Below are positions 1-64,000 of a stretch of 64,000 nt of DNA, piece by piece (the first letter of the stretch is position 1; each line of letters begins with the position of its first letter). The notes beneath the pieces were generated by a model. The model ran no database searches and was not told where the DNA came from. It saw only the letters and a program-made list of their open reading frames with translations. The position numbers and the translations under genes are program-made. This DNA is from Shewanella maritima (GTDB lineage: Bacteria > Pseudomonadota > Gammaproteobacteria > Enterobacterales > Shewanellaceae), in NCBI RefSeq assembly GCF_004295345.1, contig NZ_CP036200.1, positions 1,984,001 to 2,048,000 on the forward strand, given 5' to 3'.

Positions 1-1
1 A

Positions 2-1084
2 GCTACCACTAACCTAGGTGACTACTTAAACACACAGGCGCGTATCGCATTTTGGCTGTCGCTAACGCTATTCTTACTTGTATCAATTGGGCTAACACTG
101 GCAGTAGTTAAGCTTAGCCGCAATATTCGTAAACCCATTCGCGATGCCGTAAACAGCATTCACGGCATTATTAATGAGCGAGACTTTAAATTACGAGTCC
201 CTAAAAAAGCCGATGACGAATTTGGGCAGATTATTGATGCCATTAACGACTTCATCTCGTTTGCGCAGAAGATTAACCTATCTATGCGCGAATTAAGAGA
301 AGTCACCCAAGAAGTTGAGTCGCGCGCATTACTCAGCGAAGAGCAGCTACAACAACAGGCGCAAAAGTGTGAATCTGTCGCGGCGGCTTCTAATGAACTT
401 GAATACTCAGTTGATGAAATTGTACAAACCACCAGCAAAACAGCCGAGACCACAGGCGCTATTGCAACGCACGTTGACGACGGCACCGAACAGCTTGATG
501 TGATGCATGGCAAGTTTAATGATACCGCTGACAGCCTGGTTAAATCTGCTGAACATATTGAAGTACTTAAAAGTAAGACCCACAACATCAATAACTTTAT
601 TGACGAAATTCAAAGCATTGCAGAGCAAACCAACCTACTTGCATTAAACGCCGCAATCGAGGCTGCGCGTGCAGGAGAGTCTGGTCGCGGTTTCTCGGTG
701 GTCGCTGATGAAGTGCGCACGCTGGCAGCGCGTACCCAGGAGTCGACGCAGCAAATTACTCATATTATTGCCGAGCTACAAAAGCTCACTCAAGACGCCT
801 TTACTGAAGTAACCGACTGTAAGAATATGAGTATGAGCAACCTTGATGAGGTCGACAAGTCACGACAAATCCTCGCTAACGTCGCAACTGAGGTTGAGTC
901 AATCCACGACATGGCGACCAATATTGCCACCTCGGTTGAACAGCAAAGCTGTATGCTCAAAGACATTAATGAAAACATAACTGACATTAAAGAAAGTTGT
1001 GACATACTCACCGAGCGGGCGCGCAATAACCACAAAACCTGCTCAGTTGCGAACGAGAAGACCCTGCTGATTGGTCACTTCTAG
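2..1084 (+). CDS. Methyl-accepting chemotaxis protein, 5'-truncated
   Basis: C-terminal part of a membrane chemoreceptor that signals to the CheA/CheW array. The frame is open from base 2, so the gene starts outside the window. Reading from base 2, a membrane segment lies at about residues 15-37 ([19 protein letters not shown]), then a HAMP-like linker ([17 protein letters not shown]), then a long helical signalling domain. The conserved hairpin tip is plain: [19 protein letters not shown] followed by [15 protein letters not shown]. An internal ATG at 284 lies after the HAMP region and is not the true start. The sensing domain is missing, so the ligand cannot be inferred. No CheR/CheB-tethering pentapeptide is visible at the C-terminus (LIGHF). 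A bidirectional terminator follows. Confidence 0.93.
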
Positions 1085-1131
1085 TTACATAGGTACATCG
1101 GTGCAACTCGACTACCTGTGAGTAGCAACCA

Positions 1132-1173
1132 CAAAAAAGGCATTAACCTTATCGGTTAGCGCCTTTTTTTGTG
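1132..1173. terminator. Bidirectional rho-independent terminator
   Basis: Imperfect stem (AAAAAAGGC..TTAACC / GGTTAGCGCCTTTTTTT) with an A-run on one side and a T-run on the other. It lies between the chemoreceptor gene and the convergent fxsA and can serve both. Confidence 0.8.
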
Positions 1174-1235
1174 ATTTAGTCCTAATGGTCAGCGTTCAGT
1201 TTAAACAAGTTTACTCTGACCCAAATGTTAACAGA

Positions 1236-1814
1236 TTAACTTTTTTCTTTGTCATCTGAGCTTGGCTTGCGCTCTGCTTCGCCTTCAATCACATCCTCTT
1301 GCTCTAATTGGTGTGAGCGTGGGCTTGGGTCTTGCTTGCGCTCAAAATCGCCATCGAAGGTATTGCCTTGATCAAATGGGTTACCTTGTTCGAACGGACC
1401 TTGTTGAAATGGTCCTTGCGGACCAAAGCCGCCACGGAACTGGCTATTAGACATCACCTTTAACTTCATACGCTTAAACACAAAGCTAGCGATGGGTGCG
1501 CGGGTAATTGGAGTAAGTAGCAGCAGACCAACAAAGTCGGTCACAAAACCAGGGATGAGAAGTAGCACACCAGCCATTGCTAGCATCATCGCCTCAGCAA
1601 TTTCTTGCCCTGGCGCTTCGCCTTGGGCCATTTTTTGCTGCGCTGTCATCAAGGTGCTAATACCTTGGCTGCGAACCAAAGACACACCGACAATGGCGGT
1701 GAAAAACACCAAGCCCACTGTCGTCCACGAACCTAATACTTCGCCAACCTGGATCAACACATTTAACTCAACTACGGGAATAACCACAAATAGCAAGATG
1801 AAAAAGAAGAACAT
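1236..1814 (-). CDS. fxsA: FxsA family membrane protein
   Basis: Cytoplasmic-membrane protein of the FxsA family, known in E. coli for suppressing F-plasmid exclusion of phage T7; its cellular role is unclear. The N-terminus (MFFFFILLFVVIPVVELNVL) is the typical first membrane helix, followed by the conserved LIQVGEVLGSWTTVGLVFFTAIVG region and another hydrophobic stretch (VLLLIPGFVTDFVGLLLL). The C-terminal 60 residues are polar and low-complexity, with PFxQG-type repeats and a Lys/Glu-rich tail. I chose the ATG at 1814 because GAGG lies 5 nt upstream; an in-frame ATG at 1868 would add 18 non-family residues. It is divergent from cutA. Confidence 0.9.
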   Translation of the reverse strand: MFFFFILLFVVIPVVELNVLIQVGEVLGSWTTVGLVFFTAIVGVSLVRSQGISTLMTAQQKMAQGEAPGQEIAEAMMLAMAGVLLLIPGFVTDFVGLLLLTPITRAPIASFVFKRMKLKVMSNSQFRGGFGPQGPFQQGPFEQGNPFDQGNTFDGDFERKQDPSPRSHQLEQEDVIEGEAERKPSSDDKEKS

Positions 1815-2031
1815 AACAACCTCGTGTGTGGTGGCTTGCTGAGTTTGAGCAAAGTCACTGTTTGACAAATTTTTCTAACGTCGTTGAATACTTTATGGGG
1901 TTGTGCGGTCTTAATTCAAGACAGCTCACGAATATCGCGGCACAATAATGAAACTTGCCGTTAAAAATCGTACAGTACCCATAATTATCGCTTTATTAGC
2001 TTAAGCTAACTTTAACTATAACTGAGATACA

Positions 2032-2355
2032 ATGACGACAGATCATCTGATCATTTTCAACACTTGCCCAGATAAATCCACTGCTCAAGCGATTGCCCAA
2101 GCCTTAGTCAAGGCCAAGCTAGCTGCGTGTGTACAGATCGGCCAAGCGATTGAATCAGTATATGAATGGGACGGCCAAATTTGCCAGTCGCAAGAAGTAC
2201 CTTTGCAAATAAAGTGTTTGGCACGTCATTTTGATGCCATCGAGCAGTTGTTGATCCAGCGTCATCCTTATGATGTCCCTGAGATCATTGCAACCCCAAT
2301 AACTCGTGGCTTACCTTCATATTTAACATGGATAGAAGAAACCACTGCATCATGA
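2032..2355 (+). CDS. cutA: CutA1 divalent-cation tolerance protein
   Basis: Small cytoplasmic protein of the CutA1 family, a trimeric ferredoxin-like fold linked to divalent-metal (copper) tolerance; biochemical activity is not established. At 107 residues it has the usual length. Visible family signatures are LAACVQI near residue 34, the YEWDGQI strand, and the C-terminal HPYDVPEIIATPI block. Its stop codon overlaps the dsbD start (ATGA), so the two are translationally coupled. The cutA-dsbD pairing is common in gammaproteobacteria and is why cutA alleles were first isolated together with dsbD (cutA2/dipZ). Confidence 0.95.
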   Translation: MTTDHLIIFNTCPDKSTAQAIAQALVKAKLAACVQIGQAIESVYEWDGQICQSQEVPLQIKCLARHFDAIEQLLIQRHPYDVPEIIATPITRGLPSYLTWIEETTAS

Positions 2356-4211
2356 AAAAACTATTTGCTGTTTTATTTACATCCTTGCTGCTGATGTCAT
2401 CGCTAGTTGTCGCTCCGACAGCATATAGCGAAGGCGGCTTAGCGAAAAAGTTCAGCTTCCTAAGTGACGAACCTGAGCTAATGCCAGTTAATGAGGCCTT
2501 TTTGTTTGAGTATAAGCAACAAGGTAATCAGCTAAAAATCAGCTGGGTTATTGCCGACGGTTACTATATGTACCGCGACAAGCTGAAATTTGCTGCTGAT
2601 GGCGCCGAGATTGGTGAAATCGACTTACCACGCGGCGAAATGCACAACGACGAATACTTTGGCGAACAAGAAGTTTATTACTCGTTCGTTAACATCCCTA
2701 TCGCGCTAAAAGAGGCGAGCAAAGAAGCCACCTTTACCGTCACCTTTATGGGTTGTGCCGAGGGTAAATTGTGTTATCCACCAACCAAGCGTCAGGTTAT
2801 TTTAGAGCCGGTTGAGCTTAACGACGGCAAGATTAAGCAAAAAGAAATTATTGGTGGCAGTGCGCCTAAAGCGAGCAGCGGTTCTGACTCTAGTACATCA
2901 AGTGCGCCTGTCACGCAGCAAGACTCACTTAACCAAATGCTGCAGAACGACAGCCTATTCTGGACGCTATTAGTCTTCTTTGGTTTAGGTGTGGGTCTGG
3001 CGTTAACCCCTTGTGTTTTCCCTATGTACCCTATCTTGTCAGGCATTATTGTTGGCCAAGGTAAGAAGCTGTCGTTAGGTAAAGCGTTCACGCTGTCGAT
3101 GGCTTACGTGCAAGGTATGGCAATTACCTACTCATTACTTGGGTTAGTGGTTGCCTCTGCGGGTATGAAGTTCCAGGCAGCCTTGCAGCACCCAGCTATC
3201 TTGATTTTCTTAGCTGTAATGTTCGTGATTTTAAGTTTATCCATGTTCGGCATGTATGAGCTTACTTTGCCAAGTAAATGGCAAGAGAAGATGAACAACA
3301 TGTCAAACAACCAAAAAGGTGGCAACCTGATTGGCGTGTTTATGATGGGCGTGATTTCTGGCCTTGTTGCTTCACCTTGTACTACAGCTCCACTTTCTGG
3401 CGCATTAATTTATGTGGCGCAGTCAGGTGACTTAGTTCAAGGCTTCCTCGCACTTTATGTTCTTAGTATGGGTATGGGTGTACCGCTACTTATCATTGGT
3501 ACTTCTGGCGGTAAAATTTTACCTCGCGCTGGCGCTTGGATGGACATCATCAAGACCATCTTCGGCTTCCTACTTATCTCAGTATCAATCGTAATGCTAG
3601 GGCGCATCTGGCCTGGCCTTGTGTCCGACATACTATGGTCTGCCTGGGGCATTGCACTGGTTGGTTACCTGATGCATCAGAACAAGCTCACTGAGTTTAA
3701 CTGGAAGCAAACGGTGCGCAGCGTGCTGCTACTACTATCGCTACTTGCCAGCTTCTCGTACGGCTTACAAGCAGTAATGAGCGCGATGGGTCATCAAGCA
3801 CCAACATTGACCAACACATCAGGCCAAGCAAGCCACGGCGCACACCCAGAATTCGTTAAGATTAAATCGCTTGAAGACTTAGAACGTGAGCTTGATAAAG
3901 CGAGTATTAGCGGTAAAACCGTGATGCTCGATCTCTACGCTGACTGGTGTGTTGCTTGTAAAGAGTTTGAAAATATTACCTTTGTTGACCCTATGGTGAT
4001 AGAGCGTCTAAACCAAATGGTATTGCTACAAGCTGATGTTACCGCGAGCGACGCTACTGACGTTGAGCTACTTGAACATTACGATGTATTAGGCCTACCG
4101 ACACTACTTATGTTCGATGAAAATGGCGCTCAAAGAGAAGATTTGCGCGTAACAGGGTTTATGAAACCTCAAGCCTTTGCTGATCACCTAGATTTATTAC
4201 TCGAAAAATAA
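2352..4211 (+). CDS. dsbD: Thiol:disulfide interchange protein DsbD
   Basis: Inner-membrane reductase that carries electrons from cytoplasmic thioredoxin to periplasmic DsbC/DsbG and the cytochrome c maturation pathway. The 619-residue protein shows all three modules: a signal peptide (MKKLFAVLFTSLLLMSS); a periplasmic alpha domain with Cys135/Cys141 (CAEGKLC); an eight-helix membrane domain with its Cys pair at about 221 (TPCVFPMYP) and 343 (ASPCTTAP); and a C-terminal thioredoxin-like gamma domain with C533-VAC-536 in DLYADWCVACKEFE. All redox cysteines are intact. The start at 2352 overlaps the cutA stop; an in-frame upstream codon at 2328 would lie inside cutA and spoil the signal peptide. 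It should support maturation of c-type cytochromes such as CymA at 25.5 kb. Confidence 0.97.
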   Translation: MKKLFAVLFTSLLLMSSLVVAPTAYSEGGLAKKFSFLSDEPELMPVNEAFLFEYKQQGNQLKISWVIADGYYMYRDKLKFAADGAEIGEIDLPRGEMHNDEYFGEQEVYYSFVNIPIALKEASKEATFTVTFMGCAEGKLCYPPTKRQVILEPVELNDGKIKQKEIIGGSAPKASSGSDSSTSSAPVTQQDSLNQMLQNDSLFWTLLVFFGLGVGLALTPCVFPMYPILSGIIVGQGKKLSLGKAFTLSMAYVQGMAITYSLLGLVVASAGMKFQAALQHPAILIFLAVMFVILSLSMFGMYELTLPSKWQEKMNNMSNNQKGGNLIGVFMMGVISGLVASPCTTAPLSGALIYVAQSGDLVQGFLALYVLSMGMGVPLLIIGTSGGKILPRAGAWMDIIKTIFGFLLISVSIVMLGRIWPGLVSDILWSAWGIALVGYLMHQNKLTEFNWKQTVRSVLLLLSLLASFSYGLQAVMSAMGHQAPTLTNTSGQASHGAHPEFVKIKSLEDLERELDKASISGKTVMLDLYADWCVACKEFENITFVDPMVIERLNQMVLLQADVTASDATDVELLEHYDVLGLPTLLMFDENGAQREDLRVTGFMKPQAFADHLDLLLEK

Positions 4212-4234
4212 TCTAGCGACTCACTAAACCAATG

Positions 4235-4273
4235 AAAATGGTCAACTTATTATTTAAGTTGACCATTTTTTTG
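4235..4273 (+). terminator. Rho-independent terminator after dsbD
   Basis: Strong hairpin AAAATGGTCAACTTA / TAAGTTGACCATTTTTTT followed by a T-run, about 25 nt after the dsbD stop. Confidence 0.88.
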
Positions 4274-4458
4274 TTTTTCATCCTTAGCTTAATCCAAAGT
4301 TAATTTTTTTGTATTACAATCTAGGTAACTGTTGCCTAAATTGTTGTAACATTTTTAGCACTTGTTGAATAAGCGAGCAGCTGCAAATTGGCACATCGAG
4401 CGCAAAGGGGCTCGGCAACGGCTAACTCATAATCATCATAATAACGAAGTAGAGATTT

Positions 4459-6117
4459 ATGGAACCCGCGATATTTATCATTACCTTGCTGTGCGGCATT
4501 TTAGTTAGCCGTGTTGGTTTACCGCCGCTCATCGGTTATCTAGCCGCTGGCTTTTTACTGTTTGTGTTTGGTATTGATGAAAACAGCGTCCCACTGCTGC
4601 AAACCCTCGCAGACTTAGGCGTTACACTGCTGCTATTTGCCATTGGTTTAAAACTGGATCTTAAGAGTTTACTCAAAGCAGAAGTATGGGCGGGTTCGAG
4701 CTTGCACCTTGTTGGCTCAATGATGTTCTTTGTAGCTGTGCTCAAGTTACTAGCCTTAGTAGGGCTAGATAGACTGGTAGGGCTTGACTTAAATCAATTG
4801 CTTCTCATCAGTTTTGCATTGAGCTTTTCAAGTACGGTATTTGCGGTAAAAGTACTTGATGAATCAGGTGATACTCAGGCGCTATATGGCCGCGTTGCCA
4901 TTGGTATCTTGATTATGCAAGACATCTTTGCAGTGTTATTCCTGACTATCTCTAAAGGTGAATTTCCATCAGTTTACGCATTAGGTTTACTGCTACTTCC
5001 GTTGCTGAAACCACTTATTTACAAGATTTTTGACCGTGTAGGTCACGGTGAAATGCTAGTGCTGTTTGGTCTATCTATGGCGCTTGTGATGGGTGTTTGG
5101 GTATTTGAAGCCGTTGGTCTCAAGCCAGATTTAGGCGCTTTGATCATGGGAATTTTGCTGGCAGGGCACGCTAAATCATCGGAGCTGGCAAAATCGATTT
5201 ACTACTTTAAAGAGCTGTTCCTGGTTGCCTTCTTCCTCACCATTGGGCTAAACGGTCTACCAACCATTGAGGACGTTGGGCTAGCAGCGTTACTGGTGTT
5301 GTTAATCCCAGTAAAAGTGATGATGTTCTTTAGCTTATTAACCCACTTTAAGCTGCGTGCCCGCACCGCAATTTTTGCTTCATTTAATTTAGGTAACTAC
5401 AGTGAATTTGGCCTTATCGTGGCATCGGTAGCCGCATACAAAGGCTGGCTACCTGCCGAATGGCTGGTCATTATTGCCGTAGCCTTAAGTATCAGCTTTT
5501 TGGTTGCCGCACCGCTCAATGCCAACGTCAACCGCATTTATCAACGCTATCATGCCAAACTCCTAGGTAAAGAAAAGCATCCTTTGCACCCAGAAGACCG
5601 CCCGATTGCTATCGGTAAGCCGAGGTTCTTAATCTTGGGTATGGGCCGTATTGGTAGCGGTGCATACGATGAGCTTAAATCAATTTACCCCGATGAAATT
5701 TTAGGTATTGAGCATAAGCAAGAGCTGGTCGACTTCCACTTATCTGAAGGTCGCAATGTGGTACAAGGCGATGCGAGCGATACCGACTTCTGGGAGAAAC
5801 TAGAACGTGCACCTGAGCTCGAAGTTGTACTGCTGGCTATGCCACACCACATAGGTAACATGTTTGCTGTGGAGCAATTAAAGCGCCTTAACTACAAGGG
5901 TAAAATTAGCGCGATAGTGCAATATAGTGAGGATGCTACAGCACTGAAAGAAGCAGGGGTCGAAGCAGTATATAACCTGTATGAGGCCGCGGGTGCTGGT
6001 TTTGTTGACCATGTAGTTAAGGAATTGATTGACCCACAAGTGGCTACCAGCGGCCTAGTGCATGCCGACCATGCTGAAGCCGAAAAAGAAATCGCACCAA
6101 CGCTATCTAAACCTTAA
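4459..6117 (+). CDS. CPA2-family monovalent cation:proton antiporter with TrkA-N domain
   Basis: Inner-membrane K+/Na+:H+ antiporter of the CPA2 (KefB/KefC/YbaL-like) type. Residues 1-360 form a Na+/H+ exchanger domain of about 11-13 hydrophobic helices (LPPLIGYLAAGFLLF, LLLFAIGLKLDLKSL, SFALSFSSTVFAVKVL). Residues 385-510 form a Rossmann RCK/TrkA-N domain with the nucleotide-binding GMGRIGSG motif and an acidic strand end (LGIEH). The order is as in KefC, but the protein is shorter (552 residues) and I see no KefF/KefG partner, so glutathione gating is not supported. GAGA lies just upstream of the ATG. A FetB-like permease begins 33 nt downstream, suggesting co-transcription. Confidence 0.88.
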   Translation: MEPAIFIITLLCGILVSRVGLPPLIGYLAAGFLLFVFGIDENSVPLLQTLADLGVTLLLFAIGLKLDLKSLLKAEVWAGSSLHLVGSMMFFVAVLKLLALVGLDRLVGLDLNQLLLISFALSFSSTVFAVKVLDESGDTQALYGRVAIGILIMQDIFAVLFLTISKGEFPSVYALGLLLLPLLKPLIYKIFDRVGHGEMLVLFGLSMALVMGVWVFEAVGLKPDLGALIMGILLAGHAKSSELAKSIYYFKELFLVAFFLTIGLNGLPTIEDVGLAALLVLLIPVKVMMFFSLLTHFKLRARTAIFASFNLGNYSEFGLIVASVAAYKGWLPAEWLVIIAVALSISFLVAAPLNANVNRIYQRYHAKLLGKEKHPLHPEDRPIAIGKPRFLILGMGRIGSGAYDELKSIYPDEILGIEHKQELVDFHLSEGRNVVQGDASDTDFWEKLERAPELEVVLLAMPHHIGNMFAVEQLKRLNYKGKISAIVQYSEDATALKEAGVEAVYNLYEAAGAGFVDHVVKELIDPQVATSGLVHADHAEAEKEIAPTLSKP

Positions 6118-6150
6118 CATCCTAAGCCTCAACAAGATTGGCGATTTAAT

Positions 6151-6924
6151 ATGGATATTAGCTGGCTTGCCCTTGGGTTATTCATGCTGGTGCTAATCAC
6201 GCCAGCAACCATTAACCGTCACTATCAGCTCGGCTTAGGGCGCGAAATGCTTGTTGCCATAAGCCGGATGACGGTGCAAATGCTGCTAGTAGGCATCTAC
6301 CTAGAGTTTGTATTCGCCCTTGATAGTCTCGCGCTCAATTTAACCTGGCTGGCGATCATGTTAGTGGTGGGCAGCAGTGCGATTATCGGCAAGGCTAAAC
6401 TCCCCAAGCAAACCATGTTTATGCCAATGACGCTCGGTTTACTCATTGGTGTCACACCCATTCTCGCCATCCTAATGTTAGGTGTGTTTGGCCCTACACC
6501 TTTTTATAAAGCCCAATTTCTCATCCCTACAGCAGGTATGCTGCTCGGCAATAGCTTAAGCAATAACATAATTGCCCTTACCAGACTGTTTGATGCATTT
6601 AACGAAAAACAAGCTGAGTACCAAGGCGCGCTAGCTTTAGGGGCGACACCAACGCAAGCAGCAACCCCCTTTATTCAAAGCGCGATGCAACAAGCCTTTG
6701 CGCCAATTTTAGCGTCGATGGCAACAACCGGGATTGTCAGTTTACCCGGTATGATGACAGGGCAGATTCTAGGTGGCAGTGACCCAATAGTCGCAGTGAA
6801 GTATCAAATCGTCATTTTAGTTGCTGTACTTGCCTGCATCAGTTTATCTGTTAGCTCAGCGCTGTGGCTGACGCTAAAGAAACTACTGAACGAAACAGGA
6901 AAAATGCGCTTTAACCGAGTTTAG
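6151..6924 (+). CDS. fetB: FetB-like ABC permease (UPF0014 family)
   Basis: Polytopic membrane protein of the UPF0014/FetB family. In E. coli FetB works with the ATPase FetA as an iron exporter that protects against peroxide stress. The 257 residues contain about seven hydrophobic helices, and family blocks include ISRMTVQMLLVGIYLEFVF, LLGNSLSNNIIALTRL and the C-terminal SLPGMMTGQILGGSDP motif. No FetA-type ATPase is adjacent; the upstream neighbour is instead the CPA2 antiporter. The partner must be encoded elsewhere, or the protein acts differently. The start has only a weak ribosome site. Family assignment is firm; the substrate is inferred. Confidence 0.85.
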   Translation: MDISWLALGLFMLVLITPATINRHYQLGLGREMLVAISRMTVQMLLVGIYLEFVFALDSLALNLTWLAIMLVVGSSAIIGKAKLPKQTMFMPMTLGLLIGVTPILAILMLGVFGPTPFYKAQFLIPTAGMLLGNSLSNNIIALTRLFDAFNEKQAEYQGALALGATPTQAATPFIQSAMQQAFAPILASMATTGIVSLPGMMTGQILGGSDPIVAVKYQIVILVAVLACISLSVSSALWLTLKKLLNETGKMRFNRV

Positions 6925-6949
6925 GTGAGTCTGAAGTGCAACTAATAGT

Positions 6950-7297
6950 TCACTCTTCCAATAGCTGGCGGTCGCCGTGGCTAGGCGGTGTAGAAATCAC
7001 CAGAAAGTGCAGGTCTTGATCAGCTAGGTTTTTAAGTTGATGAGGTGTATTCGCAGCAACGTGTTTTCCTTGCTGAGCACTTAGCTCAAATACCTCACCA
7101 TTTACCTCTAATGTGGCACAGCCAGATAACACAAAAAAGAACTGTTCAGACTGAGTATGCAGGTGACGCGCTTCCTGACAGCCAGGTGGTACTCGCTCTT
7201 GGATCACGCTTAAACGCTCGCTACTTGCTAGATGCCAACCATCACAGTTATCACCCCAAAGGTAATGCTCAGCATTATGCTTAGAGACTACTGTCAT
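6950..7297 (-). CDS. Cupin-domain protein
   Basis: Small single-domain cupin of 115 residues. Cupin motif 1 is visible as GCQEARHLHTQSEQFFFVLSG (two His, one Glu and a spaced Glu-type ligand pattern) and motif 2 as HVAANTPHQLKN, so a metal-binding beta-barrel is likely. Proteins like this include sugar isomerases, dioxygenases and simple ligand sensors; nothing here fixes the reaction. AAGGATG lies upstream of the ATG. It faces the fetB-like gene tail to tail and lies downstream of the Sel1 gene on the same strand, with a 66-nt gap. Function unassigned. Confidence 0.82.
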   Translation of the reverse strand: MTVVSKHNAEHYLWGDNCDGWHLASSERLSVIQERVPPGCQEARHLHTQSEQFFFVLSGCATLEVNGEVFELSAQQGKHVAANTPHQLKNLADQDLHFLVISTPPSHGDRQLLEE

Positions 7298-7363
7298 ACT
7301 TCATCCTTGAGTTGTTAAAAAATCAGATAGTTAGCGTTTAACTCTGACCCAAATTCAACGAAT

Positions 7364-8833
7364 TTAGCTTTCTTGGCTAAGAATTTCTTTGGCGTACTGC
7401 AGCGCTTTTAGCTCTTGCTCACTTGGGTTTAGCTCGATGACTGAATTCACTTGTGTAAGCAACGAGTGCCACAAAGGTTCAATCACATGGAGCTGCTCTT
7501 GGTTGGCATATTGCTTAGCAAGAGTCAGCAAATAAGCTGATTGCACTACATCGATTCGACCTAACATGCCATCAGCAAGTGCCACACTTAACTCAATCAT
7601 GGCAGTTGCATTGTGACCATAGCGGATCACATCATGTAAGTACTGCTCAGCCCTGGCTAGCTCTTCTTTTGTGGCTTGTTCGCAGTTAAGCGTATCGCTG
7701 GCGCAGCGTAGCATAGCGTCAAGCTGACCGTGCTGTGCTGCTTCATTTAACCAATAGTCAGCCTTGTCACTGTCCACCTCGCCCGCTTCGCCAGACTCAA
7801 ACATTAAGCTTAAATGGTACTGGGCATGGGCGTAACCAGACTCAGCGGCCTTAGTTATCCATACGCTCGCCTCTCGCAGCAAGCTGCTGTCAATATTATC
7901 CAGTCCAGACTGCAGTTGTTGCTGATACTGTTGATAATAAAGCACACCAAGGTTAGACATGGCTTCAGCATTTTCTTGTTTGGCGGCTAGCTCAAGCCAA
8001 TGTTTCGCTTTATCTAACTCAACCTCAAACTCATGGCTACCCACCAAGTAGAAATAGCCAAGCAGTGCTTTGGCATCAATTACACCATGCTCTGCAGCCT
8101 CAGCAATGAATTGCTCACCTTGTTGCGGTTGCGCCTGACCTTGGTAACCATGTAGCAAGCTTACGCCATGCTCGTACAAAGCCTGGTGATGGTGCTCTGC
8201 TGCTAAGGCGAACCAATGAGCCGCTTGAGCAAAGCTTTGCTCTGCGCCCTGCTCTTTCGCATCTTTATTAGGTTTATCAGTTACGCGTTCAAGGGCTTGC
8301 TCTTGCTCCTGCAGCATCAGCGCTTTGGCTTTTAGCGACATGCCAACTAGATATTGCGCTTCAACGTCATTTTGCATCACCGCGCGATAACAAAGGTCGC
8401 GGCCAGCTAACGAGTCAAACTCAACAAAACGATACTCAGGTAGATTCTTATTAAACTGTGGGTAGAGCTTTTCAATTAACTGCAGAATATTTTTTATCGA
8501 CTTTTCGGCAATCGCGATCAGCTGCTCTTGGGTAAGGTGATATTTTTCTGGGTGAGCACCGCGGTTACCATCACCGCGTAAACGGTGCAAAGCACGTACT
8601 GTTGGCACATCAATCAAACGCGCTTTATTAAGCTGCTCAATGCGGTCATAAAGGTTGGGACTAGAAAAGTGAAGTTGCTGGCGCTGAGCAAGCACCATGG
8701 TGAGCTTGTGAGTAAAGCTCCGCACAAACACTAACGCCTGCGTAGGAATATCCCTAACATAGCTCTTGGCACTGGCGTAATCTTCACTTAACTCACTGGC
8801 GAATCCTTCAATAAACTCGATGTCATTTATCAA
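7364..8833 (-). CDS. DUF4145-like + Sel1/TPR repeat protein
   Basis: A 489-residue soluble protein with no signal peptide. Residues 1-115 resemble the DUF4145 region (RSFTHKLTMVLAQR, LHRLRGDGNRGAHPEKYHLT) seen at the N-terminus of nucleic-acid-linked or defence proteins. Residues 145-440 are Sel1-like repeats of about 36 residues (AAHWFALAAEHHHQALYEHGVSLL, AKHWLELAAKQENAEAMSNLGVLYY, ASVWITKAAESGYAHAQYHLSLMFE), forming a helical scaffold for protein contacts. Translation starts at TTG 8833: AGGAG sits 6 nt upstream and no better ATG exists. It lies 29 nt downstream of the YciC-like gene and is probably in its operon. Role unknown. Confidence 0.8.
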   Translation of the reverse strand: MINDIEFIEGFASELSEDYASAKSYVRDIPTQALVFVRSFTHKLTMVLAQRQQLHFSSPNLYDRIEQLNKARLIDVPTVRALHRLRGDGNRGAHPEKYHLTQEQLIAIAEKSIKNILQLIEKLYPQFNKNLPEYRFVEFDSLAGRDLCYRAVMQNDVEAQYLVGMSLKAKALMLQEQEQALERVTDKPNKDAKEQGAEQSFAQAAHWFALAAEHHHQALYEHGVSLLHGYQGQAQPQQGEQFIAEAAEHGVIDAKALLGYFYLVGSHEFEVELDKAKHWLELAAKQENAEAMSNLGVLYYQQYQQQLQSGLDNIDSSLLREASVWITKAAESGYAHAQYHLSLMFESGEAGEVDSDKADYWLNEAAQHGQLDAMLRCASDTLNCEQATKEELARAEQYLHDVIRYGHNATAMIELSVALADGMLGRIDVVQSAYLLTLAKQYANQEQLHVIEPLWHSLLTQVNSVIELNPSEQELKALQYAKEILSQES

Positions 8834-8862
8834 GTTTGACTCCTTACCAACCCTTGTTTGAT

Positions 8863-9594
8863 TTAGGCGATAGTATCGTCGCTTGGCTCAGGTTTGTCGT
8901 TGCGGTTGATCATATATAGACGGAACAGCGCCACGTTTACAAACAAGCTAAAGAACGCCACCACAGTATCGACAATAATCTGCAAAGGTGCGCCGACCTG
9001 GGCAGCAATCGCTGACAAGTTACCACCGACTAGTGAGATTGGCAGATACAGCATCAACACCATAATAGTTTTTAGTACTACAGGCTTAGAAAAATTAAAG
9101 CTGGCTTTAATTGCCTGCAAAGGTGTGATGCGTTCAACCACCACCATGAAGTTAACAAAGGCAAGACGAGCAAATAGATAAAAGCTCATGGTTAAGCCGA
9201 TTAACCATAGCGGACCAAACGCGGCAAACAGCACAAACGGCATCAAGATAGCCAAACCAGAGAACACCCCCGCTAGCAATAATGGCGGCACAAAGGTAAA
9301 GCTCTCTTTAAGAACACGGGCTGGCGTGACATCGTAGCCTTGCGAGCGCACTTCCATAAACAAGGTTAATGCGGCAATCAGCAGCGAGAACACCAACAGC
9401 AAAGCCATCATGGCTGCGCCGTGAATAGCACCAAACTCAGGCGTTTCAGCTTGCGACTGAACCAGCATTTCGCCACCTAACCATTGTTGAATTATCACCT
9501 GCAAAATCAACATAGGAATAGTAAGCGCCGCTAGCTGGCGAACGTGGTTACGAAAAAAGTTATATGCTTCAGTCAAAATAGCAGACAGTGACAT
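8863..9594 (-). CDS. YciC-like (UPF0259) inner-membrane protein
   Basis: Polytopic membrane protein of about 243 residues with six hydrophobic segments. The start MSLSAILTEAYNFFRNH is like the YciC/UPF0259 family, whose members have an amphipathic N-terminus followed by six helices. The start at 9594 is preferred over the in-frame ATG at 9606 (which adds MGHR) from the family pattern; neither has a strong ribosome site. The C-terminal tail (INRNDKPEPSDDTIA) is polar. It is followed directly by the Sel1 gene. No function can be read from the sequence. Confidence 0.78.
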   Translation of the reverse strand: MSLSAILTEAYNFFRNHVRQLAALTIPMLILQVIIQQWLGGEMLVQSQAETPEFGAIHGAAMMALLLVFSLLIAALTLFMEVRSQGYDVTPARVLKESFTFVPPLLLAGVFSGLAILMPFVLFAAFGPLWLIGLTMSFYLFARLAFVNFMVVVERITPLQAIKASFNFSKPVVLKTIMVLMLYLPISLVGGNLSAIAAQVGAPLQIIVDTVVAFFSLFVNVALFRLYMINRNDKPEPSDDTIA

Positions 9595-9787
9595 TCTATG
9601 ACCCAAATTAGTAAAAAGGTGGTGGTTAGCAAACCTGAGGTCAGGTTAGCTGCTAAGGATACCGAAAAATCAGCGATTGCTAAACACCGAGGTGTAAATC
9701 CTAGATACGATGGCTATCACATTTGTAATAGAAAGGTTAAGATAACGCCAAGACCGAGGTTAGCGCCAATTTATAGGAAGGCAAAAC

Positions 9788-10348
9788 ATGAAGTTACTAC
9801 AGAAACTCTTTTCAAAAACATTATCAACAACACTTTTAGCGGTATTTGCGCTAGTTATCGCAAACCCAGTTTCAGCAAGCTGGCTCGACAACATCTTTGG
9901 CGGTAATGATGAGAAGCCTGCAGCAGAGGTTTCAGAAACTCAAGCTGCTGCACATTCTAACCCACTTGTAGGCTCTGTCATGTCACAACTTGGCTTAAAT
10001 CAATCACAAGCTGAAGGTGGTTTAGGTACGCTATTGAGCGTGGCAAAAGACAACTTAAGCGGCAGTGATTTCAGCCAGTTAAGCGACAGTATTCCTGGTG
10101 CCGATATGCTTTTGAGCGCTGTACCTGCTTTAGCGGGTGATTCAGGCATGTCAGGCCTGCTATCTCAAGCTGGTGACCTAGGCAGTGCGCTGCAAGGGAG
10201 CGCTATGGTTTACGATGCATTTGAGAAACTCGGCATCTCTAAAGAGCTGGTCGCACCTATGATCAACATTGCTAAAAACTACCTGGAACAAAATGGTGCT
10301 GAAGATACCACAGGCCTGCTAATGCAAGGTCTTGGCTCACTGCTCTAG
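9788..10348 (+). CDS. DUF2780 (VcgC/VcgE-like) exported protein
   Basis: Secreted or periplasmic protein of 186 residues. The signal peptide is clear (MKLLQKLFSKTLSTTLLAVFALVIANPVSASW). The mature part is Gly/Ser/Leu-rich with the DUF2780 pattern: a helical QLGLNQSQAEGGLGTLL motif, FSQLSDSIPGADMLLSAVPAL, then a helical end (AYDAFEKLGIS-type region and YLEQNGAEDTTGLLMQGLG). AGGAAG lies 8 nt before the ATG. The family is widespread in Vibrio and Shewanella without an assigned function. It has its own terminator, so it is monocistronic. Confidence 0.85.
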   Translation: MKLLQKLFSKTLSTTLLAVFALVIANPVSASWLDNIFGGNDEKPAAEVSETQAAAHSNPLVGSVMSQLGLNQSQAEGGLGTLLSVAKDNLSGSDFSQLSDSIPGADMLLSAVPALAGDSGMSGLLSQAGDLGSALQGSAMVYDAFEKLGISKELVAPMINIAKNYLEQNGAEDTTGLLMQGLGSLL

Positions 10349-10375
10349 CCTATGTTTAGCCTTTAAAAAACAAAT

Positions 10376-10406
10376 AAAAGCGCCTGATAATATCAGGCGC
10401 TTTTTA
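10376..10406 (+). terminator. Rho-independent terminator
   Basis: Perfect stem AAAAGCGCCTGATA / TATCAGGCGCTTTTTA, 28 nt after the DUF2780 gene. Confidence 0.9.
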
Positions 10407-10420
10407 GTTGAAGGTGACTT

Positions 10421-10584
10421 ATACCAATTAGCACAAGAATGTGATCATTCTTACTAGTTAAAATCGCTTATAACTTCGTTAGAAATTTTGTAGGTAGAGC
10501 AACTAGCTAGCTGCAATTTCTGCCTTGTTCTAAACGATTTTACCTGCGTAATTTCTGAACACCTACTCATCCCAATTGGCATTA
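10421..10584. repeat. Possible palindromic intergenic repeat
   Basis: Non-coding stretch whose ends are near-inverted copies (TTATACCAATT at the left, CCAATTGGCATTAT at the right). Inside are matched arms (TTAAAATCG..CGATTTTA; AGAAATT..AATTTCT). The layout resembles short intergenic repeat elements common in Shewanella/Vibrio-type genomes. No transposase or coding potential is present. Whether it recurs cannot be judged from one window. Confidence 0.4.
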
Positions 10585-10741
10585 TTTTCAAGCTTATTCT
10601 GACAATCGCTGATACACAAATGAACACAATTTAATCTGCCCTGTGTTCGCCCACCCTGCCATGCACTGGTATATTCAATAACCAAGATGTTCAGTCTCAG
10701 TCGTCACCAGCACCACTGAGAAGCCTGCCAAGGAAACAAAT

Positions 10742-11205
10742 ATGATTGCCAAGCTGAAACAGTTTTTTGCTAACCCAAGCCCGAGCTTTACCCAGAGCAG
10801 CAAACCGCTCAGCTTAACCTTGCCGCTGCAGCGTTATTACTAGAGGTGGTATACGCAGATGAGCAAGTCGCTAGCGACGAAACAGCGCTTTTACCAAGCT
10901 TACTCACTGACACCTTGGATTTGACTGAGGCAGATGCCACTGAACTTGTGAATGAAGCTAAACAAGCTCGCCACGATGCTACCTCATTGTATGAATTTAC
11001 CGGCCTAATAAACGAATCATTCGACCTTAACCAGCGCCAGCAATTAATACTAGCCATGTGGCGCGTCGCTTATGCTGATGGTGAGTTGTGCCGCTACGAA
11101 GACCAAATTATTCGCCGCACGGCAGACTTACTTTACCTTAAACACAGCGAGCTGATTAAACTGCGTAATATTGCTATGCAAGAGAACCCTCCAGCGCAAA
11201 GCTAA
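10742..11205 (+). pseudogene. TerB-family protein gene with one-base frameshift
   Basis: A TerB-like (tellurite-resistance TerB/DjlA N-terminal type) helical protein of about 154 residues, split by a frameshift. The start ATG at 10742 has AAGGAAAC upstream and reads MIAKLKQFFANPSPSFTQSS, then stops at TAG 10841-10843. From about 10803 the family sequence continues one frame back: AQLNLAAAALLLEVVYADEQ, then TSLYEFTGLINESFD and LAMWRVAYADGELCRYEDQI, which is the TerB core. Restoring one base near 10799-10803 joins both parts in frame. A GTG at 10846 could start a shortened product lacking the first helix, but has no ribosome site. It is either a real mutation or a sequencing indel. Confidence 0.8.
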
Positions 11206-11238
11206 CGTTTAGTCCGCCAGAGCGCTAAACTGTGGTCG

Positions 11239-12510
11239 CTAAACTTTGGCCGCGCGCTTTTGGTGGTGGGATTTTTGCAGCCAGATGAATGGTGCAACAA
11301 TCGCCATCATTATCGCCACGTAAATCATGCTAAAGCCAAGGGCGATACCTAAAGCAATACAAAACACACAGCTCGCCGCAATCAATAGTCGGTATTTAGC
11401 GCCCAACAACTTAAATGCCGATAACATAGCCAGCAAGTAGATCACCACAAACACACCGTTACTCCAGGCGATTAAACTCTCTAAATCCTGCCCACTAATA
11501 AAGGTCAGCACCATCACCACCGCCATGGTCGATAAAATTGCCAGCAAAGCATTGAGCGGCACACCATGCTCGTTGCGTTTGGCAAAACGCTTAGGCAATA
11601 CCCCTTGCTCAGCAAAGCTCCACATTAACCGTGCAGCACTTGCAGCATATACATTTACCGTCGCTAAGCCACTTGCCACACCTAAAATACCGATGATTTG
11701 CACGCCAAAACCTGCCAAAGGTGTATCAGCTAACCAGTAATTAAATGCCGCAATCATCGCCACACCTTCGGTGGCATCAGGGGTATTTAGCAGCAACAAG
11801 GTACATAAAAGGTATATCACGCCTACAAGTACAGTGCCCATTAGCATTGCCGGCAGCATATCCTTTTGCGGCTTTTCAAAATCACCGGCTAAATGGGTCA
11901 TGGCTTCAATACCCAAAAAGCTCCAAAAACCAATGCCGATAGCGAGCATGACGGGCTCTAACTGCCAGTGTGCAAATGGAGTAACAGCATCAGCAGACAT
12001 CAAGCTAGTGCTGCTTGAGCCCATTAGTAGCACAACTACAGTAACGATCGACAAAGTGAGGCTAAATTGCAGCTTAGCTGACACCTGAATGCCGCGCATA
12101 TTAAGTAGCAGCAACACGACAATAATCAGTAATTGCACTGCTAACTGAGCTAAACCATCCATAGGTAACATGGCATTCATAAATTGAAAGGTCATCAAAA
12201 TAGCTGCCGGAGCTCCGATAGGGATCACCAGCAAAAAGCACAAGCCGATCGTGCGACCAAGCGTCTTACCAAACACCCGCTCAACATAGTAGGCAGGCCC
12301 AGCAGCGTGAGGGATACGCCCAGCAAGTAAGCCAAACACTAGCGCCACAGGAATAATAGCTAAGGTTAAAATCGCCCATGCCCACAATGCACCTTCACCG
12401 GCAATGGCAATCGACATCTGCGGCAATATAAATACCCCAGTACCCAACAATGTGGTGGCCATTAATCCGGCGCCTTGCCAGCGACCAATTCCAACAGCTG
12501 ATTGACTCAT
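11239..12510 (-). CDS. yjeH: YjeH-like L-methionine/branched-chain amino-acid exporter
   Basis: APC-superfamily inner-membrane transporter with about 12 helices; E. coli YjeH exports methionine and branched-chain amino acids. The N-terminus shows the APC signature GLMATTLLGTGVFILPQ, followed by AGPAYYVERVFG, IGFWSFLGIEAMTHLAGDF and the C-terminal YRLLIAASCVFCIALGIALG region matching YjeH. I take ATG 12510 as the start; a TTG at 12522 would add four residues and sits too close to the upstream GAG. The gene is divergent from an Lrp/AsnC-type regulator across about 230 nt, a classic regulator-exporter arrangement, so control by that regulator is a reasonable inference. Confidence 0.88.
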   Translation of the reverse strand: MSQSAVGIGRWQGAGLMATTLLGTGVFILPQMSIAIAGEGALWAWAILTLAIIPVALVFGLLAGRIPHAAGPAYYVERVFGKTLGRTIGLCFLLVIPIGAPAAILMTFQFMNAMLPMDGLAQLAVQLLIIVVLLLLNMRGIQVSAKLQFSLTLSIVTVVVLLMGSSSTSLMSADAVTPFAHWQLEPVMLAIGIGFWSFLGIEAMTHLAGDFEKPQKDMLPAMLMGTVLVGVIYLLCTLLLLNTPDATEGVAMIAAFNYWLADTPLAGFGVQIIGILGVASGLATVNVYAASAARLMWSFAEQGVLPKRFAKRNEHGVPLNALLAILSTMAVVMVLTFISGQDLESLIAWSNGVFVVIYLLAMLSAFKLLGAKYRLLIAASCVFCIALGIALGFSMIYVAIMMAIVAPFIWLQKSHHQKRAAKV

Positions 12511-12737
12511 AACTATACTCAACTCTTAATTAATCTGTATTTCTGTAGGTGTTTTAATATGGCTATTATAAAGTGATAACCTAAAACAATGTGTTGGAAC
12601 ACACTTCAAAAATGCAGGCTTTTGCCGTCATATTGTCGGTCTTTAATTATTTTTCCGTCAAAGTGTTGGGAGAAGCAAACTACAGTTAACCCGATTTGCG
12701 AGATTCCAGCATGAATCTACCTATTTTAGGAGCTTTT

Positions 12738-13178
12738 GTGACTACTTCACTAGATAAGTTTGATCAGGCGATCATTAAACAACTGAGGCTCAACGCCCGC
12801 CATTCTATTTCATACATTGCCGAGCAAGTGAATTTGTCGCGCAGCGCTGTTACTGAACGGATTAAAAAGCTTGAACAAACTGGGGTGATCCGTGGCTATC
12901 AGGTGTTGCTTAGCGAATCGCAAAAACAAGGCGTGTCGGCGTATTTAGAGATCCTACACCAATGTGCTAAATGCGCCGATGTAGTGCAAGTGTTCCATCA
13001 AATTCCTGAAGTAATCACTTGTCAGGGGATCACAGGAGATATGGATTTGCTAGTATTTGTGCAAGCCCCGTCAATGCAGCGCCTACATGAGATCCGCGAG
13101 TTTATCGATGCCCAGGCCGATATCGTCAAAATTAAAACCCATGTGGTAATGAGTGAATGGATTAATAATCAGGGGTGA
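12738..13178 (+). CDS. Lrp/AsnC family transcriptional regulator
   Basis: 146-residue DNA-binding regulator. Residues 1-60 hold the AsnC-type winged helix-turn-helix (LDKFDQAIIKQLRLNARHSI, then IAEQVNLSRSAVTERIKKLE and GVIRGYQ). Residues 65-140 form the RAM/ligand-binding ferredoxin-like domain (VFHQIPEVITCQGITGDMDLL). The start is GTG at 12738: AGGAG sits 5 nt upstream and the protein then begins VTTSLDKFDQ, as in relatives. Upstream ATG 12711 and TTG 12696 have no ribosome site. Lrp-type proteins respond to amino acids, and the divergent yjeH exporter is the likely target. A terminator shared with the convergent HDOD gene follows. Confidence 0.9.
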   Translation: MTTSLDKFDQAIIKQLRLNARHSISYIAEQVNLSRSAVTERIKKLEQTGVIRGYQVLLSESQKQGVSAYLEILHQCAKCADVVQVFHQIPEVITCQGITGDMDLLVFVQAPSMQRLHEIREFIDAQADIVKIKTHVVMSEWINNQG

Positions 13179-13236
13179 AACTACAACACCTTAAGCAAAG
13201 CAATCTCTCTATCAGCTAAATATGAGTAACAGGCAC

Positions 13237-13268
13237 AAAAAACGCGAGCATTGCAGCTCGCGTTTTCA
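13237..13268. terminator. Bidirectional terminator
   Basis: Stem AAAACGCGAG / CTCGCGTTTT with an eight-base loop, between the convergent Lrp-type and HDOD genes. Confidence 0.8.
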
Positions 13269-13307
13269 ATTCAATCCCTTCAACTACAATTTTATGCTGT
13301 ATGATTC

Positions 13308-14138
13308 CTAAGCAAGCTGCTTACCCATTTCAATGCCCTTACCTCGCAAGTCTTCAAGCTTATCGGCAAGCCCGTCCATATCCATTCTTATTACCCCAGC
13401 ATCATTTGCTTGAGTGGCAAACCAACAGGTAAATGACTCATGGTCGCGGTCGTCATCCCAGTACTGGAAGATGATATCAGCTAAAAACATCATAGAGGCG
13501 AATTTAGACTCGGGGGTTGCCTTAGTAGGAACGCGCTGATACTCGATACCTGCAACCAAATCTGGGGTGAACTTCCAACTCTTTGCTAACAGAGCTCCCA
13601 CTGACGGTGAATCAAAACCAAGTAGCTTAGTTTCTAACTCTTGCTGACTGCCACCAGCCTCAACGGCAGCAATAATCTGATGACTTAATTCAGGTTCAAT
13701 TGTCGCGATAAGCAAATCACCAATCTTATGTAAAATACCACAAGTGAATACTTCATCTGGCGCAACGCCAGAGCGTTTTGCGAGCTCTTGAGCATACAGC
13801 GCTTTCTCAAAGGTTTCGCCCCAAAACTTGGCAATATCAATGCCCTCAACTTTAGGCACGGCGCCGATAACAGCCGAAGCAATCACCAAAGTGCGCAGGG
13901 TTTGCATGCCCAAACGCACAACGGCTTCATCAATAGAGCCAACCTCGCGGCTACGACCAAAATGGGCAGAGTTAGCAAGACGTAGCACCCTTGCGCTAAT
14001 GAGTGGATCTTGTGCCACTTTGGCCGAAACTTCTTTAGTTGAGATATTGTCGCAATTGACTGCTTCTAATAATTCGCTGATGGCTTTAGGTAGGCGTGGT
14101 AATTCATCAACTCGGCTTAGTAACGCACTTGAATCCAT
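13308..14138 (-). CDS. HDOD-domain signalling protein
   Basis: Cytoplasmic 276-residue protein consisting mainly of one HDOD domain (residues about 10-210), a degenerate HD fold usually without phosphodiesterase activity. Typical blocks are VDELPRLPKAISELL, AQDPLISARVLRLANSAHFG, SIDEAVVRLGMQTLRTLVIA and CGILHKIGDLLIA. There is no GGDEF, EAL or receiver domain. GGAGAATTGAA precedes the ATG. HDOD proteins link signalling to chemotaxis, motility or cell-cycle control; nothing nearby indicates which applies here. It is monocistronic and divergent from menD. Confidence 0.9.
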   Translation of the reverse strand: MDSSALLSRVDELPRLPKAISELLEAVNCDNISTKEVSAKVAQDPLISARVLRLANSAHFGRSREVGSIDEAVVRLGMQTLRTLVIASAVIGAVPKVEGIDIAKFWGETFEKALYAQELAKRSGVAPDEVFTCGILHKIGDLLIATIEPELSHQIIAAVEAGGSQQELETKLLGFDSPSVGALLAKSWKFTPDLVAGIEYQRVPTKATPESKFASMMFLADIIFQYWDDDRDHESFTCWFATQANDAGVIRMDMDGLADKLEDLRGKGIEMGKQLA

Positions 14139-14356
14139 TTCAATTCTCCATTTTATAATCGTGCTACTCAGTAACTAAAAAATAGTACACACCAACAAAC
14201 TTAGCCAAATACACTTGAACATAAATGATGATTTTAAAAGGAAAAACAATTTCAAACAGCAAGACAAATTTACAAGATTCACTTAGATAATAGCCACAAC
14301 TCGCGTTAAACTTAGGCTTAATATCAACACCATCTAAAGCATCGGGTACAAGCAAC

Positions 14357-16090
14357 ATGGCGCATCAATCGATTGCCGATATAAATTTCTTATGGGGTCA
14401 GCTAATTCTTGAGGAGCTGCAGCGCTTAGGTGTAAAACATGTATGTTTGGCCCCAGGTTCTCGCTCATCGCCACTGACTTTGGCGGCAGCCCAGCAAGCT
14501 AAGCTTACTACCCATAGCCATTTTGATGAACGTGGTTTAGGTTTTATGGCACTGGGGCTTGCAAAATCTAGCCAAGCACCAGTAGCAATTATTACCACCT
14601 CAGGCACGGCGGTTGCAAATCTTTACCCTGCAGTCATTGAAGCCTGGTTAACCCAAGTACCTTTGATAGTGTTGTCGGGCGATCGCCCTATTGAACTAAT
14701 TGACTGTGGTGCTAATCAGGCGATTCCACAACCTGGAATTTTTGCTCAGTACGCCAAGCAGATTAATCTACCCACGGCTGATTTTGACTTCCCAGCGAGT
14801 GCGCTGCTGACCAGCCTAGATCAAGCAGTAAGCGGCCTAACTCAACCTCTGCACATTAACTGCATGTACCGCGAACCACTCTACCCAGAGAAGGTATGCG
14901 CCCTTGGCGAGCAAGACTCAGTTGCAATCCAAAACTATCTAAAGCCATTAGCCAACTGGCTTGAACACAGCCACCCATTTACTGATTATCAGTCAAGCGT
15001 GCCTGGCAACACACCTTGCGAAGCCAGTCTGCGCCGCTTTGTTCATGGCAAAGGCGTGATTGTACTGGGCACGTTAAGCCCTGATGAAGACCCAAAGCAA
15101 ATCCTTGAACTTGCTAAAACCATTGGCTGGCCAGTGCTAGTTGATGCTCAGTCACAACTGCGGCAGCACCCGCAAGTGCTCGGGCATATCGATCAGCTGC
15201 TACACCACAGTCCAAGTAAAAAGATGCTACAACAAGCCGATCGCGTATTAGTGTTCGGCGGGCGCTTTGTCTCTAAGCGTTTAATTCAATACCTTGCCGA
15301 GCTGAGCTGGCACACATACTGGCAAGTGCTTGCACATCAACAGCGCCTCGACCCAAGTCATCAGACTAAACAAGTTTGGTTAAGCTCGATTACTCATTTC
15401 TGCCGTGCGCCTTGGCACCGTTCTTCTCAGGCATTGTGGGCTGATAGCTTGCAAGCAACTAACCATCAGCTGGAAGCGATTTTTAACGATAAAATTGATA
15501 ACGGCGAGTTTGGAGAAGCGCAAACCATGCGCGAAATTGCCAAATACAATAGCGGTGAGCAGCAGCTATTTATTGGTAACAGCCTACCTATTCGTCTTTA
15601 CGACATGTATGCTCCGTTAACGGAAAAAACCAACAACATCTATACCAACCGCGGCGCTTCGGGTATTGATGGTTTAATCGCTACCGCAGTTGGTGTAGCC
15701 AAGGGCAATCAACAGCCAACAAGTATGATCATTGGCGATATTTCTTGCCTGCACGACCTCAACTCATTTGCATTACTAAAACAGCTAAGCAGCACCTTTG
15801 TTCTGGTGATTTTCAATAATGATGGCGGCAATATTTTTAACTTACTGCCAGTCCCCAACGAGCAGCTGCGCAATGATTATTATCGACTAAGCCATGGCTG
15901 TGAATTTGGTTATGGCGCGGCTATGTTTAACCTAGCTTACCGTCAGGTTGATGAGTTAGACGACTTCAAGCAGGTTTATCAAGAAGCGTTTGAGTTTGAA
16001 TGCGCAAGCGTTATTGAAGTCAATGTCAGCCCGAATCAAGCTAGCGATCAAATCGCAGAGCTGGCTCAATGGGTCAAACAAGCGTTATGA
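14357..16090 (+). CDS. menD: MenD, SEPHCHC synthase
   Basis: Thiamine-diphosphate enzyme that joins 2-oxoglutarate to isochorismate, the first committed step of menaquinone synthesis. The 577-residue length is normal. The N-terminal Pyr domain shows [17 protein letters not shown] and the TPP-activating Glu region ([12 protein letters not shown]). The C-terminal PP domain has [15 protein letters not shown] and the TPP/Mg motif [12 protein letters not shown]...[12 protein letters not shown]. It opens a men operon (menD, menH, menC, menE) and overlaps menH by ATGA. No menF (isochorismate synthase) or menB lies next to it. The ribosome site is weak. Confidence 0.97.
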
Positions 16091-16887
16091 GCATAATTGA
16101 TACTGCCAGCTCAGGTATGGTTCGTGTCAGCCGTTTTGGAGAGCTGCATTTACCCAAGCTAGTTTTAGTCCATGGCTTTTTAGGCGCTAAAGAAGACTGG
16201 CTGGCTTGCATGCCAATACTTAGCCAGCAATTTCACTGTATTTGTGTCGATTTACCCGGCCATGGCCAATCTAGGGCGCAACTTCCTACGCCTGGGCTAG
16301 AAGCAGCGGCACAAGCCATTATTGCCACACTTAGCTCACTGCAGTGCCACCAGTTTCATCTTGTTGGCTACTCATTGGGAGGACGCATTGCTTTGCACAT
16401 CGCTAAGCTATTCCCACACAAACTCCTCAGCCTTACGCTTGAGTCAGCTCACCCAGGTTTGACTGACGATAAACAGCGCGATGAACGCCTTAATGCCGAT
16501 AAGCAATGGGCAGAAAAACTGCAACGCTTGCCAATAGCGCAGTTTTTGCAGCTCTGGTACCAGCAAGGCGTATTTAGCGATTTAACTGAAGATGAGGTAG
16601 CCAAGCTTATCGCTAAGCGCAGCAACAATAACAACCAAGCACTGCTTAATTGTTACCTCGCCACTTCCCTCGGCCATCAACAGGATTGTCGTAATGTGAT
16701 TAGCCAACTAAAGCAGCCATGTCACATAATTGTTGGCCAACATGACCAGAAATTTTCCAAGCTGGCAAAACAGTGGCAAACTGAGCAGCCACTAAATGTG
16801 ATTAGCGTGGAACATGCCGGCCATAATATCCATAGCCTGCAACCACAGCTGTTTAGTCAGCAGCTACTCAAGCTATTGAACAAGTAG
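16087..16887 (+). CDS. menH: MenH, SHCHC synthase
   Basis: Alpha/beta-hydrolase-fold lyase that removes pyruvate from SEPHCHC to form SHCHC. The 266 residues show the oxyanion-hole [11 protein letters not shown], the DLPGHGQS loop, the nucleophile elbow GYSLGGR (catalytic Ser) and the catalytic His near the C-terminus ([12 protein letters not shown]). The start at 16087 overlaps the menD stop by 4 nt; the longer reading from 16069 would lie wholly within menD. Second gene of the men operon, with 22 nt to menC. Confidence 0.94.
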
Positions 16888-16909
16888 CTCAAGCTAGATT
16901 GGAGTTTGT

Positions 16910-18028
16910 ATGCCAGCACAGTTAGCCGACACTTCCGTGATTACTGAGTTTACCTTAGCCAGTTATCAAATCGACTTGCAACCAAGCCTGCCAGTTGGCA
17001 AGCAGCGGATTGATAATCGCCAAGGCTTAATCTTAAACTTGCGCCTGTGTGATAACGACAATGAGCAACAAGAGTTTGTCGAAATTGCCCCCCTTTCAGG
17101 CCATGACATTGACGGCCAGCCAATCAGTAGCTTCAGCCCAGAATCACTTGAGCAAGTCACCAGCTACCTACAAACTCAGCTACCAACAGTGCTTGGTAAG
17201 CCCATCTCAAGCTTGTATGAGCTAATTGATGATTGCGACTTTGCCTGTGTGCAATTTAGCCTAAGTTTGCTACACGCTAAGTTTACCTCAAGCTTTAATC
17301 AGGGCCTCGCTGACGACCGCGAAGCGCCGTTGGTTTATGATGGCATGAGTGATAGCACACTTAAGCAAAAGCTCGACAAGGCTGAACATCATGCAATTAA
17401 GGTAAAAGTGGCGCAAACCGATATGGCGAGCGAGATTAAGTTCATCCACAAGATCCTTGAACTAAAGCCCAAGTTAAGACTAAGACTTGATGCCAACCGT
17501 GGCCTGACGCTAGAACAAGCGTGCGAGCTGCTAACCTGCATTCCAAAGGCTAGCGTCGATTATATTGAAGAGCCTTGCATCCATATGAAAGACAACCCTG
17601 CCGTGTACCAAAGCATTGGGGTGAAATACGCGCTAGATGAGTCACTGCTAAAACCTGAGTTTACACTGTTATCTACAAACGGTGTGCCCGAGCCTGGTTT
17701 AGCGGCATTGGTCATCAAACCTGGCCTTTACGGCAGCATCGACAAGCTGCAGCGACTTATTGAGCAAGCCAACGAGCATGGCATTCGCTGCATTCTCAGC
17801 TCAGGTTTAGAGTCTGATGTCGCCATTAATGATTTGCGCAAACTTAGCCACGCGCTCACACCCGATGATATTCCAGGGCTTGATACCCTTGCTCCATTTA
17901 CCCAGCGCTTATACCGCGCCAATCCAACAGACAGCGCAACAGGCAGTGCGATGGGCAAAGGCATGAGCGAGCAGCTCGATATGAGTCTACTCAAGGTAAT
18001 TGCACAGCAAAGTCTTGTGAGTGCTTAA
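16910..18028 (+). CDS. menC: MenC, o-succinylbenzoate synthase
   Basis: Enolase-superfamily dehydratase converting SHCHC to o-succinylbenzoate. In 372 residues the family catalytic order is present: Lys of AIKVKV, metal ligands Asp (LRLDANRG), Glu (YIEEPC) and Asp (ALDESL), then Lys of VIKPGLYG. A C-terminal segment (FTQRLYRANPTDSATGSAMG) extends the barrel. GGAGTTTGT precedes the ATG. It is the third gene of the men operon and ends 2 nt before menE. Confidence 0.93.
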   Translation: MPAQLADTSVITEFTLASYQIDLQPSLPVGKQRIDNRQGLILNLRLCDNDNEQQEFVEIAPLSGHDIDGQPISSFSPESLEQVTSYLQTQLPTVLGKPISSLYELIDDCDFACVQFSLSLLHAKFTSSFNQGLADDREAPLVYDGMSDSTLKQKLDKAEHHAIKVKVAQTDMASEIKFIHKILELKPKLRLRLDANRGLTLEQACELLTCIPKASVDYIEEPCIHMKDNPAVYQSIGVKYALDESLLKPEFTLLSTNGVPEPGLAALVIKPGLYGSIDKLQRLIEQANEHGIRCILSSGLESDVAINDLRKLSHALTPDDIPGLDTLAPFTQRLYRANPTDSATGSAMGKGMSEQLDMSLLKVIAQQSLVSA

Positions 18029-18030
18029 TT

Positions 18031-19623
18031 GTGGAGTTAAGCGCGCTCACCTGCTCACCACTGCACCAAACCGCCAAGCAGTGGCCGCTAAACTGTGCCG
18101 TTAAATGGCTACAGCGATCCGCAGGTGAATCGGATGGTAGCGCAGATGCTACCTCCCTAAACAGCGACCAACAGAACCTTTCAGCTAATAGCAACCGGCC
18201 TGGTCGCTGCCAATCAATCAACTACCAAACGCTAAGCTTGTTGGTACATAAAGTGGCAGCTCAGCTTACCGTGCTTGGCGCCAAACAAGGCGATATCATC
18301 GCCGCTGTTAGCAGCAACAATCTTGAGCAAATCGTTCTTTTCTGGGCATGTGTCGATACTGGCTGCATTTTTATGCCGATTTCTGCACGCTTTGCTGATA
18401 GCAAAATTGCCGAGCTTATTACTGAACATGAAATAAAGCTGGTGTATTGCGAAAATGCGCAGCGCCAGTCTTGCCTTGATAAGCACGTGCAAGTGACTTG
18501 GTTTATGCCAGAGTTTAGCGCCGGCTTAAATCCAGAGACGAAAGTTTCAGCTAACCGCACTTCAAATAACGCCAACAGTATCAGCCCTAAAATCAATGAT
18601 TTTGACCCACAGCGCCCGACCAATATCGTGCTCACATCAGGCTCTAGCGGTAAGCCAAAATCGGCGCTGCACAGTCTAGCTAACCATATTTACAGCGCCG
18701 ATGGCGCTAGGGAAACCATTGCTCTTAGCGATGAAGATACCTGGCTGTTGTCACTGCCACTGTTTCATATCGGCGGGCTAGCAATTATTAATCGCTGCGC
18801 ACTCTCTGGCAGTGCGGTTATGTTGCAGCACGGCGAGCACTCGATAGAGCAGCATATTGTTGCGGGCAAAGTCACTCACTTATCCTTGGTCACCGCGCAA
18901 GCGCGCTCGCTACTATTTGAAACGGACTCTAAGACTCAACAGCAATCTCTAACGAGCATCAAAGCCATGCTACTTGGCGGCGGCGCGATTACTGATGACA
19001 TTATTCAAGCTTGCCTAGCCAATAACATTCAGGCTTATACCAGCTATGGTATGACGGAAATGAGCTCACAGATCACCACTGCCAGCGCCAATACGCTTGG
19101 GCATCACGGTGCGCCGCTCAAATATCGCCAACTTGAAATTCGCGATGGGGTTATTTGGGTCAAAGGCGAATGCTTATTCTTGGGCTATTGGTCTAAACAA
19201 GGTTTGCATTGCCCTGTTGATGACAATGGCTGGTTCAATACCAAAGATAAAGGCTATTTGAACGAACATGGACAACTGAGCATTAGCGGCCGCGCCGACA
19301 ACATGTTTATTTGTGGCGGTGAGAATATTCAGCCAGAAGAAATTGAAGCGGTTTTAGTCGCCCATCCCAATGTGCGTCAGGCAATCGTGTTTGGCATCAA
19401 GGATACTAAGTTCGGCTTGTTACCTGCAGCTATTATTGATTATGTGAATATTCAGCTGCAATCATCCACTGACGAGGAGCTAGCTCAGTCTGTCAGCAAT
19501 AAGCTCGCGCGCTTTAAGCGCCCAAGGCAGTTTTATCCTTGGCCGAATAATGTTGCATCAAGCGGCCTCAAGGTGGCGAGAAAGCAGGTTGTCGCAGCGG
19601 TTTTAGCTAACTCACAAGCTTAA
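18031..19623 (+). CDS. menE: MenE, o-succinylbenzoate-CoA ligase
   Basis: Adenylate-forming ligase activating o-succinylbenzoate with ATP and CoA. The AMP-binding P-loop is TSGSSGKPKSALHS, followed by SYGMTEMSSQ (A5 motif) and the C-terminal hinge/lid GRADNMFICGGENIQPEEIE. At 530 residues it is somewhat longer than usual, mainly through an N-terminal insert of about 50 residues rich in Ser/Asn. Translation begins at GTG 18031, two bases after the menC stop, probably by coupling. It ends the menaquinone operon; menaquinone would feed CymA. Confidence 0.92.
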   Translation: MELSALTCSPLHQTAKQWPLNCAVKWLQRSAGESDGSADATSLNSDQQNLSANSNRPGRCQSINYQTLSLLVHKVAAQLTVLGAKQGDIIAAVSSNNLEQIVLFWACVDTGCIFMPISARFADSKIAELITEHEIKLVYCENAQRQSCLDKHVQVTWFMPEFSAGLNPETKVSANRTSNNANSISPKINDFDPQRPTNIVLTSGSSGKPKSALHSLANHIYSADGARETIALSDEDTWLLSLPLFHIGGLAIINRCALSGSAVMLQHGEHSIEQHIVAGKVTHLSLVTAQARSLLFETDSKTQQQSLTSIKAMLLGGGAITDDIIQACLANNIQAYTSYGMTEMSSQITTASANTLGHHGAPLKYRQLEIRDGVIWVKGECLFLGYWSKQGLHCPVDDNGWFNTKDKGYLNEHGQLSISGRADNMFICGGENIQPEEIEAVLVAHPNVRQAIVFGIKDTKFGLLPAAIIDYVNIQLQSSTDEELAQSVSNKLARFKRPRQFYPWPNNVASSGLKVARKQVVAAVLANSQA

Positions 19624-19668
19624 TCAAATTCAAGTTCAGCCTTTCCAAGTTATTTCAAATAACTCGCA

Positions 19669-19697
19669 CAAAAAAACCTGCCGCAGCAGGTTTTAAT
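19669..19697. terminator. Terminator between menE and rpoH
   Basis: Stem AACCTGC-CGCA-GCAGGTT, flanked by an A-run on the left and T-rich sequence on the right. The two genes converge here. Confidence 0.78.
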
Positions 19698-19737
19698 ATT
19701 TAGTCGGAACAACTAACAAAGCGATTGGTTATCTAGA

Positions 19738-20598
19738 TTACATATCCATCTGCGATTTCAGCTTGTTCATCGCGTTCTTTTCAAGCTGTCTAATACGCTC
19801 TGCTGACACTTGATAAGTCGCCGCTAACTCTTGCAGCGTGGTTTTATCATCGTCTAACCAACGCGCACGTAGAATGTGCTGGCTGCGCTCATCTAAGGTC
19901 TTAATAGCAGACAGTAGACGGCTTTGAGAATCGGCTTCCCAGTTGGCATTTTCAACTTGCTCAGCCACATCTGAAGAGTGATCTTCAAGGTATAACGCTG
20001 GCGCATAGTCTTGCTTGTCATCATCATTGTCTGATGCCAAATCAAATGCAGGATCTTGCGCTGCCATACGTGATTCCATCTCAGTCACGTCAGCTTTCGA
20101 TACACCTAGGTTTTCTGCCACCATGGTGACTTCTTCGTCACTAAACCAGCCTAAACGCTTTTTAGTTTTACGAAGATTGAAGAATAATTTTCGCTGCGCT
20201 TTAGTGGTCGCCACTTTCACAATACGCCAGTTTTTCAGTACGTATTCATGAATTTCAGCCTTAATCCAGTGCACAGCAAATGACACTAGACGAACACCAA
20301 CATCTGGGTCGAAGCGCTTAACCGCCTTCATCAGACCAATGTTACCTTCTTGGATTAAGTCAGCTTGTGGTAAACCGTATCCAGAATAGCCTTTTGCAAC
20401 ATGCACAACAAAACGCAGGTGAGACATAATCAACTGCTTTGCGGCTTGTAAATCGCCTGTTTCTTGTAAACGTTTGGCAAGCTTGTGCTCAGTCTCCGCA
20501 TCCATCATGTCGATGCTGGTAACAGACTGCAAATAAGCCTCAATAGAACTAATATTTTGAGGAACTGCTAGCGCCATTGATTGCGATTGAGAAGTCAT
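19738..20598 (-). CDS. rpoH: RNA polymerase sigma-32 factor RpoH
   Basis: Heat-shock sigma factor. Region 2 is complete ([39 protein letters not shown]), the RpoH-box diagnostic for sigma-32 is present ([18 protein letters not shown]), and region 4 ends with [20 protein letters not shown]. Length 286 residues. The start at 20598 is fixed by GGAGAGCGA just upstream and by the family N-terminus ([15 protein letters not shown]); a codon at 20616 would add six residues. The gene lies downstream of ftsX with a terminator and its own promoter between, so it is transcribed separately. No obvious thermosensor helix could be judged by eye. Confidence 0.96.
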
Positions 20599-20687
20599 TC
20601 GCTCTCCTACATACATAAAACAAAAAAGGCTAAATCTGACTTTGGAAAAGATGCCACATGGGCAAGTAAGGTCAATTTAGCTGATGA

Positions 20688-20716
20688 ACTATCGGCTAAT
20701 CGGCAAGCTATGTCAA
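20688..20716 (-). promoter_or_regulatory. Predicted sigma-70 promoter of rpoH
   Basis: On the minus strand TTGACA (-35, at 20711-20716) is followed by a 17-nt spacer and GATAGT (-10, at 20688-20693). It lies about 90 nt upstream of the rpoH start. Perfect -35 and correct spacing. Confidence 0.65.
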
Positions 20717-20823
20717 CTTTTCGCGCACCCATTGCTTAAATTTAACGCAATAGCCGACGCTAGTTGTACCATAATGCTTTTTAGGTGCAAGTGAACAAAC
20801 GTTCATCTTAAACCCATTGGTAT

Positions 20824-20848
20824 TTAAAAGCGCCCAGGCAGGCGCTTG
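20824..20848 (-). terminator. Terminator of the ftsY-ftsE-ftsX operon
   Basis: Read on the minus strand: AAGCGCC-TGCCTG-GGCGCTTTTAAA, about 110 nt after the ftsX stop. Confidence 0.7.
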
Positions 20849-20959
20849 TTAGGTGGGACTCTACTGGCAAAATATGAAACATAGATGAATTGAGCTTATG
20901 TTATTCCGCCACTGATTTTATATCGCTACTTACTTTATTCCGACAACAATCAGGCAGGT

Positions 20960-21913
20960 TTAAGACGGCTCGATTTTGCGTAGATGTTGACGCACAGAAA
21001 GGTAAGAACCCAGCCAGCCTAAAAATGACGCCAGTAAGACTAGTTTAATCAACTCGGCAAATGACAATGACTGAATACTCAAGCTGCTGCCATACAAGCC
21101 AAGTAACTCAGCGAGCGCACCATCGAGATATAACACCAGTACATTAATGATCAGCCAAGCTAACACGCCGCCGATAATGCCGTACCAAATGCCGGTGTAA
21201 AGAAACGGGCGCTGAATAAAGGCTTCAGTTGCACCAACTAGCTTCATTACTTCAATTTCACTGCGACGATTCATAATCGCTAGGCGAATGGTGTTACCTA
21301 TCACGAGTACCACAGCCAGCATTAGCAAAGCAGCAATGGCAAGTACCGTTTTCTCAAGTAAATTCACTAACGCCTGCAGTCGCTCAAGCCATTCAATATC
21401 CAAACGACCAAAACTGACTTCTGGCTCACGCTCAAGCTTGGCAAGTAATTGTCTTGCCCCTGCTGGGCTAGAGTACTTAGCTAACGGCGTCACTGTCACT
21501 ACCGCTGGCAGCGGGTTTTCATCTAGGTATGACAGCGCTTCGCCAAAGCCTGATAAACGTTGAAATTCTTCTAAGGCATCATCACGGCTAATGTAATGAA
21601 CGGTATCGACCTCGCTATAAACGCGCACTCGAGATATCAAACTTTGAATCGACTGTTCGCTGCGTCCTTCATTAATAAACAAAGATATTTCAGCGGCGCT
21701 GTTCCACGACTCAGTAATGTTCTCGGCATTTTTAACCAGCACTTGTAGCGCTGCTGGCAAGCTTAAACTCACGCCTAACACAGCCATGGTCATAAAAGAT
21801 GAAAGCGGGTTACGCCATAACTCACCCAGGCTCGACATACCTTGCTGGATATGACGAATGAAGAACATCACAATACGACCACTTAGCGGCAACTTGCTTT
21901 GCGTTATGCTCAT
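20960..21913 (-). CDS. ftsX: Cell-division protein FtsX
   Basis: Inner-membrane partner of FtsE. The FtsEX complex activates septal peptidoglycan hydrolases through periplasmic EnvC-type proteins. In 317 residues there is an N-terminal cytoplasmic stretch, a first helix near residues 38-60 (SFMTMAVLGVSLSLPAAL), a large periplasmic loop (residues about 65-185), and three C-terminal helices of the FtsX fold (TVLAIAALLMLAVVLVIGNT onward). The cytoplasmic MNRRSEIEVMKLVGAT motif is typical. The start overlaps the ftsE stop by 4 nt. Last gene of the operon. Confidence 0.96.
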   Translation of the reverse strand: MSITQSKLPLSGRIVMFFIRHIQQGMSSLGELWRNPLSSFMTMAVLGVSLSLPAALQVLVKNAENITESWNSAAEISLFINEGRSEQSIQSLISRVRVYSEVDTVHYISRDDALEEFQRLSGFGEALSYLDENPLPAVVTVTPLAKYSSPAGARQLLAKLEREPEVSFGRLDIEWLERLQALVNLLEKTVLAIAALLMLAVVLVIGNTIRLAIMNRRSEIEVMKLVGATEAFIQRPFLYTGIWYGIIGGVLAWLIINVLVLYLDGALAELLGLYGSSLSIQSLSFAELIKLVLLASFLGWLGSYLSVRQHLRKIEPS

Positions 21914-22611
21914 CGCGTTACCTCCGCCATATTTGGAGTGAGCGGCTCGTCAGTCTCACCTCCTACCATAGTGCCTTTACGAAGGGTTAAGGTGCGGTAC
22001 TTCATGCGAGCAATGAGTCCCAGATCATGGGTGGCGATAAGCACGGTTGTGCCTGCATCGTGAAAGGTTTCAAAAAGACGTAAAATATCCATCGATAACT
22101 TAGGATCTAGGTTACCAGTTGGCTCATCGGCAAGAATAATGGGCGGTTTGTTAACAATCGCACGAGCAATACCGACACGTTGCTGCTCACCACCAGATAA
22201 CATCACTGGGCTATGGCGCTCTTTGCCATACAGCCCCACCATATCCAGAGCGGCGCCAACACGCTTTTTGATCTCTCCGTGGGAAAAGCCTTCAATCACT
22301 AACGGCAACGCCACGTTATCAAACACGGTTTTGTCCATCAGCAAGTTGTGGTTTTGGAAGATCATGCCGATATTGCGGCGCAGGTATGGCACATGCTTAC
22401 GACTCACTTTGGCAATATCATGGCCATTAATACTGACCTTGCCCGCCGTAGCACGCTCAATCACAGTGATCAATTTGAGCAGAGTACTTTTACCAGCACC
22501 AGAGTGCCCGGTTAAAAATGCCATCTCCCCCTGTTCTAGGTGGAAATTCACATTCAGTAAGGCTTTTTGTCCTCCTGGATAAACCTTACTGACTTGCTCA
22601 AATTGGATCAT
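21910..22611 (-). CDS. ftsE: Cell-division ATP-binding protein FtsE
   Basis: ABC-type ATPase driving FtsX. The 233-residue protein has Walker [14 protein letters not shown], the Q-loop [19 protein letters not shown], signature [14 protein letters not shown], Walker [14 protein letters not shown] and the H-loop [10 protein letters not shown]. It lies between ftsY (43 nt upstream) and ftsX (4-nt overlap), the standard gammaproteobacterial order. Confidence 0.97.
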
Positions 22612-22654
22612 ATATGACTATCCGTGTTGTTATTCTAATTGTTAGTGATTGATA

Positions 22655-24184
22655 TTAATCAGTCTTTTCCTGATTGAACAGGGCTTCAATAAAGTCTGCC
22701 GCATCAAACGTACGTAAGTCATCAATTTGCTCGCCCACACCAATATGACGGATAGGGATATTGAACTTATCGGCAATAGCGAAGATCACCCCGCCTTTTG
22801 CGGTGCCGTCTAACTTACTTAGGGTAATACCGGTTACACCTACCGCTTCTTGGAATAGCTGCGCTTGGCTGATTGCGTTTTGACCTGTGCTTGCATCTAG
22901 GGTGAGCATCACTTCGTGCGGCGCGGTTTCATCGTGTTTCTTCATCACGCGCACCACTTTTTTCAGCTCTTCCATCAAGTGGCCTTTGTTCTGCAAGCGA
23001 CCAGCGGTATCGGCAATAAGCACATCTACATTACGTGCTTTGGCAGCTTGTAAGGCGTCGAACAATACAGAGGCGCTATCTGCGCCCGTATGTTGAGCTA
23101 CTACAGGAATGTCGTTGCGTTGTCCCCAAACTTGCAACTGCTCAACAGCCGCCGCGCGGAAAGTATCACCCGCAGCTAACATGACAGATTTACCCTGACT
23201 TTGGTACTGTTTTGCTAATTTACCAATAGTTGTGGTTTTACCTACACCGTTAACGCCCACCATTAAAATCACAAATGGACCTTCGCTGTTTTCTGGCACT
23301 AACGGCACAGCAACCGGCTCTAGCGTCTTTTGCATTTCTTCACGTAGCAGATCATAAAGCGCTTCAGCATCTTTTAGCTGCTTACGCGATGCATGTGACG
23401 TTAGGCTATCAATTAATTTAGTCGTAGTTTCAACACCAACATCGGCAATAAGCAGCTGTTCTTCAAGCTCTTCAAATAGATCGTCATCAATCTTCTTGCC
23501 TGAGAATAAGCCCATAAAGCCTGAACCAATATTCTCACTAGTGCGCATTAAGCCACGCTTAAGGCGGGCAAACATGCCCTCTTTCTTCGGCTTAGCTTGT
23601 GGCTCTGGTTGCGCCTCTTCAGCTTCTTCTTTAACAGCCTGCTCTGCCGCTAAACGCTCTGCTTCTTCCTTAGCCGCCTGCTCTGCTGCTAATCGCTCTG
23701 CTTCTTCCTTAGCAGCCTTTTCTGCTGCTAAACGCTCTGCTTCTTCTTTGGCTGCCTGCTCTGCTGCCAAACGCTCTGCTTCTTCTCTAGCGGCCTGCTC
23801 TGCTGCCAAACGCTCTGCTTCTTCTCTAACGGCCTGCTCTGCTGCTAGGCGCTCGGCTTCTTCTCTAACGGCCTGCTCTGCTGCTAGGCGCTCGGCTTCT
23901 TCTTTAGCTGCCTGCTCTGCTGCTAGACGCTTGGCTTCTTCTTTAGCTGCCTGCTCTGCTGCTAGACGCTCGGCTTCTTCTTTAGCTGCCTGTTCTGCTG
24001 CTAAACGTTCAGCTTCTTCTTTAGCTGCCTGTTCGTTAGCGGCTTGCTCAGCAGCTTCACGCTCTGCTTGTTGTTTAGCAGCATTTTCGGCATCGATTTG
24101 CGCTTGATTATCTTGTGATTCAACTACTTCAGGTTCTGGTTTCTTGTCTTTACGAAACCACGAAAAAAAGCCTTTCTTTGCCAT
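22655..24184 (-). CDS. ftsY: Signal recognition particle receptor FtsY
   Basis: SRP receptor GTPase that docks translating ribosomes at the inner membrane. Residues 1-15 ([15 protein letters not shown]) are a membrane-binding amphipathic start. Residues 25-200 are the acidic A domain, here an almost pure 13-residue repeat ([13 protein letters not shown]), ten full copies at residues 53-182, predicted to be a long charged helix. The NG domain follows, with G1 [16 protein letters not shown]3 [24 protein letters not shown] and G4 [14 protein letters not shown] ([11 protein letters not shown]). Length 509. It heads the ftsY-ftsE-ftsX operon and is divergent from rsmD. Confidence 0.96.
23639..24028 (-). 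repeat. 39-bp tandem repeat within ftsY
   Basis: Ten direct copies of a 39-bp unit encoding [13 protein letters not shown], with small variants ([39 protein letters not shown]). The array is in frame, so changes in copy number would lengthen or shorten the helix without breaking the gene. Confidence 0.92.
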
Positions 24185-24357
24185 GTTTGCTACCAGTGCT
24201 TTGTCTATTTAGGGTGTCGATTGCCGCCAAGCTGTTAGCCAGATAGATTTCTATCACTAAGCTCAGCTTTGTCTGTCGGTTTGATATAAAATAACGGCAA
24301 TGCAGAATGTGGCATAGTCTACCACTTTCTTTCATCAGGCAAAATCACGGGGATCAC

Positions 24358-24963
24358 ATGGCTAAAAAGCCCTCAAATAGAGCAAAAAAGGCTACGGCAA
24401 ATAAGTCTGCTAGTAGTGGCCAGGTAAGGATTATTTCTGGACAATGGCGCTCTAGAAAGCTGCCCATTCATGATCTTGAAGGACTAAGACCGACCACAGA
24501 CCGCGTGCGCGAAACCCTATTCAACTGGTTAGCCACAGATATTCGCGGCGCTCGCGTGCTTGATTGCTTTGCTGGTAGTGGCGCATTGAGCCTTGAGTCT
24601 TTATCGCGCTATGCCAAGTTCGCACAAATTCTTGAGCTGCAACAAAGTGCAGCAAAACAGCTTCAACAAAACCTTGCCACCTTAAAGTGCGATAACGCCA
24701 CGGTAACTCAAACCGATAGCCTGAGTTATCTGGCAAACCAAGCTGAAGATGGCTTTGACGTGATATTTGTTGACCCACCATTTCGTAAAGACTTAGCGAA
24801 TAAGACTGTTGAGCTACTAGCGCAAAACAATTGGTTAAATGAAGATGCGTTGATTTACGTCGAAACTGAGTCTGAACTGACTAATTTAGCTGTGCCAGCT
24901 GATTGGCAACTGCTAAAAGAAAAAGTCGCCGGGCAACTCACTTACCGGCTTTATCAAGCCTAA
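24358..24963 (+). CDS. rsmD: RsmD, 16S rRNA m2G966 methyltransferase
   Basis: SAM-dependent methyltransferase for guanine 966 of 16S rRNA. In 201 residues: a basic N-terminal tail (AKKPSNRAKKATANKS), then VRIISGQWRSRKLP and LRPTTDRVRETLFNWL (RsmD family blocks), SAM motif VLDCFAGSGALSLESLSR, and the catalytic FVDPPFRKD (N/DPPF motif). The start at 24358 has GGGGATC just upstream; a reading from 24307 would add 17 unrelated residues. The gene is divergent from ftsY, the same order as in E. coli. Confidence 0.95.
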   Translation: MAKKPSNRAKKATANKSASSGQVRIISGQWRSRKLPIHDLEGLRPTTDRVRETLFNWLATDIRGARVLDCFAGSGALSLESLSRYAKFAQILELQQSAAKQLQQNLATLKCDNATVTQTDSLSYLANQAEDGFDVIFVDPPFRKDLANKTVELLAQNNWLNEDALIYVETESELTNLAVPADWQLLKEKVAGQLTYRLYQA

Positions 24964-25097
24964 ATTTTATAAGGCCTAGAGCCTAAAGCTAAGGTCTAGA
25001 GCCCCTTCTTAACAAAGGCAATTATCAGCTAGAGCTTGAGCATAGAGAATCAAGTACAGCGAATTTAAATACACTTAGCAAAAATACAGAGATAGAA

Positions 25098-25367
25098 ATG
25101 AACAAATTCATCGTTATAGGCAAACTTGCAACAGCGTTAATGTGGTTGGTGATGATCTACAATCTATTTATGCCATTTGCCGGTAAGGTAAGCATTGCGC
25201 TTAACTTTTTCATGCTATTCACGGTCATGATGCACTTATTTCAAGTGCTTATCTTCCACACTATGTTTAGCGAAGCGTTAAAGCTAAAAGGTAAGGATTA
25301 CCTACAACCATTCTTTTTTGGCGTTTTTGCCCTACTGCAATATCGCCAGCGCCTATTATCTCAATAG
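25098..25367 (+). CDS. DUF1145 (YhhL-like) membrane protein
   Basis: Small 89-residue inner-membrane protein with three hydrophobic segments (LATALMWLVMIYNLFMPFA, VSIALNFFMLFTVMMHLFQVLIF, LQPFFFGVFALLQY). The conserved MHLFQVLIFH and the ending LLQYRQRL match the YhhL/DUF1145 family, which follows rsmD in many gammaproteobacteria, as here (134-nt gap). Function unknown. GAGATAG lies before the ATG. Confidence 0.85.
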   Translation: MNKFIVIGKLATALMWLVMIYNLFMPFAGKVSIALNFFMLFTVMMHLFQVLIFHTMFSEALKLKGKDYLQPFFFGVFALLQYRQRLLSQ

Positions 25368-25418
25368 TTGGCACTCTTTCAGCCTTCATTCCTGCGCTAA
25401 CTTATTATTTACAAGCAT

Positions 25419-25449
25419 AAAAAAACCTCGTCAATTGACGAGGTTTTTA
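25419..25449. terminator. Bidirectional terminator
   Basis: Stem AAACCTCGTCAA / TTGACGAGGTTT with flanking A- and T-runs, between the convergent DUF1145 gene and cymA. Confidence 0.9.
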
Positions 25450-25490
25450 ATGTCTACTTGAGAGCTGCTAATCAAGCGCTCTAAAGCGAA

Positions 25491-26054
25491 TTACTTTTTA
25501 GGGTAAGGGTGAACGATGCCTTTGTGACAATCAACACATGTCTTACGCTTATCTGGCTCTTTTTGAGCATTGCGTTCGTGCATACGCTTAGCCATTTTGC
25601 TCATAGACTCAGGCTGGTTCTCTTCGATGCGAGTGTGACAGTGGCGGCAATTCGCGCTGTCGTTCGCTCTGAAGTATTTCAGTGCTAGGTCTGCTTGCTC
25701 TTTACGGTTTTCGTCTAACCACTCTTGAGTGTTGAAACCGTCAATGGTTAAGAAGCCGTATAGATCTTTCGATACGATGATTTTCTTGATCAAGTAATCA
25801 ACTGGACCATGAGGTAAGTGACAGTCTTGACACTGAACAGTAATACCTGCGCTACCGCCGCCGTGAGCAGAAGCTAGCACTTCATCTTTCAATGAATGGT
25901 TACTGTGACAGCTCATACAGAACTCGTCAGTACTTGTTGCATGTAAAGTTTGTTGAGTCGCAAAGTACCCAACCACACCCACTACCACACCGATTAACAG
26001 CAGTACGATAATGGAAATTTTTGCGCTTGGTTTAAAAAGTGCACGCCAATTCAT
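25491..26054 (-). CDS. cymA: CymA, tetrahaem c-type cytochrome menaquinol dehydrogenase
   Basis: NapC/NirT-family inner-membrane cytochrome that takes electrons from menaquinol and passes them to periplasmic reductases; in Shewanella it is the hub for anaerobic respiration of fumarate, nitrate, metals and others. The protein is 187 residues, the usual CymA length. It has one N-terminal anchor (ISIIVLLLIGVVVGVVGYFA) and four haem sites: CMSCH at 46-50, CQDCH at 75, CRHCH at 136, CVDCH at 173. The blocks GFLTIDGFNTQEWLDENRKE and the end CHKGIVHPYPKK are CymA-like. ATG 26054 follows GGAG; a GTG at 26057 is less likely. Monocistronic. Confidence 0.96.
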   Translation of the reverse strand: MNWRALFKPSAKISIIVLLLIGVVVGVVGYFATQQTLHATSTDEFCMSCHSNHSLKDEVLASAHGGGSAGITVQCQDCHLPHGPVDYLIKKIIVSKDLYGFLTIDGFNTQEWLDENRKEQADLALKYFRANDSANCRHCHTRIEENQPESMSKMAKRMHERNAQKEPDKRKTCVDCHKGIVHPYPKK

Positions 26055-26561
26055 CACTCAATCTCCAAATAGATATTCAAAGTATTCTAATATTTTTGTA
26101 GGAAATAATTTTAGATGCTTTTTGCTCCAAAAAACTGATTTCAGTCTAGGTTTTATTAGTAAACCCACAATTAAATAGTAAAAGTGAGACCTAGATCTAC
26201 AAATGCTAACAGCGTGTGCAGCTAATTAAGCGTTCGTTAAATTTCATACAATTTAACCAGTATGGCATGCTACTCACAATTAGGTAAATGGTTCATTTTA
26301 TTATCATGTTTTGGACTGAGCTAATATTCGGGCTTGTAATCAAAACTAAACAAAAATTCATCCCCAACCCCTTAGCAAAGCTAAATTTTTGTGAATTGAG
26401 TCAATGCACAGTGATACATGTGTGCTAACATCGCTCAAGTGAATCTGTCACAGCTATTGATGAATTAGCTTGTAAATTCGCGCGATAATAGTAAGTTCGC
26501 CCAATAAACGGCAGCTTGTTTGTTAGAACATAAACTGGTTCTTTATGCTATTTGGTTCTTT
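26055..26561. other. Divergent intergenic region cymA / copper locus
   Basis: About 500 nt, AT-rich, without a credible gene. It must hold the promoters of cymA and of the metal-efflux operon. On the cymA side, TGAGACCTAGATCTAC at 26185-26200 matches the CRP consensus at 11 of 16 positions and is only suggestive. TGTGA-N6-TCAAT at about 26395 is another half-matching site. I see no clear CueR- or CusR-type operator. Confidence 0.4.
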
Positions 26562-27074
26562 ATGCTAAAAATGCTCCACCACCGTTTGCTCACTACAGCC
26601 ACCTTGCTGACATTTATATGCCAGCTTGTGCTTGCTAATGGGTTATTAATGGTGCCAAGAGCACATGCACAAGAAGCAGTTGTTGAATTAACTCAAAATA
26701 CAGTCGCAGATTCACATGCCATGCATTCAGCTCATACCAAAGCAGCTGAAACAAGCACTATGCATTGTCATCAAACTGCCGCATCTACTCCTCAGCCAAT
26801 GGTAGAACAACCACAAACTGAAGAAGACTGCTGCAGTGAGCCTATGCCTAGCCACCTGGCTAGCGCGAAGACTAGCGACAGCAGTCATTGCTGTGACGGT
26901 GACAATCAATGTCAGTCTGATTGCAGTCACTGCCTTGTGATTTCAATTGCTGGCACCCTGTTAGACCTCACTCCTTGGTCTAGCAACCCTGTGCCAGAGT
27001 CTCCTCTGGCTAGCGTAATACCTCATTTCCACTCGATCGCTTTAGCACAAGATATACGACCTCCGATTGCCTAA
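26562..27074 (+). CDS. His/Cys-rich exported protein of the metal-efflux locus
   Basis: Unrecognised 170-residue protein beginning with a signal-like hydrophobic segment (LLTTATLLTFICQLVLANGLL). The mature region is rich in His, Met and Cys: SHAMHSAHTKAAE, MHCHQTAAS, EEDCCSEPM, SSHCCDGDNQCQSDCSHC, which looks like a soft-metal-binding surface. A second hydrophobic stretch (CLVISIAGTLLDLTPW) follows. ATG 26562 or 26571 is the likely start; a TTG reading from 26520 covers an upstream direct repeat (GGTTCTTTATGCT twice, 16 nt apart) and lacks a ribosome site. It lies 120 nt before the HMBD-repeat gene and probably serves in periplasmic copper or silver binding; this is inference. Confidence 0.65.
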   Translation: MLKMLHHRLLTTATLLTFICQLVLANGLLMVPRAHAQEAVVELTQNTVADSHAMHSAHTKAAETSTMHCHQTAASTPQPMVEQPQTEEDCCSEPMPSHLASAKTSDSSHCCDGDNQCQSDCSHCLVISIAGTLLDLTPWSSNPVPESPLASVIPHFHSIALAQDIRPPIA

Positions 27075-27194
27075 CTGCGTTCAGCATTAAGCATCAACAC
27101 CTAGCTACACCCTTTAATATTTTGTTGTTATTAAAGTCAAACGTGCGCCTATTTCAGGTCAAACGCTTTTGGCTCGTTTTCGATGGAGTTCATA

Positions 27195-27917
27195 ATGAAA
27201 ACCTTAATCCACATTGTTTTTTCAATTTTGCTATTAATTTCCTGGCATCCAGCAGTTCAAGCGAGTGACCACCAGCATCATCATTCAAGTGCTACCCAAG
27301 AGTATGTGTGCCCTATGCATGCCGATGAAACCGGCAAAAAAGGTGATACCTGCTCTAAGTGTGGTATGTACTTAGAAGCAGCTCAGAAAGCTGATGATAA
27401 GCAACATTGCAAGAATCACGGTAAACACTGTGATAAATGCAAGCATGCTAAATCTGATTGCAAAGACTGCAATGGCTGCGACAAGTGCAAAACCAAAGCT
27501 AATTTCAAAGATTGCAAGGGCTGCGACAAGTGCAAAACCAAAGCTAGTTGCAAAGACTGCAAGGGTTGCGATAAGTGCAAAGCCAAAGCTAGTTGCAAAG
27601 ACTGCAAAGGTTGCGACAAGTGCAAAGCCAAAGCTAGTTGCAAAGACTGCAAGGGTTGCGATAAGTGCAAAGCCAAAGCTAGTTGCAAAGACTGCAAAGG
27701 TTGCGACAAGTGCAAAGCCAAAGCTCATTGTCAGGACTGCAAAGGCTGTGATAAATGCCCAAATAAAACAACCCACGCTCATGCTAAAAAACCGACTCAT
27801 GTATGCCCAATGAACTCGGCGATTACTGGTTTTGAGGGTGACACTTGCCCAAAATGTGGAATGAATTTAGAGCCAATTGCTAAGCAAAACGCTCACTCAA
27901 GCCACGCACATCACTAA
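27195..27917 (+). CDS. Exported heavy-metal-binding protein with Cys-rich 15-residue repeats
   Basis: 240-residue protein with a signal peptide (MKTLIHIVFSILLLISWHPAVQAS), a His cluster, then an HMBD-type domain (YVCPMHADETGKKGDTCSKCGM). The centre is seven tandem 15-residue units of the form CKDCKGCDKCKAKAS, each with four Cys. A second HMBD-type domain closes the protein (HVCPMNSAITGFEGDTCPKCGMNLEP). The layout HMBD - metallothionein-like array - HMBD suggests a high-capacity periplasmic binder for Cu/Ag or similar metals that loads the CusBA pump encoded next. The GGAG 8 nt before ATG 27195 decides the start over ATG 27183. I know no named family with this architecture. Confidence 0.85.
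   Translation: MKTLIHIVFSILLLISWHPAVQASDHQHHHSSATQEYVCPMHADETGKKGDTCSKCGMYLEAAQKADDKQHCKNHGKHCDKCKHAKSDCKDCNGCDKCKTKANFKDCKGCDKCKTKASCKDCKGCDKCKAKASCKDCKGCDKCKAKASCKDCKGCDKCKAKASCKDCKGCDKCKAKAHCQDCKGCDKCPNKTTHAHAKKPTHVCPMNSAITGFEGDTCPKCGMNLEPIAKQNAHSSHAHH
27459..27773 (+). repeat. 45-bp tandem repeat encoding Cys-rich units
   Basis: Seven direct 45-bp units. Units 3 and 5 are identical, and units 4 and 6 are identical except for the last codons, so a 90-bp pair was duplicated recently. Units 1, 2 and 7 are more diverged. There are no spacers, so this is not a CRISPR array. Confidence 0.95.
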
Positions 27918-27940
27918 AGACGGCAGTGGAGATAGGTATT

Positions 27941-29680
27941 ATGCAAACCATCAACAAGTTATCGGTGCGCTCATCAAGCTTGAGCAAAGTGAGCTTAGCC
28001 ATAACCATTGCAGCGTCTATGAGCTTGCTGCCGCTAACGACGGCACTAGCCAGTGACGAGCATGCTCATCATGCAACCCAGCATGAAGAGCACAAGACTC
28101 ATACGGGCGAACACGAGCAGTTGGATTATTACTGCCCGATGCATCCAGAAGAGCGCAGCCATGAGAAAGGCCGCTGCCCACAGTGCAATATGTTCCTCAT
28201 TAAAGATGAATCTAAAGACGCGGCTACAAAAGCGCAATTGGACTATTACTGCCCTATGCACCCTGAAGAGCGCAGCCATGAGAAAGGCCGCTGCCCGCAA
28301 TGTAATATGTTTCTGATTAAGGATGAAAGCAGTGACTCTGCTGATAACGGACACGTTCATAATGCTGCAGCGCACACACATGAGCATAGTCAATCGATAC
28401 TCGACCAACCCAAGCCTGCGCTAAGTGAAATAACTCAAGCTCAAGCTGACACGCCATCAAGTGCAACAGAGCAATCAAATGCTATGGGCAAACAAAGCAA
28501 TAATGTGAAATATGTTTGCCCTATGCACCCGCATATTGTGTCTGACACACCTGACTCTTGCCCTATTTGCGGCATGGATTTAGAGCCCGTAGAGATTGGC
28601 GGCGTGGGAGAAGAAGTGGTGGTTGGCGTATCAGGCGGTATGCAACAAGCACTGGGTATGCGCTCAGAAACCGTAGCCAAAGACACATTATGGAAGTTCG
28701 TCAAAACCATTGGCACCGTGGAATATAACGAGAATGCCATCGGTCATGCCCATACCCGAGTCGATGGCTGGCTAGAAACCCTGATGGTTCACAACGTTGG
28801 TCAAAAAGTAAAACAAGGCCAGCTAGTGTACGAGCTATATTCGCCTGAACTTGTCAGCGCCCAAGATGACTATGTACAAGCGCTTGATTACTTAAAACAA
28901 GACAAAGTCCGCGGAAAAGTCTTGCTCCGCAAAGCCCGCTTACGCCTTGAGCTACTCGGCATGAGCTCACATACCATTAAGCAGCTAGAACAAACCCGTG
29001 AAACCATCTATCGGGTACCTTTCTACGCCGAGCAAGATGGCTTTGTCAGCGAACTAAACGTACGCCACGGCATGTATGTTCAACCCGGTGACACCTTGTT
29101 TGAGATTGTCGATTTAAGCAGTGTTTGGGTGATTGCTGACGTATTTGAAAACGAGCAAAGCTGGCTAGAGCTAGATCGCCCCGTTGAAGTATCAGCCGCA
29201 GCTCAAGGCCTATTCGACCTTGAGTCGACCATTGACTATATCTACCCAGAGCTCGACCCAGTATCACGGGCGATGCGAGTCAGAGTTAAACTTGATAACC
29301 CACAAAAGAGCCTCAAACCGGGCACCCTAGTTGAAGTGAAACTTTTTGGTGGCCCTAAGCGAGACATCATTACAATACCGACCGAAGCGTTGATCCTAAC
29401 TGGCCGTGAAAACCGTGTGGTGGTGCAGCGCAGCGACAATCAATTTGCCTCAGTTGAAGTCAAAGTCGGCATGATTGCCCAAGGCAAAGCTGAGATCATC
29501 AGTGGCCTTAACGTGGGCGACAAAGTGATTGTATCTGGGCAGTTCCTGCTGGACTCTGAAGCCAGTATTCAAGGCAGTTTGCAGCGTCTAAGTACCAGTA
29601 ATACCCAGGATGCTGATAGCGCTGATGAACATAGCACTAGTACACATAGCAGTACTGACCACAGCCATCACAACCATTAG
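27941..29680 (+). CDS. cusB: CusB-like RND periplasmic adaptor with three HMBD domains
   Basis: Membrane-fusion protein of a heavy-metal (Cu/Ag type) RND pump, linking CusA to an outer-membrane channel. The protein (579 residues) has an N-terminal signal region, a His-rich segment, two nearly identical HMBD-type domains (YYCPMHPEERSHEKGRCPQC, residues about 63-89 and 102-128), a third (YVCPMHPHIVSDTPDSCPIC, about 192-218), then the usual adaptor core (GWLETLMVHNVGQKVKQGQLVYELYSPEL lipoyl half, helical hairpin, FVSELNVRHGMYVQPGDTLFEI, beta-barrel and membrane-proximal domain). The C-terminus is His-rich (HSSTDHSHHNH). GGAGATAGG precedes ATG 27941. The gene lies 23 nt after the repeat gene and 9 nt before cusA. 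Confidence 0.93.
   Translation: MQTINKLSVRSSSLSKVSLAITIAASMSLLPLTTALASDEHAHHATQHEEHKTHTGEHEQLDYYCPMHPEERSHEKGRCPQCNMFLIKDESKDAATKAQLDYYCPMHPEERSHEKGRCPQCNMFLIKDESSDSADNGHVHNAAAHTHEHSQSILDQPKPALSEITQAQADTPSSATEQSNAMGKQSNNVKYVCPMHPHIVSDTPDSCPICGMDLEPVEIGGVGEEVVVGVSGGMQQALGMRSETVAKDTLWKFVKTIGTVEYNENAIGHAHTRVDGWLETLMVHNVGQKVKQGQLVYELYSPELVSAQDDYVQALDYLKQDKVRGKVLLRKARLRLELLGMSSHTIKQLEQTRETIYRVPFYAEQDGFVSELNVRHGMYVQPGDTLFEIVDLSSVWVIADVFENEQSWLELDRPVEVSAAAQGLFDLESTIDYIYPELDPVSRAMRVRVKLDNPQKSLKPGTLVEVKLFGGPKRDIITIPTEALILTGRENRVVVQRSDNQFASVEVKVGMIAQGKAEIISGLNVGDKVIVSGQFLLDSEASIQGSLQRLSTSNTQDADSADEHSTSTHSSTDHSHHNH
28121..28354 (+). repeat. 117-bp tandem duplication of an HMBD domain within cusB
   Basis: Two adjacent copies (28121-28237 and 28238-28354) encode the same YYCPMHPEERSHEKGR..CPQCNMFLIKDES domain with only synonymous or tail differences, an in-frame domain duplication. 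Confidence 0.93.
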
Positions 29681-29689
29681 GGGGCGTTT

Positions 29690-32600
29690 ATGTTAGCAAA
29701 CATTATTGGTGCCTCGATTAAGCACCGCGCGATGGTGCTGGTCTTTAGTGTACTGATAGCCTTAGTTGGCTATCAGGCAATGCGCACTACCCCACTTGAT
29801 GCACTGCCTGACTTATCAGACGTACAAGTTATTGTAAAAACCTCATACCCAGGGCAAGCACCGCAGCTCGTTGAGGACCAAGTCACCTATCCACTATCAA
29901 CCGCCATGCTTGCTGTGCCTGGCGCCAAAACCGTGCGCGGTTTTTCCATGTTTGGCGACTCGTATGTGTACATCATCTTTGAAGATGGTACCGACATCTA
30001 CTGGGCGCGCTCGCGAGTGTTGGAGTATCTGTCGCAAACCCAAAGTCAGTTGCCGGAAAACGTGACACCAACATTAGGGCCTGATGCCTCAGGCGTTGGC
30101 TGGGTATTCCAATATGCATTAGTTGATCGCAAGGGCAAGCATGACCTTGCACAACTTCGTTCGCTACAAGACTGGTTCTTAAAGTTAGAGCTACAGAGCG
30201 TCGCAGGCGTTTCGGAAATCGCCACCATCGGCGGCATGGAGCAGTCTTATCAAATCATTGTCGACCCGCATAAGTTGGCCCTGTATCAAATTGATTTGAT
30301 GACAGTAAAAAACGCCCTTGATAACGCCAATAGCTCAACTGGCGGCTCGGTCATCGAGATGGCCGAAGCTGAGTACATGATCACCTCAAAAGGCTATCGG
30401 CAAACATTGGATGACTTTGCTGAGATCCCACTGGGTATTGTTTCTGAAGCTGGCACGCCAGTATTAATGAAAGATGTTGCTCAGCTGCGCACTGGCCCAA
30501 GTGCAAGACGCGGCATTGCCGAGCTTGATGGGCAAGGCGAAGTCGTTGGCGGCATTGTGGTGATGCGCTATGGCGAAAATGCACTGGCGACCATTAATAA
30601 CGTTAAGCAAAAGCTGCAAGAGGTCGAGAATGGCCTGCCTGATGGCGTAGAGTTAGTGATCACTTACGACCGCTCTGAGCTTATCCTTAATTCAGTAGAC
30701 AATCTCAAGCACAAGGTGCTTGAAGAAATGCTGGTAGTTGCCGTTATTTGCTTGCTATTCCTGCTGCATGCACGCTCAACCTTGGTTGCGATTATCTCGC
30801 TGCCGATTTCGATTCTCATCAGTTTTATCGTGATGAACATCATCGGCGTCAATGCCAACATTATGAGCTTAGGCGGGATTGCCATTGCCATTGGCGCTGT
30901 GGTCGATGCAGCCATCGTGATGGTAGAGAATGTGCACAAACACCTTGAGCAATACCGTGAGCAGCGTGGTGGACAAGCCCCCACGGGTGAAGCGCATTGG
31001 CAACTGGTAAAAACCGCGTCGATTGAAGTTGGCCCAGCGCTGTTCTTTAGCTTGCTGATCATTACCTTGAGCTTCGTGCCTGTGTTTGCGCTAGAAGCGC
31101 AAGAAGGCAGATTGTTCCACCCGCTCGCCTACACTAAAACCTTTGCCATGGCAGCGAGCGCTCTGTTAGCGATTACGTTAATTCCAGTTTTAATGGGCTA
31201 TTTTGTACGCGGAAAAATTCCTGCTGAGCATAAAAACCCATTAAGCCGTGTGCTGATAGCAATATACGAGCCGCTACTTCGCCTAGTACTGCGCTTCCCT
31301 AAGCTGACTATCATGCTCGCCTTAGTGGCTTTAGTTAGTGCTTACTATCCTATGTCGAAAATGGGTAGCGAGTTTATGCCTGAGCTGGAAGAAGGCGACT
31401 TGCTGTATATGCCGACCACACTGCCGAGCGTGAGCTCAGGTAAGGCCGCTGAAATCTTGCAGCAAACTGACCGCTTAATTAAAACAGTGCCTGAGGTAAA
31501 ACGGGTATTTGGTAAAGTCGGCCGCGCGATGACCGCTACCGATCCTGCACCGCTGACCATGTTAGAAACCACCATCATGCTTAACCCAAGGGACACCTGG
31601 CGTGAGGGTATGACGCTTGAAGGGATCATTGCAGAGCTGCAAAAAACCGTCAAAGTGCCCGGGATGACTAACGCTTGGGTGCAACCGATTAAAACCCGCA
31701 TTGATATGCTATCAACCGGTGTACGTACGCCCGTGGGCATAAAGATTTCTGGCGCAGATATTGATGAGCTGCAACGTATCGGCACTGAGATTGAAGCCGT
31801 GGTAGCTAAGTTGCCAGGCACACTGTCAGCCTTTGCCCAGCGTACCAGTGGCGGTCGTTATATCGATATTGAGCCCAATCTTAAAAACGCGGCTCGCTAT
31901 GGTATGACACTGCGTGACATTCAAGATGTGGTGCAAATGGCCATCGGCGGCATGCAAGTAGGTCAGTCGATTCAAGGACAAGAGCGCTACCCCATCAATA
32001 TTCGCTACCCGCGTGAGCTGCGCGATAGTATTGAAAAACTGCGCCAGCTGCCTGTGCTGACTAAAACCGGTAAATACTTACCACTGGGCAATCTTGCTGA
32101 GATCAGCATTAGTGATGGCGCGCCCATGCTCGCCAGCGAAAATGGCCGCTTAATCAGCTGGGTATTTGTCGACTTACAAGATGTGTCCATTGGTGAGTAC
32201 ATACAAACTGCTCGCGCCGCGTTAGATGAGCAAATCAAACTGCCACCGCGTTACAGCTACACCTTTGCCGGCCAATACGAGTACATGCAGCGGGTTGAAG
32301 CTAAAATGCAATTGGTTATCCCACTGATGATTGCGGTGATCTTTATGCTGCTAATGATGACGTTTGGCTCGTTCACTCAAGCTTCGGTGATCATGCTCAG
32401 CTTGCCGTTTTCTTTGGTTGGCAGCGCCTGGCTGTTATATGCATTGAACTTTAATTTCTCGGTCGCGGTGTCTGTGGGCATGATAGCCCTAGCAGGTGTT
32501 GCCGCAGAGTTTGGTGTGGTAATGCAGGTGTACTTAAACAATGCCATTAAAGCCAAGCAACAAAGCGGCGACTACAACCAACGCGGTGATTTGGTTGATG

Positions 32601-32824
32601 CCTTGATTCACGGTGCAGTAATGCGCATTCGCCCTAAGGCAATGACGGTTGCGACTATCTTCTTTGGTCTGCTGCCAATTATGTGGGGCAGTGGTACGGG
32701 TAACGAAGTCATGCAGAAAATTGCCGCGCCTATGGTTGGCGGCATGGTCACAGCGCCAATTCTGTCACTGTTCGTGATCCCGGCGATTTACCTGCTGATT
32801 TACGGGCGCAAGCTGAAGAAGTAA
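29690..32824 (+). CDS. cusA: CusA-like heavy-metal RND efflux pump
   Basis: Inner-membrane proton-driven pump of the HME-RND family that expels Cu(I)/Ag(I)-type ions. At 1044 residues it has normal length, with 12 helices and two large periplasmic loops. Recognisable are the N-terminus (TPLDALPDLSDVQVIVKTSYPGQAP), the helix-4 proton relay block (MSLGGIAIAIGAVVDAAIVMVENVHKH; the DxxD/E-type acidic residues of HME pumps), and the Met-rich periplasmic region (GRAMTATDPAPLTMLETTIML). AGGGGGCG before the ATG is a strong ribosome site. Last gene of the operon; no outer-membrane factor gene follows, so the channel is supplied elsewhere. Confidence 0.95.
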   Translation: MLANIIGASIKHRAMVLVFSVLIALVGYQAMRTTPLDALPDLSDVQVIVKTSYPGQAPQLVEDQVTYPLSTAMLAVPGAKTVRGFSMFGDSYVYIIFEDGTDIYWARSRVLEYLSQTQSQLPENVTPTLGPDASGVGWVFQYALVDRKGKHDLAQLRSLQDWFLKLELQSVAGVSEIATIGGMEQSYQIIVDPHKLALYQIDLMTVKNALDNANSSTGGSVIEMAEAEYMITSKGYRQTLDDFAEIPLGIVSEAGTPVLMKDVAQLRTGPSARRGIAELDGQGEVVGGIVVMRYGENALATINNVKQKLQEVENGLPDGVELVITYDRSELILNSVDNLKHKVLEEMLVVAVICLLFLLHARSTLVAIISLPISILISFIVMNIIGVNANIMSLGGIAIAIGAVVDAAIVMVENVHKHLEQYREQRGGQAPTGEAHWQLVKTASIEVGPALFFSLLIITLSFVPVFALEAQEGRLFHPLAYTKTFAMAASALLAITLIPVLMGYFVRGKIPAEHKNPLSRVLIAIYEPLLRLVLRFPKLTIMLALVALVSAYYPMSKMGSEFMPELEEGDLLYMPTTLPSVSSGKAAEILQQTDRLIKTVPEVKRVFGKVGRAMTATDPAPLTMLETTIMLNPRDTWREGMTLEGIIAELQKTVKVPGMTNAWVQPIKTRIDMLSTGVRTPVGIKISGADIDELQRIGTEIEAVVAKLPGTLSAFAQRTSGGRYIDIEPNLKNAARYGMTLRDIQDVVQMAIGGMQVGQSIQGQERYPINIRYPRELRDSIEKLRQLPVLTKTGKYLPLGNLAEISISDGAPMLASENGRLISWVFVDLQDVSIGEYIQTARAALDEQIKLPPRYSYTFAGQYEYMQRVEAKMQLVIPLMIAVIFMLLMMTFGSFTQASVIMLSLPFSLVGSAWLLYALNFNFSVAVSVGMIALAGVAAEFGVVMQVYLNNAIKAKQQSGDYNQRGDLVDALIHGAVMRIRPKAMTVATIFFGLLPIMWGSGTGNEVMQKIAAPMVGGMVTAPILSLFVIPAIYLLIYGRKLKK

Positions 32825-32851
32825 TTACCCAGATATACTTTTAAAAGAGTT

Positions 32852-32884
32852 AAAAAAACCACCTTTTAGCAAGGTGGTTTTTTA
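32852..32884. terminator. Bidirectional terminator
   Basis: Stem AAAAAACCACCTT / AAGGTGGTTTTTT between convergent cusA and the serine-hydrolase gene. Confidence 0.9.
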
Positions 32885-32916
32885 TTTAGCTTAACTTTAC
32901 TTTTCTCAGTAAAAAC

Positions 32917-34179
32917 TTACTTCACTGCATCAATAACCGCAGGGATCACCTGATAGAAAAGTAAGTTAGCCATGCGTGGTGTCTCGGTTTGCGGATAACC
33001 ACCATTCATCGCCACAATCACACCAGATGCTTTGTCAATTGCCAGCACCTGGCCGTGAATACCGATCATCACTAATAGCTTATGACCTTTAATGTTCAGT
33101 ACGCGGTATTGATCTTTGTACCAGGCATCATTTGCAAGGGCGTATTCCTTACCTTTAGTCCAGGCCTTTCTCACTTGGTCATTACCCGCCCAAATAGCGT
33201 CTAAAAACTGCTGTGGAATAACCTGCTCACCTTTATAGTTTTTACCCTTATTAACGATAACCTTACCTACGCGGGCAAGGTCGCGGGTTGCCATGTTTAA
33301 GCCACCAGAGGCAACAACATAATTGTCAGGGTCTGCCATCCAAAATGCGTCATTCTCAGCACCAATCTTGGTCCAGACCTTCTCTTCCAGGTAAGACGCT
33401 AGCTCTTTACCTGTCACCTTTTCAACGACTTTACCTAAGATTTCTGTATTTGGGTCTTGATACTGATACACCTCACCGCTTGGGTACTTATGATCTTTAA
33501 TCAACAACAGGTAATCTTGAATACCATGCAGACCAGAATCGTTCTTACCATGCCATTCTTGTGACTGAGTCAGTCTTGGGTCCCAGCTCTTGTGTGGCGG
33601 CGTTTTAATTCCTAAACCACTGCGCATATCGGCAATTTCTTGTACTGTTGCGCCCTCAAATGCCGTGCCTTTAAATTCTGGCAGATAGAACTCTAGCGGC
33701 TTAGACATATCAAGCTTACCTTCGGCTGCTGCAATACCCGCCAAAGTCGCAGTAAATGACTTAGTTACCGACATATCTAAGTGAGTTGAATTAGGCGTCA
33801 TGCCATTAAAGAAATGCTGATGTACTACCTCATTTCCCTTAATAACAACCATAGAATGGTTTTTAAGGCGGTCACGCAAGATGGTATATAGGTCATGCTC
33901 CCCGTCTGCATCCATGCCTTTAAGCTTAGTAAGGTCGAGTGAATTGTTTAGCTTCCACTTTTCAGGGACCATGCTGCCCTTAGACACCTGATAGTAGCGA
34001 GTAAACTTGTAGGCATTTGAGAAGGTTGCGGCAGCCATTTCACCTTGATCCCATTCTGTTTGGCTCACACCTAACATGGCCGCTTGCTCAATGAATTGAC
34101 TATCTGGTTGGTGCAACGTAGCGGCATGCGCACCAAAACTTAAACATGCAATAACCAAACTCGATTTAACTAATTTCAT
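32917..34179 (-). CDS. Exported serine hydrolase, beta-lactamase-like (copy A)
   Basis: Periplasmic or secreted penicillin-binding-protein-like hydrolase of the class C beta-lactamase/esterase/NylB group. Signal peptide MKLVKSSLVIACLSFGAHA; catalytic SxxK at S137-VTK-140 in HLDMSVTKSFTA; a conserved Tyr block VYQYQDPNTEILGKVVE; C-terminal IGIHGQVLAIDKASGVIVAMNGGYPQTE carrying the His/Gly strand. Length 420. ATG 34179 follows AAGGAAT; the longer reading from 34230 breaks the signal peptide. A close paralogue lies at 42120-43394, with the same order of motifs. Substrate unknown: peptides, esters and amide oligomers are all possible. Convergent with cusA. Confidence 0.88.
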   Translation of the reverse strand: MKLVKSSLVIACLSFGAHAATLHQPDSQFIEQAAMLGVSQTEWDQGEMAAATFSNAYKFTRYYQVSKGSMVPEKWKLNNSLDLTKLKGMDADGEHDLYTILRDRLKNHSMVVIKGNEVVHQHFFNGMTPNSTHLDMSVTKSFTATLAGIAAAEGKLDMSKPLEFYLPEFKGTAFEGATVQEIADMRSGLGIKTPPHKSWDPRLTQSQEWHGKNDSGLHGIQDYLLLIKDHKYPSGEVYQYQDPNTEILGKVVEKVTGKELASYLEEKVWTKIGAENDAFWMADPDNYVVASGGLNMATRDLARVGKVIVNKGKNYKGEQVIPQQFLDAIWAGNDQVRKAWTKGKEYALANDAWYKDQYRVLNIKGHKLLVMIGIHGQVLAIDKASGVIVAMNGGYPQTETPRMANLLFYQVIPAVIDAVK

Positions 34180-34516
34180 AGACTTATTCCTTAAATCACA
34201 TGGAGAATAGACACATGTAAAAACAAACATCTAACTGTGCCTAATCGCGCTAGTAAAACACAACTGACTGACTGCTTACAGATTTTTTACAAAAGTAAAC
34301 CAAATGAACGACTCACGGGCGGAAATTCCGTACTCGCGGCGAGAGATATAGAAAGAGATATAGAAAGAGATATAGAAAGAGATATAGGAATAACAACGGC
34401 AGTGAAGCTAATGATAGCAATCGTAACTTATAGGCTTTCTATCGACAGCTTCAGTAAGCCACTTATGACCAAACTCAACAGTTAAGTGCGACACATAAAC
34501 TCGACACGCGCCAAAT
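34180..34516. other. Intergenic region with 12-bp tandem repeat
   Basis: About 340 nt upstream of serine hydrolase A. It contains its ribosome site and presumably its promoter, and a short tandem repeat at 34343-34388. An 82-codon plus-strand frame runs across the repeat (ERDIERDI...) but has no ribosome site or recognisable composition, so I do not call it a gene. Confidence 0.6.
34343..34388. repeat. 12-bp microsatellite, 3.8 copies
   Basis: GAGATATAGAAA repeated almost perfectly (three full units plus GAGATATAGG). It lies about 165 nt upstream of serine hydrolase A. Confidence 0.9.
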
Positions 34517-34813
34517 TCAAGAGTACATATCTTTATCGATGATATCCTGCTTTTTTTGCATCAGGTACATGACATAAAGTGTTCCTAAGAACATCAAACT
34601 GAATGAGACTACCATTAAGCTATAAATCAATAATGGGTCATTAAATTGCGGCAACCAGTCATCTACAAACTACATGGAATGCTTGTAAGCGCCAAAGGCT
34701 AAGAGCAACACCACAGGAATTTCTGCAATTGCAATAAACAAAATTTTTCTATCGAGGATGGCAAATTGTTTTGCCAATTCGGGGTCTGAAAAATCGATTT
34801 GTTCGCTAAACAT
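34517..34813 (-). pseudogene. Small two-helix membrane protein gene interrupted by an amber codon
   Basis: ATG 34813 has AGGAACT upstream and reads 47 residues (MFSEQIDFSDPELAKQF, then the helix ILFIAIAEIPVVLLLAFGAY) before TAG at 34670-34672. The same frame continues without another stop for 50 residues (FVDDWLPQFNDPLLIYSL, helix SLMVVSFSLMFLGTLYVMYLM, tail QKKQDIIDKDMYS) to TGA 34517-34519. The two halves look like one 98-residue protein with two membrane helices and charged ends; CAG or another sense codon to TAG would explain the break. I do not recognise the family. A 47-residue product may still be made. Confidence 0.7.
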
Positions 34814-34959
34814 AGTGAGTTCCTTTCTTCCATGAAATACCACTTACATTTAACCCTAATAAACAGATCAAAAAACCTCAAGTTAACCGGCTAAGCAATT
34901 GGTCTGACATGAATAAATATCTTCTTAGCTACAACTGAAGCTAGAGTAGACAAAACAAA

Positions 34960-34985
34960 AAATAGCTTGTATATACAAGCTATTT
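34960..34985. terminator. Perfect hairpin, probable terminator
   Basis: AAATAGCTTGTAT followed immediately by its exact reverse complement. It lies about 20 nt past the stop of the receptor remnant on the minus strand, where a terminator is expected. The T-run is short. Confidence 0.6.
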
Positions 34986-35005
34986 CTGTTCATGGAAGCA
35001 GCTGT

Positions 35006-35106
35006 TCAGAATGAATTGTTAACACCAACCGAGACTGAAGTGCCGCCGAACTTGTAACCGCCAAACGAATCAAAGTGGTGTAGTTGCCGTTCCTTCTCAA
35101 CCCCAA
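35006..35106 (-). pseudogene. C-terminal remnant of a TonB-dependent receptor
   Basis: On the minus strand, after an in-frame TGA, about 34 codons read YFGVEKERQLHHF.. then DSFGGYKFGGTSVSVGV and end NNSF-stop. Alternating residues and a terminal Phe are the signature of an outer-membrane beta-barrel end, as in TonB-dependent receptors. Only the last strand or so survives; the neighbouring PepSY-TM gene begins 9 nt away. It suggests a receptor gene was once linked to this PepSY/DUF4920 cluster and was deleted. Confidence 0.5.
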
Positions 35107-35114
35107 AATATCAA

Positions 35115-35693
35115 TTAGCTTGATATCATTAAAAAGAAAATCGGGATTACCACACCTAAACCCATCAAAATAATCGACTTTGGCTTTGCTGGTCCATGTT
35201 TGCCCTTCACCATAAACAATGCCGATAACGCGAGGAATATCAGCATGCCGGCGAACAAGTCTGAAAAGTACACCCAGGCATTACGGGTTTCATTCAGGTG
35301 CAATTTATTCAGAGCTTGCAAAATTACCCTTGGCTCAATGTCTTGATACACCACCTGACTGGACTTTCTATCCCACAACAAGGTGTCGCCCTCTTCCAAG
35401 AACACTTCAAACTTATTCTTATTCTGCCAAAAGCTCGATTTGGTTGTGTGGGTTAAGCTAAATTGCTGCTTCATACGCATGGCAATTTGCCTATCTTCTA
35501 GCGTTAGCCAATCTGAGTCATCGACCTTTTGTATCTGCCGCTCAACCGCATAATTGGGATTCCAATCCGCAATATGATTAACCGCAATACCAGAGACGGC
35601 AAAAATGATAGAAAAACCAATGCAAAAATAGCCGATGTCACGATGTAAGGTACGATTCAGTCGATACCAATTGATGTTGTTAAACCACTTCAT
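35115..35693 (-). CDS. PepSY-associated TM protein (copy A)
   Basis: 192-residue inner-membrane protein with the PepSY-TM arrangement: helix 1 (IGYFCIGFSIIFAVSGIAV), a periplasmic domain, then two helices (WVYFSDLFAGMLIFLALSALFMV and IILMGLGVVIPIFFLMI). His residues in LHRDIGYF, VNHIADWN and LHLNE are conserved in its paralogue at 39914 and resemble haem-binding or electron-transfer positions of this family, often found beside siderophore receptors. It is 27 nt downstream of DUF4920 copy A and probably co-transcribed. Role in iron reduction is inferred only. Confidence 0.82.
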   Translation of the reverse strand: MKWFNNINWYRLNRTLHRDIGYFCIGFSIIFAVSGIAVNHIADWNPNYAVERQIQKVDDSDWLTLEDRQIAMRMKQQFSLTHTTKSSFWQNKNKFEVFLEEGDTLLWDRKSSQVVYQDIEPRVILQALNKLHLNETRNAWVYFSDLFAGMLIFLALSALFMVKGKHGPAKPKSIILMGLGVVIPIFFLMISS

Positions 35694-35720
35694 ATATACA
35701 AACCAATTCGCTATCTCGTG

Positions 35721-36191
35721 TTAATCTGCGATGCTCACGCCAGTGGGCACTAGCTGATACATGGTCATAGGCTCAGTTACCGATGCTGGGTCAAACTCTT
35801 CGCCTGCTTCTTTGGCATAGTAAGCTTTGATTTCTTTCGTTTGCTCGAGGTTGTAGCGCAAAGCTTGCAGCTTACCTGTTGCTAGCGCTTTTTTACCGCG
35901 AGCGGTTAATGGGAACACCATTTCACCGTCTTTCACCTTGATGCGTAGGCTTTCAAAGCGCTTGTCTGACGCTATCGTCATCCAACAACCTCTATGCTCA
36001 CATACACCAACAATGGTGCCTTCAATGGTTACTGGGTTTTCCAAGTAGCTTTCAGGATCTGCCATCAGTGTCGATACCGGTACAAGCAGATCTTGGTTTA
36101 CACCTGAGCCGAAATCAGTGGCTAAGGCAGACATAGGTGCGATAAGTGCGCCGCATAGCATGCTTGCGGCAACAGTAAGTCTTAATTTCAT
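35721..36191 (-). CDS. DUF4920 exported protein (copy A)
   Basis: 156-residue periplasmic protein with a signal peptide (MKLRLTVAASMLCGALIAPMSALA) and a single DUF4920 domain. The hallmark C-x3-GCW occurs in GVCEHRGCWMTIASD, followed by LRIKVKDGEMVFPLTARGKKALA, an OB-like beta fold. AAGGAAAC before ATG 36191 decides the start over 36245. A paralogue with the same signature lies at 39460. It sits between the M16 peptidase (upstream) and PepSY-TM copy A on the same strand. Function unknown; the two Cys could bind a metal. Confidence 0.83.
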   Translation of the reverse strand: MKLRLTVAASMLCGALIAPMSALATDFGSGVNQDLLVPVSTLMADPESYLENPVTIEGTIVGVCEHRGCWMTIASDKRFESLRIKVKDGEMVFPLTARGKKALATGKLQALRYNLEQTKEIKAYYAKEAGEEFDPASVTEPMTMYQLVPTGVSIAD

Positions 36192-36274
36192 GGTGTTTCC
36201 TTTATTCACGGCGCCAAGCGCATAAATACAATAAGTCGTGGCCACCTCAAATAAAGGTAGCCGCGATAAACTCT

Positions 36275-39133
36275 CTACAATTTCAGCCCATTGGGCTTAT
36301 CGACAAAGGTCATTTGATGAGGCATTGGGAAGATTTGTTTGGCTAGAATCTTCAGCCTTTGCTCGCTAGCCAGCTCATGCAAGCGACCAGCTCGCTGTAT
36401 ATAGCTGGCATTTTGATAGCGCTTGTCTGACAAAATCATTCGTCGTAGCCAGGTATTGGCACTCGTTAGTCGCCCTTGCTCAGCAAAAGCAATGTCTTCC
36501 ACTGTGCGCTGCAAGTTTTGCTCGCTTACTGAGTCACCTAGCTTGGTAAGTACCTGCTTAGCCGCAGCAATCAGCTCATCACTACGCTCGGGTGCACAGG
36601 TAAAATGCACCTCAGTTTCAATGCGGTCATGGCGTGGGTTTAGGCTCATTTCATACTTAATTGAGTAAATGCCGCCTAGCTCATGGCGCAGCTTCTTCTT
36701 AAGCATCTTTTTCGCTATTGGCGTTAAGGTCGATACCAAAAACGCTTGCTCTGGAGTCCATTGCATTGGCGTATAACCAAACAGGCTCACTTCAGCTTTA
36801 TCTTGCTCGTGGGTCACTATGTGCTCAAGACGATTTGCCGGCAATTGCATTGTAGTGCTGTTAGATAAACTTGCTTGTCTCGGCACATTGGCTAAATGCT
36901 GCGCCATTTGCTGTTCAAGCTCGGCGTGGTCTAGCTGCCCGACGATATAGAAGGTCGTTGGTTGGCGCAGTATGCTCTGGGTGTCTGCAATAATGCGCTC
37001 TTCAGTCACTGCATCAACAGCTTGTGCTGTGACGTCATCAAGCATTGATTGGCCAAAACGTTGCTGACTAATAAAGCGTGATTTTTTATGAGTGCGAGAT
37101 TGAGACACAAGATCCGCTTTCACTTGCTGCCACACGCCCTTATCTATCCCCGACTGCATGCGCAAATGGTAAAGCTGCATCAAGCTTGCTAGCTGAGACG
37201 GCGCAATCACCGCGGCCAAATCTAACTCGCTTTCTTTTAGTTGCCACTGCCAATGGGGCTGAGTTTGCTGCCAGTTTTGCCATTGCTGCTCATTCCAATG
37301 CGGCAAACCGCTTTGTTGCCATAGTTGAACCCCGGCTTGTGCTTGCCAGGCACTGATTTGATTATTCTGGTAGCCAGCTGAGCTTAATGCCTTGATATAT
37401 AACTTGTTATCAGAGGTTGATTTATCTAACCACAAAAGCTTGTCACCATTGCCAAGTAAGTACTTATGCAAAGTAATGGTTTCGTCTTGGTAACTCCATT
37501 GCTCGCTTTCAAGGGCATACCAATCGGCTTTGGCTGTTGTTACTTTTGGCAACTTGCTCAACAGCGGCTCAGTTACTTGATCCGCCGTTACCTCGTTAGC
37601 TTCTGGCGCTGCCTGTTGATTGGCGACTTTTGCCTCTGCTGAGCGCTTCACCGCTAACGAAATGCTCTTTGGCAGTGAATCAATATTGCTTTGGATGTTC
37701 TGCTCTAGCTGACGCACCTGAGCAACGGTAGGCAAACTGAGTTTCTGAGTGCCGCCAGCTTGGTAGTAAATAAAGTTATCTTCAGCATCGAGAATGTCAC
37801 GCATGCGTGCATTGAGCTGCTCAAGGGTCATTTGCTCTAACCACTTAAGCGTTCTTGCCGTGCGCACAGCGGGTTCTTCTAGCGGCGCACCTTTCATTAA
37901 TGCTTCGGTAATCTTATCTTCCCAAGCCATGTAGTCGCGATGCTTAGCGGCTGTCACATTGCGTTGAGTAATGCCTTTGGCCTTTTCAACAAGCTCATTA
38001 AAATCTTGCTCGTCTAAGCCATCGCGATACAAGCGTGCATATTCCTCAGTAACCAATTTTAATCCAAGTGCATGGTCTGCTGTACGCGCTGCGATGGCGA
38101 CAACCAAACGCTCATTAGTTGGCTCTTTAACGGTCAAACTAATGCTCTCAGCCTTATCTTTTGGTAAAAAAGCACGATTGCGCATCACCTGATTGCGCAT
38201 TAACTTACGCAAAAAGTAATTTTGTAAATAGGCGTACTGGCCGTGTTCACTTGCTCTATCAGGCATAGGTAAACGCAAGCCATAAACCACCATTGAAGTG
38301 GTGCCCTTAGGGTGCTGAACCTTATCAATATAAAGTTGCTCAGCTAATGGCAACGCCACATAGTCGCGATTTGGCTTTGGCTTAGTTGGCAATTTGCCAA
38401 AGGTATTGGCAATAGCTTGCTGGGTTTGCACAACATTTACATTACCCGATACCACCAGCTGCATATTGCTTGCGACGTAAAATTGGTTGTAAAAATCACG
38501 CAATTCTTCGATGGTTGCCGCTTCAATTGATGCGCGAGTACCAATGGTGGGTCTATCAACATAGCGCGAGCCATTACGTACCACTGCTTTTTTTAGATTA
38601 TTAACTTCACCCGCTAGGCCATCGCCCTGGCGCCACTCTTCAATGATCACCCCGCGCTCGCGCTGCCAGTCGGCTTTATCTAAGGTAGCAAAACCAGCTA
38701 GTTGAGATAAAAACGCCAGTGAGCCCGCCATGTCCAGCGAATCATTTGGGCGAGTTCGCACCATATATTGGGTTTCAGTTTGGCGAGTAACCGCGTTGAC
38801 TTGCAGGCCAGTCTTCCAACCTAAACTGTCAATATAAGTATGCATGCCCTCTGGATGCGCCTGAGTCTTGTGAAACACCATGTGCTCAAGCATGTGTGCC
38901 ACACCGGGTCTTGTTGCTTCATCAACCGAACCTGCGTTTACAATCAGGCGTATGTTAAAAGGATCGCTAGATTTATTGCTGTTATAAATGGCGTATTCAA
39001 GGCCGTTATCAAGCTTTCCTGTAGTTATCGCGCTATCCCACAAGTATTCACTTGAGCAAGAAAAACTAATTATTACCGCGATATAGGCACTTGCCCGACC
39101 TAGGCTTACCCACAAGGATTTAAATGAATTCAT
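36275..39133 (-). CDS. M16 family zinc metallopeptidase
   Basis: 952-residue pitrilysin/insulinase-type protease with an N-terminal export signal (hydrophobic stretch ASAYIAVIISFSC, a possible but imperfect lipobox at Cys26). The inverted zinc motif H80-MLE-H84 lies in GVAHMLEHMVFHKT, with the distal Glu in GVIIEEWRQG near residue 165. The four-part M16 layout is complete: an active N-half, a middle linker (KVANQQAAPEANEVTADQ) and an inactive C-half ending in FPMPHQMTFVDKP. M16 enzymes degrade peptides, and in FusC-type systems they process proteins imported by TonB receptors. It is divergent from DUF4920 copy B and starts the DUF4920-A/PepSY-A set. Confidence 0.9.
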   Translation of the reverse strand: MNSFKSLWVSLGRASAYIAVIISFSCSSEYLWDSAITTGKLDNGLEYAIYNSNKSSDPFNIRLIVNAGSVDEATRPGVAHMLEHMVFHKTQAHPEGMHTYIDSLGWKTGLQVNAVTRQTETQYMVRTRPNDSLDMAGSLAFLSQLAGFATLDKADWQRERGVIIEEWRQGDGLAGEVNNLKKAVVRNGSRYVDRPTIGTRASIEAATIEELRDFYNQFYVASNMQLVVSGNVNVVQTQQAIANTFGKLPTKPKPNRDYVALPLAEQLYIDKVQHPKGTTSMVVYGLRLPMPDRASEHGQYAYLQNYFLRKLMRNQVMRNRAFLPKDKAESISLTVKEPTNERLVVAIAARTADHALGLKLVTEEYARLYRDGLDEQDFNELVEKAKGITQRNVTAAKHRDYMAWEDKITEALMKGAPLEEPAVRTARTLKWLEQMTLEQLNARMRDILDAEDNFIYYQAGGTQKLSLPTVAQVRQLEQNIQSNIDSLPKSISLAVKRSAEAKVANQQAAPEANEVTADQVTEPLLSKLPKVTTAKADWYALESEQWSYQDETITLHKYLLGNGDKLLWLDKSTSDNKLYIKALSSAGYQNNQISAWQAQAGVQLWQQSGLPHWNEQQWQNWQQTQPHWQWQLKESELDLAAVIAPSQLASLMQLYHLRMQSGIDKGVWQQVKADLVSQSRTHKKSRFISQQRFGQSMLDDVTAQAVDAVTEERIIADTQSILRQPTTFYIVGQLDHAELEQQMAQHLANVPRQASLSNSTTMQLPANRLEHIVTHEQDKAEVSLFGYTPMQWTPEQAFLVSTLTPIAKKMLKKKLRHELGGIYSIKYEMSLNPRHDRIETEVHFTCAPERSDELIAAAKQVLTKLGDSVSEQNLQRTVEDIAFAEQGRLTSANTWLRRMILSDKRYQNASYIQRAGRLHELASEQRLKILAKQIFPMPHQMTFVDKPNGLKL

Positions 39134-39459
39134 ATAAATACTGCTATGAAGTTAAGGTATCTTTGACGACGAGTTAAAGATTTGCGCCAGCAATGTTATT
39201 GAGAACAATTTCTATTAGCAATGACATTTACAATTGCTGGTACGACTAGTGTTAATTAATTAGAGCTAGCCCACACTAACCGCGGCTTTACAGCGTGTAA
39301 TTGGATAATATTTCGCCGCATTCAATCCAAGGTAAGGGCGTATTAATAACTATCACTAACACTGCTAAAGTAGCTTAAAGGAGCCATTGCAATATAATCC
39401 GCTAGCATTGGCATAAAAATTAGTCATCACTTTAGTACAACAGCCAAAAGGGACATCAC
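39134..39459. other. Divergent promoter region between M16 and DUF4920-B
   Basis: About 325 nt, AT-rich, no gene. It separates two outward-reading operons with paralogous content. A Fur-like sequence lies at 39198-39216. Otherwise nothing recognised. Confidence 0.5.
39198..39216. promoter_or_regulatory. Possible Fur box
   Basis: ATTGAGAACAATTTCTATT matches the AATGANAATNATTNTCATT pattern at 12 of 16 fixed positions. Its place between two divergent operons with PepSY-TM genes fits iron control, but the match is only moderate. Confidence 0.35.
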
Positions 39460-39921
39460 ATGCTTAGATCAATCTTGCTTACAGCACTACTTAGCTTTAC
39501 TGCACTTACCGCAACTGCACAAGAATTGCACTTTGGCGACACCGTAGATAGTTCAAAGTTGGTAAAAATTTCAACCTTAATAGAAACACCCAACCAATAC
39601 ATAGGCGAAACCATTACCGTTGAAGGTACGATTATCGGCGTATGTGAAAAGCGCGGTTGCTGGGTAGATTTAGCCTCGGATGCCCGCTTTGAAAAGCTAC
39701 GTATCAAGGTAAAAGATGGCGACATGGTTTTCCCACTGACCGCTAAAGGGCGCACCGCTTTAGCCACAGGCGAACTAGTAGAGATCCAGCTCGACTTGGA
39801 GCAAACGCGTGCCCATCAGGCACTTGCCGAGCGCACGGGTCAACAGATTAATGCGGCAAGTATTCGTGAGCCGATGAGCATTTATCAATTAGTACCAACC
39901 GGAGTCACCATTCTTGAGTAA
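39460..39921 (+). CDS. DUF4920 exported protein (copy B)
   Basis: 153-residue paralogue of the protein at 35721, with signal peptide MLRSILLTALLSFTALTATAQ and the same core: TIIGVCEKRGCWVDLASDARF, LRIKVKDGDMVFPLTAKGRTALATG, REPMSIYQLVPTGV. AAGGGACATCAC precedes the ATG. Its last codons overlap the PepSY-TM-B start by 8 nt. The order DUF4920-PepSY is the same as in copy A but on the opposite strand. Confidence 0.83.
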   Translation: MLRSILLTALLSFTALTATAQELHFGDTVDSSKLVKISTLIETPNQYIGETITVEGTIIGVCEKRGCWVDLASDARFEKLRIKVKDGDMVFPLTAKGRTALATGELVEIQLDLEQTRAHQALAERTGQQINAASIREPMSIYQLVPTGVTILE

Positions 39922-40486
39922 CAAGCGCCCTATAAATTGGTTTAGGCTAAACCGCGAACTGCACCGAGACTTAGGCTACTTTGCCTTCGCCATGACAGTG
40001 TTGTTTGCGGTTTCTGGCATTACCCTCAACCATTTAGCTGATTGGAACTCAAACTATATTGTTGAGCGTGAACAGCGCACGGTTTCAGTAACGGTGGATC
40101 AAAGCGACGAGCAAATTAATCAGCAGCTCTTATCGGCATTTGCGATCAAGCAGCCTGTTAAAGCCAGCTATTGGGAGTCGGTCAATCAATACAAGTTGTT
40201 CTTTGATAACGGCGGCGCATTAACGGCAGATTTAAAAGCGCAAACCGCAGTGTATGAGAACATCCGCTCACGCCCTATTCTCAAACAATTTAATAGCCTG
40301 CACCTAAATGAAGTTAAAGCTGGTTGGATTATTTTTTCCGATCTCTATGCAGGTTTATTGCTATTTCTAGCCATTTCAGGGCTATTTATGGTGAAAGGTA
40401 AATACAGCCCATGGCACAGCAAACGGGGTTGGTTATTACTTTTGGGCACTGTAATCCCATGCGTTTATGTTTTTATCGCGAGTTAA
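39914..40486 (+). CDS. PepSY-associated TM protein (copy B)
   Basis: 190-residue paralogue of the protein at 35115: INWFRLNRELHRDLGYFAFA, LNHLADWNSNYIVERE, FNSLHLNEVKAGWIIFSDLYAG, LFLAISGLFMVKGKYSP. Three membrane helices and the same His positions. The start is TTG 39914, inside the end of DUF4920-B (8-nt overlap), implying coupled translation; no ATG upstream of the first helix is available in frame. Confidence 0.8.
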   Translation: MSNKRPINWFRLNRELHRDLGYFAFAMTVLFAVSGITLNHLADWNSNYIVEREQRTVSVTVDQSDEQINQQLLSAFAIKQPVKASYWESVNQYKLFFDNGGALTADLKAQTAVYENIRSRPILKQFNSLHLNEVKAGWIIFSDLYAGLLLFLAISGLFMVKGKYSPWHSKRGWLLLLGTVIPCVYVFIAS

Positions 40487-40499
40487 ACACTTCCAAACC

Positions 40500-40961
40500 C
40501 TATTCAAGCTCATTGGTCATCGCGTTCAAGGTGCGCTGCAGTACTTCAAAAGCTTGAGACAACTCCGGCTCAGAAATATCTTTAGTCAGCCAAGCTAGAG
40601 TTTCATGGCCAAGGTCATATGCTTGCTGCAGTATCTCATCACCTTTGTCGGTTAAGGCTACTTGATAGCTATTTTGCTTGCGCGTGGGCAAGCGCTTAAT
40701 TAACTCACGCTTTTCTAACCCAGCTAATACCCGTGCAACCGCTCCTTTATTTTTGAATGTCTGCCGCGATAGCTCTATCGGGGTGATTGGTTGGCTATCG
40801 TAAATAATCCCCAGCGTTTTCCATTGCTCAGAGCTGATATCCACTTGCTTAGCGTCAAATACTCTTTGCACCAGCGCATGGCTAATACGGTTAATATCGT
40901 GAATGGTTGAGAAGTACTCCACAATATCCGAGGAATAGTTAGTCTCTCTAGTGCTGGTCAT
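40500..40961 (-). CDS. MarR family transcriptional regulator
   Basis: 153-residue winged-helix regulator. The DNA-binding core is visible: SSEQWKTLGIIYDSQPITPIEL, SRQTFKNKGAVARVLAGLEKRELIKR and the wing LPTRKQNSYQVALTDKGDEIL. GAGGTGATGA before ATG 40961 is a good ribosome site. It lies 36 nt downstream of the LysR gene on the same strand and 13 nt from the end of PepSY-TM-B, tail to tail. Targets and ligand unknown; the surrounding hydrolase/receptor genes are candidates. Confidence 0.88.
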   Translation of the reverse strand: MTSTRETNYSSDIVEYFSTIHDINRISHALVQRVFDAKQVDISSEQWKTLGIIYDSQPITPIELSRQTFKNKGAVARVLAGLEKRELIKRLPTRKQNSYQVALTDKGDEILQQAYDLGHETLAWLTKDISEPELSQAFEVLQRTLNAMTNELE

Positions 40962-40997
40962 TCATCACCTCAGTTGCAGACCTTTTAACCAAACAGG

Positions 40998-41873
40998 TCA
41001 CCTCAATAGCTCGATTAAACGCTCTCGAATAGGGTCATAGACTTTATCAACCGGCCACAGCATATCTACACTCCAGCTGCCAGCATAATCAGACTCAACA
41101 CTAAACGCTTGTAGATTGGCCGCCGCGATTTCAGCTTCACATAGCGCCTTGGGCACATTACACCAACCTACTCCTTGCTTTGCTAGCTCCATAGCGATGC
41201 GGGAGTTATCAGCATTTATCAGTTGATGACTATATACCTGACTTTCAACCCCTGCTTCTCGAAGCGGCGATAAAATCACCTGAGTCATGCCACGTATGGT
41301 GCTTGGCGCAACCTGCTCACCTGGCTTCCAACCATGACTTTCTAGGTACTCAGATGTTGCTACCCGTAAAAACTCAAACTCAAAACAGGTGCAATGGTTT
41401 ATCGCTGCCGGCAGTGAAAAAGTCGACATTGCAAATGCGATATCCGCCTCATCATTAATCAACATGTCACGTACTGACTGAGTGTCACCCGACTTTAAGG
41501 TTAACTTTAATGACGGATAGTCGCACATCAGCTGACTGATATGCTCAAGTATACCCAACTCATTAATTGCGCTGTCGATCACAATTGTGGCGTTCGCTGG
41601 ATGATCAGAAAAAATACTCTGCACCTTAGTCTCGAACATATCAGCTTCGACTAACAAGCCTTTAGCATGATCATACAAAGCATGACCTTGAGATGTCGGT
41701 TCAACAGATTTGCCATGACGCACAAATATCTCAAAGCCTAACTCATCCTCTAATGCACTGATTTTGCGGCTAAATGTAGAAGCATGACGTTTAGATTCTG
41801 CCGCAGCTTGGGCAAAACCACCGCTATCATAAACGGCCACAAATGCCGCAAGATAATCCAAATTAGTAACCAT
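40998..41873 (-). CDS. LysR family transcriptional regulator
   Basis: 291-residue regulator with an N-terminal winged HTH (NLDYLAAFVAVYDSGGFAQAA, FSRKISALEDELGFEIFVRH) and a substrate-binding domain (ATIVIDSAINELGILEHISQLM, INDEADIAFAMSTFSLP). ATG 41873 is preceded by GAGGGTGATT; the reading from 41915 adds 14 residues without a ribosome site. It is divergent from serine hydrolase B over about 245 nt, the usual arrangement for a LysR protein and its target gene. The effector is unknown. Confidence 0.9.
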   Translation of the reverse strand: MVTNLDYLAAFVAVYDSGGFAQAAAESKRHASTFSRKISALEDELGFEIFVRHGKSVEPTSQGHALYDHAKGLLVEADMFETKVQSIFSDHPANATIVIDSAINELGILEHISQLMCDYPSLKLTLKSGDTQSVRDMLINDEADIAFAMSTFSLPAAINHCTCFEFEFLRVATSEYLESHGWKPGEQVAPSTIRGMTQVILSPLREAGVESQVYSHQLINADNSRIAMELAKQGVGWCNVPKALCEAEIAAANLQAFSVESDYAGSWSVDMLWPVDKVYDPIRERLIELLR

Positions 41874-42119
41874 AATCACCCTCTTACTCATTAGCGCAGC
41901 CACAACCCGAATCAAGCATGCAAAATATGCATGCTAAGCAATTTATGGCAAAAAAACCAGCGTGGCAAAGTAACCATATAGACGCAGCAAAGTAGATGAG
42001 AGTTGCCGTGTCTTAGATGAGAAACGCATTTTCAAACTTATTGATGATAGTGATTGCAGCCTTTAACGGCGACCACACAAAGTATCGTTAATAAATAACC
42101 GAGATTTCGGAGAATACAC

Positions 42120-43394
42120 ATGAAACTTAAAGCACTTTCTATCGCGCTACTACTTAGCAGTGCATTTGCAGCACAAGCGGCTACTTTCCACGGCCCAGAC
42201 AAAGAATTCATTGGCGCAGCTGAAGCATCTGGCGTACCAGCAGCACTATGGGATAACGCTGAATATGCGGCATCGACTTTCCCAAATGCTTACAAGTTCA
42301 CTCCTAGCTACAAAATCAAAGCTTCTGGCGTTGCTCCTGAGCAGTTCAAAAAAGGCACTCAACTAGACTTTGAAAAAATTCAGATCGCTGCAATTGACGG
42401 CGAAATGTCACTGAATGATTACCTACGTGACCGTGTTAAAAACCACTCTTTAGTTGTACTAAAAGGCGACAAGCTATTACACGAGCACTACTGGAATGGC
42501 ATGAATGAGACTTCTACTCACTTAGACATGTCAGTCACTAAGTCTTTCACTGCTATGCTAGCAGGTATTGCTGCTGATCAAGGTAAACTTGATATGAGTA
42601 AGCAAGTCACCTTCTACCTACCAGAGCTTAAGGGTACAGCTTGGGACGGCGCGACTGTTCAAGAAACTGCTGACATGCGTACTAACGTTGTTCAAGAAAT
42701 CCAAAAGCACAAGTCGTGGGATACTCGCATGACTGACTCTCAAGGTTGGACTGGCGATCACTCAGCAACTTACCCTCAAGGTATCCAATCTTACTTCCCA
42801 CTAGTTAAGGAAGTTTCTGAGCCAATGGGTACTAAGTACTCTTACCAATGCATCAACACTGAAGTTCTAGGTAAAGTTGTAGAAGCTGCTACAGGTGAAA
42901 AACTTGCAGACCTTCTAGAGCAAAACTTCTGGGGTAAAGTTGGTATGGCTAACGACGCTAACTACCAGGCTGACTTTGCTGGTAACCCAGTAGCTTCTGG
43001 CGGTCTAAACGCTGCAACTAAAGACCTTGCACGTGTTGGTCGTACCCTAGTAAATGGCGGTAAGAACTACAAAGGCGAGCAAGTTGTTCCAGCTCAGTTC
43101 ATCAAAGATATCCTAGCAGGTAACGACAAAGTACGTAGCGCATGGTTAAAAGGTAAAGAATCTGCACTAGCTGAAGGTTGGTACAAAGACCAATTCCGCG
43201 TACTTAACATTGGCGGTCGTACTATCATGGCGATGGTAGGTATTCACGGTCAAATCCTAGCAATGGACCACAAAACCGGTACTGTTGTTGCTATGAACGG
43301 TGGTTACCCACAAACTGAAACTCCGCGCATGGCTATTGCTATCTTCTACCAAGCACTACCAGCAATCTTTGCTGCTGCCGACGAAGTTAAGTAG
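42120..43394 (+). CDS. Exported serine hydrolase, beta-lactamase-like (copy B)
   Basis: 424-residue paralogue of the hydrolase at 32917. Signal peptide MKLKALSIALLLSSAFAAQA; nucleophile motif S138-VTK-141 in HLDMSVTKSFTA; Tyr block KYSYQCINTEVLGKVVEAA; C-terminal MVGIHGQILAMDHKTGTVVAM and GGYPQTETPRMA as in copy A. GGAG lies 9 nt before the ATG. Codon choice is strongly biased (CTA for Leu, GGT, AAC, TAC), unlike copy A and more like deaD, suggesting high expression. The gene has its own terminator and is divergent from the LysR gene. Likely periplasmic or secreted; substrate unknown. Confidence 0.9.
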   Translation: MKLKALSIALLLSSAFAAQAATFHGPDKEFIGAAEASGVPAALWDNAEYAASTFPNAYKFTPSYKIKASGVAPEQFKKGTQLDFEKIQIAAIDGEMSLNDYLRDRVKNHSLVVLKGDKLLHEHYWNGMNETSTHLDMSVTKSFTAMLAGIAADQGKLDMSKQVTFYLPELKGTAWDGATVQETADMRTNVVQEIQKHKSWDTRMTDSQGWTGDHSATYPQGIQSYFPLVKEVSEPMGTKYSYQCINTEVLGKVVEAATGEKLADLLEQNFWGKVGMANDANYQADFAGNPVASGGLNAATKDLARVGRTLVNGGKNYKGEQVVPAQFIKDILAGNDKVRSAWLKGKESALAEGWYKDQFRVLNIGGRTIMAMVGIHGQILAMDHKTGTVVAMNGGYPQTETPRMAIAIFYQALPAIFAAADEVK

Positions 43395-43460
43395 CTTTAA
43401 GAGTCTGTCGTGATGATTAGCGCAAGTCATTGATAGCGCTAACGCTCTACTCTAAGTTAT

Positions 43461-43496
43461 AAAAACGCCTGCAAGGTAAATTGCAGGCGTTTTTTA
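43461..43496. terminator. Bidirectional terminator
   Basis: Stem AAAAACGCCTGCAA / TTGCAGGCGTTTTTT between the converging serine hydrolase B and receptor genes. Confidence 0.92.
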
Positions 43497-43533
43497 TTGG
43501 GTGTAAGCCCTAATCAGCAAAGGCTAATAGCAC

Positions 43534-46296
43534 CTAATCATACTGATAATTAATCCCGAGCCAAAAGCTGCGGCCCACTTCTACGCCTGAATTACCAGGC
43601 AGTACCGAATAAGTACGGCTATCGAGTAGGTTTGAAATATCTACGCTTAGCGAAAGCCTGTGCTTATGAAAATCCGGCAAGCGGTAGCGAACCGATGCGT
43701 TTAATAAAATGGCATCGTCTAGTTCAAACTCCCGGTAAATGGTAGCCTCAAGTGGGATGAGTTCTCCTGACTCATTCTCGACCGTAATGTCATCAAAATA
43801 ATGCACGTTCGATGTTGCAGCAACCGATGTATATCCCTGGGTATACTTTGCCGTAAGTGTGGTTTGCAAATCGTCAGTCCACTTGGCAGTCCAACCCATG
43901 TTTACCACCCAAGGACGGGCATAGTTTGCTGCGATTCTGTCTAAGTCATCTAAAGAAACAGCGGTATAAACGGTTTCCTCTTTACCTTCTGCATTGATAA
44001 TAGTCGTTTCATGGGCCACGATTTGATCTTGCGGCGTATCGTCAATATCTCCGTCATAGCTATCTTGCGTCGTTTCAGTTTGCGACCAAGAGGTATTAGC
44101 CCAAAAGCTATGATCTTTATATTGCCCATTCCATGACAGTGAAATGCGCTTCTGCTCGCTTTCACCTTTGTTTACCTGATAAATATAGGTATAGCCACCT
44201 TCGCGAACTGAGTCGCCTTTACCTAGCTCATCTTTACTCTTGCGCCAAACACCACGCAGTGACAAGAAGCCGCCTAGCATTTCTTGCTTCCAACCTAAAG
44301 TCAGCTCGTCGGAATAAGGCGTTTTAACACCATCGTAGCGATAGCGCGTCAAATCCTGGCTGTTAGCGTCAGTCCATTCGGTCAACTGCCCGTCTTTAGT
44401 CACCTCACGAGTTTGGGTGATATAGGGTAGTTGCTGCTCGCGGATAGCATAGGTTGTCAAATTAGCATCGTAATAGCGGCTGGCACCAAAGGTAATCAAG
44501 GTTTGATTATCACCAAATAAGTCATAACCACCCGAAAAACGTGGCGAGACGTTATGGTTTTTAAAGAAGTCCTCAGTATCGTAACGCAGGCCAAGATTAA
44601 AGTTCCAATCACCTACTTCGAATACGTCTTGAACATACAGAGCACCTTTACGCACAGTGACATCGATATGTTCTTCTTGGTAAATCAGCCTTTTTTGCAG
44701 GAATTGCCCCGTGGTGACGACGTTTTCTTCCCTTAATCTAATATGTTCCGGATTGGTGTCATCAAACGGCTCACCTAATATGGCAGATAATTCTTCCTCA
44801 GATAGTGACTCCTGCTCAACACAGGCAACAAAATTACCGTTACAGTCAACGTTAGACTTAACTGCTGCATTAGAGTAGCGAACACTGTCTTGGTTGCGGT
44901 CGCGGGTAACTTGCTGGCTTTCAAGCTGCAGTCCCATGGTAAATTGATGGTCTAACTCCCAAAAACTCGTATCAAAATCAAACTTGTTGTTGAGTGAGTA
45001 TGTCACCTGGCCATTGTCTAAATCGCCATTACCACCTTCTTTAGACACAGTGGAATCGTTTGGTCCCCAGTCTTTACCCTTGTACTTGCCCCAAATAACA
45101 TGATCAATTGGTGCTGTGCGACTATTTTCACTGTAACGAGCGTTTGCAGTAATCTTCCAATCTGCCCAGCCAAGGTTACGAAGACCTGTGGCATTCAACG
45201 CATAACCACCACCTTCTATGCTGTAGTCACTGTTTAACGTGTCATCGAGAATGTAGTTGCCTTTATAAGGCGCATATAGTGCAGAAACACTTAAATGATC
45301 AAACCAATCCTGCTCAGAATCGTATTTGAGCATGACGTTTGAGTTAGTACTTGAGGTGTCAACTAACTCACCTAGCGACTCAATGCTCTTGGTCGATTCA
45401 GTATGATTAACGTTTAAACCTATGCCTCGACCTTTACCTAGCTTTTTAGCTAGTTGCAGCTTGTATTGCTTTTTATCGTAAACCGGTTTTTCAAATACTG
45501 ACTCTGACGGATCATCTCCTTCTCCATAAATATCATGAAATGATACCCAGTCAGATTGCGTTGCTCGATAACCAAAACTCACCGAAGGTAAGTCCCAGGC
45601 ATCTTTACTTTGTGACTCAACCACCCCGCCCATAAACTCGCCATATTCCACCGGAATATTTGAGTCATAAACGGTAATACTTTCAACAAGATCTTTATTC
45701 AAAAAGAATTCATTGGTGTGCCCCATTACCGAGTTAGTCTCATCAGCAGATAGGCCTGAGCTTGCTGGGTCAATACGACTATTGGTGTTCATACCATCAA
45801 TGAAAAAGCCATTTTGGTAGGCTTTACCACCTGAAATAGACACTTCACGAGAGCGGATATCAGTCAGGCTTGCAATGCTATTATCGGCTTCGTTTGCCTG
45901 AATACCTGGCAAGCCTTTTAAAAGCTCAGTAATGTCACCATTGCCCACTGGTGCATTTTCAATAAAGTCTTGCGACAAGAAAATACGCCCTTGGGTTTCA
46001 AGTACTTCAGGGCCAAAGTAGCGCCCGGTAACCTCGATTACCTCAACAGGTGTACCGTCGTTATTCAGGCAGGCTTCCATGCGCTGAGCTTTTTCATAGC
46101 TCAGTAACTCGGCTTCAGGAAAGCGCATTTTAGTTGCACAGGTAACCCATAACTCAGGTGTTTTTTTAGTTTGCGTTAAAATCTCTTGTTGCTGTTGCTC
46201 AAACGAATCCCCCTCTTCCGCATAGGCGGAAAAGGGCATAGTGAGGGTAGACGCCAGCACAATGCTGGCGTACACAGGGTTTAATTTAAACTCCAT
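43534..46296 (-). CDS. TonB-dependent outer-membrane receptor
   Basis: 920-residue receptor. The signal peptide (ASIVLASTLTMPFSAYA) is followed by an unusual 60-residue region with two Cys (LWVTCATKMRFPEAELLSYE, RMEACLNNDG), a TonB-box-like VEVIEVTGRYF, a plug domain (ITELLKGLPGIQANEADNSIA, SISGGKAYQNGFFIDGMNTN, VESITVYDSNIPVEYGEFMGG), then a beta-barrel with late-strand block KHRLSLSVDISNLLDSRTYS. It ends GINYQYD rather than in Phe. The plug lacks features diagnostic of a siderophore receptor. The start is 12 nt after the stop of the large lipoprotein gene, so the two form an operon. Substrate unknown. Confidence 0.92.
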   Translation of the reverse strand: MEFKLNPVYASIVLASTLTMPFSAYAEEGDSFEQQQQEILTQTKKTPELWVTCATKMRFPEAELLSYEKAQRMEACLNNDGTPVEVIEVTGRYFGPEVLETQGRIFLSQDFIENAPVGNGDITELLKGLPGIQANEADNSIASLTDIRSREVSISGGKAYQNGFFIDGMNTNSRIDPASSGLSADETNSVMGHTNEFFLNKDLVESITVYDSNIPVEYGEFMGGVVESQSKDAWDLPSVSFGYRATQSDWVSFHDIYGEGDDPSESVFEKPVYDKKQYKLQLAKKLGKGRGIGLNVNHTESTKSIESLGELVDTSSTNSNVMLKYDSEQDWFDHLSVSALYAPYKGNYILDDTLNSDYSIEGGGYALNATGLRNLGWADWKITANARYSENSRTAPIDHVIWGKYKGKDWGPNDSTVSKEGGNGDLDNGQVTYSLNNKFDFDTSFWELDHQFTMGLQLESQQVTRDRNQDSVRYSNAAVKSNVDCNGNFVACVEQESLSEEELSAILGEPFDDTNPEHIRLREENVVTTGQFLQKRLIYQEEHIDVTVRKGALYVQDVFEVGDWNFNLGLRYDTEDFFKNHNVSPRFSGGYDLFGDNQTLITFGASRYYDANLTTYAIREQQLPYITQTREVTKDGQLTEWTDANSQDLTRYRYDGVKTPYSDELTLGWKQEMLGGFLSLRGVWRKSKDELGKGDSVREGGYTYIYQVNKGESEQKRISLSWNGQYKDHSFWANTSWSQTETTQDSYDGDIDDTPQDQIVAHETTIINAEGKEETVYTAVSLDDLDRIAANYARPWVVNMGWTAKWTDDLQTTLTAKYTQGYTSVAATSNVHYFDDITVENESGELIPLEATIYREFELDDAILLNASVRYRLPDFHKHRLSLSVDISNLLDSRTYSVLPGNSGVEVGRSFWLGINYQYD

Positions 46297-46308
46297 AACA
46301 GCAAACCA

Positions 46309-49134
46309 CTACTGAGCGACATCAGGCACAAGTGGGTTGATATCATTCTCATCAACAATGCCATCACCATCGGCGTCGTCATCAGCAGTTAGACCTGAAG
46401 CAATCACTTGCTCCTCGGTTGCTGTAGTAATGAAGAAATTAGGCTTACCATCTTGGTCAGTATCAACGTTTGCAGCAACAGTGCTAGGGAAGTCATCTTG
46501 TTGCGCAATAAACTGTGACAATGTTGCCGTAAGTTCCAGCTTGTTTGCCTCAGCGTTTGCTTCACGTGCAATCACTTGATTACCTAACTCAAACTCACGA
46601 GCAGAGCCTAATAGCGGTATCCAGTCCTCATTAATATTGGCCTGAACCGTCGCACTTTGGGCTTGTAACTTAGTATCAATGAAATCATTTAAGCGCTTAA
46701 CTTGTGCTTTTAGTGCAACTAACTGCTCCGCATAATTGTTTTCGGCCGCAAAGAAGCGTGTCTGCTTAATAACGGCATATGATTCTGAAGCCGAGTTTTC
46801 TAGCGAAGTATCAACAAGCTGCTCTAAAATCTCAATAGCTAGCTCAAGACCCGCTTCTTGGTCATCACCATTGTCTGCCACGTATTGGTCATAGTTATCA
46901 AAAAAGTCATCTACCAGTACTTGGGTCTGAGTTGTTGCTTCTTCAAGTAAGCCATTCAGTGCTGCACTTTGAGCAAATTCGTAGCGCCACTCAATTCGGT
47001 CTTCAAAGTCTGAAACTAAATCAATCAATCCTAAGGCTTCAATGATTGCAGGGATTGCTACTTGAGTATTCCCCACTTTTGCAGCATTGGCAGCTAAATC
47101 TTGGCGCGCCTCGATTAAGTCAGCGGTAAGCACATCTTCACTGGTTGTTGGATAATGGTCAGCAACTAATGCCTGACATGTCGTTAGCATAGATTGAGCA
47201 TCTTCAGTCGCTCCCATGCGCAACTGCATGTCCATTAACTTGCCACAACCATAAGAGCCAATGACATAACTCGGTGACGATACGCGAGCCTCTATGTGCT
47301 CGCTGCTGATTAGAATGCCTTTCGCCGTTTCAATTGCCTCTTTAGCTGCATCATTTTCCCCCTTTGCGATAAGGTGAGAGGCAAGCCCAGGTAGAGTGAT
47401 TGTTTGCTCAGCCACTGCGCGGAACTGATTGAGGGTATTGCCATCTTCTAGCGCAATGAGATGCTCGGTTGCTTGTTTTACTGTGCCGCCATTTAACACA
47501 ATTGACAGACCATGCTGCGCATCAATTTCTTCTTGAATATCTTCGACGTAGCTCTCGCGCGTGTTATCTAAATTAATGAAGGCAAGTACAGGGTTGGTTG
47601 AAAGTTCAGAGTAGTACAACTCAGCCGCACCAGCTGCAACTTGTAGCGGGTAACGATTCTTATACTCTAAAGTGTAAACGGCGCTCTCATGTGCGCTGCG
47701 ATTATATGCTTCATCGTGAGTCACATCTGTATACAGTGCGATAATACGGGCAATAAGCTCCTTGGCTTTATCTACTTCTTCCGCACGGTTGTATAGGGTT
47801 AACGCAAAGGCATAGTAAGTGCCACGTTGATAATAATGTGGCTTACCCGCATTGCTATAGCTAGAGGTTAGCTCTTGGTAACCCGTGTCATCTGCAACTG
47901 CAACTAAACGGTCAATCGCTGCTACCAGCTTTAAGCGGTTTTCTTCAGTTCGATCATTTAGATAAATAGTTAACAAGCTATCGGCATAGTTATCGAAACT
48001 CGTTACCAGTCGCTTGTATGCCGTCGAAACTTCATCAGACTTCAGCGCTTCTTTCACTAAAGCCAAAATACCGATGACATTGTCCGCACCTGTTTCAGAT
48101 CCACTATCGATATAGCCATTAAGTAATGTTTGATAGAAAGTACCATCGGTATTGCTGAAGCTGGCGAAGCCTTTGTCTGCAATGTAACGGTTATAAATAC
48201 CTAAACCTTTATCGCGAGCAGCATCACCATCCGCATATAGGCCTTTAGCATTGTATTCAGCGCCAATGTCTTTGTATGCTTCCGCTTGGTTGCTCTCGAA
48301 AATAATATCTTGATCAATAATTTGGTCGGTTTTATCTGTAAAACCTGCTGCTGCATAACCTTGCGCTAGCGCGTAGTATGCAGGGTCTGCGGCGCTATCA
48401 CCTGCAATCGTTTCTATGAGTACTTCCGCTTGTTTAAGGTGAGATAGCTCTGAGGTGTAGTAAAAATCTTGTTTTTGTTGATTGGTACCATATTCTGGTT
48501 TTAGCTGAATCACTTTGACAACTTTGTCAGCGATGCCATCGGTTACACCAACCGTAAATTCATTGGCAAACGATGTTAGCTCAGGTTTGTAGGTGAACTT
48601 ACCTGTTACAGGGTCTAACACCAGCGTGCCAGATTCTGGCGCAACTTCTACCGAGTAAGTCAGTGTATCGCCATCCACATCAATAGCGTTGACCTGGCCA
48701 ATAATATCGCCACTCGCATCAACTGCTAATGAACTGCCAGAAATAACCGGCGCATCATTCACGCCCGTGACGGTGAAAACTAAATCACCAGATGTTGATG
48801 CACTGCCATCACTCGCTTGCACTTTAGCGGTATCGCTACCAAAGAAATCCGCTTTTGGCATGTAGCTGTAGCTACCATCTGCCGCCAAGGTTAAGGTGCC
48901 GTTTTCAGGCGATTGAGTCACAGAAAAACTGATTTGATCGCCATCTGCATCTGTAGCGGTTAAATTTCCATCAAAACTAGTATCTTCAGCGAGTGTTACG
49001 CTTAGGGAAGTTGCATCAAATGTTGGTGCTGTATTCGGAGTATCGCTTGAGCTTGAACCGCCACCACATGCTGTAAGTAATCCTGAGAGTACTGCAATTG
49101 CAACCGGGGCAACCGGGAACTTACGCTTTGCCAT
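46309..49134 (-). CDS. Large lipoprotein: cadherin-like domains, helical repeats, Ca-binding tail
   Basis: 941-residue predicted outer-membrane lipoprotein. The lipobox is LLTAC (Cys23) followed by GGGSSSSD, with no Asp at +2. Residues 30-215 hold two cadherin/VCBS-like domains (APTFDATSLSVTLAEDTSFD, NGTLTLAADGSYSYMPKADF, NDAPVISGSS). Residues 220-880 are predicted helical, TPR-like (AEVLIETIAGDSAADPAYYA, ARIIALYTDVTHDEAY). The tail has DxDxDG calcium loops (DTDQDGKPNFF, DDDADGDGIVDENDINP). AGGAATTAAC precedes ATG 49134. It is co-transcribed with the TonB receptor 12 nt downstream, suggesting it is the surface-exposed substrate-binding partner. No named family recognised for the whole. Confidence 0.87.
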   Translation of the reverse strand: MAKRKFPVAPVAIAVLSGLLTACGGGSSSSDTPNTAPTFDATSLSVTLAEDTSFDGNLTATDADGDQISFSVTQSPENGTLTLAADGSYSYMPKADFFGSDTAKVQASDGSASTSGDLVFTVTGVNDAPVISGSSLAVDASGDIIGQVNAIDVDGDTLTYSVEVAPESGTLVLDPVTGKFTYKPELTSFANEFTVGVTDGIADKVVKVIQLKPEYGTNQQKQDFYYTSELSHLKQAEVLIETIAGDSAADPAYYALAQGYAAAGFTDKTDQIIDQDIIFESNQAEAYKDIGAEYNAKGLYADGDAARDKGLGIYNRYIADKGFASFSNTDGTFYQTLLNGYIDSGSETGADNVIGILALVKEALKSDEVSTAYKRLVTSFDNYADSLLTIYLNDRTEENRLKLVAAIDRLVAVADDTGYQELTSSYSNAGKPHYYQRGTYYAFALTLYNRAEEVDKAKELIARIIALYTDVTHDEAYNRSAHESAVYTLEYKNRYPLQVAAGAAELYYSELSTNPVLAFINLDNTRESYVEDIQEEIDAQHGLSIVLNGGTVKQATEHLIALEDGNTLNQFRAVAEQTITLPGLASHLIAKGENDAAKEAIETAKGILISSEHIEARVSSPSYVIGSYGCGKLMDMQLRMGATEDAQSMLTTCQALVADHYPTTSEDVLTADLIEARQDLAANAAKVGNTQVAIPAIIEALGLIDLVSDFEDRIEWRYEFAQSAALNGLLEEATTQTQVLVDDFFDNYDQYVADNGDDQEAGLELAIEILEQLVDTSLENSASESYAVIKQTRFFAAENNYAEQLVALKAQVKRLNDFIDTKLQAQSATVQANINEDWIPLLGSAREFELGNQVIAREANAEANKLELTATLSQFIAQQDDFPSTVAANVDTDQDGKPNFFITTATEEQVIASGLTADDDADGDGIVDENDINPLVPDVAQ

Positions 49135-49201
49135 CTGTTAATTCCTGTATGTCTTTTAAGTCAATTCGACGGCATTTTGCTCTCGCAAAATTACAAATGC
49201 A

Positions 49202-49220
49202 AACCATTCTCATAATCATT
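49202..49220. promoter_or_regulatory. Possible Fur box
   Basis: AACCATTCTCATAATCATT matches the AATGANAATNATTNTCATT pattern at 11 of 16 fixed positions, about 70 nt upstream of the lipoprotein start. Weak to moderate evidence for iron regulation. Confidence 0.3.
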
Positions 49221-49619
49221 TAACAACAAATTGTTAATTGCGCGATCTTGATCGCAACTTTATGTAAATACTTAGTTGAGGTCTAAATACTGTGTAAACG
49301 TACAAAAATTTACTTTTCATGAAACATGAATAAACATCAAACATTTGATTATATTAAATATTATATTTATAGAACGATTATTCTAACTTGATTGTAAATT
49401 TTGAAGCTCATAGCTGCTTGTTAATAAATACAACAAGACTGAACACAAGAATTAGTTAACCAAAAGACTGTAAAACACCAAAAATTTACCAATATTTACA
49501 CTTGTATTTAACGTACGGTAGGCGATTAAATTACCATGAGATATAGCGAGGAATGAGCCTGTTTGCATGTCTCACTTTGGAGCATATAAACAAACAGAGG
49601 TAAAACATAAATATAAACA

Positions 49620-49646
49620 AAAAGCCCAGCAGTGCTGCTGGGCTTT
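49620..49646 (-). terminator. Terminator of ssb
   Basis: Stem AAAGCCCAGCAG / CTGCTGGGCTTT with a 2-nt loop. On the minus strand it is followed by TTTTTG, about 30 nt after the ssb stop. Confidence 0.9.
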
Positions 49647-49678
49647 GATGAAACTGACAACCAGTTTTTCGCTTAAAT

Positions 49679-50377
49679 CTAGAACGGGATATCGTCGTCC
49701 CAACCTTCATCCAAATCTGGGGTGAAATTCTGGTTTTGTTGTGGCTGTTGCGGCGTAGGCGCTGGACGCTGCTGAGGTGCAGCTTGTGGCGCTTGCTGCT
49801 GGAAGTTACCTTGCGGCGCTGCTGCAGGCTTAGGCTGATAACCGCCTTGCTGTGGAGCTTGCTGTTGCGCTGGTGCTTGCTGCTGACCGAAGTTTTGGCC
49901 TTGTGGCGCAGCTGCTGGCTTAGGTTGGTAACCACCTTGCTGTTGTGGAGCAGATTGCTGTGGAGCAGACTGTTGTGGGCGTTGGTAGCCACCTTGGTTT
50001 TGACCTTGGAAACCACCAGCATTGTCGCCACCTGAGTTACGGCTATCTAGCATTTGCATTTCTAGCGCGTTGATTTCAGTTTTGTAACGGTCTTGACCAG
50101 TGTTTTGGTCTTGCCACTTGCTGGTTTGCAGCTTACCTTCGATGTAAACCTTAGAACCTTTCTTTAGGTACTCGCCAGCAATCTCAGCTAGACGACGGTA
50201 CATTACGATGTTGTGCCATTCAGTGCGCTCTTGTGGCTGACCTTGTTGGTCTTTCCAAGACTCGCTAGTTGCAATAGTAAAGTTAGCTACTGCATTACCA
50301 TTTGGCATGTAACGCACTTCGGGATCTCTACCCAAATTACCAACCAAAATTACCTTATTCACACCACGACTGGCCAT
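49679..50377 (-). CDS. ssb: Single-stranded DNA-binding protein
   Basis: 232-residue SSB. The OB fold occupies residues 1-110 ([70 protein letters not shown]). It is followed by a long Gln/Pro/Gly-rich linker with repeated [13 protein letters not shown] units, and the acidic protein-recruiting tip DDDIPF. The linker makes it longer than E. coli SSB (178). AGGAGATT precedes the ATG. The low-complexity linker explains a long open frame on the same strand, which is not a gene. Confidence 0.97.
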
Positions 50378-50440
50378 CGAAATCTCCTGAGATTCTATCT
50401 AATACTTCGCAAATTTTATTACTGTTGATCGTTTAAAGAT

Positions 50441-51808
50441 CTAATTGACAGAGCGTAACACAGCTCGAGCGTCACTCAAATTGAAATTGTCGTCCACCTT
50501 CAAATAGGCAACCTTTTCTTCAACTACTACTATCGCCTCGGCAACACCTGCTAATGCACTTAACTCAGTCGCCATGGCTTTAGCATGGTCACTGTCAGTA
50601 AAGTGCGCATTTAGTGTGTAGCTTTTAAGTAGCACAGGGTTCTTCATGCCTATGGTTAACAGCAGCCACACGCCAATTAACGCAAGACCAGCAAAGAACA
50701 CGCCCGATGCACCTAAATACTGGTAAGCGCCCCCGCCAATCATGCCGCCACAAAATGCACCTAAAAACTGGCTAGTTGAGTACACGCCCATTGCCGAGCC
50801 TTTATCACCACTTGGGCAGAACTTAGCAATTAAGCTTGGCAGTGACGCCTCTAAATAGTTAAAGCCAGTAAAGAATAATAATACCGCTGCTGCTAACACC
50901 CATAAATTGCCAGCAAACATGCCCATGGCAGCAAGTGATAGCATCATAATAATAAGCGCGACCTGGAACATGCCTTTAGTGTTGTTGCGCTTAACGCCAA
51001 TAATGATCAGCGGCACCATTAAAAAGAACGCGCCAACAAATGCAGGGAAGTACAACATCCAATGCTTTTCTTTCACCAACCCTGCATCAACTAAATCTAA
51101 CGGCAAAGCCACGAATACAGCGGTAAGCACTAGATGCAGAATAAAAATACCTGCATCTAGGCGAAATAGCTGCGGGTCGACAAACAAGCGCTTAAGCTTT
51201 TCAGGCACGGCAACTGTGTCACCTTTTGGCGCTTGCGTAATAGGGTTAGGTACAAAGAACTGCACAATCAACATGCCCACAACCGCAAGGGCTGCGGTTA
51301 GGTAAAATAAGCCCTCAAGCCCTAATGACTGCGTAGCAATTGGCCCCACCAGTAATGACAGCGCAAATGAAAAACCAATGCAGATGCCAATCACTGCCAT
51401 TACTTTGGTGCGCTGCTCGTCACGGGTTAAGTCGGCTGCTAGCGCCAGTACCGCTGCCGCAATCGCGCCCATACCTTGAATGGCACGCCCTAACACCACG
51501 CCATAAATGTGATCAGACATAGCAGCAATCACGCTACCAATGGCAAACAGCACTAGGCCAATTAGAATAATCGGTTTGCGGCCATATTTGTCTGACAGCA
51601 TCCCCATAGGAATCTGAAGTAAGGCTTGAGTTAAGCCATAGGCACCAATAGCAATTCCCACCCAAAGTGGTGAGAAGCCTTCAAGATGCTGACCATAAAG
51701 CGCGAAGACAGGCATGATCATAAACAGCCCCATCATTCGCAGCCCAAATACACTAGCTAGCGAAAACGCGACCTTTTTCTCAACACCTGAGAGTCCATTT
51801 GCGGCCAT
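50441..51808 (-). CDS. yajR: YajR-like MFS transporter
   Basis: 455-residue major-facilitator transporter with 12 helices and a small C-terminal cytoplasmic ferredoxin-like (YAM) domain of about 65 residues (AHFTDSDHAKAMATELSALA, AIVVVEEKVAYLKVDD), the architecture of E. coli YajR. MFS signature A is clear (GMLSDKYGRKPIILIGLVLF), also LGRAIQGMGAIAAAVLALAADLTR. Substrate unknown, as for YajR. It lies between ssb and uvrA, 63 nt upstream of ssb on the same strand; transcription may continue into ssb. Confidence 0.9.
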   Translation of the reverse strand: MAANGLSGVEKKVAFSLASVFGLRMMGLFMIMPVFALYGQHLEGFSPLWVGIAIGAYGLTQALLQIPMGMLSDKYGRKPIILIGLVLFAIGSVIAAMSDHIYGVVLGRAIQGMGAIAAAVLALAADLTRDEQRTKVMAVIGICIGFSFALSLLVGPIATQSLGLEGLFYLTAALAVVGMLIVQFFVPNPITQAPKGDTVAVPEKLKRLFVDPQLFRLDAGIFILHLVLTAVFVALPLDLVDAGLVKEKHWMLYFPAFVGAFFLMVPLIIIGVKRNNTKGMFQVALIIMMLSLAAMGMFAGNLWVLAAAVLLFFTGFNYLEASLPSLIAKFCPSGDKGSAMGVYSTSQFLGAFCGGMIGGGAYQYLGASGVFFAGLALIGVWLLLTIGMKNPVLLKSYTLNAHFTDSDHAKAMATELSALAGVAEAIVVVEEKVAYLKVDDNFNLSDARAVLRSVN

Positions 51809-52297
51809 GCAATTGCCCTTTTGAAAAATGTAAAAAATTAACAGCGCATGTTATCACAGCGAAATAATTAAGCTCAAAAGCAAATCACACTTTACTCATA
51901 AAGCCGCTTTTAATATTCATCTTTAGCTGCTAGGGAAGCAACAGCCTTAAGTCTAACCGCTGCCCTATTACCTACCCGTACTCCTAGCCATGAACCAAAA
52001 CAAGCTTAACATCGTATGATTGCGCCACAGCTGATTGCCAATGATTGTTCACAATAACCAAGCTCGCGCTAACGAATACTTACCTACAATCGGTAATTTC
52101 GATGTGGTCTATACGTTAAAATCAATTAAACCCATCAGCTAAACTATGCGATACTAAAGCCAATTTTTACTCACTGTTACTGTTAGCAGCTTAATAGCTA
52201 CACTTTGTTGCCCCAACTATATAGCTGCAAAACTATGTAGCTCCGAAAAGAAGTAGCAGCAACGCTAGCAGTTCCTAAACGTTATTGAAGAGTGCCA
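51809..52297. other. Divergent region yajR / uvrA
   Basis: About 490 nt without a gene. It contains a possible LexA box at 52174-52189. The rest is AT-rich with no recognisable structure. Confidence 0.5.
52174..52189. promoter_or_regulatory. Possible LexA (SOS) box upstream of uvrA
   Basis: CTGTTACTGTTAGCAG fits CTG-N10-CAG (the CTGT half exact, the other half GCAG instead of ACAG), about 110 nt before the uvrA start. uvrA is a known SOS gene in gammaproteobacteria. Confidence 0.45.
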
Positions 52298-55168
52298 ATG
52301 GACAAAATTGAAATACGCGGCGCCAGAACCCACAACCTAAAAAACTTTAATTTGACCATTCCACGGGACAAATTGATTGTAATCACAGGTTTATCGGGTT
52401 CAGGTAAGTCATCTCTCGCGTTTGACACCCTCTATGCTGAAGGCCAGCGCCGTTATGTTGAGTCGCTGTCGGCCTATGCACGCCAATTCTTAAGTTTGAT
52501 GGAAAAGCCAGACGTCGACCATATTGAAGGCTTAAGCCCAGCGATTTCCATTGAGCAAAAATCAACATCGCACAACCCGCGCTCGACCGTAGGTACCATT
52601 ACTGAAATCTACGACTATTTGCGTTTGTTATTCGCCCGTGTTGGTGAGCCACGTTGTCCAACACACGGCGCGCCACTAGCAGCGCAAACCGTAAGCCAAA
52701 TGGTAGATAAAGTATTGGAGCTACCAGAAGGTAGTCGCCAAATGCTGCTAGCACCTGTGGTTAATGACCGTAAAGGTGAGCACGTTAAGCTGCTAGAGAA
52801 CTTATCAGCACAAGGCTATATCCGCGCCCGAATCGACGGAGAAGTGTGCGACTTAACTGACCCACCAACGCTGGATTTACACGTCAAGCACACCATTGAA
52901 GTGGTGGTTGACCGCTTTAAAGTGCGTGACGACTTAAAGCAGCGTTTAGCCGAATCGTTTGAAACTGCATTGGAGCTATCTGGCGGTATTGCCAAGGTTG
53001 CCTCGATGGACGGCAGTGATGAAGACGAAGAGCTAGTATTCTCTGCTAACTTTGCCTGCCCAATCTGTGGCTACTCAATGGCAGAGCTTGAGCCACGCAT
53101 CTTCTCGTTCAACAACCCTGCGGGCGCGTGCCAAACCTGTGATGGTTTAGGCCATCAGCAATTCTTCGACCCAGACCGCGTAGTCACCAACGGTGAGTTA
53201 TCGCTAGCTGGCGGGGCGATTCGCGGTTGGGATCGCCGCAACTTCTATTACTTCCAAATGCTCACCGCGTTGTCTGAGCATTATGACTTTGACGTTGAAG
53301 CACCGTTTGACAGCCTCAGCGACAGAGTGAAAAAAATCGTATTTTATGGCTCAGGCAAAACCAAAATCGCCTTTAAATACGTTAATGACCGCGGCGATGT
53401 GGTAGTACGTAACCACCCGTTTGAAGGCATTTTGAATAACATGGACCGCCGCTACCGCGAAACCGAAAGTAACTCGGTGCGCGAGGAACTGTCTAAGTTC
53501 ATCAATATGCAGCCATGTAATAGCTGTGGCGGCTCACGCCTGCGTGAAGAAGCCCGCAACGTGTTCATTGGCGACATCAATCTGCCTGAATTAACCACTT
53601 GGTCGATAGGTGAAGCAAAAGACTACTTCGACGGCCTGCACTTTGAAGGTCAACGGGCGCAAATTGCCGAGAAAGTCCTTAAAGAAATCTGCGATCGCTT
53701 AGGCTTTTTGGTCAACGTAGGCCTTAACTATTTAAGCCTATCACGCTCAGCCGACACGCTATCTGGCGGTGAGGCACAGCGTATTCGTCTTGCGAGCCAA
53801 ATTGGTGCGGGTCTTGTGGGCGTAATGTATGTGTTAGATGAACCCTCTATTGGTTTGCATCAACGTGACAACGAGCGCCTGCTTAACACTCTTGGTCACC
53901 TACGCGATCTTGGTAACACCGTGATTGTGGTCGAGCATGACGAAGATGCAATTCGCATGGCAGATCATGTTATTGATATCGGCCCTGGCGCAGGCGTTCA
54001 CGGCGGTGAAGTGATTGCATCGGGCAGCCTTGAGGACATTATTGCCTGCGAGCAATCAGTAACAGGGCAATATATCTCGGGCAAGAAGCAAATCCACATT
54101 AGCGATGAACGTACGCCAATCGACAAGAAAAAACTGATTGAGCTTAAAGGCGCTAAAGGTAACAACCTCAAGAATGTCGATTTATCGATTCCTGTCGGCC
54201 TGCTGACCTGTGTCACAGGTGTATCTGGCTCAGGTAAATCAACCCTGATTAACGACACCTTCTACAAAATCGCCCACCGCGAGCTAAATGGCGCAACGGT
54301 AGACGAGCCATCGCCATATAAGAGCATTAAGGGCATGGATCACTGCGACAAGGTTGTGGATATTGACCAAAGCCCAATTGGCCGTACTCCGCGCTCCAAC
54401 CCAGCCACTTACACTGGCATCTTTACTGCCATTCGTGAGCTATTTGCTGGCACCCAAGAAGCCCGAACCCGTGGTTATCAGGTTGGCCGCTTCTCGTTTA
54501 ACGTGAAAGGTGGCCGCTGTGAGGCCTGTCAGGGTGATGGTTTAATCAAGGTAGAAATGCACTTTTTACCTGATGTGTACGTGCCGTGTGACTCATGTAA
54601 AGGTAAACGCTATAACCGCGAAACCTTAGAGGTGAAATACAAAGGCAAGAGTATTCACGAAGTGCTGCAAATGACGGTAGAAGATGCCCGTCAGTTCTTT
54701 GATGCCATTCCATCTATCTCGCGCAAGCTACAAACCTTAATGGATGTCGGACTGTCGTACATTCGTCTAGGTCAAAGTGCTACCACGCTATCAGGTGGTG
54801 AGGCGCAACGCGTCAAACTGGCAAAAGAGCTGTCAAAGCGTGATACCGGCAAGACCTTGTATATTCTCGATGAGCCAACCACAGGCCTGCACTTTGCCGA
54901 TATTCAGCTACTGCTAGATGTATTGCATCGCCTAAAATCCCACGGCAACACGATTGTGGTGATTGAGCACAACCTTGATGTAATCCAAACCGCAGACTGG
55001 ATTGTCGACCTCGGCCCAGAAGGCGGCCAAGGCGGCGGTGAAATCTTAGTAACTGGCACACCAGAGCAGGTTGCCAAGCACAAGACATCACATACTGCCA
55101 GATTCTTAAAGCCGATCTTGGAGCTGCATAAGCAAAGAGCTAAGGCTAAAGCTAAAGCTGGTAAGTAG
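52298..55168 (+). CDS. uvrA: Excinuclease ABC subunit UvrA
   Basis: Damage-recognition ATPase of nucleotide excision repair. The 956 residues contain two ABC modules: Walker [13 protein letters not shown] and [12 protein letters not shown]; signatures [12 protein letters not shown] and [12 protein letters not shown]; Walker [12 protein letters not shown] and [11 protein letters not shown]. Zinc modules are [13 protein letters not shown]...CQTC and [16 protein letters not shown]...[13 protein letters not shown] 52298 ([16 protein letters not shown]) is the family start; a GTG at 52292 would add two residues. The C-terminal tail [13 protein letters not shown] is slightly long. Divergent from yajR. 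Confidence 0.98.
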
Positions 55169-55205
55169 ATTTGGTTTAGGTTTTACCTAGATTTGATTTG
55201 TATTT

Positions 55206-55242
55206 AAAGGGAAGTGGCTATTAAGTCACTTCCCTTTTTATT
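55206..55242 (+). terminator. Terminator of uvrA
   Basis: Stem AAAGGGAAGTG / CACTTCCCTTTTTA with a loop of about 10 nt, some 40 nt after uvrA. Confidence 0.88.
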
Positions 55243-55390
55243 TGTTAAGCATTTATCGCGCTCTATTGCTCAATACCGAGCGCATCAAACACCCATCAAG
55301 CAGCCGTTGCTATTTCTAAAACAAACTCAATCCATCTTAAAAACTCAGCTAAGCTATGATTAAACACAAAATCATCAACTTAGGTGGCTC

Positions 55391-56416
55391 ATGTTCGCAA
55401 GGCGACATCAATACAATCTTAATCGCTATTTACTCACGCTAGCTATTTGCGTGCTGACTAGCGCGTGTGCCAGTCAGTATCAATGTAAGCAGCCATTGAC
55501 TCACCATTGGGTTGATTTAGAACAAGTTAAAGCTGACGTAACCAAGCTTAGCCATGATGATATGCAGGGGCGTAAAACCAACACCTCAGGCGCTGAGTTT
55601 GCCCGTAGTTACATTGCCAAGCGATTTGCACAAATAGGCTTAACGCCTTGGGCGGCGCTTGAGCGAGATGATTACCAGCAGCCTTTTGAATACCAATATC
55701 AGTTTAGTGATAGAACTGGTATTAATATGGTAGCAGTGCACTTAGCAAAGCCGTCATCAGAGCAAGCATCGAAGCAATTATCGAAGCAATCAAGTGATCG
55801 TTGGCGCGTGGTAGTGGCTCATTATGATCACCTTGGTAAACGTGGCAGCAAGGTTTATAACGGCGCGGATGATAACGCCTCTGGTGTGAGTGGGTTGTTT
55901 GCCATTGCTGAGCATTGGGCGAATCTGCCTATCGCGCAGGACGTTAATCTAATGCTAGTAGCTACCGATGCCGAAGAAATTGGCCTTTACGGCGGCTATG
56001 GCATTGTTGAAGAATTAACCAAGCAGCAAGTTAAGCCTGAGCTAATGTTAAACTTGGACATGATAGGTCAGCCGCCAAGGTCGAAAAGTATTTATATTGA
56101 GGGCGATAAAAACCTTGAGCAGTTTGCTGCGCTGAAGTGGCAGCTATACCAGCACAATAACTTATGTGTACGTGAGCAGCGCAGTCACAAGCCTGCACTC
56201 GGTTTAGGCCGCACTAACTGGCTTAAAGCATCTGATCACTACCCGTTCCACAAAGCCAAAGTTCCCTGGGTATATTTGGGTGTGCCGCCCCATCGCCACT
56301 ATCATCAGTTAACCGATACTGCCGAAACCATTAATTACGAGTTTTTGGCGGCAACAATAGAAACCGGATTAGAAATTCTGCAAGTCGATCAAAATCAGAT
56401 ATTGCCGATAGATTAG
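55391..56416 (+). CDS. M28 family zinc peptidase lipoprotein
   Basis: 341-residue putative aminopeptidase or carboxypeptidase anchored by a lipobox (VLTSAC, mature Cys25). The di-zinc site of M28 peptidases is present in order: His in VVAHYDHLGKRG, Asp in NGADDNASGVSG, Glu-Glu in TDAEEIGLYGG, Asp in NLDMIGQPP, and His near HYPFHKAKVPW/HRHYHQL. A short duplicated run (SKQLSKQ) lies just before the catalytic part. The PA insert is absent, so it is the compact form. Monocistronic between uvrA and deaD. Substrate unknown. Confidence 0.88.
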   Translation: MFARRHQYNLNRYLLTLAICVLTSACASQYQCKQPLTHHWVDLEQVKADVTKLSHDDMQGRKTNTSGAEFARSYIAKRFAQIGLTPWAALERDDYQQPFEYQYQFSDRTGINMVAVHLAKPSSEQASKQLSKQSSDRWRVVVAHYDHLGKRGSKVYNGADDNASGVSGLFAIAEHWANLPIAQDVNLMLVATDAEEIGLYGGYGIVEELTKQQVKPELMLNLDMIGQPPRSKSIYIEGDKNLEQFAALKWQLYQHNNLCVREQRSHKPALGLGRTNWLKASDHYPFHKAKVPWVYLGVPPHRHYHQLTDTAETINYEFLAATIETGLEILQVDQNQILPID

Positions 56417-56943
56417 AGCCTGTAGGTCTTTCAAGATTTTTTGCAGCTGTTTGTTGGAAATTTATACAAGGCAACGACTTTGATGTGTGGTTGTTCCACA
56501 TGAGTAAGTTGTTAATGCAGTAGAAATGACAACAAGCGCTGCCGGTACGGTTCGTTTAAAAACACCTACGCTCTTAGCTAAGAGTTCTGGGTTATGAGCT
56601 ACTTGTTTGGTCGACTAAACTGCATAGCTTGCGTCTTGATTAAAGTGCTTTTAATTCGAACAAATTCCAATCAGCAAAGCTCCATAGGCTCTCCCCTAAA
56701 TCAAGGGTAATACTGAATATTTCCAAATATCGTATTTTCGTGATAGGTAGATGCGACTCAGATAAAACAATCAAAAATCGCGCCAATTTGAATAATTTAA
56801 CGAATACCAATAGTCAAGTAGCTCACACTTTGCTATAATATCGCCCTTTTTGAAACGGGAAATCGACACGGGGTTGATTTTCTGTCTGTGAAACTCAAGC
56901 ACAAAATCGACTTTTTTGTGCGTATCCACAAGGCTACAACTCA
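56417..56943. other. Long upstream region of deaD
   Basis: About 525 nt without a gene. The last 135 nt hold a good promoter (56811-56839) and a 5' leader of about 100 nt, as is common for cold-induced deaD mRNAs. The first 300 nt are non-coding and look like mobile-repeat debris, but I could not match them to the element at 10421. Confidence 0.5.
56811..56839 (+). promoter_or_regulatory. Predicted sigma-70 promoter of deaD
   Basis: TAGTCA (-35), 17-nt spacer, TATAAT (-10, 56834-56839). Transcription would start near 56846, leaving a leader of about 100 nt before the deaD ATG. Confidence 0.65.
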
Positions 56944-58791
56944 ATGTCATCCGATGAAAGAACTTTCCGCGATCTCGGTCTTTCCGAGAATTTGCTTCGT
57001 GCCCTTGACGAATTAGGCTACGAAAAACCAACGCCAATTCAGGCTGCGAGTATCGACCCTTTAATGGAAGGTCGCGATATTCTAGGTCAAGCGCAAACGG
57101 GTACGGGTAAAACCGGTGCGTTCGCCCTGCCACTGCTTAACAGTGTCGATCAAAAATTAAATGCGCCACAAATTCTTGTGTTAGCACCAACTCGTGAGCT
57201 TGCCGTCCAGGTAGCTGAAGCGTTTGGTAGCTATGCGAAACACATGAAAGGCTTCCACGTACTGCCTATTTACGGCGGTCAAAGCATGCACCAGCAATTA
57301 AGCGCACTTCGCCGTGGTCCACAAGTTGTTGTGGGTACACCAGGTCGCGTTATGGATCACATGCGCCGTGGCACCCTAAAACTAGATGCACTACAAGCAC
57401 TAGTATTAGACGAAGCCGACGAAATGCTAAAAATGGGCTTCATTGACGACATCGAGTGGGTACTTGATCACAAGCCAGCTGAAAGCCAATTAGCACTATT
57501 CTCAGCAACTATGCCTGAGCAAATTAAGCGTGTTGCCAACAAGCACCTTAATAACCCTGCACAAATCTCTATTGCCGCTAGCCACACTACGGTTGACTCA
57601 ATCGAACAACGTTTTGTACAGGTTTCACAGCACAACAAACTTGAAGCGTTAGTACGTGTTCTAGAAGTAGAAAACACTGAAGGTATCATCATCTTCGTAC
57701 GTACTCGTAACAGCTGTGTTGAGCTAGCAGAAAAACTAGAAGCCCGTGGTTATGCATCTTCACCACTACACGGTGACATGAACCAGCAAGCCCGTGAGCG
57801 CGCGGTTGAGCAGCTAAAACGCGGCAAGCTAGACATTCTAATTGCAACTGACGTTGCAGCACGTGGTCTTGACGTTGAACGTATTGGCCACGTTGTAAAC
57901 TACGATATTCCATACGATTCTGAAGCTTACGTTCACCGTATTGGTCGTACAGGTCGTGCTGGCCGTACTGGTATGGCGATTCTGTTCGTTACTCATCGTG
58001 AAATGCGCATGCTACGCACTATTGAGCGTGCAACTAACAGCCGCATCTCACCGATGAAGATCCCAAGCCCAGAGACAGTAGCAGAGCGCCGTCTATCTCG
58101 TCTTGGTGAGCAAATTCAAGAAACCATCGCCGGTGACTTAGATTTCATGAAGACAGCGGTTGCAGATCTTTGTACTCAGCTTGAGATCGACACTGACCTA
58201 CTTGCTGCAGCATTACTGCAACAGGTTCAGCAAGAGCGTCCTCTACAGTTACCTCCAATTCAAGAGCGTAACCGTGACAACCGTGATGATCGTAACCGTG
58301 ACCGTGGTGGTCGTGAGCGCGGCGGTCGTCCAACACCAACTAGCTTTGGTAAAGCAGATGGTCTAAAAGACAGCCCAGACGTGAAGATGAACCGTTACGT
58401 GATCGACGTAGGTCGTGATAACGGTGTAGGCGTTGGTAACATTGTTGGCGCAATCGCTAACGAAGCGAACATCGAAAGCCGCTTCATTGGTCAAATCCAG
58501 TTATTCGACCAAGTGACTACTGTTGACCTACCAGACGGTATGCCAAAAGACGTATTAGCACACCTTAAGAAGGTTCGCGTATGTGGTCGTCCACTCAACA
58601 TCCGTGACGCTGAAGGCGAGTCATTCCCAGAGCAACGTCAACGCCGTCACCGTGGTGATCGCAATGACCGTCGTCCACGTGGTGACCGTCAAGACCGTCG
58701 TCCACGCGGCGATCGTAATGACCGTGGTGGCGAGCGCAATGATCGCGGCGAGCGTCGTCAACGTCGTCCACGCGACAACGGCAATAGCTAA
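56944..58791 (+). CDS. deaD: DEAD-box RNA helicase DeaD/CsdA
   Basis: 615-residue ATP-dependent RNA helicase acting in ribosome assembly and mRNA turnover at low temperature. All motifs are present: Q motif (TFRDLGLSENLLRALDELGY), AQTGTGKTGAFALP, PTRELAVQV, VLDEADEMLKMGF, LFSATMP, FVRTRNSCVELAEKL, ATDVAARGLDVERI, YVHRIGRTGRAGRTG. Residues 480-560 are the CsdA RNA-binding domain (NRYVIDVGRDNGVGVGNIVG), followed by an Arg/Asp-rich tail with repeated GDRxDRRPR units. Codon use is that of a highly expressed gene. Confidence 0.97.
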   Translation: MSSDERTFRDLGLSENLLRALDELGYEKPTPIQAASIDPLMEGRDILGQAQTGTGKTGAFALPLLNSVDQKLNAPQILVLAPTRELAVQVAEAFGSYAKHMKGFHVLPIYGGQSMHQQLSALRRGPQVVVGTPGRVMDHMRRGTLKLDALQALVLDEADEMLKMGFIDDIEWVLDHKPAESQLALFSATMPEQIKRVANKHLNNPAQISIAASHTTVDSIEQRFVQVSQHNKLEALVRVLEVENTEGIIIFVRTRNSCVELAEKLEARGYASSPLHGDMNQQARERAVEQLKRGKLDILIATDVAARGLDVERIGHVVNYDIPYDSEAYVHRIGRTGRAGRTGMAILFVTHREMRMLRTIERATNSRISPMKIPSPETVAERRLSRLGEQIQETIAGDLDFMKTAVADLCTQLEIDTDLLAAALLQQVQQERPLQLPPIQERNRDNRDDRNRDRGGRERGGRPTPTSFGKADGLKDSPDVKMNRYVIDVGRDNGVGVGNIVGAIANEANIESRFIGQIQLFDQVTTVDLPDGMPKDVLAHLKKVRVCGRPLNIRDAEGESFPEQRQRRHRGDRNDRRPRGDRQDRRPRGDRNDRGGERNDRGERRQRRPRDNGNS

Positions 58792-58816
58792 GCTAGAGTT
58801 CTGATTCTAGCCACAT

Positions 58817-58847
58817 AAAAAATGGAGCCAAATGGCTCCATTTTTGT
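58817..58847 (+). terminator. Terminator of deaD
   Basis: Stem AAAAATGGAGCCA / TGGCTCCATTTTTG with a 2-nt loop, 25 nt after deaD. Confidence 0.92.
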
Positions 58848-58943
58848 TTTCTGCCTGCAAACCCACAGCTGAAATGACATGAGTGATCTACAGTGTTGTA
58901 GAGGTAAACGAACTTTGGTCGTTCAAGATGCCGTAAGTGCTCG

Positions 58944-59909
58944 CTAGCCTGCTACGTTGCGTTGCTTTCTCTGCAAATATAACGGCCATAACTGCACCAC
59001 AAATACCGACACCACAATTACTACTATCCCGCTAATCGACAAGGCGTCTAGCTGATCATGGCTAAACATTTGCGGCCATAAACCTAGGCTGACTATCAGT
59101 GCATTCATGCTAAAGCTCAAAATAGGCGTCAGCGCTAACATGGCACTTACTTGCGCCGTGTGCCAATACTTCATCGCCTGACCAAAACAGCCATAAGCAA
59201 TCACAGTGTTTAACGCGCAGAAAACCGTAACCAGCCATTGATTCGCTGTCATCGCACTGAACTGACTAAAATCACTCACAGGAGCCATCACCACAATACC
59301 TAGGGCGTAAATACCCATAAGAATGTTGTTAGGCGATAGGCGTTTTAGCAGAGCTTTTTGCAACAAGGCATAGCTCGTCCACGACAGTACCGAAAACTGC
59401 ACTATGCTGATGCCCATTACTATTTGCGTGGTATTAGACTGCTCAAAATCTAGCGCAGGATGAAAGAACATCAACACCCCAAGTGCGAGCGTGGCAAAAC
59501 AAGCAAGTTGCACTGCCGTTAGCCGCTCGTTGAAAAACAGCGCACCGCCAAAGGCGAGAAAGAAAGGTGCTGTTTGAAAGTTAAGTTGTGAGGTGCCTGG
59601 CGATAAATAATCTAACGACCATACAAAGGTGACATAGTTGGTCATAAGCAACACGCCTGCCAGCGACAATCGAAGCCAGTCTCGTTGCTTTAACCCTATG
59701 AACTGCTGCAATAAACGTAAACGCCACTGCAGATAAAAGGTCACCACAAAGGCGACTAGAAAGCGAAACCAGGTTAAGGTAACCGGGTCAATAAAGCCTG
59801 TCGTCAACTTAAGGGCAATGGGAAGAATTCCCCAAAACACCACAGCGGTGGCCACAAAGAACAGCCCTAATTGACTTGGGGTCAACGCCCCTAACATACG
59901 CGAAATCAT
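58944..59909 (-). CDS. EamA/DMT family transporter
   Basis: 321-residue inner-membrane protein with ten hydrophobic helices in two EamA repeats (GLFFVATAVVFWGILPIALK... and VMGISIVQFSVLSWTSYALL...). The end of repeat 1 shows the family pattern (ERLTAVQLACFATLALGVLM). Substrates of this family are mostly unknown small metabolites or amino acids. An internal ATG four codons in (59897) is also possible. It is divergent from purC and single. Confidence 0.85.
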   Translation of the reverse strand: MISRMLGALTPSQLGLFFVATAVVFWGILPIALKLTTGFIDPVTLTWFRFLVAFVVTFYLQWRLRLLQQFIGLKQRDWLRLSLAGVLLMTNYVTFVWSLDYLSPGTSQLNFQTAPFFLAFGGALFFNERLTAVQLACFATLALGVLMFFHPALDFEQSNTTQIVMGISIVQFSVLSWTSYALLQKALLKRLSPNNILMGIYALGIVVMAPVSDFSQFSAMTANQWLVTVFCALNTVIAYGCFGQAMKYWHTAQVSAMLALTPILSFSMNALIVSLGLWPQMFSHDQLDALSISGIVVIVVSVFVVQLWPLYLQRKQRNVAG

Positions 59910-60169
59910 TTACCGTAAAATACTCGAAACTATAAAAGTGCTATTTTGCCCTAAAGCGGTCCGACACAAACAGTCTTAACTGTAAATTCCCACTTTCGAT
60001 TAGTGTAAACCTTGGTTGCACTGCCAATAACTGTGCGCTAGCTCTGCTGATTGTTCGCATTCTGAAAAAGGTAATTTGCAAGGCTTGTTGCCCATGGAAA
60101 ACAGCGCCATTAAGAGTAAAATACCCGCCATTAAAACTACCCTACACCACCTTCTGAGGAATACTCGTC

Positions 60170-61272
60170 ATGAGTCTTGCTGATTCCGTTTTAGCCGTGA
60201 ATAACGATTTACCGATCCGTACTGACAAACCTGTGCATAGCGGCAAGGTTCGCAGCGTATATTGGTTAACTGACGCCGACAGCCGTCGCCTAATTCAAGA
60301 GAAAGGTTATAACGTACCTGACGATACGCCGCTGGCAATCATGGTGATTAGCGACCGCATTTCTGCGTTTGACTGTATCTTCCACGGCGAAGACAACTTG
60401 CAAGGTATTCCGGGTAAAGGCGCTGCGCTTAATGCCATTTCAAACCACTGGTTTAAGCTGTTTGCAGAAAACGGCCTAGCAGATAGCCATATTCTGGATA
60501 TTCCGCACCCGTTTGTGTGGATTGTGCAAAAAGCTCGCCCAATTAAAGTTGAAGCCATTTGCCGCCAGTACATTACCGGCTCCATGTGGCGCGCATACGC
60601 CAAAGGCGAACGTGAATTCTGTGGCATCACCCTGCCAGAAGGGTTAACTAAAGACCAAAAGCTACCTGAGCTGTTAATCACACCTTCTACCAAGGGATTT
60701 TAACTGGCATTCCAGGTGTGCCTGAGCAAGATGACGTCAACATCACTCGCAAAAACATTGAAGATAACTACCAAGCTTTCGGTTTTGAAAAGCCAGCTGA
60801 TATCGACCTTTACGAAAAGCTTCTAAAACAAGGCTTTGGCGTCATTTCTGAAGCGCTTGCCAAGCTTGACCAAGTATTTGTTGATACTAAATTTGAGTTT
60901 GGCTATGTGACTGACCGTGATGGTCAGTCTAAGCTGATTTACATGGATGAAGTGGGTACACCTGATTCATCACGTATCTGGGACGGCCCAGCATTTCGTG
61001 ATGGTAAAGTGATTGAAAACTCAAAAGAAGGTTTCCGTCAGTTCCTACTGAACCACTTTGACGATGCCGATATCCTGCTAAACAAAGACCGCATGGATGA
61101 GCGTGAAGCACTTGCCCGAGACAATGCTCTGCCGCTAGAAGCCATGATGAATGTATCTAACACCTACACAGGCGTTGCCGAGAAAGTCACTGGCGAAAAA
61201 ATTGCTCTGTCAGACAATCCAAAAGCTGACATCATCGCCATCTTAAAACAGCAATACGCTTTGGTTGATTGA
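60170..61272 (+). pseudogene. purC: purC (SAICAR synthase), split by a one-base frameshift
   Basis: Phosphoribosylaminoimidazole-succinocarboxamide synthase of purine biosynthesis, in the longer 367-residue form. Part one (ATG 60170) reads [27 protein letters not shown] and [10 protein letters not shown], then TAA at 60701. The family sequence resumes in the next frame from 60697: [20 protein letters not shown], then [34 protein letters not shown] and [21 protein letters not shown]. Adding one base within AAGGGA at 60692-60697 gives exactly 367 codons plus stop. No other damage is seen. Since loss would cause purine auxotrophy, a sequencing indel is a serious alternative. Confidence 0.92.
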
Positions 61273-61298
61273 TATTAGTTGAGCTGGCGCTAATACTA

Positions 61299-61346
61299 GT
61301 TACTCAATAACAAAGGGAGCTGATGCTCCCTTTGTTATTGAGTAAC
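61299..61346 (+). terminator. Long perfect hairpin terminator after purC
   Basis: Two 22-nt perfectly complementary arms (GTTACTCAATAACAAAGGG..) around a TGAT loop, 27 nt after the purC stop; it can act in both directions toward the convergent peptidase gene. Confidence 0.85.
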
Positions 61347-61406
61347 TTCGTTATTGAATTAAACACGGCTTAGCTACGAACTTTCGCCGCCATCTTTCAA
61401 GTAACC

Positions 61407-62948
61407 CTAGTATTTCGCTGCAGTTTTAGCATCCGGCATAGTCGATAGCATAAACTCGCGTAAGTCTTGATTTGACTGGCGTAAATCTTCAGCACGAAGA
61501 TACATCATGTGCCCTGAGCGGTAGCCTTTAAAGCTTAATCTGCTTTGCATTTTACTGCTCGGGTCAAGTTGCCACATGGTGTATTTGGCGTCGAAATAGT
61601 TAGTCGCACCATCATAATAACCCGCTTGGATCATCACGTTTAAGTATGGGTTTTGTGCCATAGCCTGACGTAAGTTTTCACCGGTTTTATTGTTAGTGCG
61701 ATCCCAAGGACGAACAGGGCCAAACATGTTGTACTTAACATCAGTTTTGTAGTTCAGCTCAGTGCGCATGTAATCATTAATCGCAGGCGTAAATGAGTGT
61801 AACCAAGAGGTAAGCTCTGCATTGTAGTCAGGGCGCTCGCCGATAACTTGCTTATCAATGCCTAAGTAACGAGAGTCTAAACGACCAACGGTTTGACCTT
61901 GCTCTCGCAGTAACTCTTTCCAAAAATAACTCGTTGGAATATCAAGGTTTGCATCCAACACAGTTTTTACGCTTAAACCTGAGTAGTGAGCCACTTTTTC
62001 AGCGATATATTGCTTTTTATCCGCATCAATAAAACCACCCATCGCAAGCGCTGGTAGATATTCATTGATAGTAAATGCCTCTACCTCAGGTAACACTTGA
62101 TATAGGTCTTTGCTTTGCAGGTCGCTCGCTAGCACTTTGTGATGCCATGCAGTCGCTGCGAAATAAGGTAAACGATTAGCAGATTTAACTGGGCCTTTAC
62201 GCTCGATGCCGATATCGGTGGGTGATACTAAGACCACGCCATTTAAGTACATCCATTGTCTGTTTTGCAGCTCGAGTGCAAGACCAGATACCCGCGTTGT
62301 ACCATAGCTTTCACCAATCAGGTACTTAGGTGAACGCCAGCGCTCGTTACGGCTGACAAAGGTATTTAGCCACTCAGCCAGGTACTTTACGTCGGCATTA
62401 ACGCCAAAGAACTGCTCTTTTTGCCACTCTTTACTCGGCATTTCACCGCTTTTGTTCGGTAGTACACGTGAGTAACCGGTATTCACAGGGTTAACGTAAA
62501 CAATATCAGCTACATCCAATACCGAATGTGGGTTAGTTTTCACGCCATAAGGCTGCAGGGGATAACCTTCATCATCCACATTCAGTACTTTAGGGCCGGT
62601 ATATGCCACATGCATCCAAACAGAAGCAGAGCCAGGCCCACCATTAAACGACATCAATAGCGGTCGATTTTCATTACTCTTCACGTCAGTACGTTGGTAA
62701 TAGGTGTAATGCAGAGTCGCGATTGGCTCGCCGTCATCATTCCACACAGGTTGCGTGCCAGCGGTGGCCGAGTAACTAATACGTTCATCACCAATTTTAG
62801 TCTTGTGCTTCGTCACGACTTTATGATCGATTGGAATTTGGCGCTGATACTGGTTTGCAGCAGCCTTATCTTCTTGCGCCAATGCTTGCTGTGGTAAATA
62901 GCTACAGGCTGTCACGCATAGCAATGAAACAAAGGTGAATACTCTCAT
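61407..62948 (-). CDS. S10 family serine carboxypeptidase lipoprotein
   Basis: 513-residue exported serine carboxypeptidase of the S10 family. The N-terminus carries a lipobox (VTAC, Cys15). Family signatures: oxyanion block LLMSFNGGPGSASVWMHVAY, catalytic Ser214 in IGESYGTTRV, Asp in VMIQAGYYDGATNY and His in GYRSGHMMYLR. GAGGTCATC precedes the ATG. It would trim C-terminal residues from peptides outside the inner membrane. Divergent from a siderophore-type receptor with a shared 375-nt control region; whether both are co-regulated is not shown. Confidence 0.92.
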   Translation of the reverse strand: MRVFTFVSLLCVTACSYLPQQALAQEDKAAANQYQRQIPIDHKVVTKHKTKIGDERISYSATAGTQPVWNDDGEPIATLHYTYYQRTDVKSNENRPLLMSFNGGPGSASVWMHVAYTGPKVLNVDDEGYPLQPYGVKTNPHSVLDVADIVYVNPVNTGYSRVLPNKSGEMPSKEWQKEQFFGVNADVKYLAEWLNTFVSRNERWRSPKYLIGESYGTTRVSGLALELQNRQWMYLNGVVLVSPTDIGIERKGPVKSANRLPYFAATAWHHKVLASDLQSKDLYQVLPEVEAFTINEYLPALAMGGFIDADKKQYIAEKVAHYSGLSVKTVLDANLDIPTSYFWKELLREQGQTVGRLDSRYLGIDKQVIGERPDYNAELTSWLHSFTPAINDYMRTELNYKTDVKYNMFGPVRPWDRTNNKTGENLRQAMAQNPYLNVMIQAGYYDGATNYFDAKYTMWQLDPSSKMQSRLSFKGYRSGHMMYLRAEDLRQSNQDLREFMLSTMPDAKTAAKY

Positions 62949-63197
62949 GATGACCTCATTTAAAATGGGATTTTATTATTTTAAAACTGCTTTGAAATTG
63001 TGTTGAATTAGAACGCCTCACACTCAAGTAGGCGATTTATGATAATAAATACCGCTGGTTAATTAGACTACCGATAACTGCCGACTTAACTGTTAAAAAT
63101 TGTAAGTAAACCTATATTCACATAATACAAGGCTTACTCGTCCACCATTCGGTTATGCAAGAAAGTCGCTTTCCCCTTGTGAGATCATTTCTACCTA

Positions 63198-63213
63198 CGC
63201 GATCTAGATCACA
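63198..63213. promoter_or_regulatory. Predicted CRP site
   Basis: CGCGATCTAGATCACA matches TGTGATCTAGATCACA at 14 of 16 positions. It lies 110-125 nt upstream of the receptor start. Confidence 0.6.
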
Positions 63214-63231
63214 AAACAAACATTTTGTGTA

Positions 63232-63250
63232 AATGATTGTAATTCTCATT
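63232..63250. promoter_or_regulatory. Predicted Fur box
   Basis: AATGATTGTAATTCTCATT matches the Fur 19-mer AATGATAATNATTATCATT at 15 of 18 fixed positions, about 75 nt before the receptor gene. Iron repression of the receptor is likely. Confidence 0.68.
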
Positions 63251-63323
63251 TCGGTTATCGTTATCGATATGTAAAAATATGCAGCACATTCGCAGCGAAT
63301 GTTACCAATACATAACTAACTAG

Positions 63324-64000
63324 ATGATGAAGAATATGAAACTCTGCCCACTTGCTGTTGCGATCACTATGTCGTTAAGCCCGTTAGCGTACGCTAATGA
63401 AACCGAAACCAAAGACGCTGATATTGAGAAAATCACCGTTGTTGGTAGTTATATTGAAGGTTATAACGCTCACCAGGCTAGCGGTGCATCGCGTTTAGAT
63501 CTTGATATTGTTGACATTCCGCAGTCGGTATCTGTCATTACCAGCGCTCAGCTAGATGACTTCCAACTGCATGATATTAACTCTGCGCTCGATACCGCTA
63601 CCGGCATAAATGTAGAACGAATTGAGACAGACCGCACCTACTACACGGCACGCGGTTTTGATGTGACTAACTTCCAAATCGACGGTGTTGGCTTGCCGCT
63701 GACTAACGGTAACAACCACGCCGACGAAGACACAGCCATTTACGAGCGTATTGAGGTTATTCGCGGTGCCAACGGCCTAATGACAGGTGTAGGTAACCCA
63801 TCTGCAACGGTTAACTTCATCCGTAAACGACCAACAGCATTTAACGCATTCAATGTGAACGCGAGTTACGGTAGCTGGAACAACAAGCGCCTAGAAGCTG
63901 ATGCTAACCTTGTTATCAACGACACTTTCTCTGCCCGCGTAGTGTTACTGAATCAAAAGAAAGAATCGTACCTAGACCGCTATGAAACAGACAAGAATGT
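63324..64000 (+). CDS. TonB-dependent siderophore receptor, 3'-truncated
   Basis: First 225 residues of an outer-membrane receptor running off the window. Signal peptide ends near LSPLAYA; TonB box DIEKITVVGSY; plug domain LDLDIVDIPQSVSVITSAQL, ALDTATGINVERIETDRTYY, ARGFDVTNFQIDGVGLP, YERIEVIRGANGLMTGVGNP, SATVNFIRKRPT. The plug matches hydroxamate/ferric-siderophore receptors of the FhuE/FpvA type. ATG 63324 is the first of three in-frame Met codons (63324, 63327, 63336); none has a strong ribosome site. Fur- and CRP-like sites lie upstream. Confidence 0.92.
   Translation, partial: MMKNMKLCPLAVAITMSLSPLAYANETETKDADIEKITVVGSYIEGYNAHQASGASRLDLDIVDIPQSVSVITSAQLDDFQLHDINSALDTATGINVERIETDRTYYTARGFDVTNFQIDGVGLPLTNGNNHADEDTAIYERIEVIRGANGLMTGVGNPSATVNFIRKRPTAFNAFNVNASYGSWNNKRLEADANLVINDTFSARVVLLNQKKESYLDRYETDKN

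Follow-up and report, generated by a model that had tools for sequence, protein, structure and literature searches.

The 240-residue protein described here, hereafter X, is proposed to act in the periplasm as a sponge and buffer whose thiols take up Cu(I)/Ag(I), a function that is predicted throughout from comparative analysis and that we regard as, on balance, probable. It is coded in the window (the whole 64-kb stretch of DNA that was analysed, part of a 4.72-Mb single-contig genome) and combines a signal-peptide-like start with a tandem cysteine-rich array framed by two HMBDs (Table 1). As far as profile searches reach, this HMBD-array-HMBD layout is unnamed in Pfam and NCBIfam, whereas the metal sponge as a kind is already known. 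X is not a one-off: it is one form of a genus-wide HMBD protein, the linker of which has been expanded in one clade.

Table 1. Features of the X locus in the window
Feature	Position	Strand	Basis or remark
CutF/CopL-like exported leader ORF, CxxxCxxC, C-terminal RPPIA	26520..27074	+	anatomy; start codon uncertain
Shine-Dalgarno-like GGAG before ATG 27195	27185..27188	+	read directly
X protein, with a signal-like start and a Cys array between two HMBDs	27195..27917	+	
Signal-peptide-like N-terminus, cleavage suggested after VQA	27195..27263	+	by eye; model helix residues 4-15
HMBD 1, residues 37-61	27303..27377	+	PF19335
Irregular Cys/His/Lys lead-in to array, 3 Cys	27408..27458	+	
Seven 45-bp units, consensus CKDCKGCDKCKAKAS, 27 Cys	27459..27773	+	Tandem Repeats Finder and in-register reading
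HMBD 2	27801..27875	+	PF19335; 2011801-2011875 on the contig
CusB-type adaptor, three N-terminal HMBDs	27926..29680	+	PF16576, PF19335 (3 stretches)
117-bp tandem duplication in CusB gene, holds two of three HMBDs	28117-28327	+	Tandem Repeats Finder, 88% matches
CusA-type RND pump	29690..32824	+	TIGR00914, 1214 bits

Domain architecture and the cysteine array

An alternative in-frame ATG for X lies at 27183, but the start at 27195 is favoured because of the GGAG that precedes it. The signal peptide initially proposed agrees with the N-terminus as judged by eye, and the proposed pair of HMBDs around the array was recovered by the domain search, PF19335 matching in two stretches (47.7 bits against a Pfam cut-off of 23.6). 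At E up to 0.1 this was the only Pfam match, covering just the two ends, and NCBIfam returned nothing, in keeping with the earlier remark that no named family has this layout; the metallothionein models of both collections likewise failed to match X at that threshold. Both domains of X, through Met41, Cys56 and Met58 in the first and Met206, Cys221 and Met223 in the second, have these residues at the positions of the Ag+ ligands of the LpCopA MBD. In LpCopA Ag+ is assigned to M44, C59 and M61, and the domain is said possibly to accept other metals too, such as Zn2+ (PMC11970713).

Between the two domains there are indeed seven 15-residue units, as first counted; four cysteines in each was an overstatement, for unit 2, which starts with Phe, has lost one and retains three. 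The 36 cysteines of X thus comprise 27 in the array, three in the lead-in and three in each HMBD. The description of the array as metallothionein-like is supported. C-x2-C-x2-C-x2-C occurs six times. When the mature protein was shuffled 20,000 times with its composition kept, no shuffle reached six, although cysteine richness itself accounts for part of the spacing, because the best shuffle reached five. At the DNA level Tandem Repeats Finder reports a 45-bp period at 27458-27745 (6.4 copies, 91% matches), with a GC fraction of 0.454 in the array against 0.458 in the window. Unit 5 repeats the DNA sequence of unit 3 exactly, and only the last codon separates unit 4 from unit 6, from which a recent duplication of two-unit blocks appears likely. 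Unit 7 is the most diverged of the seven, and units 1, 2 and 7 have amino-acid sequences unlike those of the remaining units. ORFs on both strands within the array were rejected as shadow ORFs, that is, products of the repeat.

An AlphaFold model built with 19 family members as input gave high confidence for the cores of the HMBDs, with pLDDT of 92-95 overall (94-95 for residues 41-60 and 92-95 for residues 201-230), and low confidence for residues 81-190 (pLDDT 42-54; pTM 0.27 for the whole model); the array is predicted to be disordered. The best Foldseek match was the LpCopA domain 8ovl (probability 0.91, TM 0.60 on the target, E 0.36), with none at E 0.001, and a sequence search of the PDB found nothing at E up to 1.

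The spacing of CxxCxxCxxC resembles that of ferredoxins, Shewanella are rich in c-type cytochromes, and a NapC/NirT-type cytochrome gene lies near X on the opposite strand. An iron-sulfur or haem protein is nevertheless extremely unlikely and was rejected, since X lacks the CxxCH haem motif, matches no ferredoxin or cytochrome family in Pfam or NCBIfam, and has a start that to the eye is Sec-like and not twin-arginine.

Family X across the genus and the origin of the array

A search with X gave matches at E up to 0.001 in 119 of the 129 genus genomes, the weak ones being to CusB HMBDs. In 93 genomes the locus was read directly (the window and fetched stretches of 92 relatives, with a second stretch for G027), and X is present in all except one (G059). 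In the remaining 36, where an HMBD in an open frame of fewer than 300 residues was counted as X on frame length alone, the PF19335 search added 10, giving 102 of 129 genomes with X and 27 from which it appears absent. Each of the 92 proteins read has one HMBD or more. Cysteines between the HMBDs are bimodally distributed, with 0-7 in 85 proteins (one, from G001, being intermediate with seven) and 15-41 in the seven array species (15, 20, 21, 22, 25, 30 and 41). None is found in 36 proteins, 19 of which have a single HMBD; here HMBDs were counted by a motif of our own and single-HMBD proteins scored as zero. Many members have short linkers with a CDxCPNK/CDNCPKH-type motif, which is a plausible sequence seed of the arrays. 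Repeats in the linker are not confined to cysteine-rich ones, as X of G166 (L194) has another, His-rich repeat of 19 residues with one Cys in 5.4 copies.

The arrays of the seven species are built from units of 9, 14, 15, 18 or about 21 residues: 15 in the window, 14 of the CCDNCPNKAESKGK type in G030, G119 and G149, nine of the CDNCPNKGK type in G144, 18 in G122, and an irregular unit of about 21 in G027. Despite this change in unit length and sequence the cysteines stay dense, and the main unit is a whole number of codons in all seven. Six chromosomal genes (RpoH, FtsX, FtsE, FtsY, RsmD and NapC-like) were aligned. Of the 93 genomes, 59 had stretches covering enough of these genes to be included, and a species tree was built from a subset of 30 that we chose to include all seven array species. 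In it the seven form one clade with SH-aLRT support of 99 (a quick method, no bootstrap; G149 is 45% filled). Since they form one clade and yet differ in their units, the linker was apparently re-amplified after one likely origin: a single gain of the array suffices, likely followed by turnover of the units. Several independent origins, which the differing units had suggested, were rejected because all seven species fall in that clade.

These repeats raise the question of whether the array is merely low-complexity DNA, a disordered linker that expanded by chance through slippage and has no function. The predicted disorder, the divergence of units 1, 2 and 7 with the cysteine lost from unit 2, and the frequency of repeats in the family (a tandem array or duplicated block in 33 of 92 X genes by Tandem Repeats Finder, with HMBD-plus-linker duplications common) are what such a process would give. 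We consider it improbable, because cysteines have stayed dense through five different units in seven species and the main units comprise whole codons in every one of them.

That 36 of the 92 proteins have no inter-HMBD cysteine while every one has an HMBD implies that X need not have begun as a thiol store. The ancestral protein, with its HMBDs and often a few extra cysteines, probably exchanged or sensed metal as part of the cus operon. The same observation favours X as a regulatory buffer, namely a set-point or sensor that fixes the free Cu(I) level for the HMBDs of CusB and the nascent leader described below, and not a bulk store. It would accord with the related N-terminal domains of LpCopA and SilB, which have been proposed as sensors (PMC11970713). 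This alternative is unlikely, as it leaves unexplained the 15-41 inter-domain cysteines re-amplified in one clade.

Among 369 genomes drawn from the same class a strong array match came only from the window genome. Seven further genomes matched weakly (E 3e-6 to 6e-4, 23-36% identity), and the other array species were not among the matches of this draw. A scan of 84,980 species by six 8-residue patterns, which misses relatives without such patterns, gave 57 loci, 31 titled Shewanella and 26 not. Those 26 show either HMBD proteins that lack an array of this kind or, in three cases, Planctomycetota proteins; L090 gave no readable protein. The Planctomycetota proteins (L056:5893-6381, L073:5890-6375 and L076:5893-6381) resemble X in their signal-like N-terminus and CKGCDKC-type repeat cores, with 34-37 cysteines in 161-162 residues, and differ from it in having no HMBD. 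The genes scanned around L076 code for a RimK-type ligase, a molybdopterin oxidoreductase and a cytochrome-like protein, and not for a metal pump; these arrays are probably convergent with that of X. A plasmid search gave no match at E up to 1e-5, and no name or experiment for X was recognised among the best literature matches listed.

Genomic context: pump, leader and CusF

As initially noted, X sits beside CusBA: cusB and then cusA follow directly, and the HMBD type of X is shared with CusB, whose own HMBD matches that of LpCopA by sequence. The window CusA has Met at all three positions aligned to residues 573, 623 and 672 of E. coli CusA, which we take to be its three-Met Cu(I)/Ag(I) site. 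The usual order in the genus is leader, X, cusB, cusA, often near fts-rsmD genes. X lies just upstream of cusB in 87 of 92 loci, a contig end being reached in two and X lying elsewhere in three, a count restricted to ORFs on the CusB strand within the fetched stretches. These three are the array species G027, G144 and G122, in which the cusBA locus has its own leader and no separate X, while a leader and X occupy a second locus whose flanking DNA is shared in part. The array protein can thus be coded away from the pump genes, and proximity to cusBA is usual and not required.

The window CusA shares 90-92% identity with one group of CusA proteins of the genus and 72-77% with the rest (L111-L203). 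A CusA tree of 89 genomes (FastTree, without support values) does not unite the seven array species, G144 and the window standing apart from the other five in the part of the tree listed. The history of cusBA may therefore differ from that of the species, and exchange of cusBA between lineages is possible on this tree. By our own pattern the CusB frame of G144 contains six HMBD motifs, so that HMBD number varies in CusB too. Elsewhere in the window there are a 39-bp repeat of 10.5 copies in the N-terminal part of an FtsY-like gene (23622-24031) and a perfect 12-bp repeat of 3.8 copies (34342-34387).

Of the 92 loci read, 90 have a leader ORF upstream of X. That of the window is CutF/CopL-like by anatomy only and not a scored family member: we use the term "like" because it has no Pfam match, including to DUF2946, at E up to 0.1, and scores 26.6 bits against NF033807 (CopL, NCBIfam), under the cut-off of 40. 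A CxxxCxxC motif is present in 87 of the 90 leaders, which were picked by position, length and CxxC/CxxxC, so that the cysteine motif is partly built in; a C-terminal [RKQ]PP plus a few residues is found in 88, as RPPIA or KPPIA in 73. The CxxxC motif, the C-terminal proline motif and the metal genes downstream are shared with CutF-like proteins, whose nascent chain is reported to sense periplasmic copper (PMC9973294). This raises the possibility that the leader acts as a copper-sensing nascent chain for the entire efflux operon. RNA folding gave no signal over the leader-X intergenic region of the window (z -0.42) and no general one at the X start codons of 92 loci, which are paired in 39 with a median shuffle fraction of 0.47; small hairpins over the Shine-Dalgarno sequence are frequent in relatives, with shuffles coming close: the mean is 4.3 bp in the 83 of 92 loci that were scored and 3.9 bp after shuffling. 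A search of 90 upstream stretches with a guessed start for CusR-, CueR- and CopR-like boxes was unproductive, with no CusR- or CueR-like box. The lack of a fold signal and of CusR- or CueR-like boxes weakens the case for coupling through the leader.

This context also bears on whether the CxxC pairs serve a thiol-disulfide role, as a redox buffer or a disulfide-stabilised scaffold that binds no metal. In the oxidising periplasm such pairs could form disulfides, which counts against a sponge; the signal-like start, the abundance of CxxC and the even total of 36 cysteines would suit such a role. We hold it to be very unlikely in view of the copper-type HMBDs, the leader and the pump context, and X has no thioredoxin-like match in Pfam or NCBIfam.

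The CusF domain PF11604 was found in 21 of 127 genus genomes searched and in none of the seven array genomes, and X itself does not match it at E up to 0.1. CusF accompanies X in 9 of 102 genomes and occurs in 12 of 27 without X (Fisher p 6e-5, uncorrected for kinship; two of the 129 genomes fell outside the PF11604 search and were counted as lacking CusF). The array does not specifically replace CusF, because no CusF was found in 93 of the 102 X genomes, most of them array-less. Among published periplasmic copper carriers the genus search covered CusF only, and a survey lists CusF, CueP and Pco proteins (PcoC and others) in some Shewanella (PMC3548706).

Comparison with known systems and proposed function

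The ends of X share PF19335 and the Met, Cys, Met ligand positions with the LpCopA MBD (8ovl), to which the SilB N-MBD is related, but in those proteins the HMBD is the tail of a pump, whereas X is a free, probably exported protein with two HMBDs around a cysteine array. If its predicted role is correct, X belongs with CusF among the small proteins that handle Cu(I)/Ag(I) for cus systems in the periplasm; the two differ in domain, CusF having PF11604 and X matching PF19335 alone in Pfam. Bacterial metallothioneins such as SmtA, MymT and PmtA have the dense cysteines of X, and differ in that X has tandem repeats, a signal-like start and flanking HMBDs. Metallothioneins are described as folding on binding metal, and Csp1 as an exported, thiol-rich Cu(I) store with many cysteines (PMC7558416). 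X is cysteine-rich and probably exported like Csp1, but Csp1 carries a Tat signal and is folded beforehand into a four-helix bundle, while X has a Sec-like start (by eye), an array predicted to be disordered, and a model that shows no such bundle but has low confidence in the array. Exported Csp1 (PMC7558416) and PmtA, a metallothionein of bacteria that has been detected at the cell surface (PMC11237414), make the earlier statement that metallothioneins are normally cytoplasmic weaker than it was worded.

A functional counterpart may be SilE/PcoE, periplasmic proteins with many soft-metal sites that are part of a Cu/Ag efflux system, a putative likeness to X. SilE is characterised as disordered when free, binding multiple ions and acting as a sponge beside the Sil pump (PMC8686694). 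It is described with His and Met ligands and X has cysteines and HMBDs, a comparison by description in which homology is not claimed. A thiol analogue of SilE/PcoE is the best explanation that our analysis offers for X. It is favoured because the HMBDs retain the LpCopA Ag+ ligands and CusA its three-Met site, because the leader and the place upstream of cusB are so widely kept, because cysteines stay dense while the units change, because CusF was not found in the array genomes and is rarer with X, and because SilE provides a published precedent (PMC8686694). The apparent absence of X from 27 genomes and the other periplasmic copper carriers reported in some Shewanella (PMC3548706) weaken it. 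Of the two functions suggested at the outset, sponge or loader, the sponge fits best, and a dedicated loader is less favoured because X is not beside cusBA in three of the seven array species.

As a sponge, the array would trap surplus Cu(I)/Ag(I) in thiolate clusters, as metallothioneins do, and protect the envelope until CusBA removes the metal. Less firmly, the HMBDs at its ends might trade metal with CusB through ligand swapping, and X might thereby stand in partly for CusF. The CutF/CopL-like leader could couple X production to periplasmic copper, and repeat amplification could tune capacity. One tentative extension is that, through the array, an ancestral metal-exchange protein became a store of high capacity, which loads CusBA instead of CusF and evolves rapidly in capacity as repeat units are gained or replaced; we put this forward as possible but doubtful.

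If the sponge reading is true, the genus holds a natural series of 0 to 41 inter-domain cysteines in one envelope family, so that relatives could be compared to see how thiol capacity affects their handling of copper and silver. It also raises the question of how such clusters could remain functional in the periplasm, and would make X a candidate for the role of CusF in the many cus systems of the genus in which CusF was not found.
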